Assembly (NCBI GenBank): GCA_017458225.1
Contig: JAFTFX010000004.1
Location: forward strand, 1-54,489
DNA length: 54,489 nucleotides
Direction: 5' to 3'
DNA from: Prevotella sp.
GTDB lineage: Bacteria; Bacteroidota; Bacteroidia; Bacteroidales; Bacteroidaceae
This document shows, one piece after another, positions 1 through 54,489 of the stretch; position 1 is the stretch's first letter; each line of letters opens with the position of its first letter. The translations under genes were made by a program, and so were the position numbers. The notes under the pieces were generated by a model. That model made no database searches. It was not told the DNA's origin and saw nothing but the letters and a program-made list of their open reading frames with translations.

Positions 1-138
1 ACAGGAGAATTGCATCCATACAGGCCAAAATCAACCGAAGGCCAAGGGAAAAACTAAACTTTCTCACACCAAATGAAGTCTTTTTCAAACATTATGCCTA
101 ACTTTGCACACAACTTGCACTTGCTGGTTGACTCTATA
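1..138 (+). mobile_element. IS30-family element, right-end fragment at window edge
   Basis: Bases 2-138 are the exact reverse complement of 54353-54489. The segment holds the 3' end of a transposase frame (3-101) plus about 37 bp of non-coding end. Identity with the other edge stops at 138, which places the element boundary at or just before that base. The body of the element lies outside the window to the left. The next base pairs begin a terminator hairpin that has lost its upstream gene. Confidence 0.85.
3..101 (+). CDS. IS30-family transposase, C-terminal fragment (partial at window edge)
   Basis: Reading from base 3 gives 32 codons ending at TAA 99-101. The residues include INRRPREKLNFLTPNEVFF, which matches the C-terminal pattern of IS30-family DDE transposases (N-x-R-P-R-K/E-x-L-x-x-x-T-P-x-E-V-F). 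The DDE catalytic residues are upstream and not in the window, so activity cannot be judged. The same 32 codons occur on the minus strand at the other edge. The family call rests on this short tail only. Confidence 0.8.
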   Translation, partial: RRIASIQAKINRRPREKLNFLTPNEVFFKHYA

Positions 139-181
139 AAAGGTGGAAAAGTTTTCTAACGCTGAAACTTTTCCACCTTTT
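138..181. terminator. Bidirectional intrinsic terminator, orphaned by the IS
   Basis: A 17-bp perfect inverted repeat (138-154 with 165-181) has a 10-nt loop. It starts with an A run and ends with a T run, so it could terminate either strand. It directly abuts the IS end, so the gene it served on the left was cut off or displaced by the element. Confidence 0.8.
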
Positions 182-183
182 TC

Positions 184-214
184 TTGCCTATTCCAAAAAT
201 AGTTCGTATCTTTG
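184..214 (+). promoter_or_regulatory. Bacteroidetes-type promoter for the structured leader
   Basis: TTG (184-186), 20-nt spacer, then TATCTTTG (207-214). This fits the Bacteroidetes sigma-ABfr consensus. Transcription would start near 220, leaving about 360 nt before the first start codon at 582. Confidence 0.7.
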
Positions 215-581
215 CTTTCGCAGACCTGCGCCTTTCGGGGAATGTGGGTATGCACTATATATAGAAAAAGACGTTTCTGACGTTTTATCTGTGGCGTACT
301 GAACTCGCAACTCAAATCCTGCTACATGATAAAGCAATGAGAGCGTCCATGGGTATGTATCTATTGCCCTCACTGGCATCTCCAGCAGATGCGGTGTTGG
401 TAGTAATACATATAGGCGTGGGCCTTGCGTTGCTTATCTCTAGCAGGAGGGCAATGCGAGGCCTAGTACGCGGGATAAGCAACAGAGCAGGTCCCGCTTC
501 TTTTATGTATATAGGTTAGAATTACTAAATAGCTAAGAACCCGTCCGGCTGGGGCCGCAGGACAAGAAAGAGAAGTGACAA
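215..581 (+). ncRNA. Candidate structured 5' leader RNA (or independent small RNA)
   Basis: This stretch has no convincing reading frame but several strong stems. Bases 371-396 form a hairpin (GCATCT/AGATGC plus CAC/GTG). Bases 421-433 pair with 451-463 over 13 positions, with two G-U pairs. Bases 470-475 pair with 492-497, 406-412 with 504-510, and 543-549 with 554-563 just before the start codon. The segment 431-439 can alternatively pair with 475-483, excluding part of the 13-bp stem, so two folds compete. A promoter sits directly upstream and a secreted-protein gene directly downstream. I do not recognise the motif. Confidence 0.45.
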
Positions 582-1064
582 ATGATAAAGAGAATGATTT
601 GTTTGTTGTTCTTTTCAATGACCCTTTCTATAGCCGAAATGTGGGCTGCGGAAAGTAAGTCATTGATAGTAGAACTACAGAATGGCAGCCAAACAACCTT
701 TGTTCTTTCGGAAAAGCCAGAGATGACCTTTGCCAACCATGTGTTGACGATTGTCATGAACAACAAAAGCAGCGATTTTGAAATCAGCGATGTAAAGCAA
801 TTCTATTTCGGCGAAATATCTTCGGATATTCAGCAGTTGAAAGTCAATGAGTTGAAAATTGTATATCAGTCAGATGACAAGGTTGTGATAGAGGGCGCTA
901 GTGAGAGCGACCGAATAGTAATTTACTCAATAAAGGGAGTCATGCAAAAAGCGGCTGTTTCGTTTGATGGCGAGAAAGCAGAAGTATCCCTTTCCTCCCT
1001 GCCTAAAGGAACTTATATCGTAAATGTACAGAACAAACAATCTTTTAAAATAATCAAGAAATGA
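582..1064 (+). CDS. Secreted protein with T9SS-type C-terminal sorting domain
   Basis: 160 residues. A signal peptide covers roughly residues 1-22 (positively charged start, LLFFSMTLSIAEMWA core). The last 80 residues are a small beta-rich domain with IVIYSIKGVMQKA and LPKGTYIVNVQNKQSFKIIKK-type features, as in type A (Por secretion) C-terminal domains that direct proteins through the type IX system to the cell surface. The middle has no motif I recognise. The frame ends in ATGA, so its stop overlaps the next gene's start (1061) and the two are probably translationally coupled. Base composition is more AT-rich than the core genes. Transcription probably begins at the promoter at 184-214. Confidence 0.75.
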   Translation: MIKRMICLLFFSMTLSIAEMWAAESKSLIVELQNGSQTTFVLSEKPEMTFANHVLTIVMNNKSSDFEISDVKQFYFGEISSDIQQLKVNELKIVYQSDDKVVIEGASESDRIVIYSIKGVMQKAAVSFDGEKAEVSLSSLPKGTYIVNVQNKQSFKIIKK

Positions 1065-1459
1065 AAAAACTAGTTATTGCAGCAATGACATTGCTCTGTG
1101 GACTTGTGGCACAGGCACAGGAAGTAATGGTGATTGAGAAAAGCGACGGCTCCACAGTGCGCATGAACGTCAACGAGGTAACGCGAGTTATCTTTGAGCA
1201 AGCGACAACCACCCATAATGGTCGTGAATTTATAGACTTAGGCCTACCCAGCGGCTTGAAGTGGGCCACCTGTAACGTCGGTGCCTCAAAACCTGAGGAA
1301 TATGGAAACTACTATGCCTGGGGCGAGACCACCCCAAAGAGCACGTACTCATGGGATAATTATAAATGGGGATCTTCTGCTGGTTGGCCAAAAGTGACTA
1401 AATACAACACAGATTCCGGTATTGTATCTAAAAGGGTACGAGCAACCAGGAATATCTAA
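1061..1459 (+). pseudogene. Truncated secreted Fib_succ_major-type protein
   Basis: 132 residues with a signal peptide (MKKLVIAAMTLLCGLVAQAQ). A lead-in repeat (VIEKSDGSTVRMNVNEV) precedes the start of a Fibrobacter succinogenes major-paralogous domain: FIDLGLPSGLKWATCNVGAS and YYAWGETTPKSTYSWDNYK. Intact members continue for another 60-100 residues with a conserved GWRMPT segment. Here homology stops near residue 118 (about base 1415) and the frame ends after a short unrelated tail. The downstream DNA is mobile-element debris, so I infer truncation by a junction near 1415-1430. Translation is coupled to the preceding gene through ATGA. Confidence 0.65.
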
Positions 1460-1557
1460 TACCAACTATTTGTAAAACGCTCATTTTCAGATACTTTTAA
1501 TTTTTAACACTTGATGGTTGAAATTTGGTAGTTACCGAATTTCAGTATATTTTTGCA
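1460..1557. other. AT-rich junction region, no gene seen
   Basis: Between the truncated secreted protein and the HTH pseudogene lies AT-rich sequence with no coding evidence on either strand. TATATTTTTG just before the ATG at 1558 resembles a -7 element with one extra base. Confidence 0.3.
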
Positions 1558-2226
1558 ATGTATTTCTACCGCGAGGAATTTACGGGGCTCCGAAATCGTC
1601 ACTTTGCGGACTCGGTTGACAAAGGGTTACGATGAGGTGCAAAGAGTGACAAAACGGAGCGGAAGGCAGGTAATCCGTATCATCGGGTGTTGCCGACAAG
1701 CAGACCAAAGAAGGTCAAGGAACCTGTGACGAAATCAGCCAAGACCAAGAATGGCATGAGCATTTCCAAAGTCGGTACAGAGCAACAAGAGCCCGAGGTG
1801 CTTGACTACATTTCCGGCGAGGAGGTCATGAGCATCTATAAAGTCAAGAAAAGTTGGCTGTATACTTCTGCCAAACGGAACCAGGTGCCTGTGTGTCGGA
1901 TAGCCAGAAAGAACTACTACAGCCGTAAGCACATGGATAAGTTGTTTGGCAAGTCTGTCGATGTGGAGGCTATCAGCGAGTGGCTGACTATGAAGGAGGC
2001 AGAAGAACTATACGGTATGAGTGGCCTCTGTTCGCTCCAACGCTTATCGCCACCATATTCCGACCAAACGTGAATATGGACAGACCTTCTACTCCAAAAG
2101 CCATTTTGAGGAGTTGAGACGTACAGACCTAGTAAACGATGACAGATTGACATACCAGATCCTCATTCCATTGCCTTCCACATCAGGGACGAGCAGATGA
2201 AGCAGGCTGTAGCACAGAATTGTTAA
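1558..2226 (+). pseudogene. Degenerate excisionase-like helix-turn-helix protein
   Basis: The main open part (1687-2073) encodes VLDYISGEEVMSIYKVKKSWLY and VPVCRIARKNYYSRKHMDKLF. This is the HTH module, followed by a second module (EWLTMKEAEELYGMS), seen in excisionase-like proteins of Bacteroidetes mobile elements. It is broken in at least three ways. A TGA at 1633 interrupts the same frame, which is otherwise open from an ATG at 1558. A frameshift near 2020 moves the continuation (NAYRHHIPTKREYGQTFYSK) to another frame. A later shift or deletion leads to a short tail (AFHIRDEQMKQAVAQNC) ending at TAA 2224-2226. No integrase lies nearby. The upstream extension to 1558 is my inference from frame continuity. 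Confidence 0.6.
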
Positions 2227-2239
2227 AAATGCATTATTT

Positions 2240-2276
2240 TCAGCGGAAACATAAAAAAAAACAATGTTTCCGCTGA
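2240..2276. promoter_or_regulatory. Perfect inverted repeat just upstream of an ATPase-gene promoter
   Basis: CAGCGGAAACAT (2241-2252) and ATGTTTCCGCTG (2264-2275) form a 12-bp perfect dyad, 13 with the flanking T/A, around an A-rich 11-nt loop. A third CAGCGG (2303-2308) follows the -7 element TATATTTG (2295-2302). No T run follows on the plus strand, so an operator is as likely as a terminator. Confidence 0.5.
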
Positions 2277-2294
2277 TTATAAGAATATTTTTAC

Positions 2295-2302
2295 TATATT
2301 TG
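2295..2302 (+). promoter_or_regulatory. -7 element TATATTTG
   Basis: Exact TAnnTTTG match, 31 bp before the ATG at 2333. The -33 region falls in the right arm of the inverted repeat at 2264-2275, so a protein bound there would block the promoter. Confidence 0.6.
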
Positions 2303-2332
2303 CAGCGGTTTTAATTAAAAAGAGAAATATCT

Positions 2333-3757
2333 ATGATCATTGGTCGTGAAAAAGAACAACGTGAACTGCTGAATCTCCTAGAAATGGAAGAGTCGCAGTT
2401 TTGTGCCGTCTATGGCCGCCGTCGTGTAGGCAAGACGTATCTTATCCGTGAGACCTTCAACTACCAGTTCTGCTTCCAGCACACAGGTGTGGCCAAAGGA
2501 ACGCTTCGCCAGCAACTGACAGCCTTCCGAAACTCCCTGATGGCAGCAGGCATGGCCAAGTGCAACATACCTAAAAGTTGGATTGAAGCCTTCGAATTGC
2601 TGAAACAACTCATTATAAATGCCCCGGCGGGGAAAAAAGTTCTCTTTATCGACGAACTCCCGTGGATGGATACCCCCAAAGGGAATCTGATTGGTGCTTT
2701 GGAAAGTTTCTGGAACGGTTGGGCTACAGCCCGCCGTGAGAAAGACATTGTGTTGATAGTATGCGGCAGTGCCACTTCATGGATCAGCAAGAAACTCCTG
2801 AAGGACAAGGGAGGCCTTCGCGGAAGACTCACCCTGCGCGTAAAACTCGTTCCGTTCACGCTCCGCGAGTGCGAACTCTTTGCTCAGGGAGCCAACCTTG
2901 CCTTAGGCAGGAAGGACATTCTGGAACTATACATGATTCTTGGTGGCATACCTTACTATTGGAGTTTCCTGAAGAAAGGATTGAGTGTCGCACAGAACGT
3001 CGACCAGCTGTTCTTCACGGAGACTGGCCAGCTGCGAGACGAGTTTGAAGCACTTTATGCCACGCTGTTCAAACGTCCTGAGAACTATCTCAAGGTCATA
3101 GAATGTCTGAGCGACGGCAGACGTTCCGGCATGACAAGGGAGGAAATACTGGCAGCAAGTAAACTCTCAGATGGAGGCACATTCTCAACCATATTGGAGG
3201 AATTGGAAGAGAGTGGTTTCATCCGCCGCTTTGCATCCGCCGATACTGCAGAGACGAACGCGTTGTATCAGTTGATAGACAACTATACACTGTTCTATTA
3301 CCTCTGCATCAAAAAGAATGCCTTCAGCGATGAGCACTATTGGCTGAACACCTGCACATCGTCGGCCCATAACACCTGGAAGGGGCATGCCTTTGAACGT
3401 GTCTGCCTCCAGCACGTTCCGCAGATTAAAGCAGCCCTGGGTATCTCTGGCGTACAAACAAACGTATGTTCATGGTTTGTGCGTGGCTCAGAAGAGCAGC
3501 GAGGGGCACAAATAGACTTGGTCATGCAACGGGCTGACGGTTTTACGGACATCTGCGAGATGAAACATTCCGTAAACACCTTCTCCATAGACAATGATTA
3601 CGCCAAGGACTTGCAAAACAAGCTTGACGCATACCACGAATTGTCGAAAGACAAACGCACCCTTCATCTTGTCATGGTAACAACGAACGGTGTTACTCAC
3701 AACAACTACTTTAACATGGTACAAAAAGAAATAATCATGGATGAGTTGTTTACATAA
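2333..3757 (+). CDS. AAA-type ATPase with C-terminal PD-(D/E)XK-like (DUF234-type) domain
   Basis: 474 residues. Walker A is GRRRVGKT (about residues 29-36) and Walker B is VLFIDELPWMD (about 103-113), as in the ATPase_2/archaeal-ATPase family. A winged-helix-like middle (REEILAASKLSDGGTFSTILEEL) precedes a C-terminal DUF234-type region. Its Q-I-D395 ... E409-M-K411 pattern fits a PD-(D/E)XK nuclease core. No signal peptide or membrane segment. The cellular role of this family is not established; defence or mobile-element maintenance is often suspected. It is a single gene in an accessory patch next to a broken mobile element, with its own promoter, which fits an acquired module. Confidence 0.8.
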   Translation: MIIGREKEQRELLNLLEMEESQFCAVYGRRRVGKTYLIRETFNYQFCFQHTGVAKGTLRQQLTAFRNSLMAAGMAKCNIPKSWIEAFELLKQLIINAPAGKKVLFIDELPWMDTPKGNLIGALESFWNGWATARREKDIVLIVCGSATSWISKKLLKDKGGLRGRLTLRVKLVPFTLRECELFAQGANLALGRKDILELYMILGGIPYYWSFLKKGLSVAQNVDQLFFTETGQLRDEFEALYATLFKRPENYLKVIECLSDGRRSGMTREEILAASKLSDGGTFSTILEELEESGFIRRFASADTAETNALYQLIDNYTLFYYLCIKKNAFSDEHYWLNTCTSSAHNTWKGHAFERVCLQHVPQIKAALGISGVQTNVCSWFVRGSEEQRGAQIDLVMQRADGFTDICEMKHSVNTFSIDNDYAKDLQNKLDAYHELSKDKRTLHLVMVTTNGVTHNNYFNMVQKEIIMDELFT

Positions 3758-3994
3758 TGTGAACTGACTCATGCTACATGAAAGTATTCCTTGGTCCACC
3801 CATTCCTCTGAGTATAACGCTGTCAATAGCATCCAACTCGAACGACCTCCATACAAGGACGACGTGCAGCACCAAAGCAGTCTGCATATTTTGGCTCAGA
3901 AGCAAAAGTTCAACCAGTGGCTTCAAAGCGAAAACCCTCTTATAATGGCTAACTGTCTCCGAAATGCAATGGCACAAGGAACATAATTTAACAT

Positions 3995-4050
3995 CGAGAT
4001 GCCGAGATATCGAAATTTCGAAACGCCGAAATACTGAAACGTCGAAATCT
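3995..4050. repeat. Seven tandem copies of an 8-bp unit, consensus CGAAATNN
   Basis: Consecutive 8-mers are CGAGATGC, CGAGATAT, CGAAATTT, CGAAACGC, CGAAATAC, TGAAACGT and CGAAATCT. Positions 1-6 are conserved in phase while the last two bases vary freely. The array ends 11 bp before the -33 element of the next gene. Confidence 0.8.
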
Positions 4051-4061
4051 CACGAACAAAT

Positions 4062-4092
4062 TTTGCAGCCAATGAAATTTTAGTTACCTTTG
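4062..4092 (+). promoter_or_regulatory. Promoter TTTG-N19-TACCTTTG
   Basis: TTTG (4062-4065) and TACCTTTG (4085-4092). The ATG at 4102 follows the -7 element by 9 nt, so the transcript is nearly leaderless. This rules out the in-frame TTG at 4090, which lies inside the -7 element. Confidence 0.8.
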
Positions 4093-4101
4093 CACCCTGT
4101 T

Positions 4102-5139
4102 ATGCTAAAGGACATTATTTCACAAGAGCAATGCGAGCAGTTGCAAGCATTGGTCAGAGAGAGCGACACCATCATCTGCGTATGCCACCAGAACCCTGAC
4201 GGGGACGCACTGGGCAGCTGCCTGGGATGGGCAGAGGTGTTGCGCACACATTTTGGAAAAGAACCGCAGGTTATTGTGCCCGACCAGTACCCCGACTTCC
4301 TGCAATGGTTGCCTAACAGCGAGAAGATTATCCGCTACGACAAGCACAAGGAGGGCTGCGACTGGACGCTGCAGCATGCTGACCTGATATTCTGCCTGGA
4401 CTTCAACACGACGAGCCGCGTGGCCGACATGCAGCAGGCACTCGAAAAGTCACCGGCCAAGATGGTGCTCATCGATCATCACTTAGGCCCCGACATACCA
4501 ACCGTGCTCACCATTTCACACCCCGAGGCTTCGTCAACATGCGAGCTGGTGTTCCGACTGACGTGGCAACTGGGGGCCTTCGAGCAAATGAGCAAGCACT
4601 TCGCTACCCCCATCTACTGCGGTATGATGACCGACACAGGGGCCTTCACCTACAATTCGGACGACTGCGATGTGTACTTCATCGTCAGCCAACTGCTCAC
4701 AAAACACATCAACAAGGACAAGATTTATCGCAACGTCTACCATAACTTCTCGGAAGACCGGCTACGGCTGATGGGATATGTGATGTACAAAAGTCTGGTG
4801 GTCGACGCATCTCACCACGCCTCCTACTTCACCCTGACACGTGAAGACCTGAAGCGTTTCCACTTCATGAAGGGCGATGCCGAGGGACTTGTCAACATGC
4901 CCCTGCAGATCAAGGGACACAAACTGAGCATATCGCTGCGCGAAGATACAGAAAAAGAGAACACCATCTGGGTCAGCCTGCGCAGCGTCGACCAGTTCCC
5001 CTGCAACGAGATGGCTGCACGTTTCTTCAATGGCGGCGGGCATCTGAATGCCTCTGGCGGCAGACTGAACTGCAGCATTGCAGAAGCCGTGAAAATTACC
5101 GAACAGGCTATTCGGGCTTTCGAAGGGCTGCTGAAGTAA
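4102..5139 (+). CDS. DHH/DHHA1 phosphoesterase, NrnA-like (oligoribonuclease/pAp phosphatase type)
   Basis: 345 residues, the normal length for the two-domain NrnA-like group. Motif I is CHQNPDGDALGS (N31, D33, D35). A second metal ligand is in LIFCLDFN, the DHH signature is LIDHH (D125-H127), and GMMTDTGAF follows. The DHHA1 half carries the substrate-binding GGGHLNASGG near residue 310. Family members remove 5' nucleotides from very short RNAs and dephosphorylate pAp in the cytoplasm; which activity dominates here is unknown. It leads a block with the DUF4827 lipoprotein and glmM, an arrangement I recall from other Bacteroidales. Confidence 0.9.
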   Translation: MLKDIISQEQCEQLQALVRESDTIICVCHQNPDGDALGSCLGWAEVLRTHFGKEPQVIVPDQYPDFLQWLPNSEKIIRYDKHKEGCDWTLQHADLIFCLDFNTTSRVADMQQALEKSPAKMVLIDHHLGPDIPTVLTISHPEASSTCELVFRLTWQLGAFEQMSKHFATPIYCGMMTDTGAFTYNSDDCDVYFIVSQLLTKHINKDKIYRNVYHNFSEDRLRLMGYVMYKSLVVDASHHASYFTLTREDLKRFHFMKGDAEGLVNMPLQIKGHKLSISLREDTEKENTIWVSLRSVDQFPCNEMAARFFNGGGHLNASGGRLNCSIAEAVKITEQAIRAFEGLLK

Positions 5140-5149
5140 CTACTCTGCA

Positions 5150-5252
5150 GAGGGTGACAGGTGAAGTGTAAAGGGTGATGAGAGTGCTAAAATCGTTAAT
5201 TAATGTATAGCAGAAGCAAATTCTTCACGCTACACTCTTCACTCTTCACTAA
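5150..5252. repeat. Imperfect inverted repeat rich in TTCACTC/GAGTGAA
   Basis: The left part (GGTGAAGTGTAAAGGGTGAT, near 5159-5178) and right part (TTCACGCTACACTC then TTCACTCTTCACT, 5224-5250) are roughly complementary, with a TTAATTAA-containing middle. It lies between a stop codon and the next promoter. It could fold in RNA, but no T run marks a clear terminator. Confidence 0.4.
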
Positions 5253-5259
5253 AAAATAC

Positions 5260-5267
5260 TACCTTTG
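5260..5267 (+). promoter_or_regulatory. -7 element TACCTTTG
   Basis: Exact match, 32 bp before the DUF4827 gene start. No clear TTTG lies at the right upstream distance. Confidence 0.6.
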
Positions 5268-5299
5268 CAGTGCAATTCATACTGTAATCAAAGAAAAAA

Positions 5300-5926
5300 A
5301 TGAAGAAAATTGTTCTTACGCTGCTCGCGCTTTCCGCTATTCTGGGCATCACCTCATGCGACAACTATGAGACGTATGCCGATCAAAAGGAGAAAGAGCG
5401 CGATGCCATCAGCGACTTCATTTCCTATCGCGGAATCAGGCAGATAGACGAGAACACCTTCCACCTGAATGGCAACAAGACGAACACCGCAACCAACGAG
5501 TATGTCTACATGAACAATTCAGGTGTCTACATGCAGATAGTGCGCAAGGGCAGTGGTGCTCCGCTGGAGGACAACAAGACCACTGAACTGTACGTCCGCT
5601 TTGTGGAGATGGCTATCTTCGACACCACACAGGTTATCACCAATTACTACAGTCCCTACGACCCTGACATCATGTCGGTCAACAAGACAGGTGTTAACCT
5701 TACGGCCTCGTTCACCTATGGCACCATGCTCTCGTCATACGGCGGTTCAGTGCCTGCCGGATGGATGGTTCCGCTGAACTACATCAACGTGGGCGGTCCT
5801 ACTGCCGACGAGGATATTGCCAAAGTACGCCTCATCGTACCCCACACACAGGGGCACTCGACAGCCAACGGCAATGTCTACCCCTATTTCTATGAAATCA
5901 GTTTCCAAAAAACACCTGGATTATGA
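5300..5926 (+). CDS. DUF4827 family lipoprotein
   Basis: 208 residues. The signal peptide ends in a lipobox (ITS|C20), so it should be a lipid-anchored envelope protein. The rest matches what I know of DUF4827: an FKBP-like fold of unknown function restricted to Bacteroidetes, with the segment VYMQIVRKGSG and a C-terminal VRLIVPHTQGHSTANGNVYP. The proline-isomerase-like fold is family knowledge; activity has not been shown. Its stop (TGA 5924-5926) overlaps the glmM start as ATGA, so the two are translated together. Gene order with the DHH phosphoesterase upstream supports the call. Confidence 0.85.
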   Translation: MKKIVLTLLALSAILGITSCDNYETYADQKEKERDAISDFISYRGIRQIDENTFHLNGNKTNTATNEYVYMNNSGVYMQIVRKGSGAPLEDNKTTELYVRFVEMAIFDTTQVITNYYSPYDPDIMSVNKTGVNLTASFTYGTMLSSYGGSVPAGWMVPLNYINVGGPTADEDIAKVRLIVPHTQGHSTANGNVYPYFYEISFQKTPGL

Positions 5927-7311
5927 CACTTATTAAATCAATTTCTGGCATCCGCGGAACAATCGGCGGACGCACGGGCGACACGCTCAATCCACTGGAT
6001 ATCGTTAAGTTCACAACAGCATACGCCACCTTCATCGGTGGCAAACGCATCGTTGTAGGTCGCGACGGCCGTATCTCAGGCCCCATGGTGCGCGACGTGG
6101 TCTGCGGCACGCTGGTAGGTATGGGCTACGAAGTCATCGACATCGGTCTGGCCACAACCCCGACGACCGAACTGGCCGTACGCTGGCATGAGGCCGACGG
6201 CGGCATCATCATCACGGCCTCGCACAATCCCACACAGTGGAATGCCCTGAAGCTGCTGAATTGCGAGGGCGAGTTCCTCACTGCAGCCGACGGAGCAAAA
6301 GTGCTGGAGATTGCTGAAAAGGAAGACTTCGACTACGCCCCAGTAGAGAAACTAGGCCACGTGGTGAAGGACGACGCCATGAACCAGCGCCACGTACAGT
6401 CGGTGCTCGACCTGCGTCTGGTCGACGTAGAGGCCATCAAAAAGCGCAAGTTCCGCGTCTGTGCTGACACCATCAACAGCGTGGGCGGCATCATCCTGCC
6501 CAAGCTGTTCAAAGCACTGGGCGTTGATTTCGAGATACTGAACGGTGAATGCACCGGTCAGTTTGCCCACAACCCTGAGCCGTTGGAGAAGAACCTTCAG
6601 GGCATCATGGACAAGATGCGCCAGGGCGGTTTTGACCTTGGCATCGTTGTCGACCCCGACGTAGACCGCTTGGCCTTCATCTGCGAAGATGGCAAGATGT
6701 TTGGCGAGGAATACACACTCGTGAGTGTGGCTGACTATGTGCTGGCTAATAGCACTAGTACGACTAGTAGCCTTGCTACTGTATCAAACCTGAGCAGCAC
6801 CCGCGCCCTGCGCGATGTCACTGAAAAGCATGGCGGCCACTATTCGGCAGCAGCTGTGGGCGAGGTGAACGTCACAACAAAGATGAAGGAAGTGGGAGCC
6901 GTGATTGGCGGCGAAGGCAATGGTGGAGTAATCTATCCCGAGAGCCACTACGGTCGCGATGCCCTCGTAGGCATTGGCCTGTTCCTGTCGTCGCTCGCAC
7001 AAAAGGGCGTAACGACAAGTGAGTTGCGCAAGACATTCCCCGACTACCAGATAGCCAAGAACCGCATTGACCTGACCCCCGAGACCGATGTTGATGCCAT
7101 CTTGGTGAAGGTAAAGGAGATGTTCGCCAAGGACCCCGAGGCTGTAGTCAACGACATCGACGGTGTAAAGATTGACTTCCCAACGAAGTGGGTACACCTG
7201 CGCAAGTCGAACACCGAGCCCATCATCCGCGTCTATAGCGAGGCTCAGACCATGCAGGAAGCCGACGAGCTGGGCAAACAGCTCATGCAGGTGGTCTACG
7301 ACATGCAGTAA
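5923..7311 (+). CDS. glmM: Phosphoglucosamine mutase
   Basis: 462 residues. Interconverts glucosamine-6-phosphate and glucosamine-1-phosphate in the cytoplasm, feeding UDP-GlcNAc for peptidoglycan and lipopolysaccharide. The phosphoserine loop ITASHNP has its serine at residue 100. The Mg-binding loop is DPDVDR (about 244-249) and the sugar-binding loop is GGEGNGG. The C-terminal phosphate loop has RKSNTEPIIRVY. A Ser/Thr-rich stretch (NSTSTTSSLATVSNLSSTRAL, read as two parts NSTSTTSSLAT and VSNLSSTRAL) near residues 275-295 contains small codon repeats and may be a short insertion. Its start overlaps the lipoprotein stop. Confidence 0.95.
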   Translation: MTLIKSISGIRGTIGGRTGDTLNPLDIVKFTTAYATFIGGKRIVVGRDGRISGPMVRDVVCGTLVGMGYEVIDIGLATTPTTELAVRWHEADGGIIITASHNPTQWNALKLLNCEGEFLTAADGAKVLEIAEKEDFDYAPVEKLGHVVKDDAMNQRHVQSVLDLRLVDVEAIKKRKFRVCADTINSVGGIILPKLFKALGVDFEILNGECTGQFAHNPEPLEKNLQGIMDKMRQGGFDLGIVVDPDVDRLAFICEDGKMFGEEYTLVSVADYVLANSTSTTSSLATVSNLSSTRALRDVTEKHGGHYSAAAVGEVNVTTKMKEVGAVIGGEGNGGVIYPESHYGRDALVGIGLFLSSLAQKGVTTSELRKTFPDYQIAKNRIDLTPETDVDAILVKVKEMFAKDPEAVVNDIDGVKIDFPTKWVHLRKSNTEPIIRVYSEAQTMQEADELGKQLMQVVYDMQ

Positions 7312-7320
7312 ACCATAGAA

Positions 7321-8775
7321 TTATTTTGACTTAACGCCATAGGAGGTCACCCATAGCCCGACGAAAGTCAATAACCCATTCAACAACAGCAGTTCGTATC
7401 CGAAGTGATAGCCGAACTGCTGTTTTGCTATCTGGTCGACGGCATAGCAGAGTAACGGGGAAGCAATACAAATAAAGGGTACAAAGCAGTCGCGCACCTT
7501 GCGCTTAGTGAACAAGCCAAAGGCAAAGAGGCCCAACAGCGGACCATAAGTATAGCTCACCACGGTGTAGATGGCATCAATCAGGCTCTTGGAGTTAATC
7601 GTGTCGAAAAATAAGATAAAAACAGCAAAGAACACACACATCGCGATATGGACACGACGGCGCAAGTGCTCGTCGTGCTCCTGTCGACGAATGTCCACAC
7701 AGTAGCATGTGGTCAGGGAGGTCAGAGCCGAGTCGGCACTAGAGAACGAGGCAGCCAGGATACCCAACACAAAGACGGGCATGAGGAAAGATGTTGCGAT
7801 GCCAGAGCTATTCACTATTAACTGTTCACTATCCGCTATAAACATGGGTAGCAACTCGTCGCCCTTTGCTGGCAATGAAATGCCTTGCGACTCAAAAAAC
7901 TGGGCCAGCAGCACACCCAAAGCCAAGAATAGGAAGTTGGCCGGCAAGAAGGCCACGCCATAGGTACACATATCTTTCTGAGCATCTTTCAACGTCTTGC
8001 AGGTCAGGTTCTTCTGCATCATATCCTGATCAAGCCCCGTCATCACCACTACGATAAACAGGCCGCTGAGCAGTTGTTTCCAGAACAGCCAGGGCGACGA
8101 CCAGTCATCGAACACAAACACACGGCTACGCTCGTCGGACAGCACCGCACTGGCAGCCTCGGAGACCGAAAGATCCATCGCCCCCATCACCTTATATATA
8201 ATAAGGAGCAGGGCCGTAAAGAGACAGAGTGTCTGGAACGTATCAGTGAAAACAAGCGTGCGGATACCGCCGCGCTGGGTGTAGAGCCAGATGAGCAGTA
8301 CAAACGCAACAACCGTGAGTGCAAAGGGAACACCAAGTCCTTCGAAAACGAACTGTTGCATAATCATGCAAACGACGTAGAACTTCAGCGCAGCCCCACA
8401 CATCTTCGACAGTAGGAAGAACCAAGCTCCTGTCTGGTAGCTGTGCTGGCCTAATCGCTGTCCTATATAGCTGTAGATGGAAGTCAGATTCAATCTGTAA
8501 TAGACGGGCAGCAACACATAGGCAACAGCCAGATAGCCAAGGATAAAGCCCAGACAGAGTTGCAGATAGGCCATATTGCTTGAAAGCACCATACCTGGCA
8601 CACTGACAAACGTTACTCCCGAGATGCTGGCCCCCACCATGCCAAAGGCTACCAGCCACCACGGCGAACGACGTTCACCACGGAAGAACAACTCATTCGA
8701 AGAACGCCTTGCCGTCCACCTGCTGATGCCGAAAAGCACCAGAAAATAAATCAGTACAACAGTCAATATCATCAT
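7321..8775 (-). CDS. Sodium:solute symporter (SSS family)
   Basis: 484 residues, highly hydrophobic, about 13 predicted membrane spans, typical of SSS transporters such as PutP or SGLT relatives. Visible family features are FFRGERRSPWWLVAFGMVG in the first loop, GASISGVTFVSVPG, and a SSADSALTSLTT segment equivalent to the Na+ site in TM8. The substrate cannot be told from sequence. I chose the ATG at 8775 because a longer upstream frame overlaps the divergent TrpB2 promoter and lacks family residues. TACCTTCG (8792-8785 on the minus strand), one base from consensus, sits 9 nt before the ATG. The stop lies 9 bp from that of glmM, with no terminator between. Confidence 0.9.
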   Translation of the reverse strand: MMILTVVLIYFLVLFGISRWTARRSSNELFFRGERRSPWWLVAFGMVGASISGVTFVSVPGMVLSSNMAYLQLCLGFILGYLAVAYVLLPVYYRLNLTSIYSYIGQRLGQHSYQTGAWFFLLSKMCGAALKFYVVCMIMQQFVFEGLGVPFALTVVAFVLLIWLYTQRGGIRTLVFTDTFQTLCLFTALLLIIYKVMGAMDLSVSEAASAVLSDERSRVFVFDDWSSPWLFWKQLLSGLFIVVVMTGLDQDMMQKNLTCKTLKDAQKDMCTYGVAFLPANFLFLALGVLLAQFFESQGISLPAKGDELLPMFIADSEQLIVNSSGIATSFLMPVFVLGILAASFSSADSALTSLTTCYCVDIRRQEHDEHLRRRVHIAMCVFFAVFILFFDTINSKSLIDAIYTVVSYTYGPLLGLFAFGLFTKRKVRDCFVPFICIASPLLCYAVDQIAKQQFGYHFGYELLLLNGLLTFVGLWVTSYGVKSK

Positions 8776-8847
8776 AATCGGTCGCGAAGGTACAAAAAAA
8801 TATAGAGCTAAACAGCATTTACTTGCAAAAAAATGAGAATTTATTCG

Positions 8848-8863
8848 TTTGTTTGCAAACAAA
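8848..8863. promoter_or_regulatory. 16-bp perfect palindrome in the TrpB2 promoter
   Basis: TTTGTTTGCAAACAAA reads the same on both strands and lies between the -33 region and the -7 element (8868-8875). The position fits a repressor operator. No regulator gene is adjacent. Confidence 0.55.
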
Positions 8864-8867
8864 AGCG

Positions 8868-8875
8868 TAATTTTG
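8868..8875 (+). promoter_or_regulatory. -7 element TAATTTTG
   Basis: Exact TAnnTTTG match, 36 nt before the chosen TrpB2 ATG. It also shows that frame extension upstream to 8849 is not used, since that would start inside the promoter. Confidence 0.7.
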
Positions 8876-8911
8876 CATGCATATTCACTAACCCACATAA
8901 ACATACGAATT

Positions 8912-10270
8912 ATGAGCAAGCAAAAAAAGTTCATTCTGCAAGAGAACGAGATTCCTACACAGTGGTACAACATACAGGCTGACATGCCTAACAAGCCCAT
9001 GCCGCCCATCCACCCTGCGACGAAACAGCCATTGGGTGTCGATGACCTGGCACACATCTTCCCACGCGAGTGCTGTGTGCAGGAACTGGACACCGAGCAT
9101 GCTTGGATAGACATTCCCGAGGATGTACTGGAAAAGTACAAGTACTACCGCTCTACCCCACTCGTCCGTGCTTACGCACTGGAGGAAGCCTTGGGTACGC
9201 CTGCCCATATCTACTTCAAAAACGAGTCAACGAACCCGTTGGGCTCTCACAAGATCAACTCTGCCCTGCCCCAGTGCTACTACGCCAAGCAGGAAGGCAC
9301 CACCAACGTAACCACCGAGACGGGTGCCGGCCAGTGGGGAGCCGCTCTGAGCTATGCCGCCAAAATATACGGACTGGACTGCGCCGTCTATCAGGTGAAG
9401 ATTACCATGCAGCAGAAGCCCTACCGCTCAAGCATCATGCGCACCTTCGGGGCCGTGGTCGAAGGCTCTCCCTCGATGTCGACCCGTGCCGGTAAGGACA
9501 TTCTAACTCGCGACCCGCTGCACTCCGGCTCATTAGGAACCGCCATCAGCGAGGCCGTCGAACTGGCCACTACTACACCTAATTGTAAATACACATTGGG
9601 TTCAGTGCTCAACCACGTGGGCCTGCACCAGACTATCATCGGCTTGGAGGCAGAGAAGCAGATGCAGATGGCCGGCGAATATCCCGACATCGTCATCGGT
9701 TGCTTCGGTGGCGGCAGTAACTTCGGCGGCATTTCGTTCCCCTTCATGCGCCACAACCTGAAAGACGGCAAGACGACAGAGTTCATCGCTGCCGAGCCCG
9801 ATAGCTGTCCGAAGCTGACGCGCGGTCAGTTCCGCTACGACTTCGGCGATGAGGCAGGCTATACGCCACTGCTGCCCATGTTCACGCTGGGTCATAACTT
9901 CAAGCCCTCGAACATCCATGCCGGCGGTCTGCGCTATCACGGTGCTGGAATGATTATCTCACAGCTCATCAAGGACGGCCTGATGCACGGCGTAGACATT
10001 CCTCAGCTGGAGACGTTTGAGGCTGGTATGCTCTTCGCACGCACCGAGGGTATCATCCCTGCGCCCGAGAGTTGCCACGCCATCGCTGCCACCATCCGCG
10101 AGGCACAGAAGTGCAAGGAGACAGGCGAAGAGAAGGTCATTCTGTTCAACCTCTCTGGTCACGGCCTCATCGACATGCCCAGCTACGAGGCATTCATCAA
10201 GGGTGACCTGCAGAACTACACCGTCACCGACGAGATGATTGCAGCCAACCTTGCTGAACTCGACAAATAA
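8912..10270 (+). CDS. trpB: Tryptophan synthase beta-like protein, TrpB2 type
   Basis: 452 residues, about 50 longer than classical TrpB, as in the TrpB2 group. PLP-dependent fold-type II enzyme joining indole and serine to make tryptophan. The PLP lysine is K114 in NPLGSHKINSA. The phosphate-binding glycine loop is CFGGGSNFGG, and GAGQWGAAL follows the catalytic region. No trpA or other trp genes are present. TrpB2 proteins often occur alone and are thought to salvage free indole. The start MSKQKKFI is chosen because the promoter lies between it and earlier in-frame codons. A palindrome in the promoter suggests regulation. Confidence 0.92.
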   Translation: MSKQKKFILQENEIPTQWYNIQADMPNKPMPPIHPATKQPLGVDDLAHIFPRECCVQELDTEHAWIDIPEDVLEKYKYYRSTPLVRAYALEEALGTPAHIYFKNESTNPLGSHKINSALPQCYYAKQEGTTNVTTETGAGQWGAALSYAAKIYGLDCAVYQVKITMQQKPYRSSIMRTFGAVVEGSPSMSTRAGKDILTRDPLHSGSLGTAISEAVELATTTPNCKYTLGSVLNHVGLHQTIIGLEAEKQMQMAGEYPDIVIGCFGGGSNFGGISFPFMRHNLKDGKTTEFIAAEPDSCPKLTRGQFRYDFGDEAGYTPLLPMFTLGHNFKPSNIHAGGLRYHGAGMIISQLIKDGLMHGVDIPQLETFEAGMLFARTEGIIPAPESCHAIAATIREAQKCKETGEEKVILFNLSGHGLIDMPSYEAFIKGDLQNYTVTDEMIAANLAELDK

Positions 10271-10297
10271 AAAATCAGCGTAAACTTCATAAAAAAA

Positions 10298-10331
10298 CTT
10301 GGGCATCCATTTGGGATGCCCAAGCTTTTTT
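10298..10331. terminator. Bidirectional terminator between trpB2 and the EF-G paralogue
   Basis: CTTGGGCATCC (10298-10308) and GGATGCCCAAG (10314-10324) form an 11-bp perfect stem with a 5-nt loop. An A run precedes it and a T run follows, so it serves both convergent genes. Confidence 0.9.
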
Positions 10332-10347
10332 GTATTGAAACAGAAGA

Positions 10348-12507
10348 TTAGTCTTCGTCCTTCATCTCAGCCTCATGCTCCTTAATCAGAGCCTGCTGGA
10401 TGTCGTTCGGCACGAGCTCGTAAGAGGCAAACTTCGTTGAGAACGAAGCGCGGCCGCCCGTGATAGAACTCAGTGCGATGGAGTAGTTAGACAGTTCCTT
10501 GAGAGGAATCTTAGCCGAGAGCTTCTGATAGCCAGCCTCGCTGTCCATGCCCATGATGATAGCACGGCGACCCTGCAGGTCGCTCATCACATCGCCCATG
10601 TAGTCGGCAGGAACGTATACCTCCAAATCGTAGATTGGCTCCAACACCTTAGGACCGGCCTCGCGGAAGGCTGCCGAGAAGGCATTGCGAGCAGCCAACA
10701 TGAACGAGAGTTCGTTAGAGTCAACGGGGTGCATCTTACCGTCGTAGACGATAACGCGCACGTCGCGAGCATACGAACCCGTCAGCGGGCCCTGCTCCAT
10801 GCGCTCCATAACACCCTTCAGGATGGCAGGCATGAAGCGCATATCGATGGCACCGCCCACCACGCTGTTGATGAAGACGAGCTTGCCGCCCCACTCCAGA
10901 TCTTTCTCTTCCTTCGACTTGATGTTCATCTTGAACTCCTGACCGTTGATGGTGAAACTCGTAGGATCGGGCATACCCTCAGCATATGGTTCCACGATCA
11001 GATGTACCTCACCGAACTGACCAGCACCACCCGACTGCTTCTTATGGCGATAGTCAGCACGGGCCATCTTCGTGATGGTCTCACGATAAGGAATCTTCGG
11101 CTCCAGATATTCAATCTTGATCTTCTCGTTGTTCTCCATACGCCATTTCAACGTGCGCAGATGGAACTCACCCTGTCCGTGAACAATGATTTGGCGGAGC
11201 TCCTTCGATTGCTCGACCACCCATGTAGGATCTTCCTGACGCATCTTGGTCAGCGAAGCCATCATCTTCTCGGTCTCAGCCTCGTTGACGGCCTTGATGG
11301 CACGCGAGTACTTCGAGTTAGGATATTTGATGAAGTCGTAGCGCCACTCGCAGTCCTTACCATTCAGCGCATTGCCTGTCTTCACGTCCTTCAGCTTCAC
11401 AGTGCAGCCGATATCGCCAGCCTTCAACTCGTCAACGGGAATACGGTTAGCACCTGCACAGGCATAGATGGTACCGATGCGCTCCTTCGAACCGCGGTCG
11501 GCATTGGTCAGGTCGTCACCACTCTTCACGCTGCCGCTCATCACCTTGAAGTAACTAACCTCGCCGATGTGGGGCTCCACGCCGGTTTTGAAGAAATAGA
11601 GCGAAGCAGGACCAGCAGCATCGGGAGTAATCTCCTCGCCACGGGTGTTGCGCACCTTCGGCATCTCGCTGACAAAAGGAACCACGTTGCCCAGGAACTC
11701 CATCAGGCGGCGAACGCCCATGTCCTTACCTGCACAAACGCAGAACACGGGGAAGATGCTGCGAGTGACCAGACCCTTGCGGATGCCCTCGCGCATCTCG
11801 TCCTCCGTGAGGCTCTCGCTCTCAAAGAACTTCTCCATCAGGGTGTCGTCGTTGGCAGCAGCAGCCTCAACCAGTGCGGCATGCAGTTCCTTAGCCTTCT
11901 CCATTTCCTCAGCAGGAATATCCTCGATGATGGGAGCGCCGCCCTCGGGTTTCCAAGAGTATTTCTTCATCAGCAGCACGTCGATGACAGCATTGAAGTT
12001 GGCACCTGTAGCAATAGGATACTGCACGGGCACGCACTTGTCGCCATAAATTTCCTTCATGTTATTCAATATGGCATCGAAGTCGCAGTTGTCGCGATCC
12101 AGCTGGTTGACAAGGAAGATGACGGGCTTCTCCAGCTTTTCCGTATAGCGGAAGGCATTCTGCGTGCCCACCTCGGGACCATACTGGCCGTTAATCAAGA
12201 TGACGGCCTGGTCGGTCACGTTCAGTGCGGTGATGGCACCACCCACGAAGTCGTCCGAACCCGGGCAGTCAATGATGTTCAGTTTTTTATTGTTCCACTC
12301 CACATGGAAAACAGTTGAGAATACGCTGTAGCCGTATTCCTGCTCCACGGGGAAGTAGTCGCTCATGGTGTTTTTACCCTCTACGGTGCCACGGCGCTTG
12401 ATGATACCGGCTTCGTAGACCATTGCCTCGGCAAGAGTAGTCTTGCCGCTACCCGCACTGCCAAGCAATGCAATGTTTTTAATCTCGTTTGTCTGATAGA
12501 CTTTCAT
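10348..12507 (-). CDS. fusA2: Elongation factor G paralogue (EF-G2 type) with altered GTPase motifs
   Basis: 719 residues, full-length EF-G architecture: G domain (1 to about 280), domain II, then domains III-V with QFGEVHLIVEP and the C-terminal GDVMSDLQGRRAIIMGM segment. The P-loop is GSAGSGKTT (16-24). The switch II motif reads DCPGSDDF, with Ser84 where nearly all translational GTPases have the catalytic histidine of DTPGH. The switch I RGIT motif is replaced by EYGYSV. The base-recognition NKxD is NQLD (134-137). A Bacteroides thetaiotaomicron EF-G2 has been described as supporting translation without GTP hydrolysis; this protein looks like the same group. The ordinary EF-G gene is not in the window. 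Confidence 0.9.
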   Translation of the reverse strand: MKVYQTNEIKNIALLGSAGSGKTTLAEAMVYEAGIIKRRGTVEGKNTMSDYFPVEQEYGYSVFSTVFHVEWNNKKLNIIDCPGSDDFVGGAITALNVTDQAVILINGQYGPEVGTQNAFRYTEKLEKPVIFLVNQLDRDNCDFDAILNNMKEIYGDKCVPVQYPIATGANFNAVIDVLLMKKYSWKPEGGAPIIEDIPAEEMEKAKELHAALVEAAAANDDTLMEKFFESESLTEDEMREGIRKGLVTRSIFPVFCVCAGKDMGVRRLMEFLGNVVPFVSEMPKVRNTRGEEITPDAAGPASLYFFKTGVEPHIGEVSYFKVMSGSVKSGDDLTNADRGSKERIGTIYACAGANRIPVDELKAGDIGCTVKLKDVKTGNALNGKDCEWRYDFIKYPNSKYSRAIKAVNEAETEKMMASLTKMRQEDPTWVVEQSKELRQIIVHGQGEFHLRTLKWRMENNEKIKIEYLEPKIPYRETITKMARADYRHKKQSGGAGQFGEVHLIVEPYAEGMPDPTSFTINGQEFKMNIKSKEEKDLEWGGKLVFINSVVGGAIDMRFMPAILKGVMERMEQGPLTGSYARDVRVIVYDGKMHPVDSNELSFMLAARNAFSAAFREAGPKVLEPIYDLEVYVPADYMGDVMSDLQGRRAIIMGMDSEAGYQKLSAKIPLKELSNYSIALSSITGGRASFSTKFASYELVPNDIQQALIKEHEAEMKDED

Positions 12508-12610
12508 TGTTTTATGGTTTTAAGTTAATAGGTTATTCGTAAACGGCCTCTAAATTAGTCATTTTATAGCAAATCACCAAGGATAACAGGGAAATATTAA
12601 AAAAAATTAG

Positions 12611-12618
12611 TAATTTTG
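12611..12618 (+). promoter_or_regulatory. -7 element TAATTTTG for hemW
   Basis: Exact match ending 8 nt before the hemW ATG (12627), so the message has almost no leader. Confidence 0.65.
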
Positions 12619-12626
12619 TAGGCAAA

Positions 12627-13772
12627 ATGGCAGGACTATACATACATATTCCTTTTTGCAAAAGCCGTTGCATCTACTGTGGTTTCTACTCGACGACGAG
12701 TGAGGAACTGCGGCAGCGGTATGTTGATGCGGTATGCAAAGAGATGGAAATGAGAGGAGAATGGAGAGAGATTAGAGGAGAAAGAAAAGATGAGAATGGA
12801 GAGAGGATAGAAACTATCTACTTGGGAGGGGGCACGCCGTCGCAACTGTCGGGCAACCAACTGCAACAGCTCTTTATATATATAAATAAGGTGTACGGAC
12901 TGGAACACGTCAGAGAGGTGACCATGGAGTGCAATCCCGATGACGTGACTGCCGAATATGCAACAATGCTTTCACGACTGCCCGTAAACCGTGTATCCAT
13001 GGGTGTGCAGACCTTCTCTGACGAGCGGTTGCGCTTTCTGCGCCGTCGTCATACAGCCGAACAAATTCCTATGGCTGTAGAACGTCTGCGACAGGCTGGC
13101 ATCCAGAATATCAGCATCGACCTGATGTACGGTTTCCCCGACGAGACCCTTGAAGACTGGCACGAGGACATCAGACAAGCCCTAAGTCTGAATGTTGAGC
13201 ACTTGTCGGCCTACGCACTGATGTACGAAGAAGGTACTCACCTTTACCAACTGCTGGAAGAAGGCAAAGTGAGCGAGATTGACGAGGAACTGAGCCTGCA
13301 GATGTATTCAGACCTGATTGACCGTTTGAAGGCTGCCGGCTACGAGCACTATGAGATCAGCAACTTTGCAAGGAGAGAATTTAGGTCCACGCATAACAGC
13401 AGCTACTGGAACCAGACACCCTACATCGGATTAGGTGCTGCTGCCCACAGCTACAACGGACACGAACGTCGCCGCTGGAACATCGACAACATCCAGCAAT
13501 ACATAGAGGGCATAGAAAGCGGCGAGCCCGTCTTCGAAGAGGAAGTGCTTGATGATGACACGCGCTATAACGATTTGGTAATGACGGCCCTACGCACCTG
13601 CGAGGGACTAAGTTTGCCTAAACTGTCTCCTGTTCATCAAGACTATTGCAAACAGCAGGCACACCGTTTTATACACGATGGCCTGCTGGCTATGGAAAAT
13701 AACCATCTGCGACTGACCCGTCGGGGGCTCTTCGTCAGCAACATGATTATGAGTGAACTGATGAAAGTTTAA
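12627..13772 (+). CDS. hemW: HemW-like radical SAM protein (heme chaperone family)
   Basis: 381 residues, close to the family's usual length. The radical SAM cluster motif is C11-x3-C15-x2-C18 within [21 protein letters not shown] near residue 72 is the SAM-binding glycine motif, and the HemW C-terminal domain follows ([21 protein letters not shown]). Long annotated as oxygen-independent coproporphyrinogen oxidase, HemW is better supported as a heme chaperone. Residues about 45-62 are an extra charged stretch from a purine-only tract (about 12741-12808) in which a 14-base segment recurs 35 bp apart. The stop overlaps the convergent UXS stop by 4 bp. Confidence 0.9.
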
Positions 13773-14716
13773 ATTTTCTTGATGTCGAGTTTCTCACGGA
13801 AGTAGTCAATGATATGGTCGAGACCTTCATCCAGAGTGACTTTCGGTTCCCAACCCAGTTCGGTCTTAGCCTTCGTGATGTCAGGACGACGCATCTTCGG
13901 ATCGTCACTGGGCAGAGGTTTGAACACCAGTTTGCTCTTGCCGCCAATCTTCTTCAGCACCAGCTCAGCCAGTTCCAACATAGTGAACTCGCCAGGGTTA
14001 CCCAAGTTCACAGGACCCGTGAACGAGTCGTCGGTATCCATTACACGCAGCATACCCTCAATCAAGTCGCTCACATACTGGAATGAGCGAGTCTGCTGAC
14101 CGTCACCGTAAATAGTAATATCCTGACCTCTCAAAGCCTGCACCACGAAGTTCGACACCACGCGACCGTCACTGACAGCCATGCGCGGACCGTAAGTATT
14201 GAAGATACGGATGACCTTGGTGCGCACACCGTGCAGACGGTGATAGTCGAAAAACAGCGTCTCGGCACAACGCTTGCCCTCGTCATAGCACGAACGTTCG
14301 CCAATGGGATTCACATTGCCCCAATAGGTCTCTGGCTGCGGATGAACGTTGGGATCGCCATATACCTCGCTGGTCGACGACTGCAGAATCTTGCAATGCG
14401 TGCGGCGAGCCAGTCCAAGCATGTGGAAAGCGCCAAACACCGAGGTCTTCGTCGTCTGGATGGGATCCTGCTGATAATAGATGGGCGATGCCGGACAGGC
14501 CAGATTGTAAATCTCATCGACCTCGGCCCAGTAGGGATTGATGACATCATGACGCACCAACTCAAAGTTAGGCTTGCCTATCAGATGCCACACATTTTCT
14601 TTTGAGCCACTATAGAAGTTGTCAAGACAAATCACGTCGTGGCCTTCGTTCACCAACCGCTCGCAAAGATGGGAGCCAATGAAGCCAGCTCCTCCGGTTA
14701 CCAAAACTCGTTTCAT
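13769..14716 (-). CDS. UDP-glucuronate decarboxylase (UDP-xylose synthase type)
   Basis: 315 residues, extended short-chain dehydrogenase/reductase. The NAD-binding glycine motif is GGAGFIGS (8-15) and the catalytic pair is Y144/K148 in [18 protein letters not shown] and FNTYGPRM are typical of UDP-glucuronic acid decarboxylases, which make UDP-xylose for cell-surface polysaccharides. UDP-glucose dehydrogenase, the enzyme expected to supply the substrate, is not in the window. It has its own strong promoter on the minus strand. Closely related epimerases are possible, but the CPASP and DPKMRRPDI segments favour the decarboxylase. Confidence 0.9.
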
Positions 14717-14753
14717 GTGTATTGTTGTTTGCTTTTTTGATAGTTTCTTGGTG

Positions 14754-14785
14754 CAAAACTACACATTTTATTTCAATTCCGCAAA
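14754..14785 (-). promoter_or_regulatory. Promoter TTTG-N20-TAGTTTTG for the UXS gene
   Basis: On the minus strand TTTG (14785-14782) is followed after 20 nt by TAGTTTTG (14761-14754), 37 nt before the ATG. Confidence 0.8.
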
Positions 14786-14804
14786 CTTTTCACCAGTTAA
14801 TATC

Positions 14805-14882
14805 TCATTTGAACAAGTTGATGATTTTCTGAACAACAGGTTTTTCCTTGTATTCGCGGTCGAAGAGCAAAGGATTGGAGGG
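14805..14882 (-). pseudogene. Possible 3' remnant of a gene (25 codons)
   Basis: On the minus strand an open stretch bounded by TAA upstream and TGA (14807-14805) reads PLLFDREYKEKPVVQKIINLF near its end. This protein-like, charged and amphipathic segment stands in otherwise AT-rich intergenic DNA. I do not recognise it and there is no start codon. It may be the tail of a decayed gene. Confidence 0.25.
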
Positions 14883-14970
14883 TTAAACCGCCGTTTTCTC
14901 CACATAATAGATGGAAATGACGGTTTTTAGTGGGTATATTACATTTTTACGCAAAATATTGCACAAAAAA

Positions 14971-15002
14971 TTTGCGAATGTGCAGAAAACGAATTACCTT
15001 TG
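14971..15002 (+). promoter_or_regulatory. Promoter TTTG-N20-TACCTTTG for the acyl-CoA ligase pair
   Basis: TTTG (14971-14974) and TACCTTTG (14995-15002) match the consensus exactly, 23 nt before the ATG at 15026. This fixes the start, since the longer frame back to 14930 begins upstream of the promoter. Confidence 0.9.
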
Positions 15003-15025
15003 CACAAATATTTCAAATCTGTGCA

Positions 15026-16681
15026 ATGGAAACCGGATCAAGTTTCAACCAATATATCAAGGATGCAATTCTGAAGAACTGGGATGCTGACGCACTGACC
15101 GACTATCAGGGACAGACCCTCCAGTTCCACGATGTAGCCCGCAAGATTGAGAAGCTACATATATTGTTTGAGAATTGCAACATCAAAAAAGGTGACAAAA
15201 TCGCAGTCTGCGGTCGCAACTCAGCCCATTGGGCCGTAACGTTCCTGGCCACGCTAACCTATGGAGCCGTCGTAGTGCCTATCCTGCATGAGTTCAACGC
15301 AGAGCAAATTCACAACATTGTCAATCATTCGGAATCACGTCTTCTTTTTGTCGGTGACTTTGTAGCCAAGGAAATCAGCCCCGATGCGATGCCACAGTTG
15401 GAGGGCATTATCAACCTGCCCGACTTCTCACTGATGATCTCACGTTCGGAGAAACTGACCTACGCACGCGAACATCTTAACTATATGTTCGGTTCGAAAT
15501 ATCCCAAGGCATTCCGAAAAGAACACGTCAGCTATCATGAAGACCAGCCCAACGAACTGGCACTCATTAACTACACCAGCGGCACCACAGGCTTCTCAAA
15601 AGGCGTGATGCTGCCCTACCGTGGTCTTTGGGGTAATGTAGACTTCTGCATTCGCCGGTTAGGTAAGCATGTACCGGCCGGTTCGCCTGTACTCGATATT
15701 CTGCCCATGGCCCACATGTACGGTCTGAGCATCGAGTTTCTTTTCGGTTTCTGCAACGGCAGCCACCTATACTTCTTGAACCGCCTGCCATCGCCCTCAC
15801 TTATTGCCAAGGCTTTCACCGACGTGAAGCCAGCCTTGGTCATCTCCGTGCCACTAATCATCGAGAAGATCATCCGCAAAAAGGTGTTCCCCATCATTCA
15901 GAGCAACCGTATGAAACTGCTGCTGGCGATGCCTGTAGTGTCGAAGAAGGTGAAGGAGAAAATATGCGAACAGGTCTACGAGGCCTTCGGCGGACGTGCC
16001 TACGAAGTCATCGTCGGCGGTGCTCCCCTATCGAAAGAGGTAGAACAGTTCCTCCTGTCCATAGGCTTCCCCGTCACCGTGGGCTATGGTGCCACCGAGT
16101 GTGCGCCACTCATCAGCTATCGCGACTGGCATGAGTTTGTTGCCAGTTCGTGCGGCAAAGCCATCGACAACATGGAGGTGTGCATAGCCAGCAACGATCC
16201 GCGCAACGTGCCTGGTGAGATTCTGGCACGCGGCACCAACGTCATGCTGGGTTACTACAAGAACGAGGAGGCCACGCGCGAGGCTCTCGATAGCGACGGC
16301 TGGTATCACACAGGCGATCTGGGCACCATGGACAGCGACGGCAACATCTTCATTCGCGGTCGCATCAAAAACATGCTGCTCGGTGCCAACGGACAGAACA
16401 TCTATCCTGAGGAGATTGAGGACAAGCTGAACTCGATGCCGATGGTGGCTGAGAGCGTCGTCATACAGGAAGACGAGAAACTGGTGGCACTGGTCTATCC
16501 TGATCAGGACGAGATTGTGAACTTCTCGACTGAAGAACTGGAGGCCGTCATGGAGCAAAACCGCCACGGACTCAACGAGGCTCTTCCAGCCTACAGCCGT
16601 CTGTCGGCCATCCGCCTGCACAACGAAGAATTTGCGAAGACACCTAAGAAAAGTATCAAAAGATATCTTTACCAAGCATAA
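15026..16681 (+). CDS. AMP-binding acyl-CoA (or acyl-ACP) ligase, copy 1
   Basis: 551 residues, ANL superfamily. The ATP phosphate loop is YTSGTTGFSKG (about 183-193), motif A5 is GYGATECAP, motif A7 is YHTGDLG, and the C-terminal hinge and catalytic lysine region is KTPKKSIKRYL. GRIKNMLLGANGQNIYPEEI is typical of Bacteroidetes long-chain fatty acid ligases. It should activate fatty acids as acyl-adenylates and transfer them to CoA at the inner face of the membrane. Substrate length cannot be read. It is followed after 6 bp by a close paralogue, clearly a tandem duplication sharing one promoter. Confidence 0.88.
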   Translation: METGSSFNQYIKDAILKNWDADALTDYQGQTLQFHDVARKIEKLHILFENCNIKKGDKIAVCGRNSAHWAVTFLATLTYGAVVVPILHEFNAEQIHNIVNHSESRLLFVGDFVAKEISPDAMPQLEGIINLPDFSLMISRSEKLTYAREHLNYMFGSKYPKAFRKEHVSYHEDQPNELALINYTSGTTGFSKGVMLPYRGLWGNVDFCIRRLGKHVPAGSPVLDILPMAHMYGLSIEFLFGFCNGSHLYFLNRLPSPSLIAKAFTDVKPALVISVPLIIEKIIRKKVFPIIQSNRMKLLLAMPVVSKKVKEKICEQVYEAFGGRAYEVIVGGAPLSKEVEQFLLSIGFPVTVGYGATECAPLISYRDWHEFVASSCGKAIDNMEVCIASNDPRNVPGEILARGTNVMLGYYKNEEATREALDSDGWYHTGDLGTMDSDGNIFIRGRIKNMLLGANGQNIYPEEIEDKLNSMPMVAESVVIQEDEKLVALVYPDQDEIVNFSTEELEAVMEQNRHGLNEALPAYSRLSAIRLHNEEFAKTPKKSIKRYLYQA

Positions 16682-16687
16682 ATTACT

Positions 16688-18349
16688 ATGGAAAAAATAC
16701 CAAGTTTTAACGAACTCATCGAGAAAAGCGTCATCGAGAACTGGGATCTTGACGCACTGACCGACTATAAGGGACAGACCCTGCAGTTCCACGATGTAGC
16801 AAGAAAGATAGAGAAACTGCATATTCTCTTTGAAAATTCTGGCATTCAGAAAGGCGACAAGATTGCCCTTTGCGGACGCAACTCCAGCCAGTGGGCAGCT
16901 GCTTTTCTGGCCACGCTGACCTATGGTGCCGTGGCAGTACCTATCCTGCATGAGTTCATGGCCGACCAGATTCACAATATCGTGAACCACTCGGATGCCC
17001 GCATTCTCTTCGTGGGAGATCATGTCGCCTCTATCATCGACCCACAGCAGATGCCCCACTTGGAAGGCATCATCAGCAATACCGACTATTCGCTCATAGT
17101 CAGTCGCACCGACAAGCTAACCTATGCCCGTGAACACCTGAACGAGCTCTATGGCAAGAAATATCCCAAGTATTTCCGCAAAGAGCACGTCAGCTACTAC
17201 CACGAGCAGAGCCCCGACGAGATGGCACTCATCAACTACACCAGCGGTACTACGGGCTTCTCGAAGGGTGTCATGATTCCCTATCGTGCACTCTGGTCGA
17301 ACTACGACTTCGCCTGCGACGTGCTGGGCAAGACCATCAAAAAAGGTGATAACGTCATCAGCATTCTGCCGATGGCCCACATGTATGGCATGGCCTTCGA
17401 GTTTATCTTCGAATTCCTGCACGGCTGCCATGTGTACTATCTGAACCGCATCCCGTCGCCAGCCATCATCGCACAGGCTTTTGCCGACGTGAAACCAAAG
17501 ATTATCATCGCCGTTCCGCTGGTCATTGAGAAGATCATCCGCAAGAAGGTATTCCCAAAGATACAGAACAACCGCATGCGCCTGCTGCTGGGCATGCCCG
17601 TCATCTCAAAGAAGGTGCGCGAAATGATTTGCCAGGAAGTGGTCAAGGCTTTTGGCGGCAACATGTACGAGGTTATCATCGGCGGCGCTGCCTTCAATCA
17701 GGAGGTAGAGCAGTTCCTGAAGCGCATCAACTTCCCCTATACCGTGGGCTACGGTGCCACTGAGTGTGCACCCATCATCTGCTACGCCGACTGGCACAAT
17801 TTTGCGCCCGGCTCCTGCGGACAGGCCGTGCTGCACATGCAGGTGAAGATCGACTCACCCGACCCAGAAAATATTCCCGGTGAGATTCTTGCTCGCGGCT
17901 TGAATGTCATGCTGGGCTATTACAAAAATGAGGAAGCCACACGCCAGACCATCGACAAGGACGGCTGGTATCACACTGGCGACCTTGGCACGATGGACGG
18001 CAATGGTAATGTCTACATCAACGGCCGCAGCAAGAACATGCTGCTTGGTGCCAACGGACAGAACATCTATCCCGAGGAAATTGAGGACAAGCTAAACTCG
18101 ATGCCGATGGTTATTGAAAGCATCGTCGTACAGCGCGAAAGCAAACTTGTAGCCCTTGTACACCCCGACCTCGACGAGGCTCGCAACATGAACTTCTCAC
18201 AGAAAGACCTTGAGGAAGTGATGGAACAGAACCGCAACACACTGAACCAGATGTTGCCAGCCTACGAGAAGATTTCAGAGATGGAAATCTACGAGGAAGA
18301 GTTCGAGAAGACTCCGAAAAAGAGTATCAAGCGCTATCTGTACAAATAG
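16688..18349 (+). CDS. AMP-binding acyl-CoA (or acyl-ACP) ligase, copy 2
   Basis: 553 residues, strongly similar to the upstream gene along its whole length: YTSGTTGFSKGVM, GYGATECAPI, YHTGDLGTMDG, GRSKNMLLGANGQNI and KTPKKSIKRYLYK all recur. All ANL motifs are intact, so both copies should be active. Differences cluster in the acyl-pocket half (for example GMAFEFIFEFLHGCH against GLSIEFLFGFCNGSH), consistent with a different chain preference. The last codons and stop are part of a 14-bp tandem duplication (18340-18367). No terminator separates it from the convergent sensor gene. Confidence 0.88.
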   Translation: MEKIPSFNELIEKSVIENWDLDALTDYKGQTLQFHDVARKIEKLHILFENSGIQKGDKIALCGRNSSQWAAAFLATLTYGAVAVPILHEFMADQIHNIVNHSDARILFVGDHVASIIDPQQMPHLEGIISNTDYSLIVSRTDKLTYAREHLNELYGKKYPKYFRKEHVSYYHEQSPDEMALINYTSGTTGFSKGVMIPYRALWSNYDFACDVLGKTIKKGDNVISILPMAHMYGMAFEFIFEFLHGCHVYYLNRIPSPAIIAQAFADVKPKIIIAVPLVIEKIIRKKVFPKIQNNRMRLLLGMPVISKKVREMICQEVVKAFGGNMYEVIIGGAAFNQEVEQFLKRINFPYTVGYGATECAPIICYADWHNFAPGSCGQAVLHMQVKIDSPDPENIPGEILARGLNVMLGYYKNEEATRQTIDKDGWYHTGDLGTMDGNGNVYINGRSKNMLLGANGQNIYPEEIEDKLNSMPMVIESIVVQRESKLVALVHPDLDEARNMNFSQKDLEEVMEQNRNTLNQMLPAYEKISEMEIYEEEFEKTPKKSIKRYLYK

Positions 18350-18367
18350 AAAAGTACAAATAAAAAG
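18340..18367. repeat. 14-bp tandem duplication across a stop codon
   Basis: GTACAAATAGAAAA (18340-18353) is followed directly by GTACAAATAAAAAG. The first copy contains the TAG of the second ligase gene; the second copy repeats the codons and a stop. Confidence 0.8.
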
Positions 18368-18368
18368 A

Positions 18369-21300
18369 TTATGAGGTGCGCACATACTTGCTGGGTGTCA
18401 CACCATATTGAGCCTTGAAGCACTTATTGAAGTAGCTGGGATCCTGAATTCCCACCTTATAGCTCACCTCAGCAACCGTCAACTCGCCGTCGGCCAACAG
18501 GTCGGCGGCTTTTTTCATACGCTCCTGCATCAGGAACTTGTTGGGCGACAGTCCCGTCAGTTCTTTCACTCGTCCATAGAACTTGGTGCGCCCCATGTTC
18601 ATCATCTGTGCCAACAGGTCTATAGTGAACGACTCTTCGCTGAGGTGTTGGGCGGTGAACAGCATGAGTTTATCCAAGAACACCTTGTCAGCCTGCGAGG
18701 TAAGGAAGGCACTCGAAGAAGTATCAGGAGTGATGGGCGCGCTTGAATCGCTGGGAGCAGTGGAAATTGTCGCTGTATTTTTGGAACTCCACTTGATGAG
18801 CTGCATGGCACGGGCTATTAGCAATCGGAAGTTGCAGGGCTTCACCATGTAGTCGTCAGCACCGGCTTTGTAAGCCTTGATTTGATGAGCCTCGTCGGCC
18901 AATGCCGTCAACATGATCACGGGTATGCTGCGTGTTTCAGCGTTGTCCTTCAGCCGCTTCACAATCTCGTAGCCATCAAGGTCGGGCAACATTACATCGC
19001 AGAGAACGAGTGCAGGCATCTGCTTCGTCACCCCTTCATAGCCTGCCTGTCCATTGGTGAAAGCAATGGTTTGGAAGTAAGTTCCCACCTCCTGTCGTAT
19101 CTGTGTCATCATGTCGGGATCGTCTTCGATGACAGCAACGGTCAGGTCGTTAAGGGCTTGTGGAAGCATTTCGCGAATGACGGTCTCTGTTTCAGTGCTG
19201 TCCGAATGAGCGTCGTCGGCCAGTGCTGTGATAGTGGCGTAGTCTTCCGGTTGGTAGACAGTCTCGTCGAGTGGCAGGGTGAAGACGAACGTTGACGGTG
19301 CTTCGTAGCGCAAGTCACCATGATGGGCTTCTGCCATAGCCTGTGCCGTATACAGGCCGATGCCCATACCACCTTGGCTCACCTTACCCTGCATGAAAGG
19401 CTGGAAAAGCACAGCTTGCTGTTCCGGCTTGATGCCAGGTCCGCTGTCCTTCACAGAAATCGCAAATTTGGCTCGCTCTGCGCTTGGCTCGTCCAAGGAA
19501 TCGTCAAATCGCAAAGTCAACTTGACACTGCCTCCGTCAGGAGTGTATTTCACAGCATTCGACAACAGGTTGTAGACCACCGACTCCACCATCTGGCGGT
19601 CGAAGAGCATCGTCTGATTTTTCACGTTTGGTTCAAACGTCAAATGGATATTCTTCTGCTGGGCTATTTGCCAGAAGTCCTGATAAATGTCGCGCACAAA
19701 AGTCACAATATCGCCCTGTTGCACCTGTAAACGCAGATTGCCCGTTGTGGCCTTGCGATACTCCATGAATTGATTGACCAGTTTCAGCAGACGTGTGGTT
19801 CCCCGTTTAGCAGTCTGTACGGCTGCCTTGTCACCATCCAGCTTGTCAACCGCACCCTTGATGATTGCCAGCGGCGTGCGGAATTCGTGAGTGATGCTGG
19901 TGAAGAGCCGTGAGCGGAAGTCAGCAATCTGTCGGTCTACCTTCATCTGCTGATGCAAGTCAAATTTTTCTTTCCAGTTCCGATAGACGTACCATCCAAA
20001 GAGTGCCACCAGCAGCACATAGATTATGACTGCCCACCAGCGTAAGTACCAGGGATGATGGATGATGACCGTCAGCTGCACCTCGTCGAGCCACTCATTG
20101 TTGGCATCGAGCGAGCGCAGATGGAAGGTATAATGGCCTGGCGGCAGTTCTGAGTAGTCGGCATGATTGGCCGTAGTGATGGGGTTCCAAGTCTTTTCCA
20201 TCCCCTCCAGATAGTATTGGTAGAGCGACGACTGGATGCCAGCAAAGGCAAAGTTTGAGAAGAAGAACGACAGCGAGTTTTCTTGAGCATCGAGGTCTAT
20301 ATATGTTGTCGCGCTCAGCGAATGGCAGAACGTGCTGTCTTCATAGATGGAATGGCCGTTGACATGAAGGTCGGTGATGGCAGGCGTGAAGAGTGAAGAA
20401 TTCTTGGACGAACCAAGCGACGAAGCCGAATGGGCTACCGCTCTGCTATCTTTTGCCATCGGACTGATGACCTGCAAGCCGTAGAGGGTGCCTATAAGCA
20501 GATGACCATCCTTGGTCAGCAAGGCACTACCCTCCGTACTTACGTTTGCCTGCATGAAAGGCTGCTGCTGATAGCTGTTGATGATGTCGTTCTGCGTGTT
20601 GATGCGCGAGATGCCTGCATCGGTGCCCACCCACAGATAGCCAGTCTGATCGCTGACCATACTGTATACCGCATTGCTGGCCAAGCCCTCACGACGGGTG
20701 ATTTGCGAATAGACTATCTGTCCGCCATCACCTATGCGGCACTTCAGCAGTCCGCTGCCAACGGCTGCTATCCAAACGGTTGAGTCGGCCGCTACATGGA
20801 TGGCATTGATCTCACTGAAGGGCAACTCGCCTGTAGCATAATAGCCTTTGAAGTCTTGATCTTCAATATCTTGGCGACTGGTGTCCAGCCTGTACAGGCC
20901 ATCGTTGGTGCCTATCCAGAGCATTCCCTGACGGTCGAGGGTCAATGCGTTAACGCGCTTCCGGTTCATGTCGTTGGCCAGGAATTGCTTGAAGGTCAGC
21001 ACTTCCTGATTTTTATCGACGGTCATCAGCAGTCCACCGTCCCACGTACCTATCCAGATGCGCCCACGTGCATCCTGACAAAGGGCTCTCACGCTGTTCA
21101 CTGGCAGATTGTGGACAGCATCCTGCATGCTATAGTTTGTGCCGTCTACATAAAGGCCGCGATCATACGTTCCTATCCAAAGACGGTCACGGCGGTCTGC
21201 GAGCAGCGTCCTGATGTTCGACTGCAGGGTCATCCTTCGAGTGATGCGCCACTCGTCGTTAACCATTCGCAGTTCATAAAGGCCACCTTCGCGCGTACCT

Positions 21301-22670
21301 ATAATAATCGTACTGTCTTTTCGTTCAGCTATTGCATTCACTGCATTGGCCCAGTCGCCTTTGTGCGACGGCTCAGGCAACACCTGATTCACCATACCAC
21401 TGCCTATGACGCTCACACGATAGGCTCCAGCCTCTTCTGAACCTATCCAGATGTTGCCCTGACGATCGCTCATGGCATAGAGCAGATAGTTGGTGCTCAC
21501 CACAGGTTGGTCGTCTTCGGCCTTGAAGTGGTCCAGACGGTCGGTCTGCGGATGCCAGACGAAGAGGCCGTTGCCGTAGGTAGCAATGAACAGACGGCCC
21601 TCACGGTCGGCAGCGATGTTGAACTTTCGGCCTTTATTGCTGGTGAACCGCGAGTTGCTGAGCAAGTCGAGCACCTTCAGACGGCCATTGTCACCAAATA
21701 CCCAGAGCCGTCCGCTATCGTTGGCCACGAAGTGAAAGCCCTCCAGCTCTCCTTGATTCAGACCATTCACAATGTTCGTCTCTCCTGTTTCCTGCCGCCA
21801 GGAACCATCTTTCGTACTGACCGACACGGTTCCGTGAGGCGTGAACAGCATCCAGCGATCCTTCCAAACGAAACTGATGTTGACCTTCTTCACTGCCTGA
21901 ATAGTGGCCGGTCGTTCCGACCAAACGACCTCTGGTCGCTTGCTTGGCAAGAAGGCCGTTGTCTTACCGCTCATTGTGCAGACATACGTCCTGTTGGCTT
22001 CGTCCATACAGTAGATGCTTGTCGAGTCGACAGCGCAGGCAATGACACGATGTCCTTCAAGCCATGTCTTGGGCTGTCCCTCCGTCGGCAGGCACACCAT
22101 TCCCCTATCGGTGGCTATCCAGAGATTCCCTGTTGCATCTTCCAGCACACGCACCACGCGATTAGAGGGCAACAGTCCGTTCGCTTGAGTATAGTCGGTA
22201 GCCTTTCGTCCGTCGGAAATGCGGAGGCCGAAGTCGTTGCCATAGAAGCACATCCCTCTTGTCGACAGGTAGAACTTGTTGAGCGGTCGCATCTGGTCGC
22301 CCTGCCCTGTCCAGTCCACGAAGCGAGCCTGCCGCAGATCGTAGCAGGCGTTAACGTATGTCGAAGTATTCATCCAGAGCAGTTGTCGTTCCTGGTCACA
22401 GGCAATACGGCCCACACGGGCTTCCATGCGTTGTCCCGGTGCACTGCTCAGCGACCGGTAGTTCAGTGTGGTATAGCCATCATAGCGACTCAGTCCGTTG
22501 TTGGTGGCCATCCAAATAAAGCCGTCAGGATCTTGCGCCAGCTCATAGACCGTATTGCTAGGCAGTCCCTCCTGGGCAGAGATGCGCTGGCTGGTCAGCC
22601 GTAGCTGCCCATCGGCCAAGGCTGCTACAGAAAAGAATATGAGAAGTAGATATGTTAGTAGTATTTTCAT
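18369..22670 (-). CDS. Hybrid two-component system sensor/regulator (HTCS)
   Basis: 1433 residues in one chain. A signal peptide is followed by a periplasmic sensor of repeated beta-propeller blades (recurrent W-I/V-G-T-x-x-G-L and G-x-I/L-W-I/M-x-T motifs, about residues 25-790). Then come a Y_Y_Y domain (about 800-870), one membrane span (about 875-895), HisKA with SITHEFRTPL (phosphorylated His near 927) and HATPase_c with GPGIKPEQ and GGMGIGLY. The receiver domain runs from about 1175, with its aspartate in LCDVMLPDLDG near 1224. A C-terminal AraC-type HTH covers about 1330-1430. Such proteins sense released oligosaccharides and activate polysaccharide-use genes. No SusC/SusD pair is adjacent; candidate targets are the secreted enzymes at 26.6-35.5 kb. 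Confidence 0.93.
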   Translation of the reverse strand: MKILLTYLLLIFFSVAALADGQLRLTSQRISAQEGLPSNTVYELAQDPDGFIWMATNNGLSRYDGYTTLNYRSLSSAPGQRMEARVGRIACDQERQLLWMNTSTYVNACYDLRQARFVDWTGQGDQMRPLNKFYLSTRGMCFYGNDFGLRISDGRKATDYTQANGLLPSNRVVRVLEDATGNLWIATDRGMVCLPTEGQPKTWLEGHRVIACAVDSTSIYCMDEANRTYVCTMSGKTTAFLPSKRPEVVWSERPATIQAVKKVNISFVWKDRWMLFTPHGTVSVSTKDGSWRQETGETNIVNGLNQGELEGFHFVANDSGRLWVFGDNGRLKVLDLLSNSRFTSNKGRKFNIAADREGRLFIATYGNGLFVWHPQTDRLDHFKAEDDQPVVSTNYLLYAMSDRQGNIWIGSEEAGAYRVSVIGSGMVNQVLPEPSHKGDWANAVNAIAERKDSTIIIGTREGGLYELRMVNDEWRITRRMTLQSNIRTLLADRRDRLWIGTYDRGLYVDGTNYSMQDAVHNLPVNSVRALCQDARGRIWIGTWDGGLLMTVDKNQEVLTFKQFLANDMNRKRVNALTLDRQGMLWIGTNDGLYRLDTSRQDIEDQDFKGYYATGELPFSEINAIHVAADSTVWIAAVGSGLLKCRIGDGGQIVYSQITRREGLASNAVYSMVSDQTGYLWVGTDAGISRINTQNDIINSYQQQPFMQANVSTEGSALLTKDGHLLIGTLYGLQVISPMAKDSRAVAHSASSLGSSKNSSLFTPAITDLHVNGHSIYEDSTFCHSLSATTYIDLDAQENSLSFFFSNFAFAGIQSSLYQYYLEGMEKTWNPITTANHADYSELPPGHYTFHLRSLDANNEWLDEVQLTVIIHHPWYLRWWAVIIYVLLVALFGWYVYRNWKEKFDLHQQMKVDRQIADFRSRLFTSITHEFRTPLAIIKGAVDKLDGDKAAVQTAKRGTTRLLKLVNQFMEYRKATTGNLRLQVQQGDIVTFVRDIYQDFWQIAQQKNIHLTFEPNVKNQTMLFDRQMVESVVYNLLSNAVKYTPDGGSVKLTLRFDDSLDEPSAERAKFAISVKDSGPGIKPEQQAVLFQPFMQGKVSQGGMGIGLYTAQAMAEAHHGDLRYEAPSTFVFTLPLDETVYQPEDYATITALADDAHSDSTETETVIREMLPQALNDLTVAVIEDDPDMMTQIRQEVGTYFQTIAFTNGQAGYEGVTKQMPALVLCDVMLPDLDGYEIVKRLKDNAETRSIPVIMLTALADEAHQIKAYKAGADDYMVKPCNFRLLIARAMQLIKWSSKNTATISTAPSDSSAPITPDTSSSAFLTSQADKVFLDKLMLFTAQHLSEESFTIDLLAQMMNMGRTKFYGRVKELTGLSPNKFLMQERMKKAADLLADGELTVAEVSYKVGIQDPSYFNKCFKAQYGVTPSKYVRTS

Positions 22671-22694
22671 TGTTTTTTAGTGCCATCCACGCTG

Positions 22695-22702
22695 CAAAGA
22701 TA
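22695..22702 (-). promoter_or_regulatory. -7 element TATCTTTG for the HTCS gene
   Basis: Exact TAnnTTTG on the minus strand, 24 nt before the HTCS start codon. Confidence 0.65.
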
Positions 22703-22797
22703 AGAATTTTCCCACAAACCACGCATCAAATCATGTTGTTTTTGCCGCATAAATCATATTTATTTAGTGGTGATAGGCATTTTCTCGTTTTTTTATA

Positions 22798-22805
22798 TAT
22801 CTTTG
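22798..22805 (+). promoter_or_regulatory. -7 element TATCTTTG for the AAA-ATPase gene
   Basis: Exact TAnnTTTG, 15 nt before the first possible ATG (22821) and 27 nt before the preferred one (22833). Confidence 0.65.
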
Positions 22806-22832
22806 TCCCCGTATTTTTAAATGCTATGCTAC

Positions 22833-24380
22833 ATGAAACTTCCTATTGGCATTCAAGATTTTGAGAGTCTCCGCATGGATGGCTACGTATACGTGGATAA
22901 GACGGAACACATATACCGCCTAATTTCTCAGGGAAGGTATTATTTTCTTTCTCGTCCGCGCCGTTTTGGCAAGTCGTTACTGCTCAGCACACTGAAGGCC
23001 TTGTTTCTGGGCAAACGTGAGCTTTTTAAGGGATTAGCTATTGACCAAAAGGAAGATTGGGACTGGGCTATTCATCCTGTACTCTATCTTGACTTAAATA
23101 CGGAGAAATATGACAGCAAGGAGACGTTGAGCGACAGGCTGAACCTGTTTCTCAGCGGATACGAGGACATCTACGGCAGACGGGAGGCAGAACGATCGCT
23201 CGGTGCACGTTTTGAAGGTGTCATTCAGCGTGCCTATGAAAAGACAGGCCAGCGCGTGGTGATTCTTGTTGACGAGTACAACAAGCCCATGCTGCAGGCC
23301 ATTGACAAGAAGGAACTGCAGGACGAGTACCGCGCCACGCTGAAAGGCTTCTACGGAGCCTTGAAATCTATGGACAGATGCATCAAGTTTGCTATGCTGA
23401 CGGGAGTGACCAAGTTTGGGAAAGTCAGTGTGTTCAGCGACCTGAACAATTTAATAGACATTTCGCTCGACTATGAATACCATGATATCTGCGGCATTAC
23501 TGAGCATGAACTGCTAAACGTTTTTGCTGAACGCATAGACATGCTGGCGCAGAGAGACCAACTATCACGCGAGGAATGTATAGCGAAACTCCGTAAGATG
23601 TACGATGGCTACCACTTTGAAGAAACGGCCCCAGGCGTGTATAACCCTTTCAGCGTGCTAAACACATTTATTAAGAACAAGTTCGGCAACTACTGGTTCG
23701 AGACAGGCACGCCCACCTATCTTGTTCTCTTGTTGCGCAATCATTACTACGACCTGGAGCAGATGGCTAGTGTCTCAGTGACTGCCGACGTGCTGAACAG
23801 CATCGATGCCGACTCAAAGGATCCCATCCCCGTCATCTATCAAAGTGGTTACCTCACCATCAAGGGGTATAATGAGCGATTCAAGAAATATGTTCTCGGA
23901 TTTCCCAATGAGGAGGTTGAAGAAGGCTTTGTAAAGTATCTGACTCCTTATTACCTAAATAATATTGACAGAAAATCGGCTTTTGACATTGAAAACTTTT
24001 CTGCTGATGTTGAGTCAGGCAAACCAGAACAGTTCCTTGAGCGTCTGAAGTCGCTTTTTGCCAGTGCCCCCTACGACAGCACAATGGGCGACAAGGAGAA
24101 CCACTTCCAGAACATGATGTGGGTGGTGTTCAAGATGATGGGCTTCTATTCCCACACGGAGTACCACACCAGCGACGGCCGCATCGACCTGCTGATAGAG
24201 ACTCCGCTCTACCGCTACGTCATGGAGTTTAAACTCGACGGAACGGCTGAGGAGGCCTTGCAGCAAATCAATTCGAAAGACTATCCCCTGCAGTTTCAGT
24301 TCGACGAGAAGAAGACCTATCTTGTAGGTGTGAACTTCTCGCGTGAGAGTCGCACCATTGAAAAGTATCTGATTAGCTGA
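22833..24380 (+). CDS. AAA-ATPase-like protein with C-terminal PD-(D/E)XK nuclease-like domain
   Basis: 515 residues. It opens with LPIGIQDFESLR and VYVDKTEHIYRLI and has the unusual Walker A RPRRFGKSL, all hallmarks of the PF09820 ATPase-like family. The Walker B-like strand is RVVILVDEYNKP. The C-terminal domain shows the nuclease-superfamily pattern GRID452 ... E465-F-K467. This family is very abundant in Bacteroidales and its function is unknown. I prefer the ATG at 22833 because members usually begin MxLPIGIQ; an ATG at 22821 would add four residues (MLCY). It is a single gene with its own promoter and terminator, and is divergent from the HTCS. Confidence 0.85.
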   Translation: MKLPIGIQDFESLRMDGYVYVDKTEHIYRLISQGRYYFLSRPRRFGKSLLLSTLKALFLGKRELFKGLAIDQKEDWDWAIHPVLYLDLNTEKYDSKETLSDRLNLFLSGYEDIYGRREAERSLGARFEGVIQRAYEKTGQRVVILVDEYNKPMLQAIDKKELQDEYRATLKGFYGALKSMDRCIKFAMLTGVTKFGKVSVFSDLNNLIDISLDYEYHDICGITEHELLNVFAERIDMLAQRDQLSREECIAKLRKMYDGYHFEETAPGVYNPFSVLNTFIKNKFGNYWFETGTPTYLVLLLRNHYYDLEQMASVSVTADVLNSIDADSKDPIPVIYQSGYLTIKGYNERFKKYVLGFPNEEVEEGFVKYLTPYYLNNIDRKSAFDIENFSADVESGKPEQFLERLKSLFASAPYDSTMGDKENHFQNMMWVVFKMMGFYSHTEYHTSDGRIDLLIETPLYRYVMEFKLDGTAEEALQQINSKDYPLQFQFDEKKTYLVGVNFSRESRTIEKYLIS

Positions 24381-24406
24381 TACTGTTTTATTTTTTGCTC
24401 CATCTA

Positions 24407-24451
24407 CTCCCACCTACTCCGCATGAAAGAGGCAGGTGGGAGTTCTTTTTG
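24407..24451 (+). terminator. Intrinsic terminator after the AAA-ATPase gene
   Basis: ACTCCCACCT (24407-24416) pairs with AGGTGGGAGT (24435-24444), 10 bp, followed by TCTTTTT. Confidence 0.85.
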
Positions 24452-24554
24452 TGCCGATTTGAACATTTTTACCGAATAATGAACAGTATTACCCCCCACG
24501 TTTTCCAAAATCTGGATTATTTTGCAGCCACGAACTTTAAAACAACTAATCAAA

Positions 24555-26060
24555 ATGAAGAAAACTACAATTCTAAAAACAATGATGCTCGCCGCTGTCC
24601 TGATAGGAGGAACGGTGAGGGCGTGGGCAGATGCAATCACTGCAAGAACACCGAATGGAGAATTATGCTATTCAGAGGCTGTATCAGGCCTTACCTATGG
24701 TGCAACACGCACATTAGGTGTTAGTTCAATTGATGCTAACTATGGTTGGTTATTTAACAATAATCTTGGTGTCCGCTATGTTACGCTAACACTTCCAACA
24801 GGGGTAACGTTCGATGCTGGAGATATTATCAACATTGAAGCTGTTCAAAGTAATAACGGTGCAGGTGTAGGCATTTATACATCTACAAGTGCGACAGAAG
24901 CAATTGAGACTTTCTCTTGCGATGGAACACTTAAAACCTATAGTTACACAGTAGTCGCAAATGATGGTATTTCAGGACAGCAGAGTTTTACCGTAGGACG
25001 CTCTGTAGACAAAAATGTATATGTAAAATCGGTAAAAGTACTTAGAAGCGGTGCTGATGACCTACGTCCCAATACACTGGCTGCCGATAAGACATGGACT
25101 TTTGACAGCTTTGATGCTGGGTCAGCTTCAGCCAATCTTGTTAATGATGACTTGTATTACTATAATGCTGCAAGCATCGAAGAATATAGCAAAGTAGCTG
25201 GTCATACGAAAGCTATAAAACTTACTAATAGCAATACGCTGATGTTCGTAGTACCTGCTGGCACGGGAAAAGTTGAAGTTCAGTTCTTAAGTAGCAACGG
25301 ATATAATCGTAGCCTTAAATATCAAGTTGAATCAAATAGTGCAACAACAGCCGGTATAACAAATAATACAAATGGTGTTATAATGACCTTTGGCTATTCT
25401 GTTACTAAAGACACTCAAATTAAACTGCTTTCTGATAATTCTGCAAGAGCATACGCCACATCTATCTCCGTCAAGCTCAACAAGGAAACAGTTTCTTTCA
25501 GCAGCTACGGCTATGCTTCCTACTGTTGCCCCAATGCCATTGACCTAACAGATGTAACTACGGCTACAGCCTACGTTGCCACAGGCGTTGCCGATGGTAA
25601 GGTAGCATTGAAAAAAGTGACAGGCGTTATTCCTGCTGGTACCGGTCTTATTCTGAAAGGCACTGCAAATAGTTCTGTAGACATTCCGTTTGCCTCGTCA
25701 GCAGAAGCCCTAGCTGAAACCAATCTGCTACAAGCCGTTACACAGGCTCCGCAAACGGTGGCTGTAGGCGACGGTGTCACAAACTATGTGCTGACCGTGC
25801 AAAATGAAAAGGTAGTGTTTGCACCTATTGGTAGCACATCGGCTACAGTAAAAGCTGGTCAGGCCTACCTTCAGACTACATCGGGCGGAGGCGAAGCTCG
25901 CAGTTTAGCGTTCTCTTTCAATGATGAGACAACAGGAATTGTGACAATTGGTGACAAAAGGACTTTCGCCAGTAGGTATTACAACCTAAGTGGACAACGC
26001 ATCAGTCAGCCCACCAAGGGACTCTATATCGTTAATGGAAAGAAAGTAGTCGTAAAATAA
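24555..26060 (+). CDS. Large secreted protein of unknown function with NLSGQR...GKKVVVK tail
   Basis: 501 residues. The chosen start MKKTTILKT gives a clean signal peptide (about 1-30). Residues 30-305 look like two beta-sandwich regions, rich in Asn, Thr and Ser, with no motif I recognise. Residues about 310-445 contain a module (SSYGYASYCCPNAIDL ... PAGTGLILKG ... NLLQAV ... YVLTVQNEKVVFAP ... KAGQAYLQ) that also occurs twice in the protein at 26623-30309. The extreme C-terminus (YNLSGQRISQPTKGLYIVNG, then KKVVVK) resembles a short sorting tail of Prevotella-type secreted proteins. The first two thirds are noticeably more AT-rich than the neighbours. A tiny peptide gene follows after 21 bp. 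Confidence 0.7.
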   Translation: MKKTTILKTMMLAAVLIGGTVRAWADAITARTPNGELCYSEAVSGLTYGATRTLGVSSIDANYGWLFNNNLGVRYVTLTLPTGVTFDAGDIINIEAVQSNNGAGVGIYTSTSATEAIETFSCDGTLKTYSYTVVANDGISGQQSFTVGRSVDKNVYVKSVKVLRSGADDLRPNTLAADKTWTFDSFDAGSASANLVNDDLYYYNAASIEEYSKVAGHTKAIKLTNSNTLMFVVPAGTGKVEVQFLSSNGYNRSLKYQVESNSATTAGITNNTNGVIMTFGYSVTKDTQIKLLSDNSARAYATSISVKLNKETVSFSSYGYASYCCPNAIDLTDVTTATAYVATGVADGKVALKKVTGVIPAGTGLILKGTANSSVDIPFASSAEALAETNLLQAVTQAPQTVAVGDGVTNYVLTVQNEKVVFAPIGSTSATVKAGQAYLQTTSGGGEARSLAFSFNDETTGIVTIGDKRTFASRYYNLSGQRISQPTKGLYIVNGKKVVVK

Positions 26061-26081
26061 ACAAATAGGAGGACACAAAAC

Positions 26082-26237
26082 ATGAAAAAGATATATGTAA
26101 AGCCCAAAACAGAAACTGTTGTCTACCACATGCAGCCCATGATGAATGGAAGTACAATTGATGAAGGTCAGGAATATGGCGGCACGACGGTTCTATCAAG
26201 AAGTGGGAGCGACTCTTTCTGGGACGACGAAGAATAG
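26082..26237 (+). CDS. Tiny peptide with acidic SR...FWDDEE tail
   Basis: 51 residues. It starts MKKIYVKPKTETVVYHMQ, continues through a Gly/Thr-rich middle and ends LSRSGSDSFWDDEE. A purine-rich AGGAGG lies 8 nt before the ATG. It resembles a group of short Bacteroidales proteins with a KxYxxPxT start and an SR-x-x-W-D/E-rich end, which I recall as uncharacterised. No signal peptide or cysteine. The second peptide at 30314 has the same layout: Y-x-x-P-x-T near the start, a methionine pair, then SR and W with four acidic residues. Each follows a large secreted protein. Function unknown. Confidence 0.7.
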   Translation: MKKIYVKPKTETVVYHMQPMMNGSTIDEGQEYGGTTVLSRSGSDSFWDDEE

Positions 26238-26270
26238 TTGTTAGTTGAATATATAGTTAGTAATTAGCAG

Positions 26271-26305
26271 AAATGTGGTAGCGCCGTGAGGGCACTACCA
26301 CATTT
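26271..26305. terminator. Strong hairpin after the tiny peptide gene
   Basis: AAATGTGGTAG (26271-26281) and CTACCACATTT (26295-26305) form an 11-bp perfect stem. No clear T run follows, so termination is uncertain. It sits 21 bp before the 22-bp repeat array. Confidence 0.5.
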
Positions 26306-26325
26306 CATTGCAATTGGCGGTATTT

Positions 26326-26501
26326 GCTTGTAAGTAAATGGTCGTCTGCTTACAAGTGAATGGTCGTTTGCTTGTAAGCGAATGGTCGTTTGCTTGTAAG
26401 CAAAAGTTGCAAAGCATGTCATTTTGCACCATGAAGCGAGCGTTCTTGTACCGTAATTCATGCTCTTTTGTACCGCAAAGCATGAACGATTGTACTGGAA
26501 A
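26326..26501. repeat. Eight degenerate 22-bp tandem units (array 1)
   Basis: Unit starts are 26326, 26348, 26370, 26392, 26414, 26436, 26458 and 26480, with no spacing errors. Units 1-3 share GCTTGTAAGCGAATGGTCG with few changes. Unit 4 keeps only GCTTGTAAGC. Units 5-8 share a second type, GCATG-N5-TTGTACCG-N-AAA. The array lies between a hairpin and the promoter of the next gene (-7 element at 26582). 22 is not a multiple of 3, and every frame across it is repeat-derived, so it is not coding. Confidence 0.85.
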
Positions 26502-26581
26502 ACAACAGGAAATGGCCTCCATTTTGTACAATTTCGCCTGAAAATGAACAAATACACTGGTTACAATACGGCAGTTTCTGC

Positions 26582-26589
26582 TATCTTTG
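26582..26589 (+). promoter_or_regulatory. -7 element TATCTTTG
   Basis: Exact TAnnTTTG, 33 nt before the ATG at 26623 and 80 bp after the end of the 22-bp array. Confidence 0.65.
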
Positions 26590-26622
26590 CGATAGAAATC
26601 ACAACTAAAAACCAAAAAAATC

Positions 26623-29600
26623 ATGATGAGAAAGAGACTTTTCAGCTTCATCTTGGTGGCAGTGGCAAGCCTGACCTTGGCCGTTGCCCAACAGAAAGCA
26701 CCGGTATTTCTGTACGCCGGACAGTCGAATGCCGACGGACGCGAGTACACGACCAATCTGCCGGACTACATGAAGAACGGCGGCGCACTGCCCTCCTCGC
26801 CCTACACACACCTGAAGTGGGCCAGCATCTGCGGCAACCCTTCGAAGACAGTTTTTGACACGCGCGTATTTAATAGTGGTGAGCGCTACGCCTTCTGCGA
26901 CGTTACCAACTACTGGATAGACAAGGCCGTATCGACAGACTTCTATGCCATCAAGTGCGCCTACGGTGGAACGGCCATTGCTCCAGGCGTGACCGCCGAG
27001 AAGTTGCCCATCTGGTATGCCGATGCAGAGTGGATGCAGACGCACAATGCCTACAAAGGCGACGACATCACCAAGGCCGAATATGCCAACAACAACTCGC
27101 TGACAAAGAATCTCACCGAGGGCTTTGCCTCGCTCGTCGACGGCACGCTGGCTGCTCTGGACAATGGTTACGACGTGAAGGCCATACTGTGGCATCAGGG
27201 CGAGAGCGACCGCAACGCCGCAGGCTCGTACTACACCAACTTCAAGACGATGATAGCCTACATGCGACAGGCCATTTATGCAAAGACGGGCGACGTGCAG
27301 GACCTGACGCTTCCCTTCATCTTCGGCACGGTATGCCGCCGCAGCACGCAGTACAACGCCACTGTTGAGGCTGCACAGAAGCAGGTGGCCGCCGAGGACG
27401 ACAACGTTTACTGCATCGACATGAAGAATGCCACGCTGCTCAGCGATAACCTTCACTTTGACAAGCAAGCCACGGAGTATCTGGGCAAGAAGATGTATAA
27501 CCTGCTGGCGGAACTCGGCCTAGTGAGTGGCGAGCAGGTAGAGGTAGAGGAGTTCCCCGTGAAGGAATCAGTGATGGACGGTGTGGAAGTACCCTCGCCC
27601 GACAACCGCTCGTGGGACTTTACTTCGTTCTCGCAAGAGACAAAGGACGCGCTGGCTGCCGATGTGGAACTCACTACAGGAGCCAAATGGAACTACAACA
27701 GCGGCTGGGGCTATCGTCGTGGCAATGGCATGGACGAGGAGCAACTGACTGCCAACAGCGTGATCATCAGCGAGACCGACGGTCTCTACTTCTCCGGCGC
27801 ACAGGGCAACCGCGTGACGCTGAACACCGGCAGCGGTTATCTGGGCTTTGTTGATGGTTCGCCTATGGTGTATGTTCCAAAACTCACCGCTGGGCAGCTC
27901 ATCTATGTCACTGCTCGTGGCAACAAGACATCGGTGAAGATTAAGCCGGGTCTGGACATGGACGACCTGATAGAGGCCGTTGGCGAGACCGAGGTAGGCA
28001 CCAGCGATGCTACTGTGTGCTTCCGCGTGAAGTACAACGTCACCCTACCCACGCACATAGCAATCAGTACCAGTGGCCCTGCTTTTATCAAGAAAATATG
28101 GGTGAAGACCCCCGAGACGGTGAACATCCTCATCGGTGCCGACCATATTGAGACCTTCGCCAGCGACCAGCCCCTCGACTTCTCACCTTTCACCGACCTG
28201 TTCAAGGCCTACGTGGTGACGGGATACGACGATGGTACTGGTGTCATCGACATGGAGCAGGTGTTGCAAGTGCCTGCCAATACGGGTGTGGTGCTGATGG
28301 GCGAAGAGTCGACCGTGAACGCCCCCGTCATTGAGGGCGACGCTCCCGTGCTCACGCAAGACAACCTGCTTACAGCTGTCGTGGGCAGCGGCTCGGCACC
28401 AGCCAATAGCTATGTGCTGACCACCAGTCAGGGCGTGACGCAGTTCACGAAGACGGCCACCATTGCCAATCTGCAGAATCAAGCTTATCTGCCCACGCTA
28501 GGCAGTCTCGATGCCTACGATTTTTTCCCAATGGAGGCCAAGACTGAACACATTTTCGACATCGCAGGCGGCTCCATCCTGTCGAAAGGAACTAAACTAA
28601 CTTTTACAGATGTGGAGCACCACAGCGTGACCGACGGAACAAGCGCCATCAAGGTGTACGGTCCGGCCAATGCCACTACGCTTGACGGCCGCTTTGCCTT
28701 CGACAATTCAGGCAACTGGGCTATGGATGGCAACAACTATCGTCTGGGGGCCAACTCCGGCAGAACGCTCTACTGTTCGGTGGTATCGCTGGTGAATGGC
28801 GACCGTGTGAAGTTTGAAGTTGGTGGAAATGATGCATCGAAAGTCACACTGACCGCCCTCAACGGTGTGCTTCGCGGCGTGTCGGCCGGCAGCGCGATTA
28901 CCCCAGGAACCACTTATACTGTAGTGGTTGCCGCCAACCAGACCGTCAACCTGGACCTGAAGATGTATTGCGGCACCAACCGCGCTGGCTTTACCAAGAT
29001 GACCGTTTGGAGCAGCACTGAGACTACACCTATCTACGCCGTCACTACGCCTACGGCCAATGTCACGCTGCAGCAGGTGCGCGAAGGTCTCTTCAAACCC
29101 GTGGCCACGCTGGCAGCCACTGCCGGTGATGCAGCCATCACCTATTACTATAAAGGTGGCGATGCAGCCGACTGGACAGCCATCGACGGTTCTGCCTTCG
29201 AGCCGACTCAGAAGGCCGTGTATCAACTGAAGGCTACGGCCAGCGGCTATGCCGACTCTGAACCGCTGACACTCTCGCTGGGTGCTCGCTACGCACTCAC
29301 CAAGACTGTAGCCGATCTGACCGACGAAGCCTTGTTCACAGCATCCACCAAAGATGAGTCGGGCTTCGACTGGGCAACAGCCAACAACGTGAAAATTACG
29401 GGTCTGCCCGCCAACCAGGTGTTTGGCCGCATTAGCAGCGCTACAGCCATCACAGGACTATCTGTTCAGAACAACAACCTAGATGCCCGCTACTCCTTTG
29501 CCAAGGGCATCGGTTTGGCCTGTAACTACGGCTACTACGTGACCACCACATCAGCCACGGCCTACGACTTTGCCGAGTATGAGGTCTACCAGCCCAATGC

Positions 29601-30309
29601 TGCCGTAACAGCCACGACTCAGAAGGTCATTGTCCACAACCCCAACAGCACACAGTATAAATTTGCCCCACTGAAGGCCGTGCGCCTCTATGAGCCTGTT
29701 GAGATGACCAGTGTCACCATCGCTGACATCGGCTACGCCACTTTCAGTTCTGAGAGTGCACTCGACTTTACAGGTTCTGGCGTGGAAGCCTATTATGCCA
29801 CAGTTGACGGTGATGCAGTCAGCTTCACCAACGCCATTACCAATCCTGCCGCCAACACAGGCCTGTTGCTGAAGGCACCAGAAGGCACCTACGAAGTGAT
29901 GGTGGTTGACGAAGGCGAGGATGTGAGCAGCGAGAACAAGCTGGTTGCCTGCACAGAAACGAAGACTGTGGGCACCACTGACGGCTGCGACTATGGCAAG
30001 GTATTCATTCTGAGCAAGCATAATGAGCAAGTGGGATTCTTTAAGTCGGATAACGGTCGCACGCTACAGGCAGGCAAGAGCTTTCTCTACTTGGAGAATC
30101 CGTCGGATGCCCGTCTTGTCTATGGTTTTCCTTTCAATGAACAAGCTACAGGAATATGTCTTTCCACCATCACCTCGCCAAAGAGCGAAGAGCATGTGTA
30201 CAATCTCAATGGGCAGCGCCTAAGAACTCCTGCTAAGGGTCTGAATATTATCCGCTCGGCCAATGGACACTTGCATGGTAAGAATGGTAAAAAAATAATC
30301 GTCAAATAA
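26623..30309 (+). CDS. Secreted SGNH/SASA-type carbohydrate esterase with large C-terminal extension
   Basis: 1228 residues. A signal peptide (1-23) precedes an esterase domain (about 25-300) of the sialate O-acetylesterase / CE6-like group. The nucleophile S35 is in YAGQSNADG, the block-V-like motif is WHQGESD (190-196), and the catalytic D275/H278 are in DNLHFD. It should remove acetyl groups from plant polysaccharides or sialic acids outside the cytoplasm; the true substrate is not visible. The remaining 900 residues hold beta domains, including two copies of the PAxTGLLLKG/NLL/YVL module (about 500-626 and 1026-1166) seen in the upstream secreted protein. The tail is YNLNGQRLRTPAKGLNII, then GKKIIVK. 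A second ATG at 26626 is equally possible as start. Confidence 0.82.
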   Translation: MMRKRLFSFILVAVASLTLAVAQQKAPVFLYAGQSNADGREYTTNLPDYMKNGGALPSSPYTHLKWASICGNPSKTVFDTRVFNSGERYAFCDVTNYWIDKAVSTDFYAIKCAYGGTAIAPGVTAEKLPIWYADAEWMQTHNAYKGDDITKAEYANNNSLTKNLTEGFASLVDGTLAALDNGYDVKAILWHQGESDRNAAGSYYTNFKTMIAYMRQAIYAKTGDVQDLTLPFIFGTVCRRSTQYNATVEAAQKQVAAEDDNVYCIDMKNATLLSDNLHFDKQATEYLGKKMYNLLAELGLVSGEQVEVEEFPVKESVMDGVEVPSPDNRSWDFTSFSQETKDALAADVELTTGAKWNYNSGWGYRRGNGMDEEQLTANSVIISETDGLYFSGAQGNRVTLNTGSGYLGFVDGSPMVYVPKLTAGQLIYVTARGNKTSVKIKPGLDMDDLIEAVGETEVGTSDATVCFRVKYNVTLPTHIAISTSGPAFIKKIWVKTPETVNILIGADHIETFASDQPLDFSPFTDLFKAYVVTGYDDGTGVIDMEQVLQVPANTGVVLMGEESTVNAPVIEGDAPVLTQDNLLTAVVGSGSAPANSYVLTTSQGVTQFTKTATIANLQNQAYLPTLGSLDAYDFFPMEAKTEHIFDIAGGSILSKGTKLTFTDVEHHSVTDGTSAIKVYGPANATTLDGRFAFDNSGNWAMDGNNYRLGANSGRTLYCSVVSLVNGDRVKFEVGGNDASKVTLTALNGVLRGVSAGSAITPGTTYTVVVAANQTVNLDLKMYCGTNRAGFTKMTVWSSTETTPIYAVTTPTANVTLQQVREGLFKPVATLAATAGDAAITYYYKGGDAADWTAIDGSAFEPTQKAVYQLKATASGYADSEPLTLSLGARYALTKTVADLTDEALFTASTKDESGFDWATANNVKITGLPANQVFGRISSATAITGLSVQNNNLDARYSFAKGIGLACNYGYYVTTTSATAYDFAEYEVYQPNAAVTATTQKVIVHNPNSTQYKFAPLKAVRLYEPVEMTSVTIADIGYATFSSESALDFTGSGVEAYYATVDGDAVSFTNAITNPAANTGLLLKAPEGTYEVMVVDEGEDVSSENKLVACTETKTVGTTDGCDYGKVFILSKHNEQVGFFKSDNGRTLQAGKSFLYLENPSDARLVYGFPFNEQATGICLSTITSPKSEEHVYNLNGQRLRTPAKGLNIIRSANGHLHGKNGKKIIVK

Positions 30310-30313
30310 CAGC

Positions 30314-30511
30314 ATGATGAAAAACAAACTACAATATAAAACCCCGACAACCTGCATCGTCACTATGAAGACAGCCGTTACAATGCTGTCTGCATCGACC
30401 GACGACGTACAGGTGTATCGTGAGACAGAGACCGACAGCGAAGACACACAGTATTCACGTCGCCGCCATGAAGACATCTGGGAGGAAGAAGAGGATTTTT
30501 TAGAAAGATAA
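30314..30511 (+). CDS. Tiny peptide with acidic SRRRHEDIWEEEE tail
   Basis: 65 residues, starting 4 bp after the esterase stop and ending 7 bp before the next gene, so almost certainly co-transcribed with both. The front reads LQYKTPTTCIVTMKTAVTML; the end reads QYSRRRHEDIWEEEEDFLER. It aligns with the 51-residue peptide at 26082 at Y-x-x-P-x-T, at the methionine pair, and at the SR-W-acidic end. Otherwise the middles differ. Function unknown; it is too short for a classical enzyme. Confidence 0.6.
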   Translation: MMKNKLQYKTPTTCIVTMKTAVTMLSASTDDVQVYRETETDSEDTQYSRRRHEDIWEEEEDFLER

Positions 30512-30518
30512 CACAGAA

Positions 30519-33500
30519 ATGGTGCGAGTTTTTCTGCTTCTGCTGGCAACATTTTTCGCAGCGAGTACTCATGCTCAGCAAGTAAGCGTAGCCCGATACT
30601 TCGGCGACCGCGAAGCGGCTGTTAGCTACACCTTCGATGACGGGCTGCAAGACCAGTTCACGTTGGCTTATCCTGAACTGAAGAAGCGCGGCCTGCGCGC
30701 CACCTTTGCCATCATCGGCTCGAAGGTGGGCGGCACCATCCACAGCAGTCAGGACCGGGCCATGGGCATCAGCGGTTCGCCGGCCATGACGTGGGACATG
30801 CTGCGCCAGTTGGCGGCCGACGGTCATGAGGTCAGCAGTCACGGATGGGAGCACAAGAAGGTGCAGCGGCTCACGCTTGAGCAGTTGCGCTATGAGGTGC
30901 AACACAACGACAGCATCATTTTCCAGCAGACGGGCCAGTTTCCACGCACCTACTTTTTCCCAGGCAACAGCCGCGACTCGGCCACGTTGGCCTACTGCAT
31001 GCATGACCGTGTAGGCTGTCGTACGTTTCAAATAGCCATAGGGGCAAAGCGCGACTCTGTGTGGCTGAGTCACTGGGTGGAAGGTCTGATAGCCCAAAAA
31101 GCATGGGGGGTTGGCATGACCCACGGCATTGCAATGGGCTACGACCACTTTCCTGACCCTAAAGTACTCTGGTCGCACTTCGACTATATCGCCGCCATGC
31201 AAGATCGTGTGTGGGTGGCTCCGTTCTGCGAGGTAGCTGCTTACGTGAAAGAGCGCGACAATGTGCAGCTAACCGTCAACACCACTGAGCAAGGTATCAC
31301 CGTCGACATCCACAACCCACTCGACCCTCGCATCTTCACTCAGCCACTAACGCTCCTTGTCGATTGTCCTGCCGTTGCCGCACAACAGGACGGGCGACAA
31401 TTAGAGATAGTCCTCAAGGGGAGGAATACAGTGATAAACGGTGTCAGTCCGTTTGGCGGCAAAGTGCTGATAACCGTACAAATGAGCCCTACCATGGGTT
31501 GGAGTTCGTGGAACACCTATCGCGTGAACATCAGCGACTCGCTCATCATGCGACAGGCCGATGCAATGGTGCAGAAAGGATTGAAGAAGGCTGGCTACCA
31601 GTATGTGAACATCGACGACGGCTACTTCGGCGGACGCTCTAAAGACGGCCGGCTGCTTGTGCATCCCACGCGCTTTCCTCAGGGACTGAAGCCTGTGGTG
31701 GAGCATATTCACAAGCAGGGGCTGAAGGCTGGCATCTACAGCGATGCAGGACGCAACACTTGCGGCAGCATCTATGATGCCGACACCATCGGCATTGGCG
31801 TAGGACTCTATGGCCACGACCGGCAGGACTGCGATTTCTTTTTCCGCGAGCTGGGCTTCGACTTCATTAAAGTGGACTATTGTGGCGGACGGCCTCATCC
31901 CAAGGGCGACACGCTCTCGCTCGACGAGCAGACACGCTACACGGAGATTGCCAAAGCAATCCAGCAGACGGGCCGAAAAAATGTGCGCATGAACGTTTGC
32001 CGCTGGGACTATCCTGGCACGTGGGTTGCAAGTGTGGCGGCATCGTGGCGCATGTCGCAGGACATTCGTCCGAAATGGGCCTCGGTGAAGAACATCATCC
32101 TGCAGAACCTCTATCTTTCGGCATACGCCGGTGGCGGTCACTATAACGACATGGACATGCTGGAAGTGGGACGCGGCATGACGGCAGAGGAGGACCATAC
32201 TCACTTTGCCGTGTGGTGTATGATGGCTTCGCCGCTGCTCATCGGCTGCGACCTGACGAAAATAAAGCCCGAGACCCTGCGCCTGCTCACCGACAAGCAG
32301 CTCATCAGCATCAATCAGGATCCGTTGGGTCTGCAAGCCTACGTGGCCAAACGCTGTGGGGAATGCTATGTGCTGGTGAAAGACATCAAACAACTGAACG
32401 GCAAAGAGCGCGCCGTAGCTTTCGTTAATCTGTCAGACAAGGAGGCCACGATGACTGTAGACTACAGACAATTAGACCTTAGCGGGAAGCAGGAAGCCAT
32501 CGAAGTTAAACTGCCTCCTCACGCCACGCAGGTGTTCATCGTCAAGGGTGAGCACCGTTTGCAGCGACAGCTATATGAAGCTGAGACGGCTTTCCTCACC
32601 AGCTATCAAGAACTGAAAAACAATCAGGCCTGCATGACTGCCATCTACGAGGAAGACAGCCGTTGCAGTGGTGGCGCAAAGGTATCGTGGCTGGGTGGAA
32701 AAGCTTCGAACGACCTTCGTTGGCGCGATGTATATGTACAGAAAGCTGGTCGCTATGCGCTTCGGCTGAAATGTCTGGCAAACGAGCCGCGCACAATATT
32801 TATAGATGTGAACGGCGCAACCGTCGACTCGCTCAGGTACACTAACAGCGGCGAACAGACTGTTTTCGCCACGCTGAAGAAGGGGTGCAACGAAGTACGC
32901 CTATGGAATGCCCATGATTGTATGCCCGATGTGGACTACATGATGGTCGATGACTCACCAATCGCTTTTGGCAAGCTGACCGTTGAGGGGCGCGTGGAGC
33001 CACTGGGCCTCGACGACAGCCAACCACGTTTTGGGTGGCAGCTGGTGGCAGGAGAAGACGATGTGCGACAGACCGCCTATCATCTGCTCGTTTCTTCCAC
33101 CCCCGACGGGCAAGGCGATGTGTGGGACAGCGACGAGGTGATGTCTGACAGTTCACAATGGGTAACCTATAAAGGGCCTGCATTGCTGCCCAACAAGGAC
33201 TATTACTGGAAAGTTCGCGTGAAGACCAACAAGGGCGAATCTGACTGGAGTACCATTCAGAAGTGGAGCACGGGACTTCTCAAGGCAGAAAACTGGCGGG
33301 GCCAGTGGATCGGTCTTGACTCGCTGACCGACGACGTGGTGATGGAACGCCATAGCCGTATTGCTGCTCGCCATCTGCGCAAAGAATTTTCAATCGCCAA
33401 GCCGCTGAAACGGGCAACTGTACACGGCTGCGGATTGGGTTATTACATCCTTCATCTCAATGGAAAGCGCATTGGGGACTACCTGCTCTGTCCGGCTCCC

Positions 33501-35519
33501 ACGCAGTATGACAAGGCTGCTATTTATGACACTTACGATGTAACAGAGCAATTGGCAAACAGGACTCGCGACGCACTTGGCCCAACCAAGAAGTCGTCAA
33601 ATAGTCAAATTGAAGTGGTTCTTGCCGGTGGCTACTTTTTCCCCATGACACAAAACTATCAGACCAACGTACGGTCGGCCTATGGTATGCCGAAACTACG
33701 GCTGAACCTCATCATGGAGTATGAGGACGGTACCAGTGAGACCATTGCCACCGACGATACATGGCAGGTGGCGGTCGACGGCCCCATCCGCTATGCCAAT
33801 CTTTACGACGGCACACTCATCGACTATCGCCGTAAGCCTACGGCATGGATACCGGCAAAGATTGTAGAGGCCCCCTGCACCACTCTTCGCGGCAACACAC
33901 TTGGCGGTGTGAGAACATACGCTACGGAATCTTTTGCTACTATCACAAGCACAGGCAAAAAGCATTTTATTTTGGATTTTGGTACTAACAATACTGGCCG
34001 CATCCATCTCCAGAATGTAACAGTCGCTGATGGAGACACGATAATCATACGATATGCAGAGAGTCTGAAATCTGATGGCAGAGAGATATACACCGATAAT
34101 CTACGACAAGCTCAAAATACGGACTACTTTATCGGCAACGGCAAGGCAGTCACCATGACGACCGAATTTTTGTGGCACGGATTCCGCTACATAGAAGTGA
34201 CAGGGCTCAACGAGCAAGATGCAAAACGCATCACTCGTCAGCTGATGACTGACGACCTGCTATCGCAGTCGTCAATTGCTGTGGACGGCAATGACGACGG
34301 AATGCTCAACAAAATCCTGGCCAATGCACGTCGTGGGATTCTCTCCAACTACAAAGGAATTCCGATGGACTGTCCACAGCGCGACGAGCGCATGCCGTGG
34401 CTGGGAGACCGCACGATGGGCTGTTTCGGTGAGAGCTACATGACACAGAATCACACGCTCTATAGCAAATGGATGCAGGACATTTGCGACGCACAGCGAG
34501 CCGATGGCAACATCAGTGACGTATGTCCTGCCTATTGGCGACTCTACAACGGCAACATCACTTGGCCGGCAGCACTGCCTTTTGGAATGGAGATGCTGCG
34601 TCTGCAGTATGGCGACGACCGTCCTATGCGTGAGCACGCAGAGAATGTGAAGCGTTTCCTTGGATTTGCCAAGAAGAAGTCTGGAAAGGACGGACTCATC
34701 ACCTACGATCGCTATGGTGACTGGTGCGTGCCGCCTGCCTCGCTGACAGAGGTCATCACGAAAGACTCGACACGCATGACCGACGGAGCTTTGCTGTCTT
34801 CCTGTTACTATTACTATATCTGCAAGATGATGGGTATGGACGAAGAGGCCGAAACGACAAAAGCCGCCATCAACCGCACGTTCCTGCATGAAGGTAATTA
34901 TGCCAATGGCACAGTGACAGCAAATCTGCTACCTTTGGCATTGGGCATCGTACCACCTGACGAGGAAGAGGCAGTACGCCAGAACTTCATCCAGCGTGTA
35001 AGTGGAATGAAAGGCGAACCTCACATTGACTGTGGTGTCATCGGAATCTCATGGCTCATGCGCTACCTGTCGAAATCCGGCTTGGGCAAGACTGCATGGC
35101 AGATAGCCACCGCCAAGACCTATCCAGGCTGGGGCTATATGGTGGAGAACGGTGCCACCACCATCTGGGAACTGTGGAACGGCAACACTGCCAACCCCTC
35201 CATGAACAGCGGCAACCACGTCATGATGCTGGGCGACCTGATTCCCTGGTGCTACGAATGCCTGGCAGGTATTGCTCCAGATCCGAAACAGCCAGGATTC
35301 CGCCATATCATCATGCAACCAGATTTCAGCATTAGCGAAATCAACGGTGTTACTGCCACCTACCCTTCAATCTATGGCGACATCAAAAGCAGTTGGAGCC
35401 GCAAGGATGGAAAAACAAGTTGGACGGTCATCATTCCTGCCAACACAAGGGCAACGCTCTTGCTGCCCGACGGCACATCCAAGACAATAGGCTCTGGTCA
35501 TTTCCGTTTCTGTATGTAA
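30519..35519 (+). CDS. Secreted three-enzyme fusion: polysaccharide deacetylase, GH27 alpha-galactosidase, GH78 alpha-L-rhamnosidase
   Basis: 1666 residues with an N-terminal signal peptide (1-19). Domain 1 (about 25-240) is a CE4/NodB deacetylase with SYTFDDG (D40, D41) and metal ligands H108 and H112 in SSHGWEH. Domain 2 (about 323-700) is GH27, starting TMGWSSWNTY, with YQYVNIDDGYF, the nucleophile region FIKVDYCGG near residue 450 and the acid/base aspartate in WRMSQDIRP near 515. A carbohydrate-binding-like linker follows (YEAETAFL ... CMPDVDYMMVDD, about 690-820). Domain 3 (about 825-1666) is GH78, with CPQRDERMPWLGDR near 1285-1298 and the C-terminal WGYMVENGATTIWELWNG. Together they suit a pectic or glycoconjugate side chain carrying acetyl, galactose and rhamnose. 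I know of no family-standard protein with this order. Confidence 0.85.
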   Translation: MVRVFLLLLATFFAASTHAQQVSVARYFGDREAAVSYTFDDGLQDQFTLAYPELKKRGLRATFAIIGSKVGGTIHSSQDRAMGISGSPAMTWDMLRQLAADGHEVSSHGWEHKKVQRLTLEQLRYEVQHNDSIIFQQTGQFPRTYFFPGNSRDSATLAYCMHDRVGCRTFQIAIGAKRDSVWLSHWVEGLIAQKAWGVGMTHGIAMGYDHFPDPKVLWSHFDYIAAMQDRVWVAPFCEVAAYVKERDNVQLTVNTTEQGITVDIHNPLDPRIFTQPLTLLVDCPAVAAQQDGRQLEIVLKGRNTVINGVSPFGGKVLITVQMSPTMGWSSWNTYRVNISDSLIMRQADAMVQKGLKKAGYQYVNIDDGYFGGRSKDGRLLVHPTRFPQGLKPVVEHIHKQGLKAGIYSDAGRNTCGSIYDADTIGIGVGLYGHDRQDCDFFFRELGFDFIKVDYCGGRPHPKGDTLSLDEQTRYTEIAKAIQQTGRKNVRMNVCRWDYPGTWVASVAASWRMSQDIRPKWASVKNIILQNLYLSAYAGGGHYNDMDMLEVGRGMTAEEDHTHFAVWCMMASPLLIGCDLTKIKPETLRLLTDKQLISINQDPLGLQAYVAKRCGECYVLVKDIKQLNGKERAVAFVNLSDKEATMTVDYRQLDLSGKQEAIEVKLPPHATQVFIVKGEHRLQRQLYEAETAFLTSYQELKNNQACMTAIYEEDSRCSGGAKVSWLGGKASNDLRWRDVYVQKAGRYALRLKCLANEPRTIFIDVNGATVDSLRYTNSGEQTVFATLKKGCNEVRLWNAHDCMPDVDYMMVDDSPIAFGKLTVEGRVEPLGLDDSQPRFGWQLVAGEDDVRQTAYHLLVSSTPDGQGDVWDSDEVMSDSSQWVTYKGPALLPNKDYYWKVRVKTNKGESDWSTIQKWSTGLLKAENWRGQWIGLDSLTDDVVMERHSRIAARHLRKEFSIAKPLKRATVHGCGLGYYILHLNGKRIGDYLLCPAPTQYDKAAIYDTYDVTEQLANRTRDALGPTKKSSNSQIEVVLAGGYFFPMTQNYQTNVRSAYGMPKLRLNLIMEYEDGTSETIATDDTWQVAVDGPIRYANLYDGTLIDYRRKPTAWIPAKIVEAPCTTLRGNTLGGVRTYATESFATITSTGKKHFILDFGTNNTGRIHLQNVTVADGDTIIIRYAESLKSDGREIYTDNLRQAQNTDYFIGNGKAVTMTTEFLWHGFRYIEVTGLNEQDAKRITRQLMTDDLLSQSSIAVDGNDDGMLNKILANARRGILSNYKGIPMDCPQRDERMPWLGDRTMGCFGESYMTQNHTLYSKWMQDICDAQRADGNISDVCPAYWRLYNGNITWPAALPFGMEMLRLQYGDDRPMREHAENVKRFLGFAKKKSGKDGLITYDRYGDWCVPPASLTEVITKDSTRMTDGALLSSCYYYYICKMMGMDEEAETTKAAINRTFLHEGNYANGTVTANLLPLALGIVPPDEEEAVRQNFIQRVSGMKGEPHIDCGVIGISWLMRYLSKSGLGKTAWQIATAKTYPGWGYMVENGATTIWELWNGNTANPSMNSGNHVMMLGDLIPWCYECLAGIAPDPKQPGFRHIIMQPDFSISEINGVTATYPSIYGDIKSSWSRKDGKTSWTVIIPANTRATLLLPDGTSKTIGSGHFRFCM

Positions 35520-35551
35520 AGCCCAGATACGAAAACTATATATAATAAAAT

Positions 35552-35592
35552 AAAGCCGCTGTCTCTGAATAGAGTCAACGGCTTTGTTTTTT
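35552..35592 (+). terminator. Intrinsic terminator after the fusion enzyme
   Basis: AAAGCCG (35552-35558) pairs with CGGCTTT (35579-35585), followed by GTTTTTT. Confidence 0.8.
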
Positions 35593-35598
35593 AGCTTG

Positions 35599-35671
35599 TC
35601 GAGGTGACAGGACTCGAACCTGCGACAGCCTGGTCCCAAACCAGGAACGCTACCAACTGCGCTACACCTCG
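35599..35671 (-). tRNA. tRNA-Pro (anticodon TGG)
   Basis: On the minus strand a 73-nt cloverleaf: acceptor CGAGGTG/CACCTCG with discriminator A, anticodon stem CCTGG/CCAGG around loop TTTGGGA (anticodon TGG, reads CCA), T arm GCAGG-TTCGAGT-CCTGT. No CCA is encoded. It lies downstream of its own promoter at 35684-35715. Confidence 0.95.
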
Positions 35672-35675
35672 ATTT

Positions 35676-35715
35676 TGCGGGTGCAAAGGTAATGTTTTTT
35701 TTGCACCCGCACAAA
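35676..35715 (-). promoter_or_regulatory. tRNA-Pro promoter inside a 12-bp dyad
   Basis: On the minus strand TTTG (35715-35712), 20 nt, then TACCTTTG (35691-35684). The promoter's spacer and -7 element are embedded in the inverted repeat TGCGGGTGCAAA / TTTGCACCCGCA (35676-35687 and 35700-35711). Confidence 0.8.
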
Positions 35716-35726
35716 TTTTCTGGCAA

Positions 35727-36914
35727 TTATTTGATGATACCCTGTTCCACGAAGATTTTCTTCAGTGCATGAACAGAGCGTTCTACCTGCTCTTCTGTAT
35801 GCGTGGCCATCAGTGCATAGCGTACCAGCGTGTCCTGCGGAGCACATGCCGGCGGAATGACGGGATTGATGAACACGCCGGCCTGGAATGCCAAGGCGGT
35901 AACTAGGAATGTCTTCTCGGTATCGCGTACATAGAGCGGAATAATCGGGCTCTCGGTGTCGCCAATCTCGAAGCCCTCCTCGCGGAAACGCTTCAGGGCA
36001 TACTTCGTGACGGCCCACAACTTCTCAATGCGCTCAGGCTCCTGCTGAATGATGTGCAGAGCCTCCAAAGCAGCGGCTGTTGCAGCCGGTGTGTTGGATG
36101 CCGAGAAGATATAGGTACGACAGGTGTGACGCAGGAAGTTGATGGTATCCCAGTCGGCTGCAATGAAGCCTCCGATGCTGGCCAGTGACTTCGAGAAGGT
36201 ACCCATGATGAGGTCTACCTCGTCGGTCAGTCCGAAGTGATCGCACACACCGCGTCCCTGACGGCCGAACACGCCAATGCCGTGAGCCTCGTCGACCATC
36301 ACCGAGCAATTATACTTGTGCTTCAGTTCGATGATCTCAGGCAGCTTGGCCAGGTCGCCCTCCATGGAGAACACACCGTCGACCACAATCAGCTTGATGG
36401 CCTCGTGCGGCAGGCGCTGCAGCACGCGCTCCAGATCTTCCATATCGTTGTGCTTGTAGTGCAGCTGCTTGGCAAATGCCAGACGGCGTCCATCTACAAT
36501 CGACGCATGGTCGCGATCGTCACAAATCACGTAATCATCCTTGCTAAGCAAGGCAGGTATGACACCCTGGTTCACACTGAAGCCCGTTGAGAGGCAAAGG
36601 CAATCGTCCTTACCAATGAACTTCGAGATTTCTTTTTCTAACTGTACATGCAGGTCAAGCGTACCATTGAGGAAGCGGCTTCCGGCGCAACCCGAGCCAT
36701 AACGGTCGAGGGCTTCCTTGGCTTTATCAATGATGCGCTGGTCACCGGTGAGGCCGGTGTAAGCGTTCGAGCCGAACATCAAAACCTTGTGTCCGCCCAT
36801 CTCTACTTCTGTTCCTTGCTTGCCTGTTATTTCACGGAAATAGGGATAAACACCCTGCTCCATGAACTTCTGAGGAATACGATACTCTTTGTATCTTTCT
36901 TGTAACTGTCCCAT
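35727..36914 (-). CDS. spt: Serine palmitoyltransferase (alpha-oxoamine synthase family)
   Basis: 395 residues, PLP-dependent. It condenses serine with a fatty acyl thioester to 3-ketosphinganine, the first step of bacterial sphingolipid synthesis, in the cytoplasm. PLP lysine K242 is in TFSKSLASIGG, with VDEAHGIGVFG and GSGCAGSRFLNG typical of the family. The start MGQLQERYKEYRIP at 36914 lies 33 nt after a TACCTTTG on the minus strand; a longer frame to 37007 would begin upstream of that promoter. KBL or BioF homologues are alternatives, but the length, the N-terminal extension and the lipid-kinase neighbour favour Spt. Confidence 0.85.
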   Translation of the reverse strand: MGQLQERYKEYRIPQKFMEQGVYPYFREITGKQGTEVEMGGHKVLMFGSNAYTGLTGDQRIIDKAKEALDRYGSGCAGSRFLNGTLDLHVQLEKEISKFIGKDDCLCLSTGFSVNQGVIPALLSKDDYVICDDRDHASIVDGRRLAFAKQLHYKHNDMEDLERVLQRLPHEAIKLIVVDGVFSMEGDLAKLPEIIELKHKYNCSVMVDEAHGIGVFGRQGRGVCDHFGLTDEVDLIMGTFSKSLASIGGFIAADWDTINFLRHTCRTYIFSASNTPAATAAALEALHIIQQEPERIEKLWAVTKYALKRFREEGFEIGDTESPIIPLYVRDTEKTFLVTALAFQAGVFINPVIPPACAPQDTLVRYALMATHTEEQVERSVHALKKIFVEQGIIK

Positions 36915-36947
36915 TAAACTTATTAGGTTGTTTACTTTTTCAGCTTG

Positions 36948-36955
36948 CAAAGGTA
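36948..36955 (-). promoter_or_regulatory. -7 element TACCTTTG for spt
   Basis: Exact match on the minus strand, 33 nt before the spt ATG. Confidence 0.7.
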
Positions 36956-37049
36956 CACAAAAATCTCCAAATAGTGCATTTTTTTTGTAATATTTGCCAT
37001 CTATCAATAAATTTAATATTTTTTCTAAACTCTTTTACATCAAAAGTTG

Positions 37050-37057
37050 TAATTTTG
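37050..37057 (+). promoter_or_regulatory. -7 element TAATTTTG for the lipid kinase
   Basis: Exact TAnnTTTG, 18 nt before the ATG at 37076. It is divergent from the spt promoter about 100 bp away. Confidence 0.65.
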
Positions 37058-37075
37058 CACCATATATAACACAAT

Positions 37076-38104
37076 ATGACGCAAATCACATTCATTATCA
37101 ATCCCATATCGGGTACGCATAAAAAGGATTACATCCCCACCCTCATCGACGAGATTCTTGACAAGACAAAGTTCAAGACGAGAATCGTGTTTACCGAGTA
37201 TGCCGGTCACGGGGCAAAGATTGCTGAAGAATGTGCCAGCAGCGGTGTCGACATCTGTGTTGCCGTAGGCGGCGACGGGACGGTGAACGAGATTGCACGC
37301 TCGCTTGTCCACACTAATACAGCTTTGGGCATCATTCCCTGTGGAAGCGGAAACGGCTTGGCTCGCCACCTGTGTCTGCCAATGAACGCTAAAGAGGCTA
37401 TCGAGATTATCAATCAGGCCAAAGTCGAGTCGTTCGACTATGGCGTGATCAACGGCATGCCTTTTTTCTGCACATGCGGCATGGGCTTCGATGCATTCAT
37501 CTCGCTGAAGTTTGCCGAAGCTGGCAAGCGCGGCTTGGTCACCTATGTTGAGAACGTGTTGAAAGAGGGACTGAAATACAAGCCCGAGACCTACATCGTG
37601 GAGGACGAGACAGGACAGCACCACCACAAGGCTTTCCTGATAGCCTGCGCCAATGCGGCACAATACGGCAACAATGCCTATATAGCCCCTGGAGCTTCCA
37701 TGAAAGACGGCATGATGGATGTGATCATCATGGAGCCCTTTGATGCCATCGACGCGCCAAAGATAGCTATGGACATGTTTGCGAAGACGCTGAACAGCAA
37801 CTCGCGCATCAAGACCTTCAAGGCCAAGCGCATCCACATACATCGCTCTGCCCCGGGAGCCATCCACTTCGACGGCGACCCCATCATGACCGATGCTGAT
37901 GTTGATGCCGAAATCATCCCCTTGGGACTGAAGGCCGTGGTGAACCCCAACGCCATAGAAGATGCTGCTCAGCCCAATGCCGTCATCAATGCCTTCAGCG
38001 AGTTCTTTAATAATATAAATAATGTACGCGATAACGTAGCCCATCAGGGACACCGTTTCCTGGTGCTCAACAAGCTGATGCTGCGCAAACTTTCCAAGCT
38101 ATAA
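37076..38104 (+). CDS. Diacylglycerol kinase-family lipid kinase
   Basis: 342 residues. The DAGK catalytic glycine motif GGDGTVNE starts at residue 65. A nucleotide loop IIPCGSGNGLARHL follows, and the C-terminal YegS/DAGK beta-sandwich has APGAIHFDGDP. The family phosphorylates a lipid hydroxyl (diacylglycerol, sphingosine or ceramide) at the membrane. The divergent serine palmitoyltransferase neighbour makes a sphingoid substrate plausible; that is inference from position only. The N-terminus FIINPISGTHKKD is the usual family opening. Confidence 0.88.
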   Translation: MTQITFIINPISGTHKKDYIPTLIDEILDKTKFKTRIVFTEYAGHGAKIAEECASSGVDICVAVGGDGTVNEIARSLVHTNTALGIIPCGSGNGLARHLCLPMNAKEAIEIINQAKVESFDYGVINGMPFFCTCGMGFDAFISLKFAEAGKRGLVTYVENVLKEGLKYKPETYIVEDETGQHHHKAFLIACANAAQYGNNAYIAPGASMKDGMMDVIIMEPFDAIDAPKIAMDMFAKTLNSNSRIKTFKAKRIHIHRSAPGAIHFDGDPIMTDADVDAEIIPLGLKAVVNPNAIEDAAQPNAVINAFSEFFNNINNVRDNVAHQGHRFLVLNKLMLRKLSKL

Positions 38105-38113
38105 AGCCAAGCG

Positions 38114-38290
38114 ATGCAACTCGTGCTGACCCTCCTCATCGTGATGCTGTGCGCTACCTATGCCGGCTGGCGCATCTACAAGGCACTTTCGGCACCTCAA
38201 AATGCCTGTGCAGGATGCGACGGCTGTGCCCTGAAAGACAGATGCAAAGCGAATTATCCGGAAAAACAGGCATGCGAAAAGAAAAAGTAA
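38114..38290 (+). CDS. FeoB-associated type Cys-rich membrane protein
   Basis: 58 residues. One N-terminal membrane span (LVLTLLIVMLCATYAGWRIY) is followed by a cysteine cluster, C32-A-G-C35-D-G-C38-ALKDR-C44 and C53. The CxGCxGCxLKxxC pattern is that of the FeoB-associated Cys-rich family (PF12669), often found beside ferrous iron transporters. Here no feoA or feoB is nearby. It starts 9 bp after the lipid kinase stop and is probably co-transcribed with it. The cysteines could bind metal; function is not established. Confidence 0.75.
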   Translation: MQLVLTLLIVMLCATYAGWRIYKALSAPQNACAGCDGCALKDRCKANYPEKQACEKKK

Positions 38291-38298
38291 GCAAAAAA

Positions 38299-38330
38299 TT
38301 TGGTTAGAACAAAAAAAAGGACTACCTTTG
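38299..38330 (+). promoter_or_regulatory. tRNA-Cys promoter TTTG-N20-TACCTTTG
   Basis: TTTG (38299-38302) and TACCTTTG (38323-38330), an exact consensus pair 17 bp before the mature tRNA. Confidence 0.85.
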
Positions 38331-38347
38331 CACCGCAAAAGCGACAA

Positions 38348-38419
38348 GGTGCCTTGGATGAGTGGCTTAGTCAACGGTCTGCAAAACCGTCTACAGCAGT
38401 TCGAATCTGCTAGGCACCT
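38348..38419 (+). tRNA. tRNA-Cys (anticodon GCA)
   Basis: 72-nt cloverleaf: acceptor GGTGCCT/AGGCACC with discriminator T (usual for cysteine), anticodon stem ACGGT/ACCGT around CTGCAAA, T arm AGCAG-TTCGAAT-CTGCT. No CCA is encoded. The D stem is short (3 bp). Confidence 0.95.
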
Positions 38420-38426
38420 CTTGAAG

Positions 38427-38473
38427 AAATCGGAAACCCTCATCAACAAAGGATTTCCGATTTTTCGTTTTTT
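38427..38473 (+). terminator. Terminator after tRNA-Cys
   Basis: AAATCGGAAA (38427-38436) and TTTCCGATTT (38454-38463) form a 10-bp perfect stem, followed by a T-rich run broken by one CG. Confidence 0.8.
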
Positions 38474-38526
38474 GCAGACAAAGAAATCAAGATTGACAGA
38501 CAAAGCAAACAAAGCATTCTGACCCA

Positions 38527-39210
38527 ATGAGAATAGACATCATATCCGTTTTACCCGAAATGATTGAAGGGTTTGTGCACGAAAGCATTCTGGCACGGGC
38601 CGAGAAGAAAGGACTGGCCGAGATTCGACTGCACAACCTGCGTGACTACACCCTCGACAAATGGCGCCGCGTAGACGACTATCCCTATGGGGGCTCGGCA
38701 GGCATGGTGATGCAGTGCGAGCCCATTGACCGTTGCATCACGGCTCTGAAAGCTGAACGCCAGTACGACGAAGTGATCTTCACCTCGCCCGACGGCGAAC
38801 AGTTCAACCAGCACATTGCCAACGAGCTCTCGCTGAAAGGCAACCTCATCATTCTGTGCGGCCACTACAAAGGCATCGACCAGCGCGTACGCGACCACCT
38901 CATTACTCGCGAAATTTCTATCGGCGACTATGTGCTGACGGGCGGCGAACTGGCAGCCGCCATCATTGCCGATGCCATTGTCAGAGTGGTGCCCGGCGTG
39001 ATTGGCGACGAGCAAAGCGCACTTTCCGACTGTTTCCAGGACGACCTGCTGGCAGCGCCCATCTATACCCGTCCTGCCGACTATAAAGGATGGAAAGTTC
39101 CCGAGATTCTGCTGAGCGGCAATGAGGCCAAGATCCGCGAATGGGAACTCGACCAGGCACTGGAGCGCACACGCCGTCTGCGCCCCGACTTGCTGAAGGG
39201 GAAGGACTAA
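38527..39210 (+). CDS. trmD: tRNA (guanine-37-N1)-methyltransferase
   Basis: 227 residues, typical TrmD length. It uses SAM to methylate G37 beside the anticodon, preventing frameshifts. SPOUT trefoil-knot features are visible: [18 protein letters not shown] near residue 112, and the SAM loop [14 protein letters not shown] near 131-144. The flexible linker and C-terminal domain end in RRLRPDLL. It stands alone here, without rimM or rplS. Its stop overlaps that of the convergent DUF4738 gene by 4 bp. Confidence 0.95.
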
Positions 39211-39764
39211 ACAGCCTCTTCCTCTTCAGTGGTATCAAACAGTTGTCCTTGTTTGATCACCAATCCGCCCTGACGGTCAATCCACATGTCGAGCGGAATG
39301 AACAGATCGTCGTTTTCCGGACGGCTCACCACCACGCCAAACTTCAGTTGCTGGTTGTCTGTCTCATGGAAAACAATATTTTCCAGTATACCTTTCTGTC
39401 GGAAGTCGGCCTCTATATAGGAGGCAAACGACTCCTTCGTGAACGTTTTGCGCAGAAACACTGAGTTGTCGTCACGCGAAACGGTCAGCCTCACGCGGTT
39501 GTCCACATACTGCTGTCCTGTCTCGTCGGTCAGCATAGGCAGCGAGTCGGCCGGCTCGCGCTCGATGGTGATCACATAGTTTTTCCCCAGCCACTGCACG
39601 TCGCTGCGACGAGTGTCCACCGGCAACTTGATAGGGTCCTTGAGGGTTTCGGGCACATATTTTGCCACGATGATATCGTCGCTCTTCGGTTTCTCCTTGC
39701 AGGCGCTGACGGCCCCCATCAGACAGATGGAGGTCAGCATGAGTGCTATCAAATTTTTATTCAT
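39207..39764 (-). CDS. DUF4738-type lipoprotein
   Basis: 185 residues. The lipobox VSA|C22 predicts a lipid-anchored envelope protein. The body, with [20 protein letters not shown] and [17 protein letters not shown], matches my memory of DUF4738, a Bacteroidetes family with no known function. It ends in TTEEEEAV. It lies 39 bp downstream of the C69 peptidase gene on the same strand and has no clear promoter of its own, so it may be co-transcribed with it. Confidence 0.7.
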
Positions 39765-39803
39765 CTTTTTTCAGGTTATTCGTATAAGAAAAATGTGGAA
39801 CTA

Positions 39804-41450
39804 CTACTGCTGCGGAACTTCGAACTTCGTGCCTGTCTGACGAATCAGTTCGCGGCCGAAGCGCTCAGGATAGCCGGGGCGTACCACCCTGCTACCCAGT
39901 CCTGTGGGCGTGCGAGTGAAGGCTCCGTTCTGTTCGGGCTTGACAATCATATCGTTGTATTTCACAATCAGTCGGGTGGCCAACGTTTTCCACGTGGTCA
40001 GCATCTCGTCGGCCTTACGAGCCGAATAGTCCGTCAGCCATTTCACCCTTTCTGCTCCCTGCAACGTCAGGGCGCGGTCTTCTGTAGCTTTCTGCTCCTT
40101 GAAGTACGAAGTGTCCAGCGAGTCGCGCACCTCCTGAAGCGTCGGGAACATCAGCGCATAGCGCGGATAGACCATGTTGCTCACCCAGTTTTGAACCCAG
40201 TAGGCATTGTCCATCGAGAACGTCAGCGCGTCGGCACCGGGCGTGCTGTAAGGGCGCGGAGCCTGTGTGGCGCAGCAGTACACAGGTGTGTAGGGCACCA
40301 TGTTGCCGTCATCGTTACCGAACCACAGAATGCCGCCCACCTCGCGAGGCAGCCACGAACGCATCTGCGACACGTAGCTGAAAGCCGTCTGCTGCGTCGA
40401 TGTGGGACGCTCGTTGAAATATTTCTTGCCATCTACCGTAAAATAGAGCGGTGTCGGTCTGTAGGGCATTTCCCAGATGCCGCCGCCCATGTCGCCATCC
40501 AGTGCGAAGGGCGTGTTCTCATAATGATCGCGCATGGCTGCCTCAACGTCGGCAACCGTCAGTTTTCGGTTCGGCTTCACCCATAAAGGCATCGGCTCAG
40601 CATCCTGCTGTCGCCCTTCTGCCCAAGGCAGATAGCGCTCCATGCCGTCGGCATAGCGGTTGAAGAAACTCCACACACGAGCATCGCAGATGCGACGGCC
40701 CGAGAAGTCGGGGAAGGCGTAGACATTGCAGTACGAGAAGTCCTCGTCCTTGCCGCTGAACCATCCCATCTTGCGCGCATAGCTCACCACATTCTTCGAG
40801 AAGAGCACGCCGCCCGTTTTGTCCTTCATGTCAAAGCGGCTGATGCGGCTCTGGTTGGCATGTCCGCAGATCATGTCGTCGGGTATGCGCAGGGCCACCC
40901 ATACGGTGCGCTCCTTCGACAGCTTTCGGTCGCTGGCACAGCCCATCATCTCCATGATCCACGCCTCGTTAGGGTCGCAGATGGTGAAAGTCTCTCCCTC
41001 CGAGTTATAGCCGTACTGCTCCACCAGCGAGGTCATCACCTGAATGGCCTCGCGAGCCGTCTTAGAACGCTGCAGGGCGATGTAGATCAGCGAGCCGTAG
41101 TCGAGAATGCCCGTCGTGTCCACCATTTCTTCGCGGCCGCCGAACGTTGTCTCGCCGATGGTCACCTGCCACTCGTTGATGTTACCGATAACGTTGTAGG
41201 TCTCTTCGGCCTCAGCTATCTCGCCGTGATATTCGCCCGTATCCCAGTCGTACACCTTGCGCATCGTGCCTTTCGGATGCTTGGCAGCCGGATAGTGTGC
41301 CAGCCCGATAAACATGCCGTAGTCGTCAGCATTATAGGTACACATCACTGAGCCATCCTTCGATGCCTGTTTGCCAACAATGAAATTGGTGCATGCCGCA
41401 GCCGCACCGGCCATCAGCAGTAACAAAAAGAGGGAAAAATATCGCTTCAT
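39804..41450 (-). CDS. Secreted C69-family dipeptidase
   Basis: 548 residues, full length for peptidase family C69 (PepD-like, Ntn hydrolases). A signal sequence leads to AAACTNFIVGKQAS. The cysteine at residue 20 is both the likely new N-terminus after processing and the nucleophile, as in the family. Conserved GSVMCTYNADDYG and EAWIMEMMG follow. It should cleave dipeptides in the periplasm or at the surface. I use the ATG at 41450; a longer frame to 41531 runs across the -7 element TAATTTTG (41485-41478) and into the 22-bp array. Confidence 0.9.
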   Translation of the reverse strand: MKRYFSLFLLLLMAGAAAACTNFIVGKQASKDGSVMCTYNADDYGMFIGLAHYPAAKHPKGTMRKVYDWDTGEYHGEIAEAEETYNVIGNINEWQVTIGETTFGGREEMVDTTGILDYGSLIYIALQRSKTAREAIQVMTSLVEQYGYNSEGETFTICDPNEAWIMEMMGCASDRKLSKERTVWVALRIPDDMICGHANQSRISRFDMKDKTGGVLFSKNVVSYARKMGWFSGKDEDFSYCNVYAFPDFSGRRICDARVWSFFNRYADGMERYLPWAEGRQQDAEPMPLWVKPNRKLTVADVEAAMRDHYENTPFALDGDMGGGIWEMPYRPTPLYFTVDGKKYFNERPTSTQQTAFSYVSQMRSWLPREVGGILWFGNDDGNMVPYTPVYCCATQAPRPYSTPGADALTFSMDNAYWVQNWVSNMVYPRYALMFPTLQEVRDSLDTSYFKEQKATEDRALTLQGAERVKWLTDYSARKADEMLTTWKTLATRLIVKYNDMIVKPEQNGAFTRTPTGLGSRVVRPGYPERFGRELIRQTGTKFEVPQQ

Positions 41451-41477
41451 TTTTTTCGATAGTTTGTATTCTGTCTG

Positions 41478-41485
41478 CAAAATTA
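41478..41485 (-). promoter_or_regulatory. -7 element TAATTTTG for the C69 dipeptidase
   Basis: Exact match on the minus strand, 27 nt before the ATG at 41450. The 22-bp array begins about 30 bp further upstream. Confidence 0.7.
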
Positions 41486-41515
41486 ACGAAAAATACCCAA
41501 TTATCGCGCACTTTG

Positions 41516-41713
41516 GAAGAAAAAGATACAAATCTCGCTCTAATTCGCTATGAATTCCACTCTGATTTGCTATGAATTCCGCTCTAATTCAATACAAACC
41601 AGAGTAGAAAATGACGCAAAACAGAGAAGAAAGTGACGCTAATTGCAGCAGCGTTTGACGTTTATTGCAGCAACGCTTGACGTTCACACCCTGAGCGGTT
41701 GACATCTTTCAAA
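41516..41713. repeat. Nine degenerate 22-bp tandem units (array 2)
   Basis: Unit starts run every 22 bp from 41516 to 41692. The three units from 41538 begin CTCTAATTC or close variants. The five from 41604 carry TGAC at exactly offsets 9-12 of every unit, with flanks drifting. The first unit (41516) shares ATACAAA in phase with the fourth. Neighbouring units are most alike, which suggests local duplication followed by divergence. It lies upstream of the dipeptidase promoter. Confidence 0.8.
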
Positions 41714-41734
41714 AACACCTAACAACCTAACACC

Positions 41735-41820
41735 ACATGCCGTAAAGCATCTGTAGCAAAGGCTTTGCGGCATGTTACCTGTTGGTGCAACACCTAACAT
41801 ACACCTACCGTAGAGGTAAC
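41735..41820. other. Hairpin-rich element between array 2 and the oxidoreductase promoter
   Basis: ACATGCCGTAAAGC (41735-41748) pairs with GCTTTGCGGCATGT (41762-41775) over 14 positions with one G-U. GTTACCT (41774-41780) also pairs with AGGTAAC (41814-41820). ACACCTAAC recurs three times around it. It may be an RNA structure or a small decayed element; no T run marks it as a terminator. Confidence 0.4.
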
Positions 41821-41875
41821 AGGACAGAGAATGGAGCGGGGTGATGGCAATAGAGGGGAAAAAAGCTAAAATATA

Positions 41876-41907
41876 TTTGGCTTTTCCTTTGTTTTTCAGT
41901 ACCTTTG
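41876..41907 (+). promoter_or_regulatory. Promoter TTTG-N20-TACCTTTG
   Basis: TTTG (41876-41879) and TACCTTTG (41900-41907), an exact consensus pair 26 nt before the TTG start of the oxidoreductase. Confidence 0.85.
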
Positions 41908-41933
41908 CAGGCGAAACTTAAACGGTTGAGGCA

Positions 41934-42917
41934 TTGAAAAAGATTAAATGGGGCTTCATAGGCTGTGGTGAGGTGACCGAGAAGAAGAGCGGACCAGCCT
42001 TCAGCGAAGTTGAGGGATCGAGCGTAGTGGCGGTGATGAGCCGCTCGGAACTAAAGGCTCGCTCCTACGCTGAGCGGCACGGCATACCGCGCTGGTACAC
42101 CGATGCACAGGAGCTCATAGACGACCCTGAGGTGAATGCCATCTACGTAGCCACCCCACCCTCCAGTCATGCCACCTTTGCCATCATGGCCATGAAGGCT
42201 GGCAAGCCTGTCTATGTGGAGAAGCCACTGGCTGCCAGCTATGACGACTGCGCTCGTGTGAACCGCATCAGCGAGCAGACGGGCGTGCCCTGTTTCGTGG
42301 CCTACTACCGGCGCTACCTGGACTACTTTCAGCGAGTGAAGCAGATTGTGGAACAGGGCACGATAGGCGAAGTGATCAGCGCACAGGTACGCTTCGCCGT
42401 TCCGCCACGCGAACTCGACTACAACAATGCCGAGGCTCTGCCTTGGCGACTGCAGCCCGACATTGCCGGCGGCGGCTATTTCTACGATCTGGCTCCCCAT
42501 CAGCTGGACCTGTTGCAGGAACTGTTCGGCGTAATTATCGATGCGCAAGGCATCTGTGCCAACCGAGGAAAGCTATACCAGACGGAAGACACGGTGAGCG
42601 CCGTGTTCCGCTTCGAGAATGGACTGCCTGGCTCGGGCTCGTGGTGCTTCGTGGCTCATGAGTCGGCACGTGAAGACAGCATTCAACTGATAGGCAACCG
42701 GGGCTCGCTGCGTTTCTCAGTGTTCGACTATGCCCCCATAGAGCTGCACACCAGCGACGGCAACGAAGAAATACAGATAGAGAATCCTCCTTACGTGCAG
42801 TTCCCATTGATTAAGAATGTGGTGAAACACCTGCAGGGACTGGCCATCTGCAACTGTACCAGTGTGTCGGCTACCCCTGTCAACTGGGCGATGGACCGCA
42901 TTCTTGGAAAATTCTAA
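41934..42917 (+). CDS. Gfo/Idh/MocA-family oxidoreductase
   Basis: 327 residues. The NAD(P)-binding Rossmann motif GFIGCGEVTEKK is at the N-terminus. The family EKP motif is VYVEKPLA (E96-K97-P98). The C-terminal domain has DLAPHQLDLLQELFG, with the histidine expected to help catalysis. Members oxidise or reduce sugars, inositols or biliverdin; the substrate here is unknown. The only in-frame start fitting the N-terminal motif is TTG at 41934, after a strong promoter. The next gene starts 5 bp after its stop, so they form a unit. Confidence 0.85.
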   Translation: MKKIKWGFIGCGEVTEKKSGPAFSEVEGSSVVAVMSRSELKARSYAERHGIPRWYTDAQELIDDPEVNAIYVATPPSSHATFAIMAMKAGKPVYVEKPLAASYDDCARVNRISEQTGVPCFVAYYRRYLDYFQRVKQIVEQGTIGEVISAQVRFAVPPRELDYNNAEALPWRLQPDIAGGGYFYDLAPHQLDLLQELFGVIIDAQGICANRGKLYQTEDTVSAVFRFENGLPGSGSWCFVAHESAREDSIQLIGNRGSLRFSVFDYAPIELHTSDGNEEIQIENPPYVQFPLIKNVVKHLQGLAICNCTSVSATPVNWAMDRILGKF

Positions 42918-42922
42918 CACCT

Positions 42923-44062
42923 ATGAAGAGGGCACTGCTGATTCTTGCAACACTCTGGCTTGCCTCCCTGCATGCTTTTTCGGAAGGCATCGCCAGCGAC
43001 ACCATCAGCCACCTGACCTCTGACAGTATATCCCTTAACAACGCTCCAGAGCAACCCACGAAGAAGCTGAGCCTGATACGCCGCATCATCAGAGGCTTCG
43101 ACCGGCTGGACGAGCGCTATATAGAGCCGCAGCACTACGTCTTTACCGTAATGCTGCAAAGCACCTACACCTATGACTACTTTACGCTCAGAAGCCGCGA
43201 ACGCGACGAGCAGTCGGTGAGCTTTGCACCTGACGGCAACTTCAAGATTGGGCCCTACATCGGCTGGAAATGGATATTCGGCGGCTACACGTTCACCCTG
43301 GGCAGTACGAAATACAGCAAGACGAAAACCGAGATAGACCTGAGCATCTACAGTTCGCAGGTGGGCGTAGACCTGTTCTACCGCCGCACAGGCAGCGACT
43401 ACAAGCTGAGTGATGCCCATCTGGGCCCTGGCATTGATACCCGTCCGCTGGAAGGGTTGCCTTTCAACGGCATCAAAGTGGGGGTCACGGGATTCAATGT
43501 CTACTATATCTTCAACCACGGACGTTTCTCCTACCCTGCCGCCTTCTCGCAAAGCACGGTGCAAAAGGTAAGCTGCGGATCGTGGATGGCCGGACTGGGC
43601 TATACCAAGAACTCGCTCGACTTCGACTACGAGAAGCTGCAGACCATTGCCAACACGCGGCTGGCCCCACAGACGGTCGCCATCGATTCCAGCCTGATGT
43701 TCAAGTCGGCCAAGTACTACGACATCAGCGCCTCGTGCGGCTATGCCTACAACTGGGTGTTCGCGCCCCGATGGCTGTTCTGCGCCAGCGGCCAACTGGC
43801 CCTGGCCTACAAGCAGAGCTCAGGCGAAACGCTGGAACGCAACCACAGCGAAAGTTTCTCGTTCACAAAAATAAGTCCGAACTTCATAGGCCGATTCGGA
43901 CTGGTCTACAATACCATGCGCTGGTATGCAGGCGCCAGCGCCATCGTGCGGTCGAACTACTATTTTGAATCGCGCTTCTCAACCAACAACACGTTTGGCA
44001 GCATGAATGTGTACGTGGGCTACAACTTCGGCCTGAAAAAGAAATACAGACAAAAGAAATGA
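42923..44062 (+). CDS. DUF4421 family outer-membrane-type protein
   Basis: 379 residues. A signal peptide (about 1-21) is followed by alternating hydrophobic/polar strands rich in Tyr, Phe and Gly (YIGWKWIFGGYTFTLGS, YAGASAIVRSNYYF, YVGYNFGLKKKY), as in a beta-barrel. It fits DUF4421, a Bacteroidetes family of unknown function. The stop overlaps the next start as ATGA (44059-44062), so the two are translationally coupled. Both follow the oxidoreductase in one operon-like run. Confidence 0.75.
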   Translation: MKRALLILATLWLASLHAFSEGIASDTISHLTSDSISLNNAPEQPTKKLSLIRRIIRGFDRLDERYIEPQHYVFTVMLQSTYTYDYFTLRSRERDEQSVSFAPDGNFKIGPYIGWKWIFGGYTFTLGSTKYSKTKTEIDLSIYSSQVGVDLFYRRTGSDYKLSDAHLGPGIDTRPLEGLPFNGIKVGVTGFNVYYIFNHGRFSYPAAFSQSTVQKVSCGSWMAGLGYTKNSLDFDYEKLQTIANTRLAPQTVAIDSSLMFKSAKYYDISASCGYAYNWVFAPRWLFCASGQLALAYKQSSGETLERNHSESFSFTKISPNFIGRFGLVYNTMRWYAGASAIVRSNYYFESRFSTNNTFGSMNVYVGYNFGLKKKYRQKK

Positions 44063-44934
44063 AACAGTTCTTCACCTTATTAATTATAATGGCAGCCACC
44101 TGGTGGCCGCTCAGTATGCAAGCCCAGAAAGCACCGGATAAGCGTGTCAATATCACCTGCGCTCCTGCCGACAGTGCCGAAATCGTACAGTTGCTAAGCA
44201 GCGGCTGCACCTCGACCATAGCTTTTGCCCAGCACTTCATCGACCGCCCATATGTGGCGCACACGCTGGAAGTGAACGACGAAGAACAACTCGTCGTGAA
44301 CACTCGCCAGCTGGACTGCACCACACTGGTAGAGACCGTAGTGGCCCTGACCCTCTGCTCGGCACAGGGAAAGACCAACTTTGCCGACTATACTGACATG
44401 CTGACGCGGCTGCGTTATCGACAAGGCATCATCGACCGCTACCCCAGCCGACTGCACTACTTCAGCGACTGGATAGACGACAACACGCAGTTGAAACTCG
44501 TCAGGGAGATACAACTGAACGGTGCCCCCTTCACTGCTACGCAGCGTCTGAACATCAACTACATGAGCCGGCACGCCGATGCCTACACGGCACTGAAGGC
44601 ACATCCCGAGTTCATTGAGACGATAGCCCAACAGGAACGTGCGCTGACCGGCCGACGCTATCGCTACATACCAAAACCGAAGGTAGGCAACATGCCATCG
44701 CTGCGCAGTGTTGTCAAAGACGGCGACATCATCGCCATCACCTGCAAGAAGTCTGGCCTTGACATTGCCCACCTGGGCTTCGCCGTGTGGAAGGAAGACG
44801 GCCTGCACCTGCTCAATGCCTCGCAGATACACCAGAAAGTGGTGCTCGACCCCATGACGCTGCGGCAATATCTGTACAATCACCCGTCGCATACTGGCAT
44901 CAGAATTATCCGACTGAACACTAAACAAAACTAA
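44059..44934 (+). CDS. DUF1460 (N-acetylmuramoyl-L-alanine amidase-like) protein
   Basis: 291 residues with an N-terminal signal (to about QAQ23). It has an NlpC/P60-like papain core: nucleophile C87 in RQLDCTTLVE and histidine H238 in LDIAHLGFAVW. DUF1460 structures have been described as resembling peptidoglycan amidases or endopeptidases, so a role in trimming cell-wall peptides is plausible. Start coupled to the DUF4421 stop. The end of the gene lies within an 18-bp tandem duplication. Confidence 0.8.
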   Translation: MKQFFTLLIIMAATWWPLSMQAQKAPDKRVNITCAPADSAEIVQLLSSGCTSTIAFAQHFIDRPYVAHTLEVNDEEQLVVNTRQLDCTTLVETVVALTLCSAQGKTNFADYTDMLTRLRYRQGIIDRYPSRLHYFSDWIDDNTQLKLVREIQLNGAPFTATQRLNINYMSRHADAYTALKAHPEFIETIAQQERALTGRRYRYIPKPKVGNMPSLRSVVKDGDIIAITCKKSGLDIAHLGFAVWKEDGLHLLNASQIHQKVVLDPMTLRQYLYNHPSHTGIRIIRLNTKQN

Positions 44935-44958
44935 GAAAATAAACAAAACTAAGAAAAT
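44923..44958. repeat. 18-bp perfect tandem duplication across a stop codon
   Basis: AAACAAAACTAAGAAAAT (44923-44940) is repeated exactly at 44941-44958. The first copy contains the DUF1460 stop (TAA 44932-44934); the second ends at the base before the next ATG. Confidence 0.95.
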
Positions 44959-45342
44959 ATGGAATTACCCGATTTCATGAGCTATGCCAACAAGTTCTCA
45001 CAGAGCGACTTCGTTGAAAAAATCTCGCGCGTTGCCAAGCGTGCTGGAAGTAAACTCGTCTATGCAGCACTGATTCTCTTCTACACCCTGCAGAGCAACA
45101 AGACGAGCGTCAAGGACAAAGCCATCATCGTCGGTGCACTGGGCTATCTCATCAGTCCGCTCGACGTGATGCCCGATGCCATTCCCATCGTAGGACTGAG
45201 CGACGACCTTGCCGTGCTGATCTATGTACTCAAGATGGTGTGGACCGACGTAGACCCCGAAGTAAAGGAACGTGCGCAGAAGAAACTAAAAGATTGGTTC
45301 GACGACGAAGAAATTTCGGAAATCGACACACTTTTTGAATAA
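44959..45342 (+). CDS. DUF1232 (YkvA-like) small membrane protein
   Basis: 127 residues. The DUF1232 core GYLISPLDVMPDAIPIVGLSDDLAVL occupies about residues 62-87 (written here in parts: GYLISPLDVMPD, AIPIVGLSDDL). The flanking segments KLVYAALILFYTLQ and LAVLIYVLKMVW may be membrane-associated helices. The C-terminus is acidic (WFDDEEISEIDTLFE). Function of the family is unknown. It is the last gene of the run starting at 41934; its translation start sits at the edge of the 18-bp duplication. Confidence 0.8.
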   Translation: MELPDFMSYANKFSQSDFVEKISRVAKRAGSKLVYAALILFYTLQSNKTSVKDKAIIVGALGYLISPLDVMPDAIPIVGLSDDLAVLIYVLKMVWTDVDPEVKERAQKKLKDWFDDEEISEIDTLFE

Positions 45343-45411
45343 CAATCCCTAAAGCCCCGTGGAATTACTTTAAAATTGTTTAAATGATATACGTTTCTCC
45401 CTAAAAAGTGG

Positions 45412-45419
45412 TACTTTTG
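45412..45419 (+). promoter_or_regulatory. -7 element TACTTTTG for gyrA
   Basis: Exact TAnnTTTG, giving a leader of about 120 nt before the gyrA ATG. The leader contains no obvious hairpin terminator. Confidence 0.6.
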
Positions 45420-45543
45420 TAGGCTAATTGGAAGAGGGAAAACGCGCCAGCGTGGCTAAAAACGGCCTTAAACGCGATTTCTTCCGAAAAAGGACAACGA
45501 AACATATATCGTAAACAAAACAGTAAAACCGTAAATACAAAAA

Positions 45544-48135
45544 ATGGATCAAACGTTTGACAACGACAGAATTTTGAAAATCAACATTGAGGAGGAGATG
45601 AAGAGCTCCTACATTGACTATTCAATGTCGGTGATTGTGGCTCGCGCCCTCCCTGATGTACGTGACGGATTCAAGCCCGTGCACCGCCGCATCCTCTATG
45701 GCATGATGGGCATTGGCAACACCAGCGACAAGCCGCATAAGAAGTGCGCCCGCGTTGTTGGTGAGGTGCTGGGTAAATATCACCCACACGGTGACTCATC
45801 CGTATATGGTGCCCTCGTCCGCATGGGACAGGAGTGGAACATGCGCTACACGCTGGTTGACGGACAAGGTAACTTCGGCTCTGTCGACGGTGACTCGCCT
45901 GCTGCCATGCGTTACACGGAGTGCCGCCTCTCGAAGATGGGCGAGCACATCATGGACGACCTGGAGAAAGACACCGTAGACATGGACCCCAACTTCGACA
46001 ACACACTCGTTGAGCCGAGCGTGATGCCGACCAAGGTGCCCAACCTGCTGGTGAACGGCGGCAACGGTATTGCCGTGGGTATGGCAACCAACATGCCGAC
46101 ACACAATCTGGGCGAGGTGATCGATGGTTGCTGCGCATTCATCGACAATCCTGAGATTGACACTGAGGGACTGATGCAGTATATCCCTGGTCCCGACTTC
46201 CCCACCGGAGCTTATATCTATGGTCTACAGGGAGTGAAGGATGCCTACGAGACCGGACGCGGACGCATCGTGATGCGTGCCAAGGCCGAGATTGAGAGCG
46301 GCGAGACCCACGACAAGATTGTGGTTACGGAGATTCCCTACGGTGTGAACAAGGCCGACCTCGTTGCCTACATCGCCGACCTGGCCACTCAGCACAAGAT
46401 TGAAGGCATCTCAAACGTGAACGATGAGTCAGGCCGTCAGGGCATGCGCATCGTGGTCGACGTGAAGCGCGATGCCAATGCCAACGTCATTCTGAACAAA
46501 CTGTTCAAGATGACTGCCCTGCAGAGTTCGTTCTCAGTGAACAACATCGCACTGGTTCCCATCAAGACCGCCGACGGTGTGCGCATGCGCCCAAAACTGC
46601 TGTCGCTGCGCGAGTGCATCCGCTACTTCATCGACCACCGTCACGAGGTGACCATCCGCCGCACAAAATACGACCTGAAGAAGGCACAGGAACGTGCCCA
46701 CATTCTGGAGGGCTTGATCATTGCCGTGAACAACATCGACGAGGTGGTGCACATCATCCGCCAGTCGGCAACGCCTACCGATGCACAGCGCAACCTGGAG
46801 AAGCGTTTCGAACTGGACGAGCTGCAGTCGAAGGCTATTGTCGACATGCGCCTCAGCCAGTTGACCGGTCTGCGTGTCGACCAGCTGCATCAAGAGTACG
46901 ACGACCTGATGAAGCTGATTGCCGACTTGGAAGAGATTCTGAACAACCCCGAGCGTTGCAAGCAGGTGATGAAGGACGACCTGAACGAGGTGAAAGAGAA
47001 ATACGGCGACGAGCGCAAGACGGAGATCATTCCGTTCGACCATGAGTTCAATGCCGAGGACTTCTATCCCGACGATCCTGTGGTAATCACCATCTCGCAC
47101 ATGGGCTACATCAAGCGCACACCGCTTTCTGAGTTCCATGCACAGAGCCGTGGCGGTGTAGGTTCGAAGGGTGCTCGCCATCGCGACAACGACTTCACAG
47201 AGTACATCTATCCTGCCACCATGCACAACACACTGCTGTTCTTCACACAGAAGGGCCGCTGCTACTGGCAGAAGTGCTACGAGATACCTGAGGGCGACAA
47301 GAACTCGAAGGGCCGCGCCATCCAAAACATGCTGAACATTGAGCCCGACGATGCCATCAATGCCGTGCTGCGTATCAAGAAGTTCGATGACGAAGAATTC
47401 CTGAACAGCCACTATGTGGTGTTTGCCACCAAGCAGGGCATTGTGAAGAAGACCTGCCTGAACCAGTATAAGAACGTGCGTGCTGTCGGTGTGATTGCCA
47501 TCAACATCAACGAGGGCGATCAGGTAGTAGGCGTACGTCTGACCAACGGCAATAACGAGATTCTGCTGGCCAACCGCAATGGCCGTGCCGTGCGCTTCAA
47601 CGAGAGTGCTGTTCGCACCATGGGACGTGTGTCTACGGGTGTCATCGGCATGCGTCTCGACGGTGGCGACGACGAAGTCATCGGCATGGTTTGTGTCAAC
47701 GATCCGCAGACAGAGACCATCATGGTTGTCAGCGAGAACGGCTACGGCAAGCGCTCAGACATTGAAGACTATCGCATCACGAATCGTGGCGGCAAGGGTG
47801 TGAAGACCCTCAATATCACCGAGAAGACCGGTCGTCTGGTGGCCATCAAGGTGGTAACCGACGAGAATGATTTGATGATCATCAACAAGAGTGGTATACT
47901 GATTCGTCTGAAAGTGGCCGACGTGCGCGTCATGGGTCGTGCGACACAGGGCGTTCGCCTCATCAACCTGACGAAGAAGAACGACACCATCGCATCGGTC
48001 TGCAAGGTGATGAGTTCTACCGACGAGGACATCCAAGCCGAAGAAATCACTGGCGAAGCTTCTGAAATCTCAGATCACTCAGAGAATTCAGATTACTCCG
48101 AGAACTCCGAATCTTCAGAGAACAATGAACAATAA
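45544..48135 (+). CDS. gyrA: DNA gyrase subunit A
   Basis: 863 residues. It cuts and rejoins DNA to introduce negative supercoils with GyrB. N-terminal [21 protein letters not shown], catalytic Y124 in [12 protein letters not shown], and the C-terminal beta-pinwheel with a GyrA-box-like SRGGVGSKG. In the quinolone region [10 protein letters not shown], serine is present at 85 (E. coli 83), but residue 89 (E. coli Asp87) is glycine, probably natural for this group. The C-terminus is an acidic Ser/Asn/Glu tail with repeated SEN (from about residue 835). Two TPR genes follow closely; gyrB is not present. Confidence 0.95.
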
Positions 48136-48160
48136 CTGTTTAACCAAAAATTATACGAAA

Positions 48161-49408
48161 ATGAAAAAAATCATGATGATGGCCGTTATGGCAGCAGCTG
48201 CCTCTTCGGCCTTTGCACAGGATGCCTTGGTAAAGGAAGCTAAGAAACTCATGGGAAAAGGTGAGTTCGACCAAGCTGCACAGACACTGGCTCCAGCCCT
48301 TGAGTCAGACGCTACCGTCGAAAAGGATGCTGCATGGAATCTGGAAAGCGAAATCAAATATGGCAAGTATATCGCCATTCAGACAGAAGACACCAAGAAC
48401 CAGATGGAGAAGAAACAAGTGCCCTACGACACGCTCGCTATGCACACCGCTGCCATCGAAGCTTGGAAGGCTGCACTGAAGTGCGACGAGTACGATCAGC
48501 AGCCCGATGCCAAGGGAAAGGTGAAGATTAAGTATCGCAGTGCTTTCCAGAACAAATTCAAGAACCACGGCATCGCTCTCGTTCAAGCCGGACAGTATCT
48601 GTATCAGAACCGCAAGCTGAACCAGGAGGCTTTCGATGCATGGAGCCTGTATATAGGCATGAAGGAAACGCCCATCTTTGCTCAGGTGGCCGACTTCCCC
48701 CGCGAGCCGTTCTACTACGACATTGCCTACTACTGCGCTTTCCTGGCCTATAACCTGAAGGACTATGCCAATGCCGAGAAGTATGCCAAGATAACGGCTG
48801 AGGATCCCACCAAGGCTGGTGAGGCTATGGAGATCATGCTGTTCTCGAAGAAAGAGAACATGAAGACTCCTGAGGACTCGCTTGCATACGTCAACATGGT
48901 GAAAGACCTGCACAAGCAGAATCCTGAAGAGCAGCGCTACTTCAACTTGCTGATGGACTACTACACACGTGGCAACAACCCTGCTGCAACACAGCAGTGG
49001 CTTGACGAAGAGATTGCCACCAACCCGCAGAACAAGATGCCGTGGGCACTGAAGGGAGAAGCATTCATGAACAACGAGAAATGGGACGAAGCCATCGAGT
49101 ACTACAAGAAAGCCGTAGAAATCGACCCGAACTTCGTGCAGTGCCTGTTCAACATCGGCCGCTGCTACTATGCCAATGCAATGGAGCTGCAGAACAAACT
49201 GGCTGACAAGAACGGCATGATCACCGACACTAACCGCCAGAAGGTCGTTGAAGTGATTAAAGAGGCTGAGGGCTACTATGTACGTGTTCGCGAACTGGAT
49301 CCCGACCGCAACATCAACTGGGCTTACCCCCTCTATCAGATCTATTACTACATGCAGGACAAGGCTAAGATGGCTGAACTGGAAGCTATCGACCCCTCTC
49401 TGAAGTAA
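48161..49408 (+). CDS. Secreted tetratricopeptide-repeat protein, copy 1
   Basis: 415 residues. The start MKKIMMMAVMAAAASSAFAQ gives a signal peptide cleaved near 20, 25 bp after gyrA. Helical TPR-like repeats fill the mature part, with a clear unit at AWALKGEAFMNNEKWDEAIE-like residues (PWALKGEAFMNNEKWDEAI, EYYKKAVEIDPNF). The QPDAKGKVKIKYR segment is shared with the next gene, so they are diverged duplicates. Likely a periplasmic or outer-membrane-facing scaffold; partners unknown. Confidence 0.8.
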   Translation: MKKIMMMAVMAAAASSAFAQDALVKEAKKLMGKGEFDQAAQTLAPALESDATVEKDAAWNLESEIKYGKYIAIQTEDTKNQMEKKQVPYDTLAMHTAAIEAWKAALKCDEYDQQPDAKGKVKIKYRSAFQNKFKNHGIALVQAGQYLYQNRKLNQEAFDAWSLYIGMKETPIFAQVADFPREPFYYDIAYYCAFLAYNLKDYANAEKYAKITAEDPTKAGEAMEIMLFSKKENMKTPEDSLAYVNMVKDLHKQNPEEQRYFNLLMDYYTRGNNPAATQQWLDEEIATNPQNKMPWALKGEAFMNNEKWDEAIEYYKKAVEIDPNFVQCLFNIGRCYYANAMELQNKLADKNGMITDTNRQKVVEVIKEAEGYYVRVRELDPDRNINWAYPLYQIYYYMQDKAKMAELEAIDPSLK

Positions 49409-49473
49409 GAGACTGCATACAAGAAGAATATTGTAATTCCTCGCTCGACACAACGAGCAAAACCTACATCTAA

Positions 49474-50673
49474 ATGAACAAGAAGCAACTTGCTGTTGCC
49501 TTGCTTCTTTTACTAATGATAACACCGTGTCTGACTTGGGCCCAGAAGAAGGAGCTCAATCAGGCACGGTCTTACATAAAAAGCGGCAAGGAAAAGGATC
49601 TGGAGAACGCAGAAAAGCTGATGACCGATCTGCTGAAAGACCAGAAGAACAAGGATAACAAAAAAATATACCTGACGTGGTTTGATGCCGTGCGCGGACT
49701 ATACGCACAGGCCAATGAGCGCATGTACCTGAAACAGAAACAGGACACTGCCACGTTTTTCAAGCTCAACCAGCGAATGTTCACCATCCTTGAGACACTC
49801 GACTCGCTCGACATGCGACCGGATGCCAAGGGGAAGATAAACATTGAATACAGACAGAAACACGCAGAGTTGCTCAACACCTACAGGCCCAACCTCTTCA
49901 GTGCAGGCACCTTCCACCTGCGAAAGGGAGAGTTCAAGCAGGCCTACGACTATTTCGAGTTCTATATCGACTGTGCCCGTCAGCCGCTGTTCACCGAACA
50001 AGACTACGCACAGAACGACAAGCGCATGCCCGAAGCAGCCTACTGGGCCACCTATTGCGGCTATCGGCTGCAGGATGCCGTGCTCACACTGCGCCACAGG
50101 AAACTCGCTCTGCGCGATTCCTCAAAGATCAGCTTCACCTATCAATACATGGCCGAGGCACGCCGCTGGCTGAACGATCAGGAACTCTACCTGAAGACCC
50201 TTGAGGCAGGATTCCGCCAGAACCCCACGTTTAGCTACTTCTTTCCGCGACTCATTGATGCCTATAGCCAGAAAAAGCAATACGACAAGGCACTGGCCAT
50301 CACCGACTCGGTGCTGACTGTCTGCGACTCATGCGAGCTGTACCTCTTTGCCAAGTCGACCATTCTCTATCGGCTGCAGCGCTATGGCGAGTGCATCAAG
50401 GTGAGCGATCAGGTCATTGCCATCAACCCCAACCAGGCCGAAGCCTATTTCAATGCCGGAACGGCCTACCTGAACATTGCCCTGAAACTCGACGAGCGCA
50501 AGGACAAGAAACAGTTGCGCCAGCTCTACCAAAAGGCGCGCCCCTACATGGAGCGCTATCGCCAACTGATGCCTGCAGAAAAAGACAAATGGGGACCGGC
50601 TCTCTATCGCATCTACCTGAACTTGAACATGGGCAAGCAGTTCGACGAGGTCGACCGGTTGCTGAAGAAATAG
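49474..50673 (+). CDS. Secreted tetratricopeptide-repeat protein, copy 2
   Basis: 399 residues. Signal peptide about 1-23 (ending TWAQ). TPR-type helices run through most of the protein (KGEFKQAYDYFEFYIDC, YGECIKVSDQVIAINPNQ, AEAYFNAGTAYLNIALK). It shares RPDAKGKINIEYRQK and the general layout with the preceding gene, 65 bp upstream on the same strand. A strong terminator follows, so gyrA and both TPR genes may form one transcript. Function unknown. Confidence 0.8.
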   Translation: MNKKQLAVALLLLLMITPCLTWAQKKELNQARSYIKSGKEKDLENAEKLMTDLLKDQKNKDNKKIYLTWFDAVRGLYAQANERMYLKQKQDTATFFKLNQRMFTILETLDSLDMRPDAKGKINIEYRQKHAELLNTYRPNLFSAGTFHLRKGEFKQAYDYFEFYIDCARQPLFTEQDYAQNDKRMPEAAYWATYCGYRLQDAVLTLRHRKLALRDSSKISFTYQYMAEARRWLNDQELYLKTLEAGFRQNPTFSYFFPRLIDAYSQKKQYDKALAITDSVLTVCDSCELYLFAKSTILYRLQRYGECIKVSDQVIAINPNQAEAYFNAGTAYLNIALKLDERKDKKQLRQLYQKARPYMERYRQLMPAEKDKWGPALYRIYLNLNMGKQFDEVDRLLKK

Positions 50674-50710
50674 CCAAAGGAGATAAGAGCCTAAAAAAGA
50701 CGAGGAAACA

Positions 50711-50774
50711 GAGGACTGATTGCTAAAAAAGAATAAAAAAAGCCTTTTTCAAGCATCAGTCCTCATTTTTTTTT
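50711..50774 (+). terminator. Terminator after the TPR genes
   Basis: GAGGACTGAT (50711-50720) pairs with ATCAGTCCTC (50755-50764), a 10-bp stem with a long A/T-rich loop that can pair internally, followed by a run of nine T. Confidence 0.85.
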
Positions 50775-50805
50775 GCTTTTTGTGCACTCATTTTCGTATT
50801 TTTTG

Positions 50806-50813
50806 TATCTTTG
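50806..50813 (+). promoter_or_regulatory. -7 element TATCTTTG for the phosphohexomutase
   Basis: Exact TAnnTTTG, 52 nt before the ATG at 50866. Confidence 0.65.
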
Positions 50814-50865
50814 TGAAATCATATTATTTTGACAAATCTAAAAACTTAAACCAACTGTTTTTATT

Positions 50866-52611
50866 ATGGAAAATAACGCTCAGCTCATTGCCCAGTGCGA
50901 GGCACAGGCAAAGCAGTGGCTCACTCCGGCCTTTGACGAGGAGACCCGTAAGGAAGTACAGGCTATGCTTGACAATCCCGACAAGACAGCCCTTATCGAT
51001 GCTTTCTATCAGAATCTGGAGTTTGGTACGGGCGGTCTGCGCGGCATCATGGGTGCCGGCACCAACCGCATGAACAAGTATATCGTGGGCATGGCCACTC
51101 AGGGCTTCGCCAACTATATCAACAAGGCTTTCCCTGGCATTCAGCCTAAGGTTGTAGTCGGTCACGACTGCCGCAACAACGGCCGCATGTTTGCCGAGAC
51201 CGTTGCCGACATCTTCTCGGCCAACGGCATCAAGGTCTATCTGTTCGAGAGCCTGCGCCCCACCCCAGAGATTTCATTCGCCATCCGCCAACTGGGCTGT
51301 CAGGCCGGTGTAAATGTAACGGCTTCGCACAACCCCAAGGAGTACAATGGCTACAAGGCCTACTGGGACGACGGTGCACAGGTGTTGGCTCCACACGACA
51401 AGGGCATCATCGACGAGGTAAACAAGGTGACCATCGACCAGGTGAAGTTCGAGGGCAACAAGGAGCTCATCGACATCATCGGCGGTGAGATGGACTGGGA
51501 CTACCTGCAGGCTGTCAAGGAGGCCATGGTCGACCAGGATGTCATTCTGCGCCATAAGGACCTGAACATTGTCTACTCGCCCATGCACGGCACTGGCCGC
51601 GTCATCATTCCCGAGGCACTGCGCTCATGGGGCTTCCAGAACATCCACGTTGTTCCCGAGCAGATGGTCATCGACGGCAACTTCCCCACGGTGGTTTCGC
51701 CTAACCCCGAGAATGCCGAGGCCATGACCTTAGGCATGAAACTTGGTACACGCCTGAATGCCGACCTTGTGATCGCCAGCGACCCCGATGCCGACCGTCT
51801 GGCCATCGTTTGCCGCAACGCCAAGGGCGAATGGGAGATTCTGAACGGCAACCAGACCTGCATGATGTTCTGCTGGTACATCATCGCTAACAAGAAGAAG
51901 CTGGGCCAGCTGAAGGGCAACGAATTCCTGGTAAAGACCATCGTGACCACCGAGGTTATTGCCGAGATTGCCAAGAAGAACGGCGTTGAACTGCGCGACT
52001 GCTACACGGGCTTCAAGTGGATTGCCAACGAGATTCGCATCAGCGAGGGTGTGAAGAAATACATCGGCGGTGGTGAGGAGAGCTTCGGCTTCCTGCCGTT
52101 CGATAAAGTTCGCGACAAGGACTCCCCCGCTTCTATCTGCCTCATCTGCGAGATTGCCGCATGGGCAAAGGACAACGGCATGACGCTCTACGACCTGCTC
52201 ATGAACATCTATGCTGAGTACGGCTTCTCGAAGGAGGTCACCATCAACGTGGTGAAGCCTGGTAAGACTGGTGCCGACGAGATTAAGCAGATGATGGTCG
52301 ACTTCCGCAGCAATCCTCCTCAGCAGCTGGGCGGCTCAAAGGTATGCCTCGTGAAGGACTACCAGACCCTGGAAGCCAAGTATGCCGACGGCCGTGTAGA
52401 GAAGTTGAACATGCCTACCACCAGCAATGTGCTGCAGTGGTTCTGCGAGGATGGCACCAAGATCAGCGTGCGTCCTTCAGGCACCGAGCCCAAAATCAAG
52501 TTCTACACCGAGATCAAGGATCCTTCGTTCAAGTGCGCTGGCTGCTACGAGCGTTGCACCAAGGCCGCTGAAGAGAAGATTGAGAAAATCAAGAAAGATT
52601 TGAACCTGTAA
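50866..52611 (+). CDS. Phospho-sugar mutase (phosphoglucomutase/phosphomannomutase, PgcA-like)
   Basis: 581 residues, the longer bacterial alpha-PGM form. The phosphoserine loop VTASHNPKEYNGYK has S154. The Mg loop is DPDADR (D306, D308, D310), the sugar loop is GGGEESFGF, and the C-terminal phosphate loop is RPSGTEPKIKFY. It interconverts hexose-6- and hexose-1-phosphates, feeding glycogen and nucleotide-sugar synthesis. Substrate choice between glucose and mannose cannot be decided. Its end lies in a 22-bp tandem duplication. Confidence 0.92.
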   Translation: MENNAQLIAQCEAQAKQWLTPAFDEETRKEVQAMLDNPDKTALIDAFYQNLEFGTGGLRGIMGAGTNRMNKYIVGMATQGFANYINKAFPGIQPKVVVGHDCRNNGRMFAETVADIFSANGIKVYLFESLRPTPEISFAIRQLGCQAGVNVTASHNPKEYNGYKAYWDDGAQVLAPHDKGIIDEVNKVTIDQVKFEGNKELIDIIGGEMDWDYLQAVKEAMVDQDVILRHKDLNIVYSPMHGTGRVIIPEALRSWGFQNIHVVPEQMVIDGNFPTVVSPNPENAEAMTLGMKLGTRLNADLVIASDPDADRLAIVCRNAKGEWEILNGNQTCMMFCWYIIANKKKLGQLKGNEFLVKTIVTTEVIAEIAKKNGVELRDCYTGFKWIANEIRISEGVKKYIGGGEESFGFLPFDKVRDKDSPASICLICEIAAWAKDNGMTLYDLLMNIYAEYGFSKEVTINVVKPGKTGADEIKQMMVDFRSNPPQQLGGSKVCLVKDYQTLEAKYADGRVEKLNMPTTSNVLQWFCEDGTKISVRPSGTEPKIKFYTEIKDPSFKCAGCYERCTKAAEEKIEKIKKDLNL

Positions 52612-52639
52612 GTAAAAAGACTTGAACCTGTAAGTAAAC
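52596..52639. repeat. 22-bp tandem duplication across a stop codon
   Basis: Two adjacent 22-bp copies (52596-52617 and 52618-52639) differ at only two positions. Each contains TTGAACCTGTAAGTAAA, so the last codons and the stop of the mutase gene are repeated downstream. Confidence 0.9.
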
Positions 52640-52640
52640 G

Positions 52641-52678
52641 AAGAAGTCTGGCCAATTGACCAGACTTCTTTGTTTTTT
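52641..52678. terminator. Bidirectional terminator between the mutase and prfC
   Basis: AAGAAGTCTGG (52641-52651) and CCAGACTTCTT (52660-52670) form an 11-bp perfect stem, followed by TGTTTTTTT. It serves the convergent pair. Confidence 0.9.
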
Positions 52679-54267
52679 TAGAACTCAGAGGTGAAGTGGA
52701 ACTGTATGTGTTCAAAGTCCTGCTGCGCCATCGAGAGCACATAGCCTGAGTCGGCCAGGAACACGTCCCTACCCTCCTTGTCCTTCGCCATATACTGGTA
52801 CTTGCGCTTCTTGAAAGCTTCCAGTTCCTGCTCGTTGTCACTCGAAATCCAGCAGGCCTTGTACAGATGGACAGGCTCCCAGCGGCACTTCGCATTATAC
52901 TCGTTCTCCAGACGGTACTGAATGACCTCGAACTGCAGCTGACCAACCGTTCCAATAATCTTGCGGCCATTGAACTGGTTGACAAACAGCTGGGCCACGC
53001 CCTCGTCCATCAACTGGTCGATGCCCTTCTGCAACTGTTTGGCCTTCATGGGGTCGTCGTTCTCTATATACTTGAACAGTTCCGGCGAGAACGACGGCAG
53101 ACCACGGAAATGCAACTGTTCGCCTTCGGTAATGGTGTCGCCAATCTTGAACATACCACCTGTATCAGGCAGACCTACGATGTCACCTGGCCAAGCCTCG
53201 TCGATGGTCGACTTGCGCTGCGCCATGAACTGCGTGGGCGAGGTGAAGCGCAGCGTCTTCCCCTGACGCACATGCAGATAAGGCACGTTGCGCTGGAACT
53301 TGCCTGAGCACACCTTACAGAAAGCGATACACGAGCGGTGGTTGGGGTCGATGTTTGCCGTAATCTTGAAGATGAAGCCCGTGAACTTCGGCTCTTCGGG
53401 CACCACCTCGCGCTCCTCAGCCTTTGTGGGACGGGGCGACGGAGCAATCTCTACAAAGCAGTTCAAGAGTTCCTGCACGCCAAAGTTGTTCAGGGCAGAG
53501 CCGAAGAACACCGGAGCCACCTCAGCCGAGCGATAGGTCTCCACATCAAATTCGGGATAAACGCCATCAATCAGTTCCAGATCGTCGCGCAGTTTCGCGG
53601 CATCCTGCTCCCCAACGCGCTCTTCCAGCTCGGAGGAATCGAGTTGCACCTCCACCTTCTCCGTCACTCGCTGCTTGTCTGGAGTGAAGAGGTCGAGTTT
53701 CTGTTCATAGATATTATACACACCCTTGAACTTCGCTCCTTGGTTGATGGGCCAGCTCAGGGGGCGCACCTTGATTTCCAGCTCCTGCTCCAGCTCGTCG
53801 AGCAAGTCGAAGGGATCGCGGCCTTCACGGTCCATCTTGTTGACAAAGATGATGACGGGAGTCTTTCGCATGCGACAGACAGTCATCAGTTTCCGAGTCT
53901 GTGTCTCCACACCTTTCGCACCGTCAACCACAATGATGGCCGAGTCTACAGCCGTCAGCGTGCGGAACGTATCCTCAGCAAAGTCCTGGTGACCCGGAGT
54001 GTCAAGGATATTCACCTTATATTCAATATCCCTTCCGTCAGGCGTATAGTCGAACTCCATCACCGACGTAGACACCGAGATACCGCGTTGCTTCTCAATC
54101 TCCATCCAGTCGCTGGTGGCCGTCTTCTTAATCTTGTTGTTCTTCACTGCACCAGCCACTTGTATCTGTCCGCCGAAAAGCAGGAACTTCTCGGTCAGCG
54201 TGGTCTTACCAGCATCGGGGTGCGAAATGATGGCGAATGTACGCCTGCGTTCTATTTCTTGATTCAT
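52678..54267 (-). CDS. prfC: Peptide chain release factor 3
   Basis: 529 residues, the standard RF3 length. A GTPase that removes RF1/RF2 from the ribosome after termination. G1 HPDAGKTT (16-23), G3 DTPGHQDF and G4 NKMD are all canonical, in contrast to the EF-G paralogue at 10348. RF3-specific features are [18 protein letters not shown] and the C-terminal [13 protein letters not shown]. The start at 54267 (MNQEIERRR) is fixed by a perfect promoter immediately upstream; a longer frame to 54342 would include that promoter. Confidence 0.95.
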
Positions 54268-54275
54268 AATGGCTG

Positions 54276-54307
54276 CAAAGGTACGAAGAAAAAACGAGAC
54301 GCACAAA
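54276..54307 (-). promoter_or_regulatory. prfC promoter TTTG-N20-TACCTTTG
   Basis: On the minus strand TTTG (54307-54304), 20 nt, TACCTTTG (54283-54276), then only 8 nt to the ATG. The -33 element lies in the loop of the terminator hairpin at 54290-54324. Confidence 0.9.
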
Positions 54308-54324
54308 CGTTGCGTCTCGTTTTT
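54290..54324. terminator. Bidirectional terminator upstream of prfC
   Basis: AAAAACGAGACGCA (54290-54303) and TGCGTCTCGTTTTT (54311-54324) form a 14-bp perfect stem with a 7-nt loop. It would stop transcription arriving from beyond the right edge, whose gene is now replaced by the IS end. Confidence 0.85.
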
Positions 54325-54352
54325 ATGGGTGTTATGCTGCAAACGTGCTGAC

Positions 54353-54489
54353 TATAGAGTCAACCAGCAAGTGCAAGTTGTGTGCAAAGTTAGGCATAAT
54401 GTTTGAAAAAGACTTCATTTGGTGTGAGAAAGTTTAGTTTTTCCCTTGGCCTTCGGTTGATTTTGGCCTGTATGGATGCAATTCTCCTG
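54353..54489 (-). mobile_element. IS30-family element, right-end fragment at window edge (inverted copy)
   Basis: Exact reverse complement of 2-138. The element body lies outside to the right. Flanking bases differ from those at the left copy (GTCAGC against AAAAGG after the shared ...GACTCTATA), which sets the element boundary. Confidence 0.85.
54390..54488 (-). CDS. IS30-family transposase, C-terminal fragment (partial at window edge)
   Basis: Same 32 C-terminal codons and stop as the left-edge fragment, on the minus strand, including INRRPREKLNFLTPNEVFF. Truncated only because the window ends here. Identity of the two copies at base level suggests recent transposition or gene conversion. 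Confidence 0.8.
   Translation of the reverse strand, partial: RRIASIQAKINRRPREKLNFLTPNEVFFKHYA

Follow-up and report, generated by a model that had tools for sequence, protein, structure and literature searches.

A period-22 repeat array in a Prevotella genome as a probable orphan copy of an array from a VapE-encoding mobile element

Results

The array and its surroundings

The stretch of Prevotella DNA analysed here—hereafter the window—comprises 54,489 nt. Within it, array 2 lies between two divergent genes that we consider neighbours only: a peptidase C69 gene (39804–41450, minus strand; Pfam PF03577, 2e-87), upstream of which the array is situated, and a GFO/IDH/MocA oxidoreductase gene (41934–42917, plus strand). 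As delimited by the lag-22 segment and the unit listing, array 2 extends from 41525 to 41705, without an assigned strand, and is made up of some eight 22-bp units arranged in imperfect dyad symmetry, constituting a solo copy of what we term family A. The identity at lag 22 reached its maximum there, at 42–45 of 66 bases, and in the 54,489-nt window comparable peaks at that cut-off were found only in array 1 (26323–26504, no strand; a lag-22 segment of 4 + 4 units, family B); a third period-22 example, at 52592–52638 (no strand), is weak and has two units. Monomer shuffles (n = 5, ~420 kb) yielded not one lag-22 peak at cut-offs of either 36/66 or 40/66. The existence of array 2 as a genuine repeat array is confirmed.

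The original prediction of nine units was borne out for the ~8.2 units that the lag-22 segment spans, whereas the first of the nine, at 41516–41537, is marginal because it shares only ~11 of 22 bases with the next unit. The five TGAC cores expected at a fixed offset in consecutive units do start exactly 22 bp apart, at 41612, 41634, 41656, 41678 and 41700, and occupy the right half of the array (41612–41703, plus strand), in which, by eye, the units carry a CAGAG- or GCAGC-type block followed by TGACG. In the left half (41525–41600, minus strand), according to the by-eye unit listing and the symmetry test, the units are mostly reverse-oriented, with CTCTG or CTCTA as the complement of the CAGAG-type block, for which reason the TGAC phase is confined to the right half. 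The dyad score of the entire array was 14 versus a mean of 8.3 for a null in which the columns were permuted and the period retained (z 4.5), and the best symmetry axis, with 39 of 78 pairs, fell near 41593. At the sequence level, array 2 is indeed unrelated to array 1, as had been claimed.

A second dispersed palindromic element (41711–41815, no strand), built of 11-bp repeats resembling ACACCTACCAT, adjoins array 2; other copies occur in L223, L226, L235 and L041 (13688–13790), and the same type of element also borders, on contig C37, a family-A array and is present in several genus genomes. Comparison of this element with 12 vapE arrays gave no match above the null. When the intergenic region of array 2 was used as a query, matches appeared in 139 of 249 genus genomes, most of those listed corresponding to positions 41861–41916 in the GFO/IDH promoter region, which segment resembles many sites in the genus; among the matches listed for the whole intergenic region, that promoter region and the hairpin beside array 2 predominated. 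The two ends of the window (1–138 and 54353–54489) carry one and the same repeat, also present at the ends of other contigs, which is probably the end of an insertion sequence that broke the assembly.

Families of arrays in the source genome

Array 2 is no lone sequence with nothing but its period in common with other arrays: it belongs to a dispersed family, one copy of which lies beside a vapE gene. The source genome contains 15 further matches to array 2, of 72–88% identity, at 14 distinct places, one of them matched on both strands; in 59 other genomes, the family-A array L003 used as query found one weak match. Family B occupies 18 distinct places in the source genome, array 1 included, and no vapE partner for array 1 or its family was found in the source assembly, which is 74.7% complete. 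In ~420 kb of source-genome stretches, partly picked around known matches, lag 22 was the most frequent at either cut-off. In the intergenic DNA of 727 kb of the same genome, Tandem Repeats Finder returned 35 period-22 arrays and no more than 9 for any other period of at least 10, the sample being enriched for family A because its stretches were partly selected around known array-2 matches.

Near family-A arrays we found a 90-bp inverted repeat with arms TTTTGCATACACTGCTGTCACT. At least one arm, with up to 5 differences, is present within ~270 bp of 14 of the 18 family-A arrays, and two arrays, those of L034 and L035, are bracketed by arms in repeat-array-repeat elements of ~250 bp; a 20-base core of the arm occurs with at most 2 mismatches at 32 sites versus 0 for the reversed control. 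This terminal repeat is absent within ~270 bp of array 2 and of three other family-A arrays (n = 18), and inspection of the flanks of some copies by eye revealed no clear target-site duplication. Family-B arrays, for their part, are adjoined at three contig ends (L202 1–140, L203 1–140 and the end of L217; contigs C27, C28 and C16) by a ~140-bp sequence that is perhaps an insertion-sequence end, and the arrays may be targets for insertion. The source genome also contains a period-41 tandem array (L043, from 233).

Arrays beside vapE genes

One array-linked vapE gene is present in the source genome, on contig C3, and a second vapE gene is truncated where its contig stops. In the linked copy a family-A array (L029, 15712–15890) ends 30 bp before the start, at 15921, of a gene for a VapE-like SF3 helicase (PF05272, 3.8e-32; DUF3874, 2.2e-16), the helicase domain of which is homologous to PDB 7pds (phmmer 4.5e-13). 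Inverted repeats of 31 nt and 81% identity (15530–15560 and 17136–17166) enclose both array and gene, the right repeat lying inside the 3' end of the latter.

Among 23 vapE loci from six genomes—22 of them, the two on source contigs included, read in stretches wider than the search locus, the exception being a G006 locus, and one G026 gene having been missed by the ORF finder—there are nine in which a period-22 array lies no more than 70 bp from the gene. Eight of these arrays are upstream, at 28–55 bp (the distance in L280 presuming an internal start codon), and one is downstream; four of the nine are copies of a single G024 block. None of the three VapE genes of G016 has an adjoining array. 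The downstream case, L268 from G024, consists of one array and one VapE gene, with no other gene called, enclosed by inverted repeats of 155 nt (74%), and across the elements read these repeats measure 31–155 nt. Four further relatives were read: in a phage-collection record (MT836291), whose VapE is 46% identical, arrays flank the gene on either side; in another two records and one Bacteroides plasmid there are none. A scan of viral_contigs with a VapE protein gave no match. The longest array seen in its sample, L288 (2240–2709), lies upstream of a BT4734/VapE gene, spans ~21 periods of 22 bp and is bordered on either side by inverted 11-bp repeats. In G024, a multi-gene block surrounds VapE (L263–L266), with copies mostly 90–96% identical where aligned; the block in L265 encodes a Toprim/DnaB-like protein, an HU-like protein and a tyrosine integrase.

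The seven clear cases in which the array precedes the vapE start codon by 28–55 bp recall the position of an operator, and it could be that the arrays serve as vapE operators instead of origins. An explanation along these lines, by which VapE would repress its own gene while the solo arrays arose as by-products of transposition, an unrelated transposase using the inverted repeats as its substrate, is also in keeping with the 31–155-nt repeats that the elements carry. We nevertheless judge it unlikely, since the array of L268 is downstream of the gene, those of MT836291 flank the gene on both sides, and the ~21 periods of L288 are long for an operator.

Arrays upstream of loci chosen irrespective of arrays

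The BT4734-like domain PF08800 is found in 98 of 150 genus genomes, from which the best 30 PF08800 loci were picked irrespective of arrays. Within 1 kb upstream, 17 of those 30 loci have a lag-22 segment and 15 a lag-11 segment, while each lag that is not a multiple of 11 appears in at most 2 of the 30; at 13 of the 30 there is no adjacent array. The frequency of lag-22 segments was far lower upstream of background genes, at 24 of 905 (Fisher 1.7e-17 versus 17/30), or 19 of 202 for genes with an upstream gap of at least 300 bp (Fisher 1.3e-8), and likewise upstream of C69 genes themselves, at 3 of 79 (Fisher 2.7e-9); the background genes all derive from 80 C69 loci, in genomes different from those of the VapE loci. 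In the order outside the genus, neither a lag-22 nor a lag-11 segment was found at any of 29 PF08800 loci, among which 13 are full-length fused genes (0/13) and the remainder shorter ORFs, the source C5 locus being excluded. Less than 1 kb of upstream sequence was available for 2 of the 30 genus loci and 7 of the 29 order loci. The segment-score cut-offs were 20 for these upstream tests, 26 for the catalogues and 28 for the densities. In this genus, then, arrays are linked to vapE, lying upstream of or beside many vapE genes.

Period-22 arrays across the genus and the order

At score 28, period-22 arrays numbered 21 in 1,457 kb of 80 named loci with mostly Prevotella or Prevotellaceae titles. 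Stretches of 200 kb each contained 6 in G024 and 1 in G016, and 234 kb from other genus genomes contained 2; in 259 kb from the other families of the order there were none at that score, and Tandem Repeats Finder gives one. In the 80 loci the same program counted 27 arrays of period 22, which there is less outstanding because periods 14 (24 arrays) and 21 (20 arrays) are almost as common. Neither of the outcomes that would have told against the original prediction came about: period-22 arrays are common elsewhere in the source genome, and arrays of one relative, G016, show a TGACG-like core at 22-bp spacing. Its broader proposal, that a common process yields period-22 arrays of differing sequence, gained support; unrelated arrays with that same period recur across the genus.

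In the 66-array catalogue the number of units rounds to 4 in 20 arrays and to 7 or 8 in 23. After removal of arrays with more than 85% A+T prior to the dyad and folding tests, dyad symmetry at z > 2 was found in 33 of 49 catalogued arrays, and 50 of 66 arrays folded more stably than their column-permuted versions (z < -2) on at least one strand. That folding would suit arrays that act as hairpins of RNA or single-stranded DNA, for example as attenuators or transposase substrates. We consider such a role quite improbable, as compensatory covariation among units is absent from those arrays, 26 of 66, that have a unit dyad—607 paired cells versus 631 expected (z -3.2), a count biased downward by the arrays that switch orientation—and the arrays have no preferred orientation relative to genes. 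RNA hairpins in particular we rejected, on account of that lack of covariation and of any Rfam match above the thresholds, the two miRNA hits obtained being far below theirs.

Solo arrays match the vapE-linked arrays of their own genomes

Array 2 aligned to the vapE-linked array of its own genome with a local score of 52, as against a null maximum of 30 and a best score of 24 for any other genome. In the G024 stretches, which were chosen by position, all six solo arrays matched a VapE-linked array of that genome (scores 55–140, null maximum 31), two of them lying in 98%-identical duplicates, two others being 80% alike over 694 bp and one being a deletion derivative; in G006 the single solo array did the same with a score of 84; and in both genomes the own-genome match exceeded that of any other genome. 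In the source genome, 15 of 34 solo arrays matched the VapE-linked array of contig C3 (scores 48–87), a fraction enriched for family A because the stretches were partly array-2-selected; 8 of the 34 had entered through the array-1 search. The other 19, array 1 included, had no match to the source vapE array in this 74.7%-complete assembly, and the solo arrays tested from G026 and G028 matched no VapE array in the set. The G016 array L130 matches the source VapE array, in a genome whose own VapE genes are without adjacent arrays. In these comparisons some array spans were set by eye or covered two arms, and a G026 array 848 bp upstream of vapE was omitted. Many solo arrays, in sum, find their match in a vapE-linked array of the genome they come from.

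One pair reveals how a solo array can be derived. The G024 array L138 is 90% identical to the left end of L268 over 438 bp, the 5' end of the gene included, and then continues directly with 80% identity over 469 bp into the array and right end of L268, so that ~1.9 kb of the gene is gone: the L138 solo array is a vapE element that has lost the greater part of its gene. The internal deletion of an autonomous element is the classical origin of non-autonomous elements.

Genomic placement and the peptidase C69 gene

The position of array 2 had been read as placement near the promoter of a secreted protein, which is not a general feature: 40 of 49 arrays lie between two called genes in every relative orientation (11 ++, 10 --, 10 +- and 9 -+), 8 are inside called ORFs of 78–318 codons that are mostly short and doubtful, and 1 is near the end of a locus. 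A regulation of the C69 or GFO/IDH promoters by array 2 could be argued from its situation between divergent genes and from the relatives L081 and L086, which also have unrelated period-22 arrays closely upstream of C69. We hold that reading to be very improbable and rejected a regulatory role at C69, inasmuch as lag-22 segments are present within 1 kb upstream of 3 of 79 C69 genes, little above the frequency for all genes (24/905), and arrays are present in all intergenic contexts. A GFO neighbour near C69 occurs in 1 of 80 relative loci, and a comparison with empty sites at the C69 locus met with intergenic DNA that could not be aligned among the loci compared. Array 2 is probably without function for the neighbouring genes.

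Discussion

The explanation that we favour, and to which we assign a probability of roughly 0.6, is that array 2 is an orphan, non-autonomous copy of the iteron-like array of a mobile element encoding a BT4734/VapE protein. Array 2 seems to be a stray copy, among many, of an origin-like array that belongs to such an element in Prevotella-like bacteria and that retains its 22-bp spacing as its sequence changes, and the palindromic element next to it at 41711–41815 may represent a further orphan of this type. The helicase domain of the mobile element's protein is of the VapE-like SF3/AAA+ type and is often preceded by a BT4734-like N-terminal domain. VapE or a partner would bind half-sites that share one face of the helix at 11-bp intervals, in the manner of initiators on iterons, and, once bound, would open or copy the element at the array. 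Helical phasing, with half-sites one turn apart, would fix the 11- and 22-bp periods, and protein and site would co-evolve in sequence. Derivatives that keep the ends and the array and lose the gene would then spread in trans through intergenic regions and subsequently decay, array 2 being probably one of these. Binding, origin activity and movement of the arrays are what we infer.

VapE has been linked to phage satellites. The helicase domain shares homology with the VapE-type helicases represented by PDB 7pds ('Similar to D. nodosus vapE'); a point of difference is that the VapE gene of L268 is the sole one called between its inverted repeats and is accompanied by period-22 arrays. The iteron origins of plasmids and phage satellites are, alongside the BrickBuilt MITEs, the closest known systems: in the available text on PLE, RepA is the replication initiator bound to tandem, semi-palindromic iterons of its own element, and iteron sequences differ between replicons (PMC7145576), as do the arrays here. 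The arrays adjoin vapE in the vapE-linked copies, VapE being the putative initiator and array 2 itself an orphan; iteron origins, however, have RepA_N or Rep_3, whereas here VapE is the neighbouring gene, the chromosome carries many scattered orphan arrays and the origin role is presumptive. An explanation by decoys of plasmid iterons was rejected, there being no Rep_3 gene (PF01051; 0 matches in the source assembly, 74.7% complete), no plasmid match to a family-A array or to the array-1 query, and no phage-record match to array 2.

Two further classes of dispersed repeats merit comparison. REP and REPIN sequences with RAYT transposases are dispersed intergenic palindromes, one superfamily of which has a CGTC tag according to the available text (PMC3733652); they resemble the arrays in being dispersed and palindromic between genes (PMC3733652) and differ in that the arrays are tandem with an exact period. 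The source genome has a single Y1_Tnp match, in whose surrounding 12.5 kb we found no period-22 array at score 24, and a RAYT/REP origin was rejected since the repeats do not flank that lone match.

Porphyromonas gingivalis belongs to the same bacterial order as Prevotella, and its BrickBuilt family is the nearest published case that we found. As described in the available text, BrickBuilt is a MITE with 23-nt tandem repeats in 1 to 22.8 copies, always intergenic, with IS5-like ends GAGACC...GGTCTC, in P. gingivalis and P. gulae; MITE464/PgRS of P. gingivalis has 41-nt internal tandem repeats; and tandem repeats of 22 and 41 nt were also noted in strain W83 (PMC4596501). The likeness lies in dispersed, intergenic elements that contain tandem repeats, are predicted to form long stem-loops and end in inverted repeats (PMC4596501), and the arrays studied here are, correspondingly, intergenic and dispersed; the period-41 array of the source genome even has the unit length of MITE464 (PMC4596501). 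The difference resides in the units, of 23 or 41 nt versus 22 bp in arrays of mostly 4 to 8 units, and in the partner: the period-22 arrays have many sequences and accompany vapE, whereas for BrickBuilt and MITE464 that text yielded no link with a helicase gene (PMC4596501). Array 2 departs from BrickBuilt in its period of 22 rather than 23, and family A in its TTTTGCATACACTGCTGTCACT ends, which are not IS5-like. A deletion derivative that shares the ends of the autonomous element, as is expected of MITEs in general, is exemplified by L138 versus L268 in another genome of the genus; around array 2 itself no such ends were found.

It might accordingly be proposed that the arrays are minisatellite MITEs of the BrickBuilt type, with repeats passively carried in small transposons and a 22-bp period that is merely historical. 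BrickBuilt and MITE464, being dispersed, bounded by inverted repeats and internally repetitive in the available text (PMC4596501), lend this proposal plausibility, as do the ~250-bp elements of L034 and L035. We find it distinctly unlikely, in that passive carriage leaves unexplained the one period across unrelated sequences, the genome-by-genome matching of solo and vapE-linked arrays, and the dominance of lags 11 and 22 upstream of vapE. In the library of papers searched we recognised no account of period-22 arrays in Prevotella or of their link to VapE, which absence does not prove novelty.

As a bolder and more tentative extension of the orphan-copy explanation, which we deem possible at somewhat less than even odds, Prevotella-like genomes would harbour very small transposable replicons with VapE as the sole gene, bounded by inverted repeats and using a helically phased array as origin. 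Initiator and array would form lineage-specific pairs, free in sequence under a fixed 11/22-bp ruler, and the orphan origins would be parasites of parasites or decoys that titrate the initiator.

The orphan-copy explanation provides a single account of intergenic arrays that share a period without sharing a sequence and ties those arrays to VapE, a protein whose role is, to our knowledge, poorly known. If the arrays are binding sites of VapE, the co-evolution of an initiator with its site would be readable across many species, and each genome would hold many natural variants of that site. If the explanation is true, it would also define a minimal mobile element that has a helicase but no recognised transposase.
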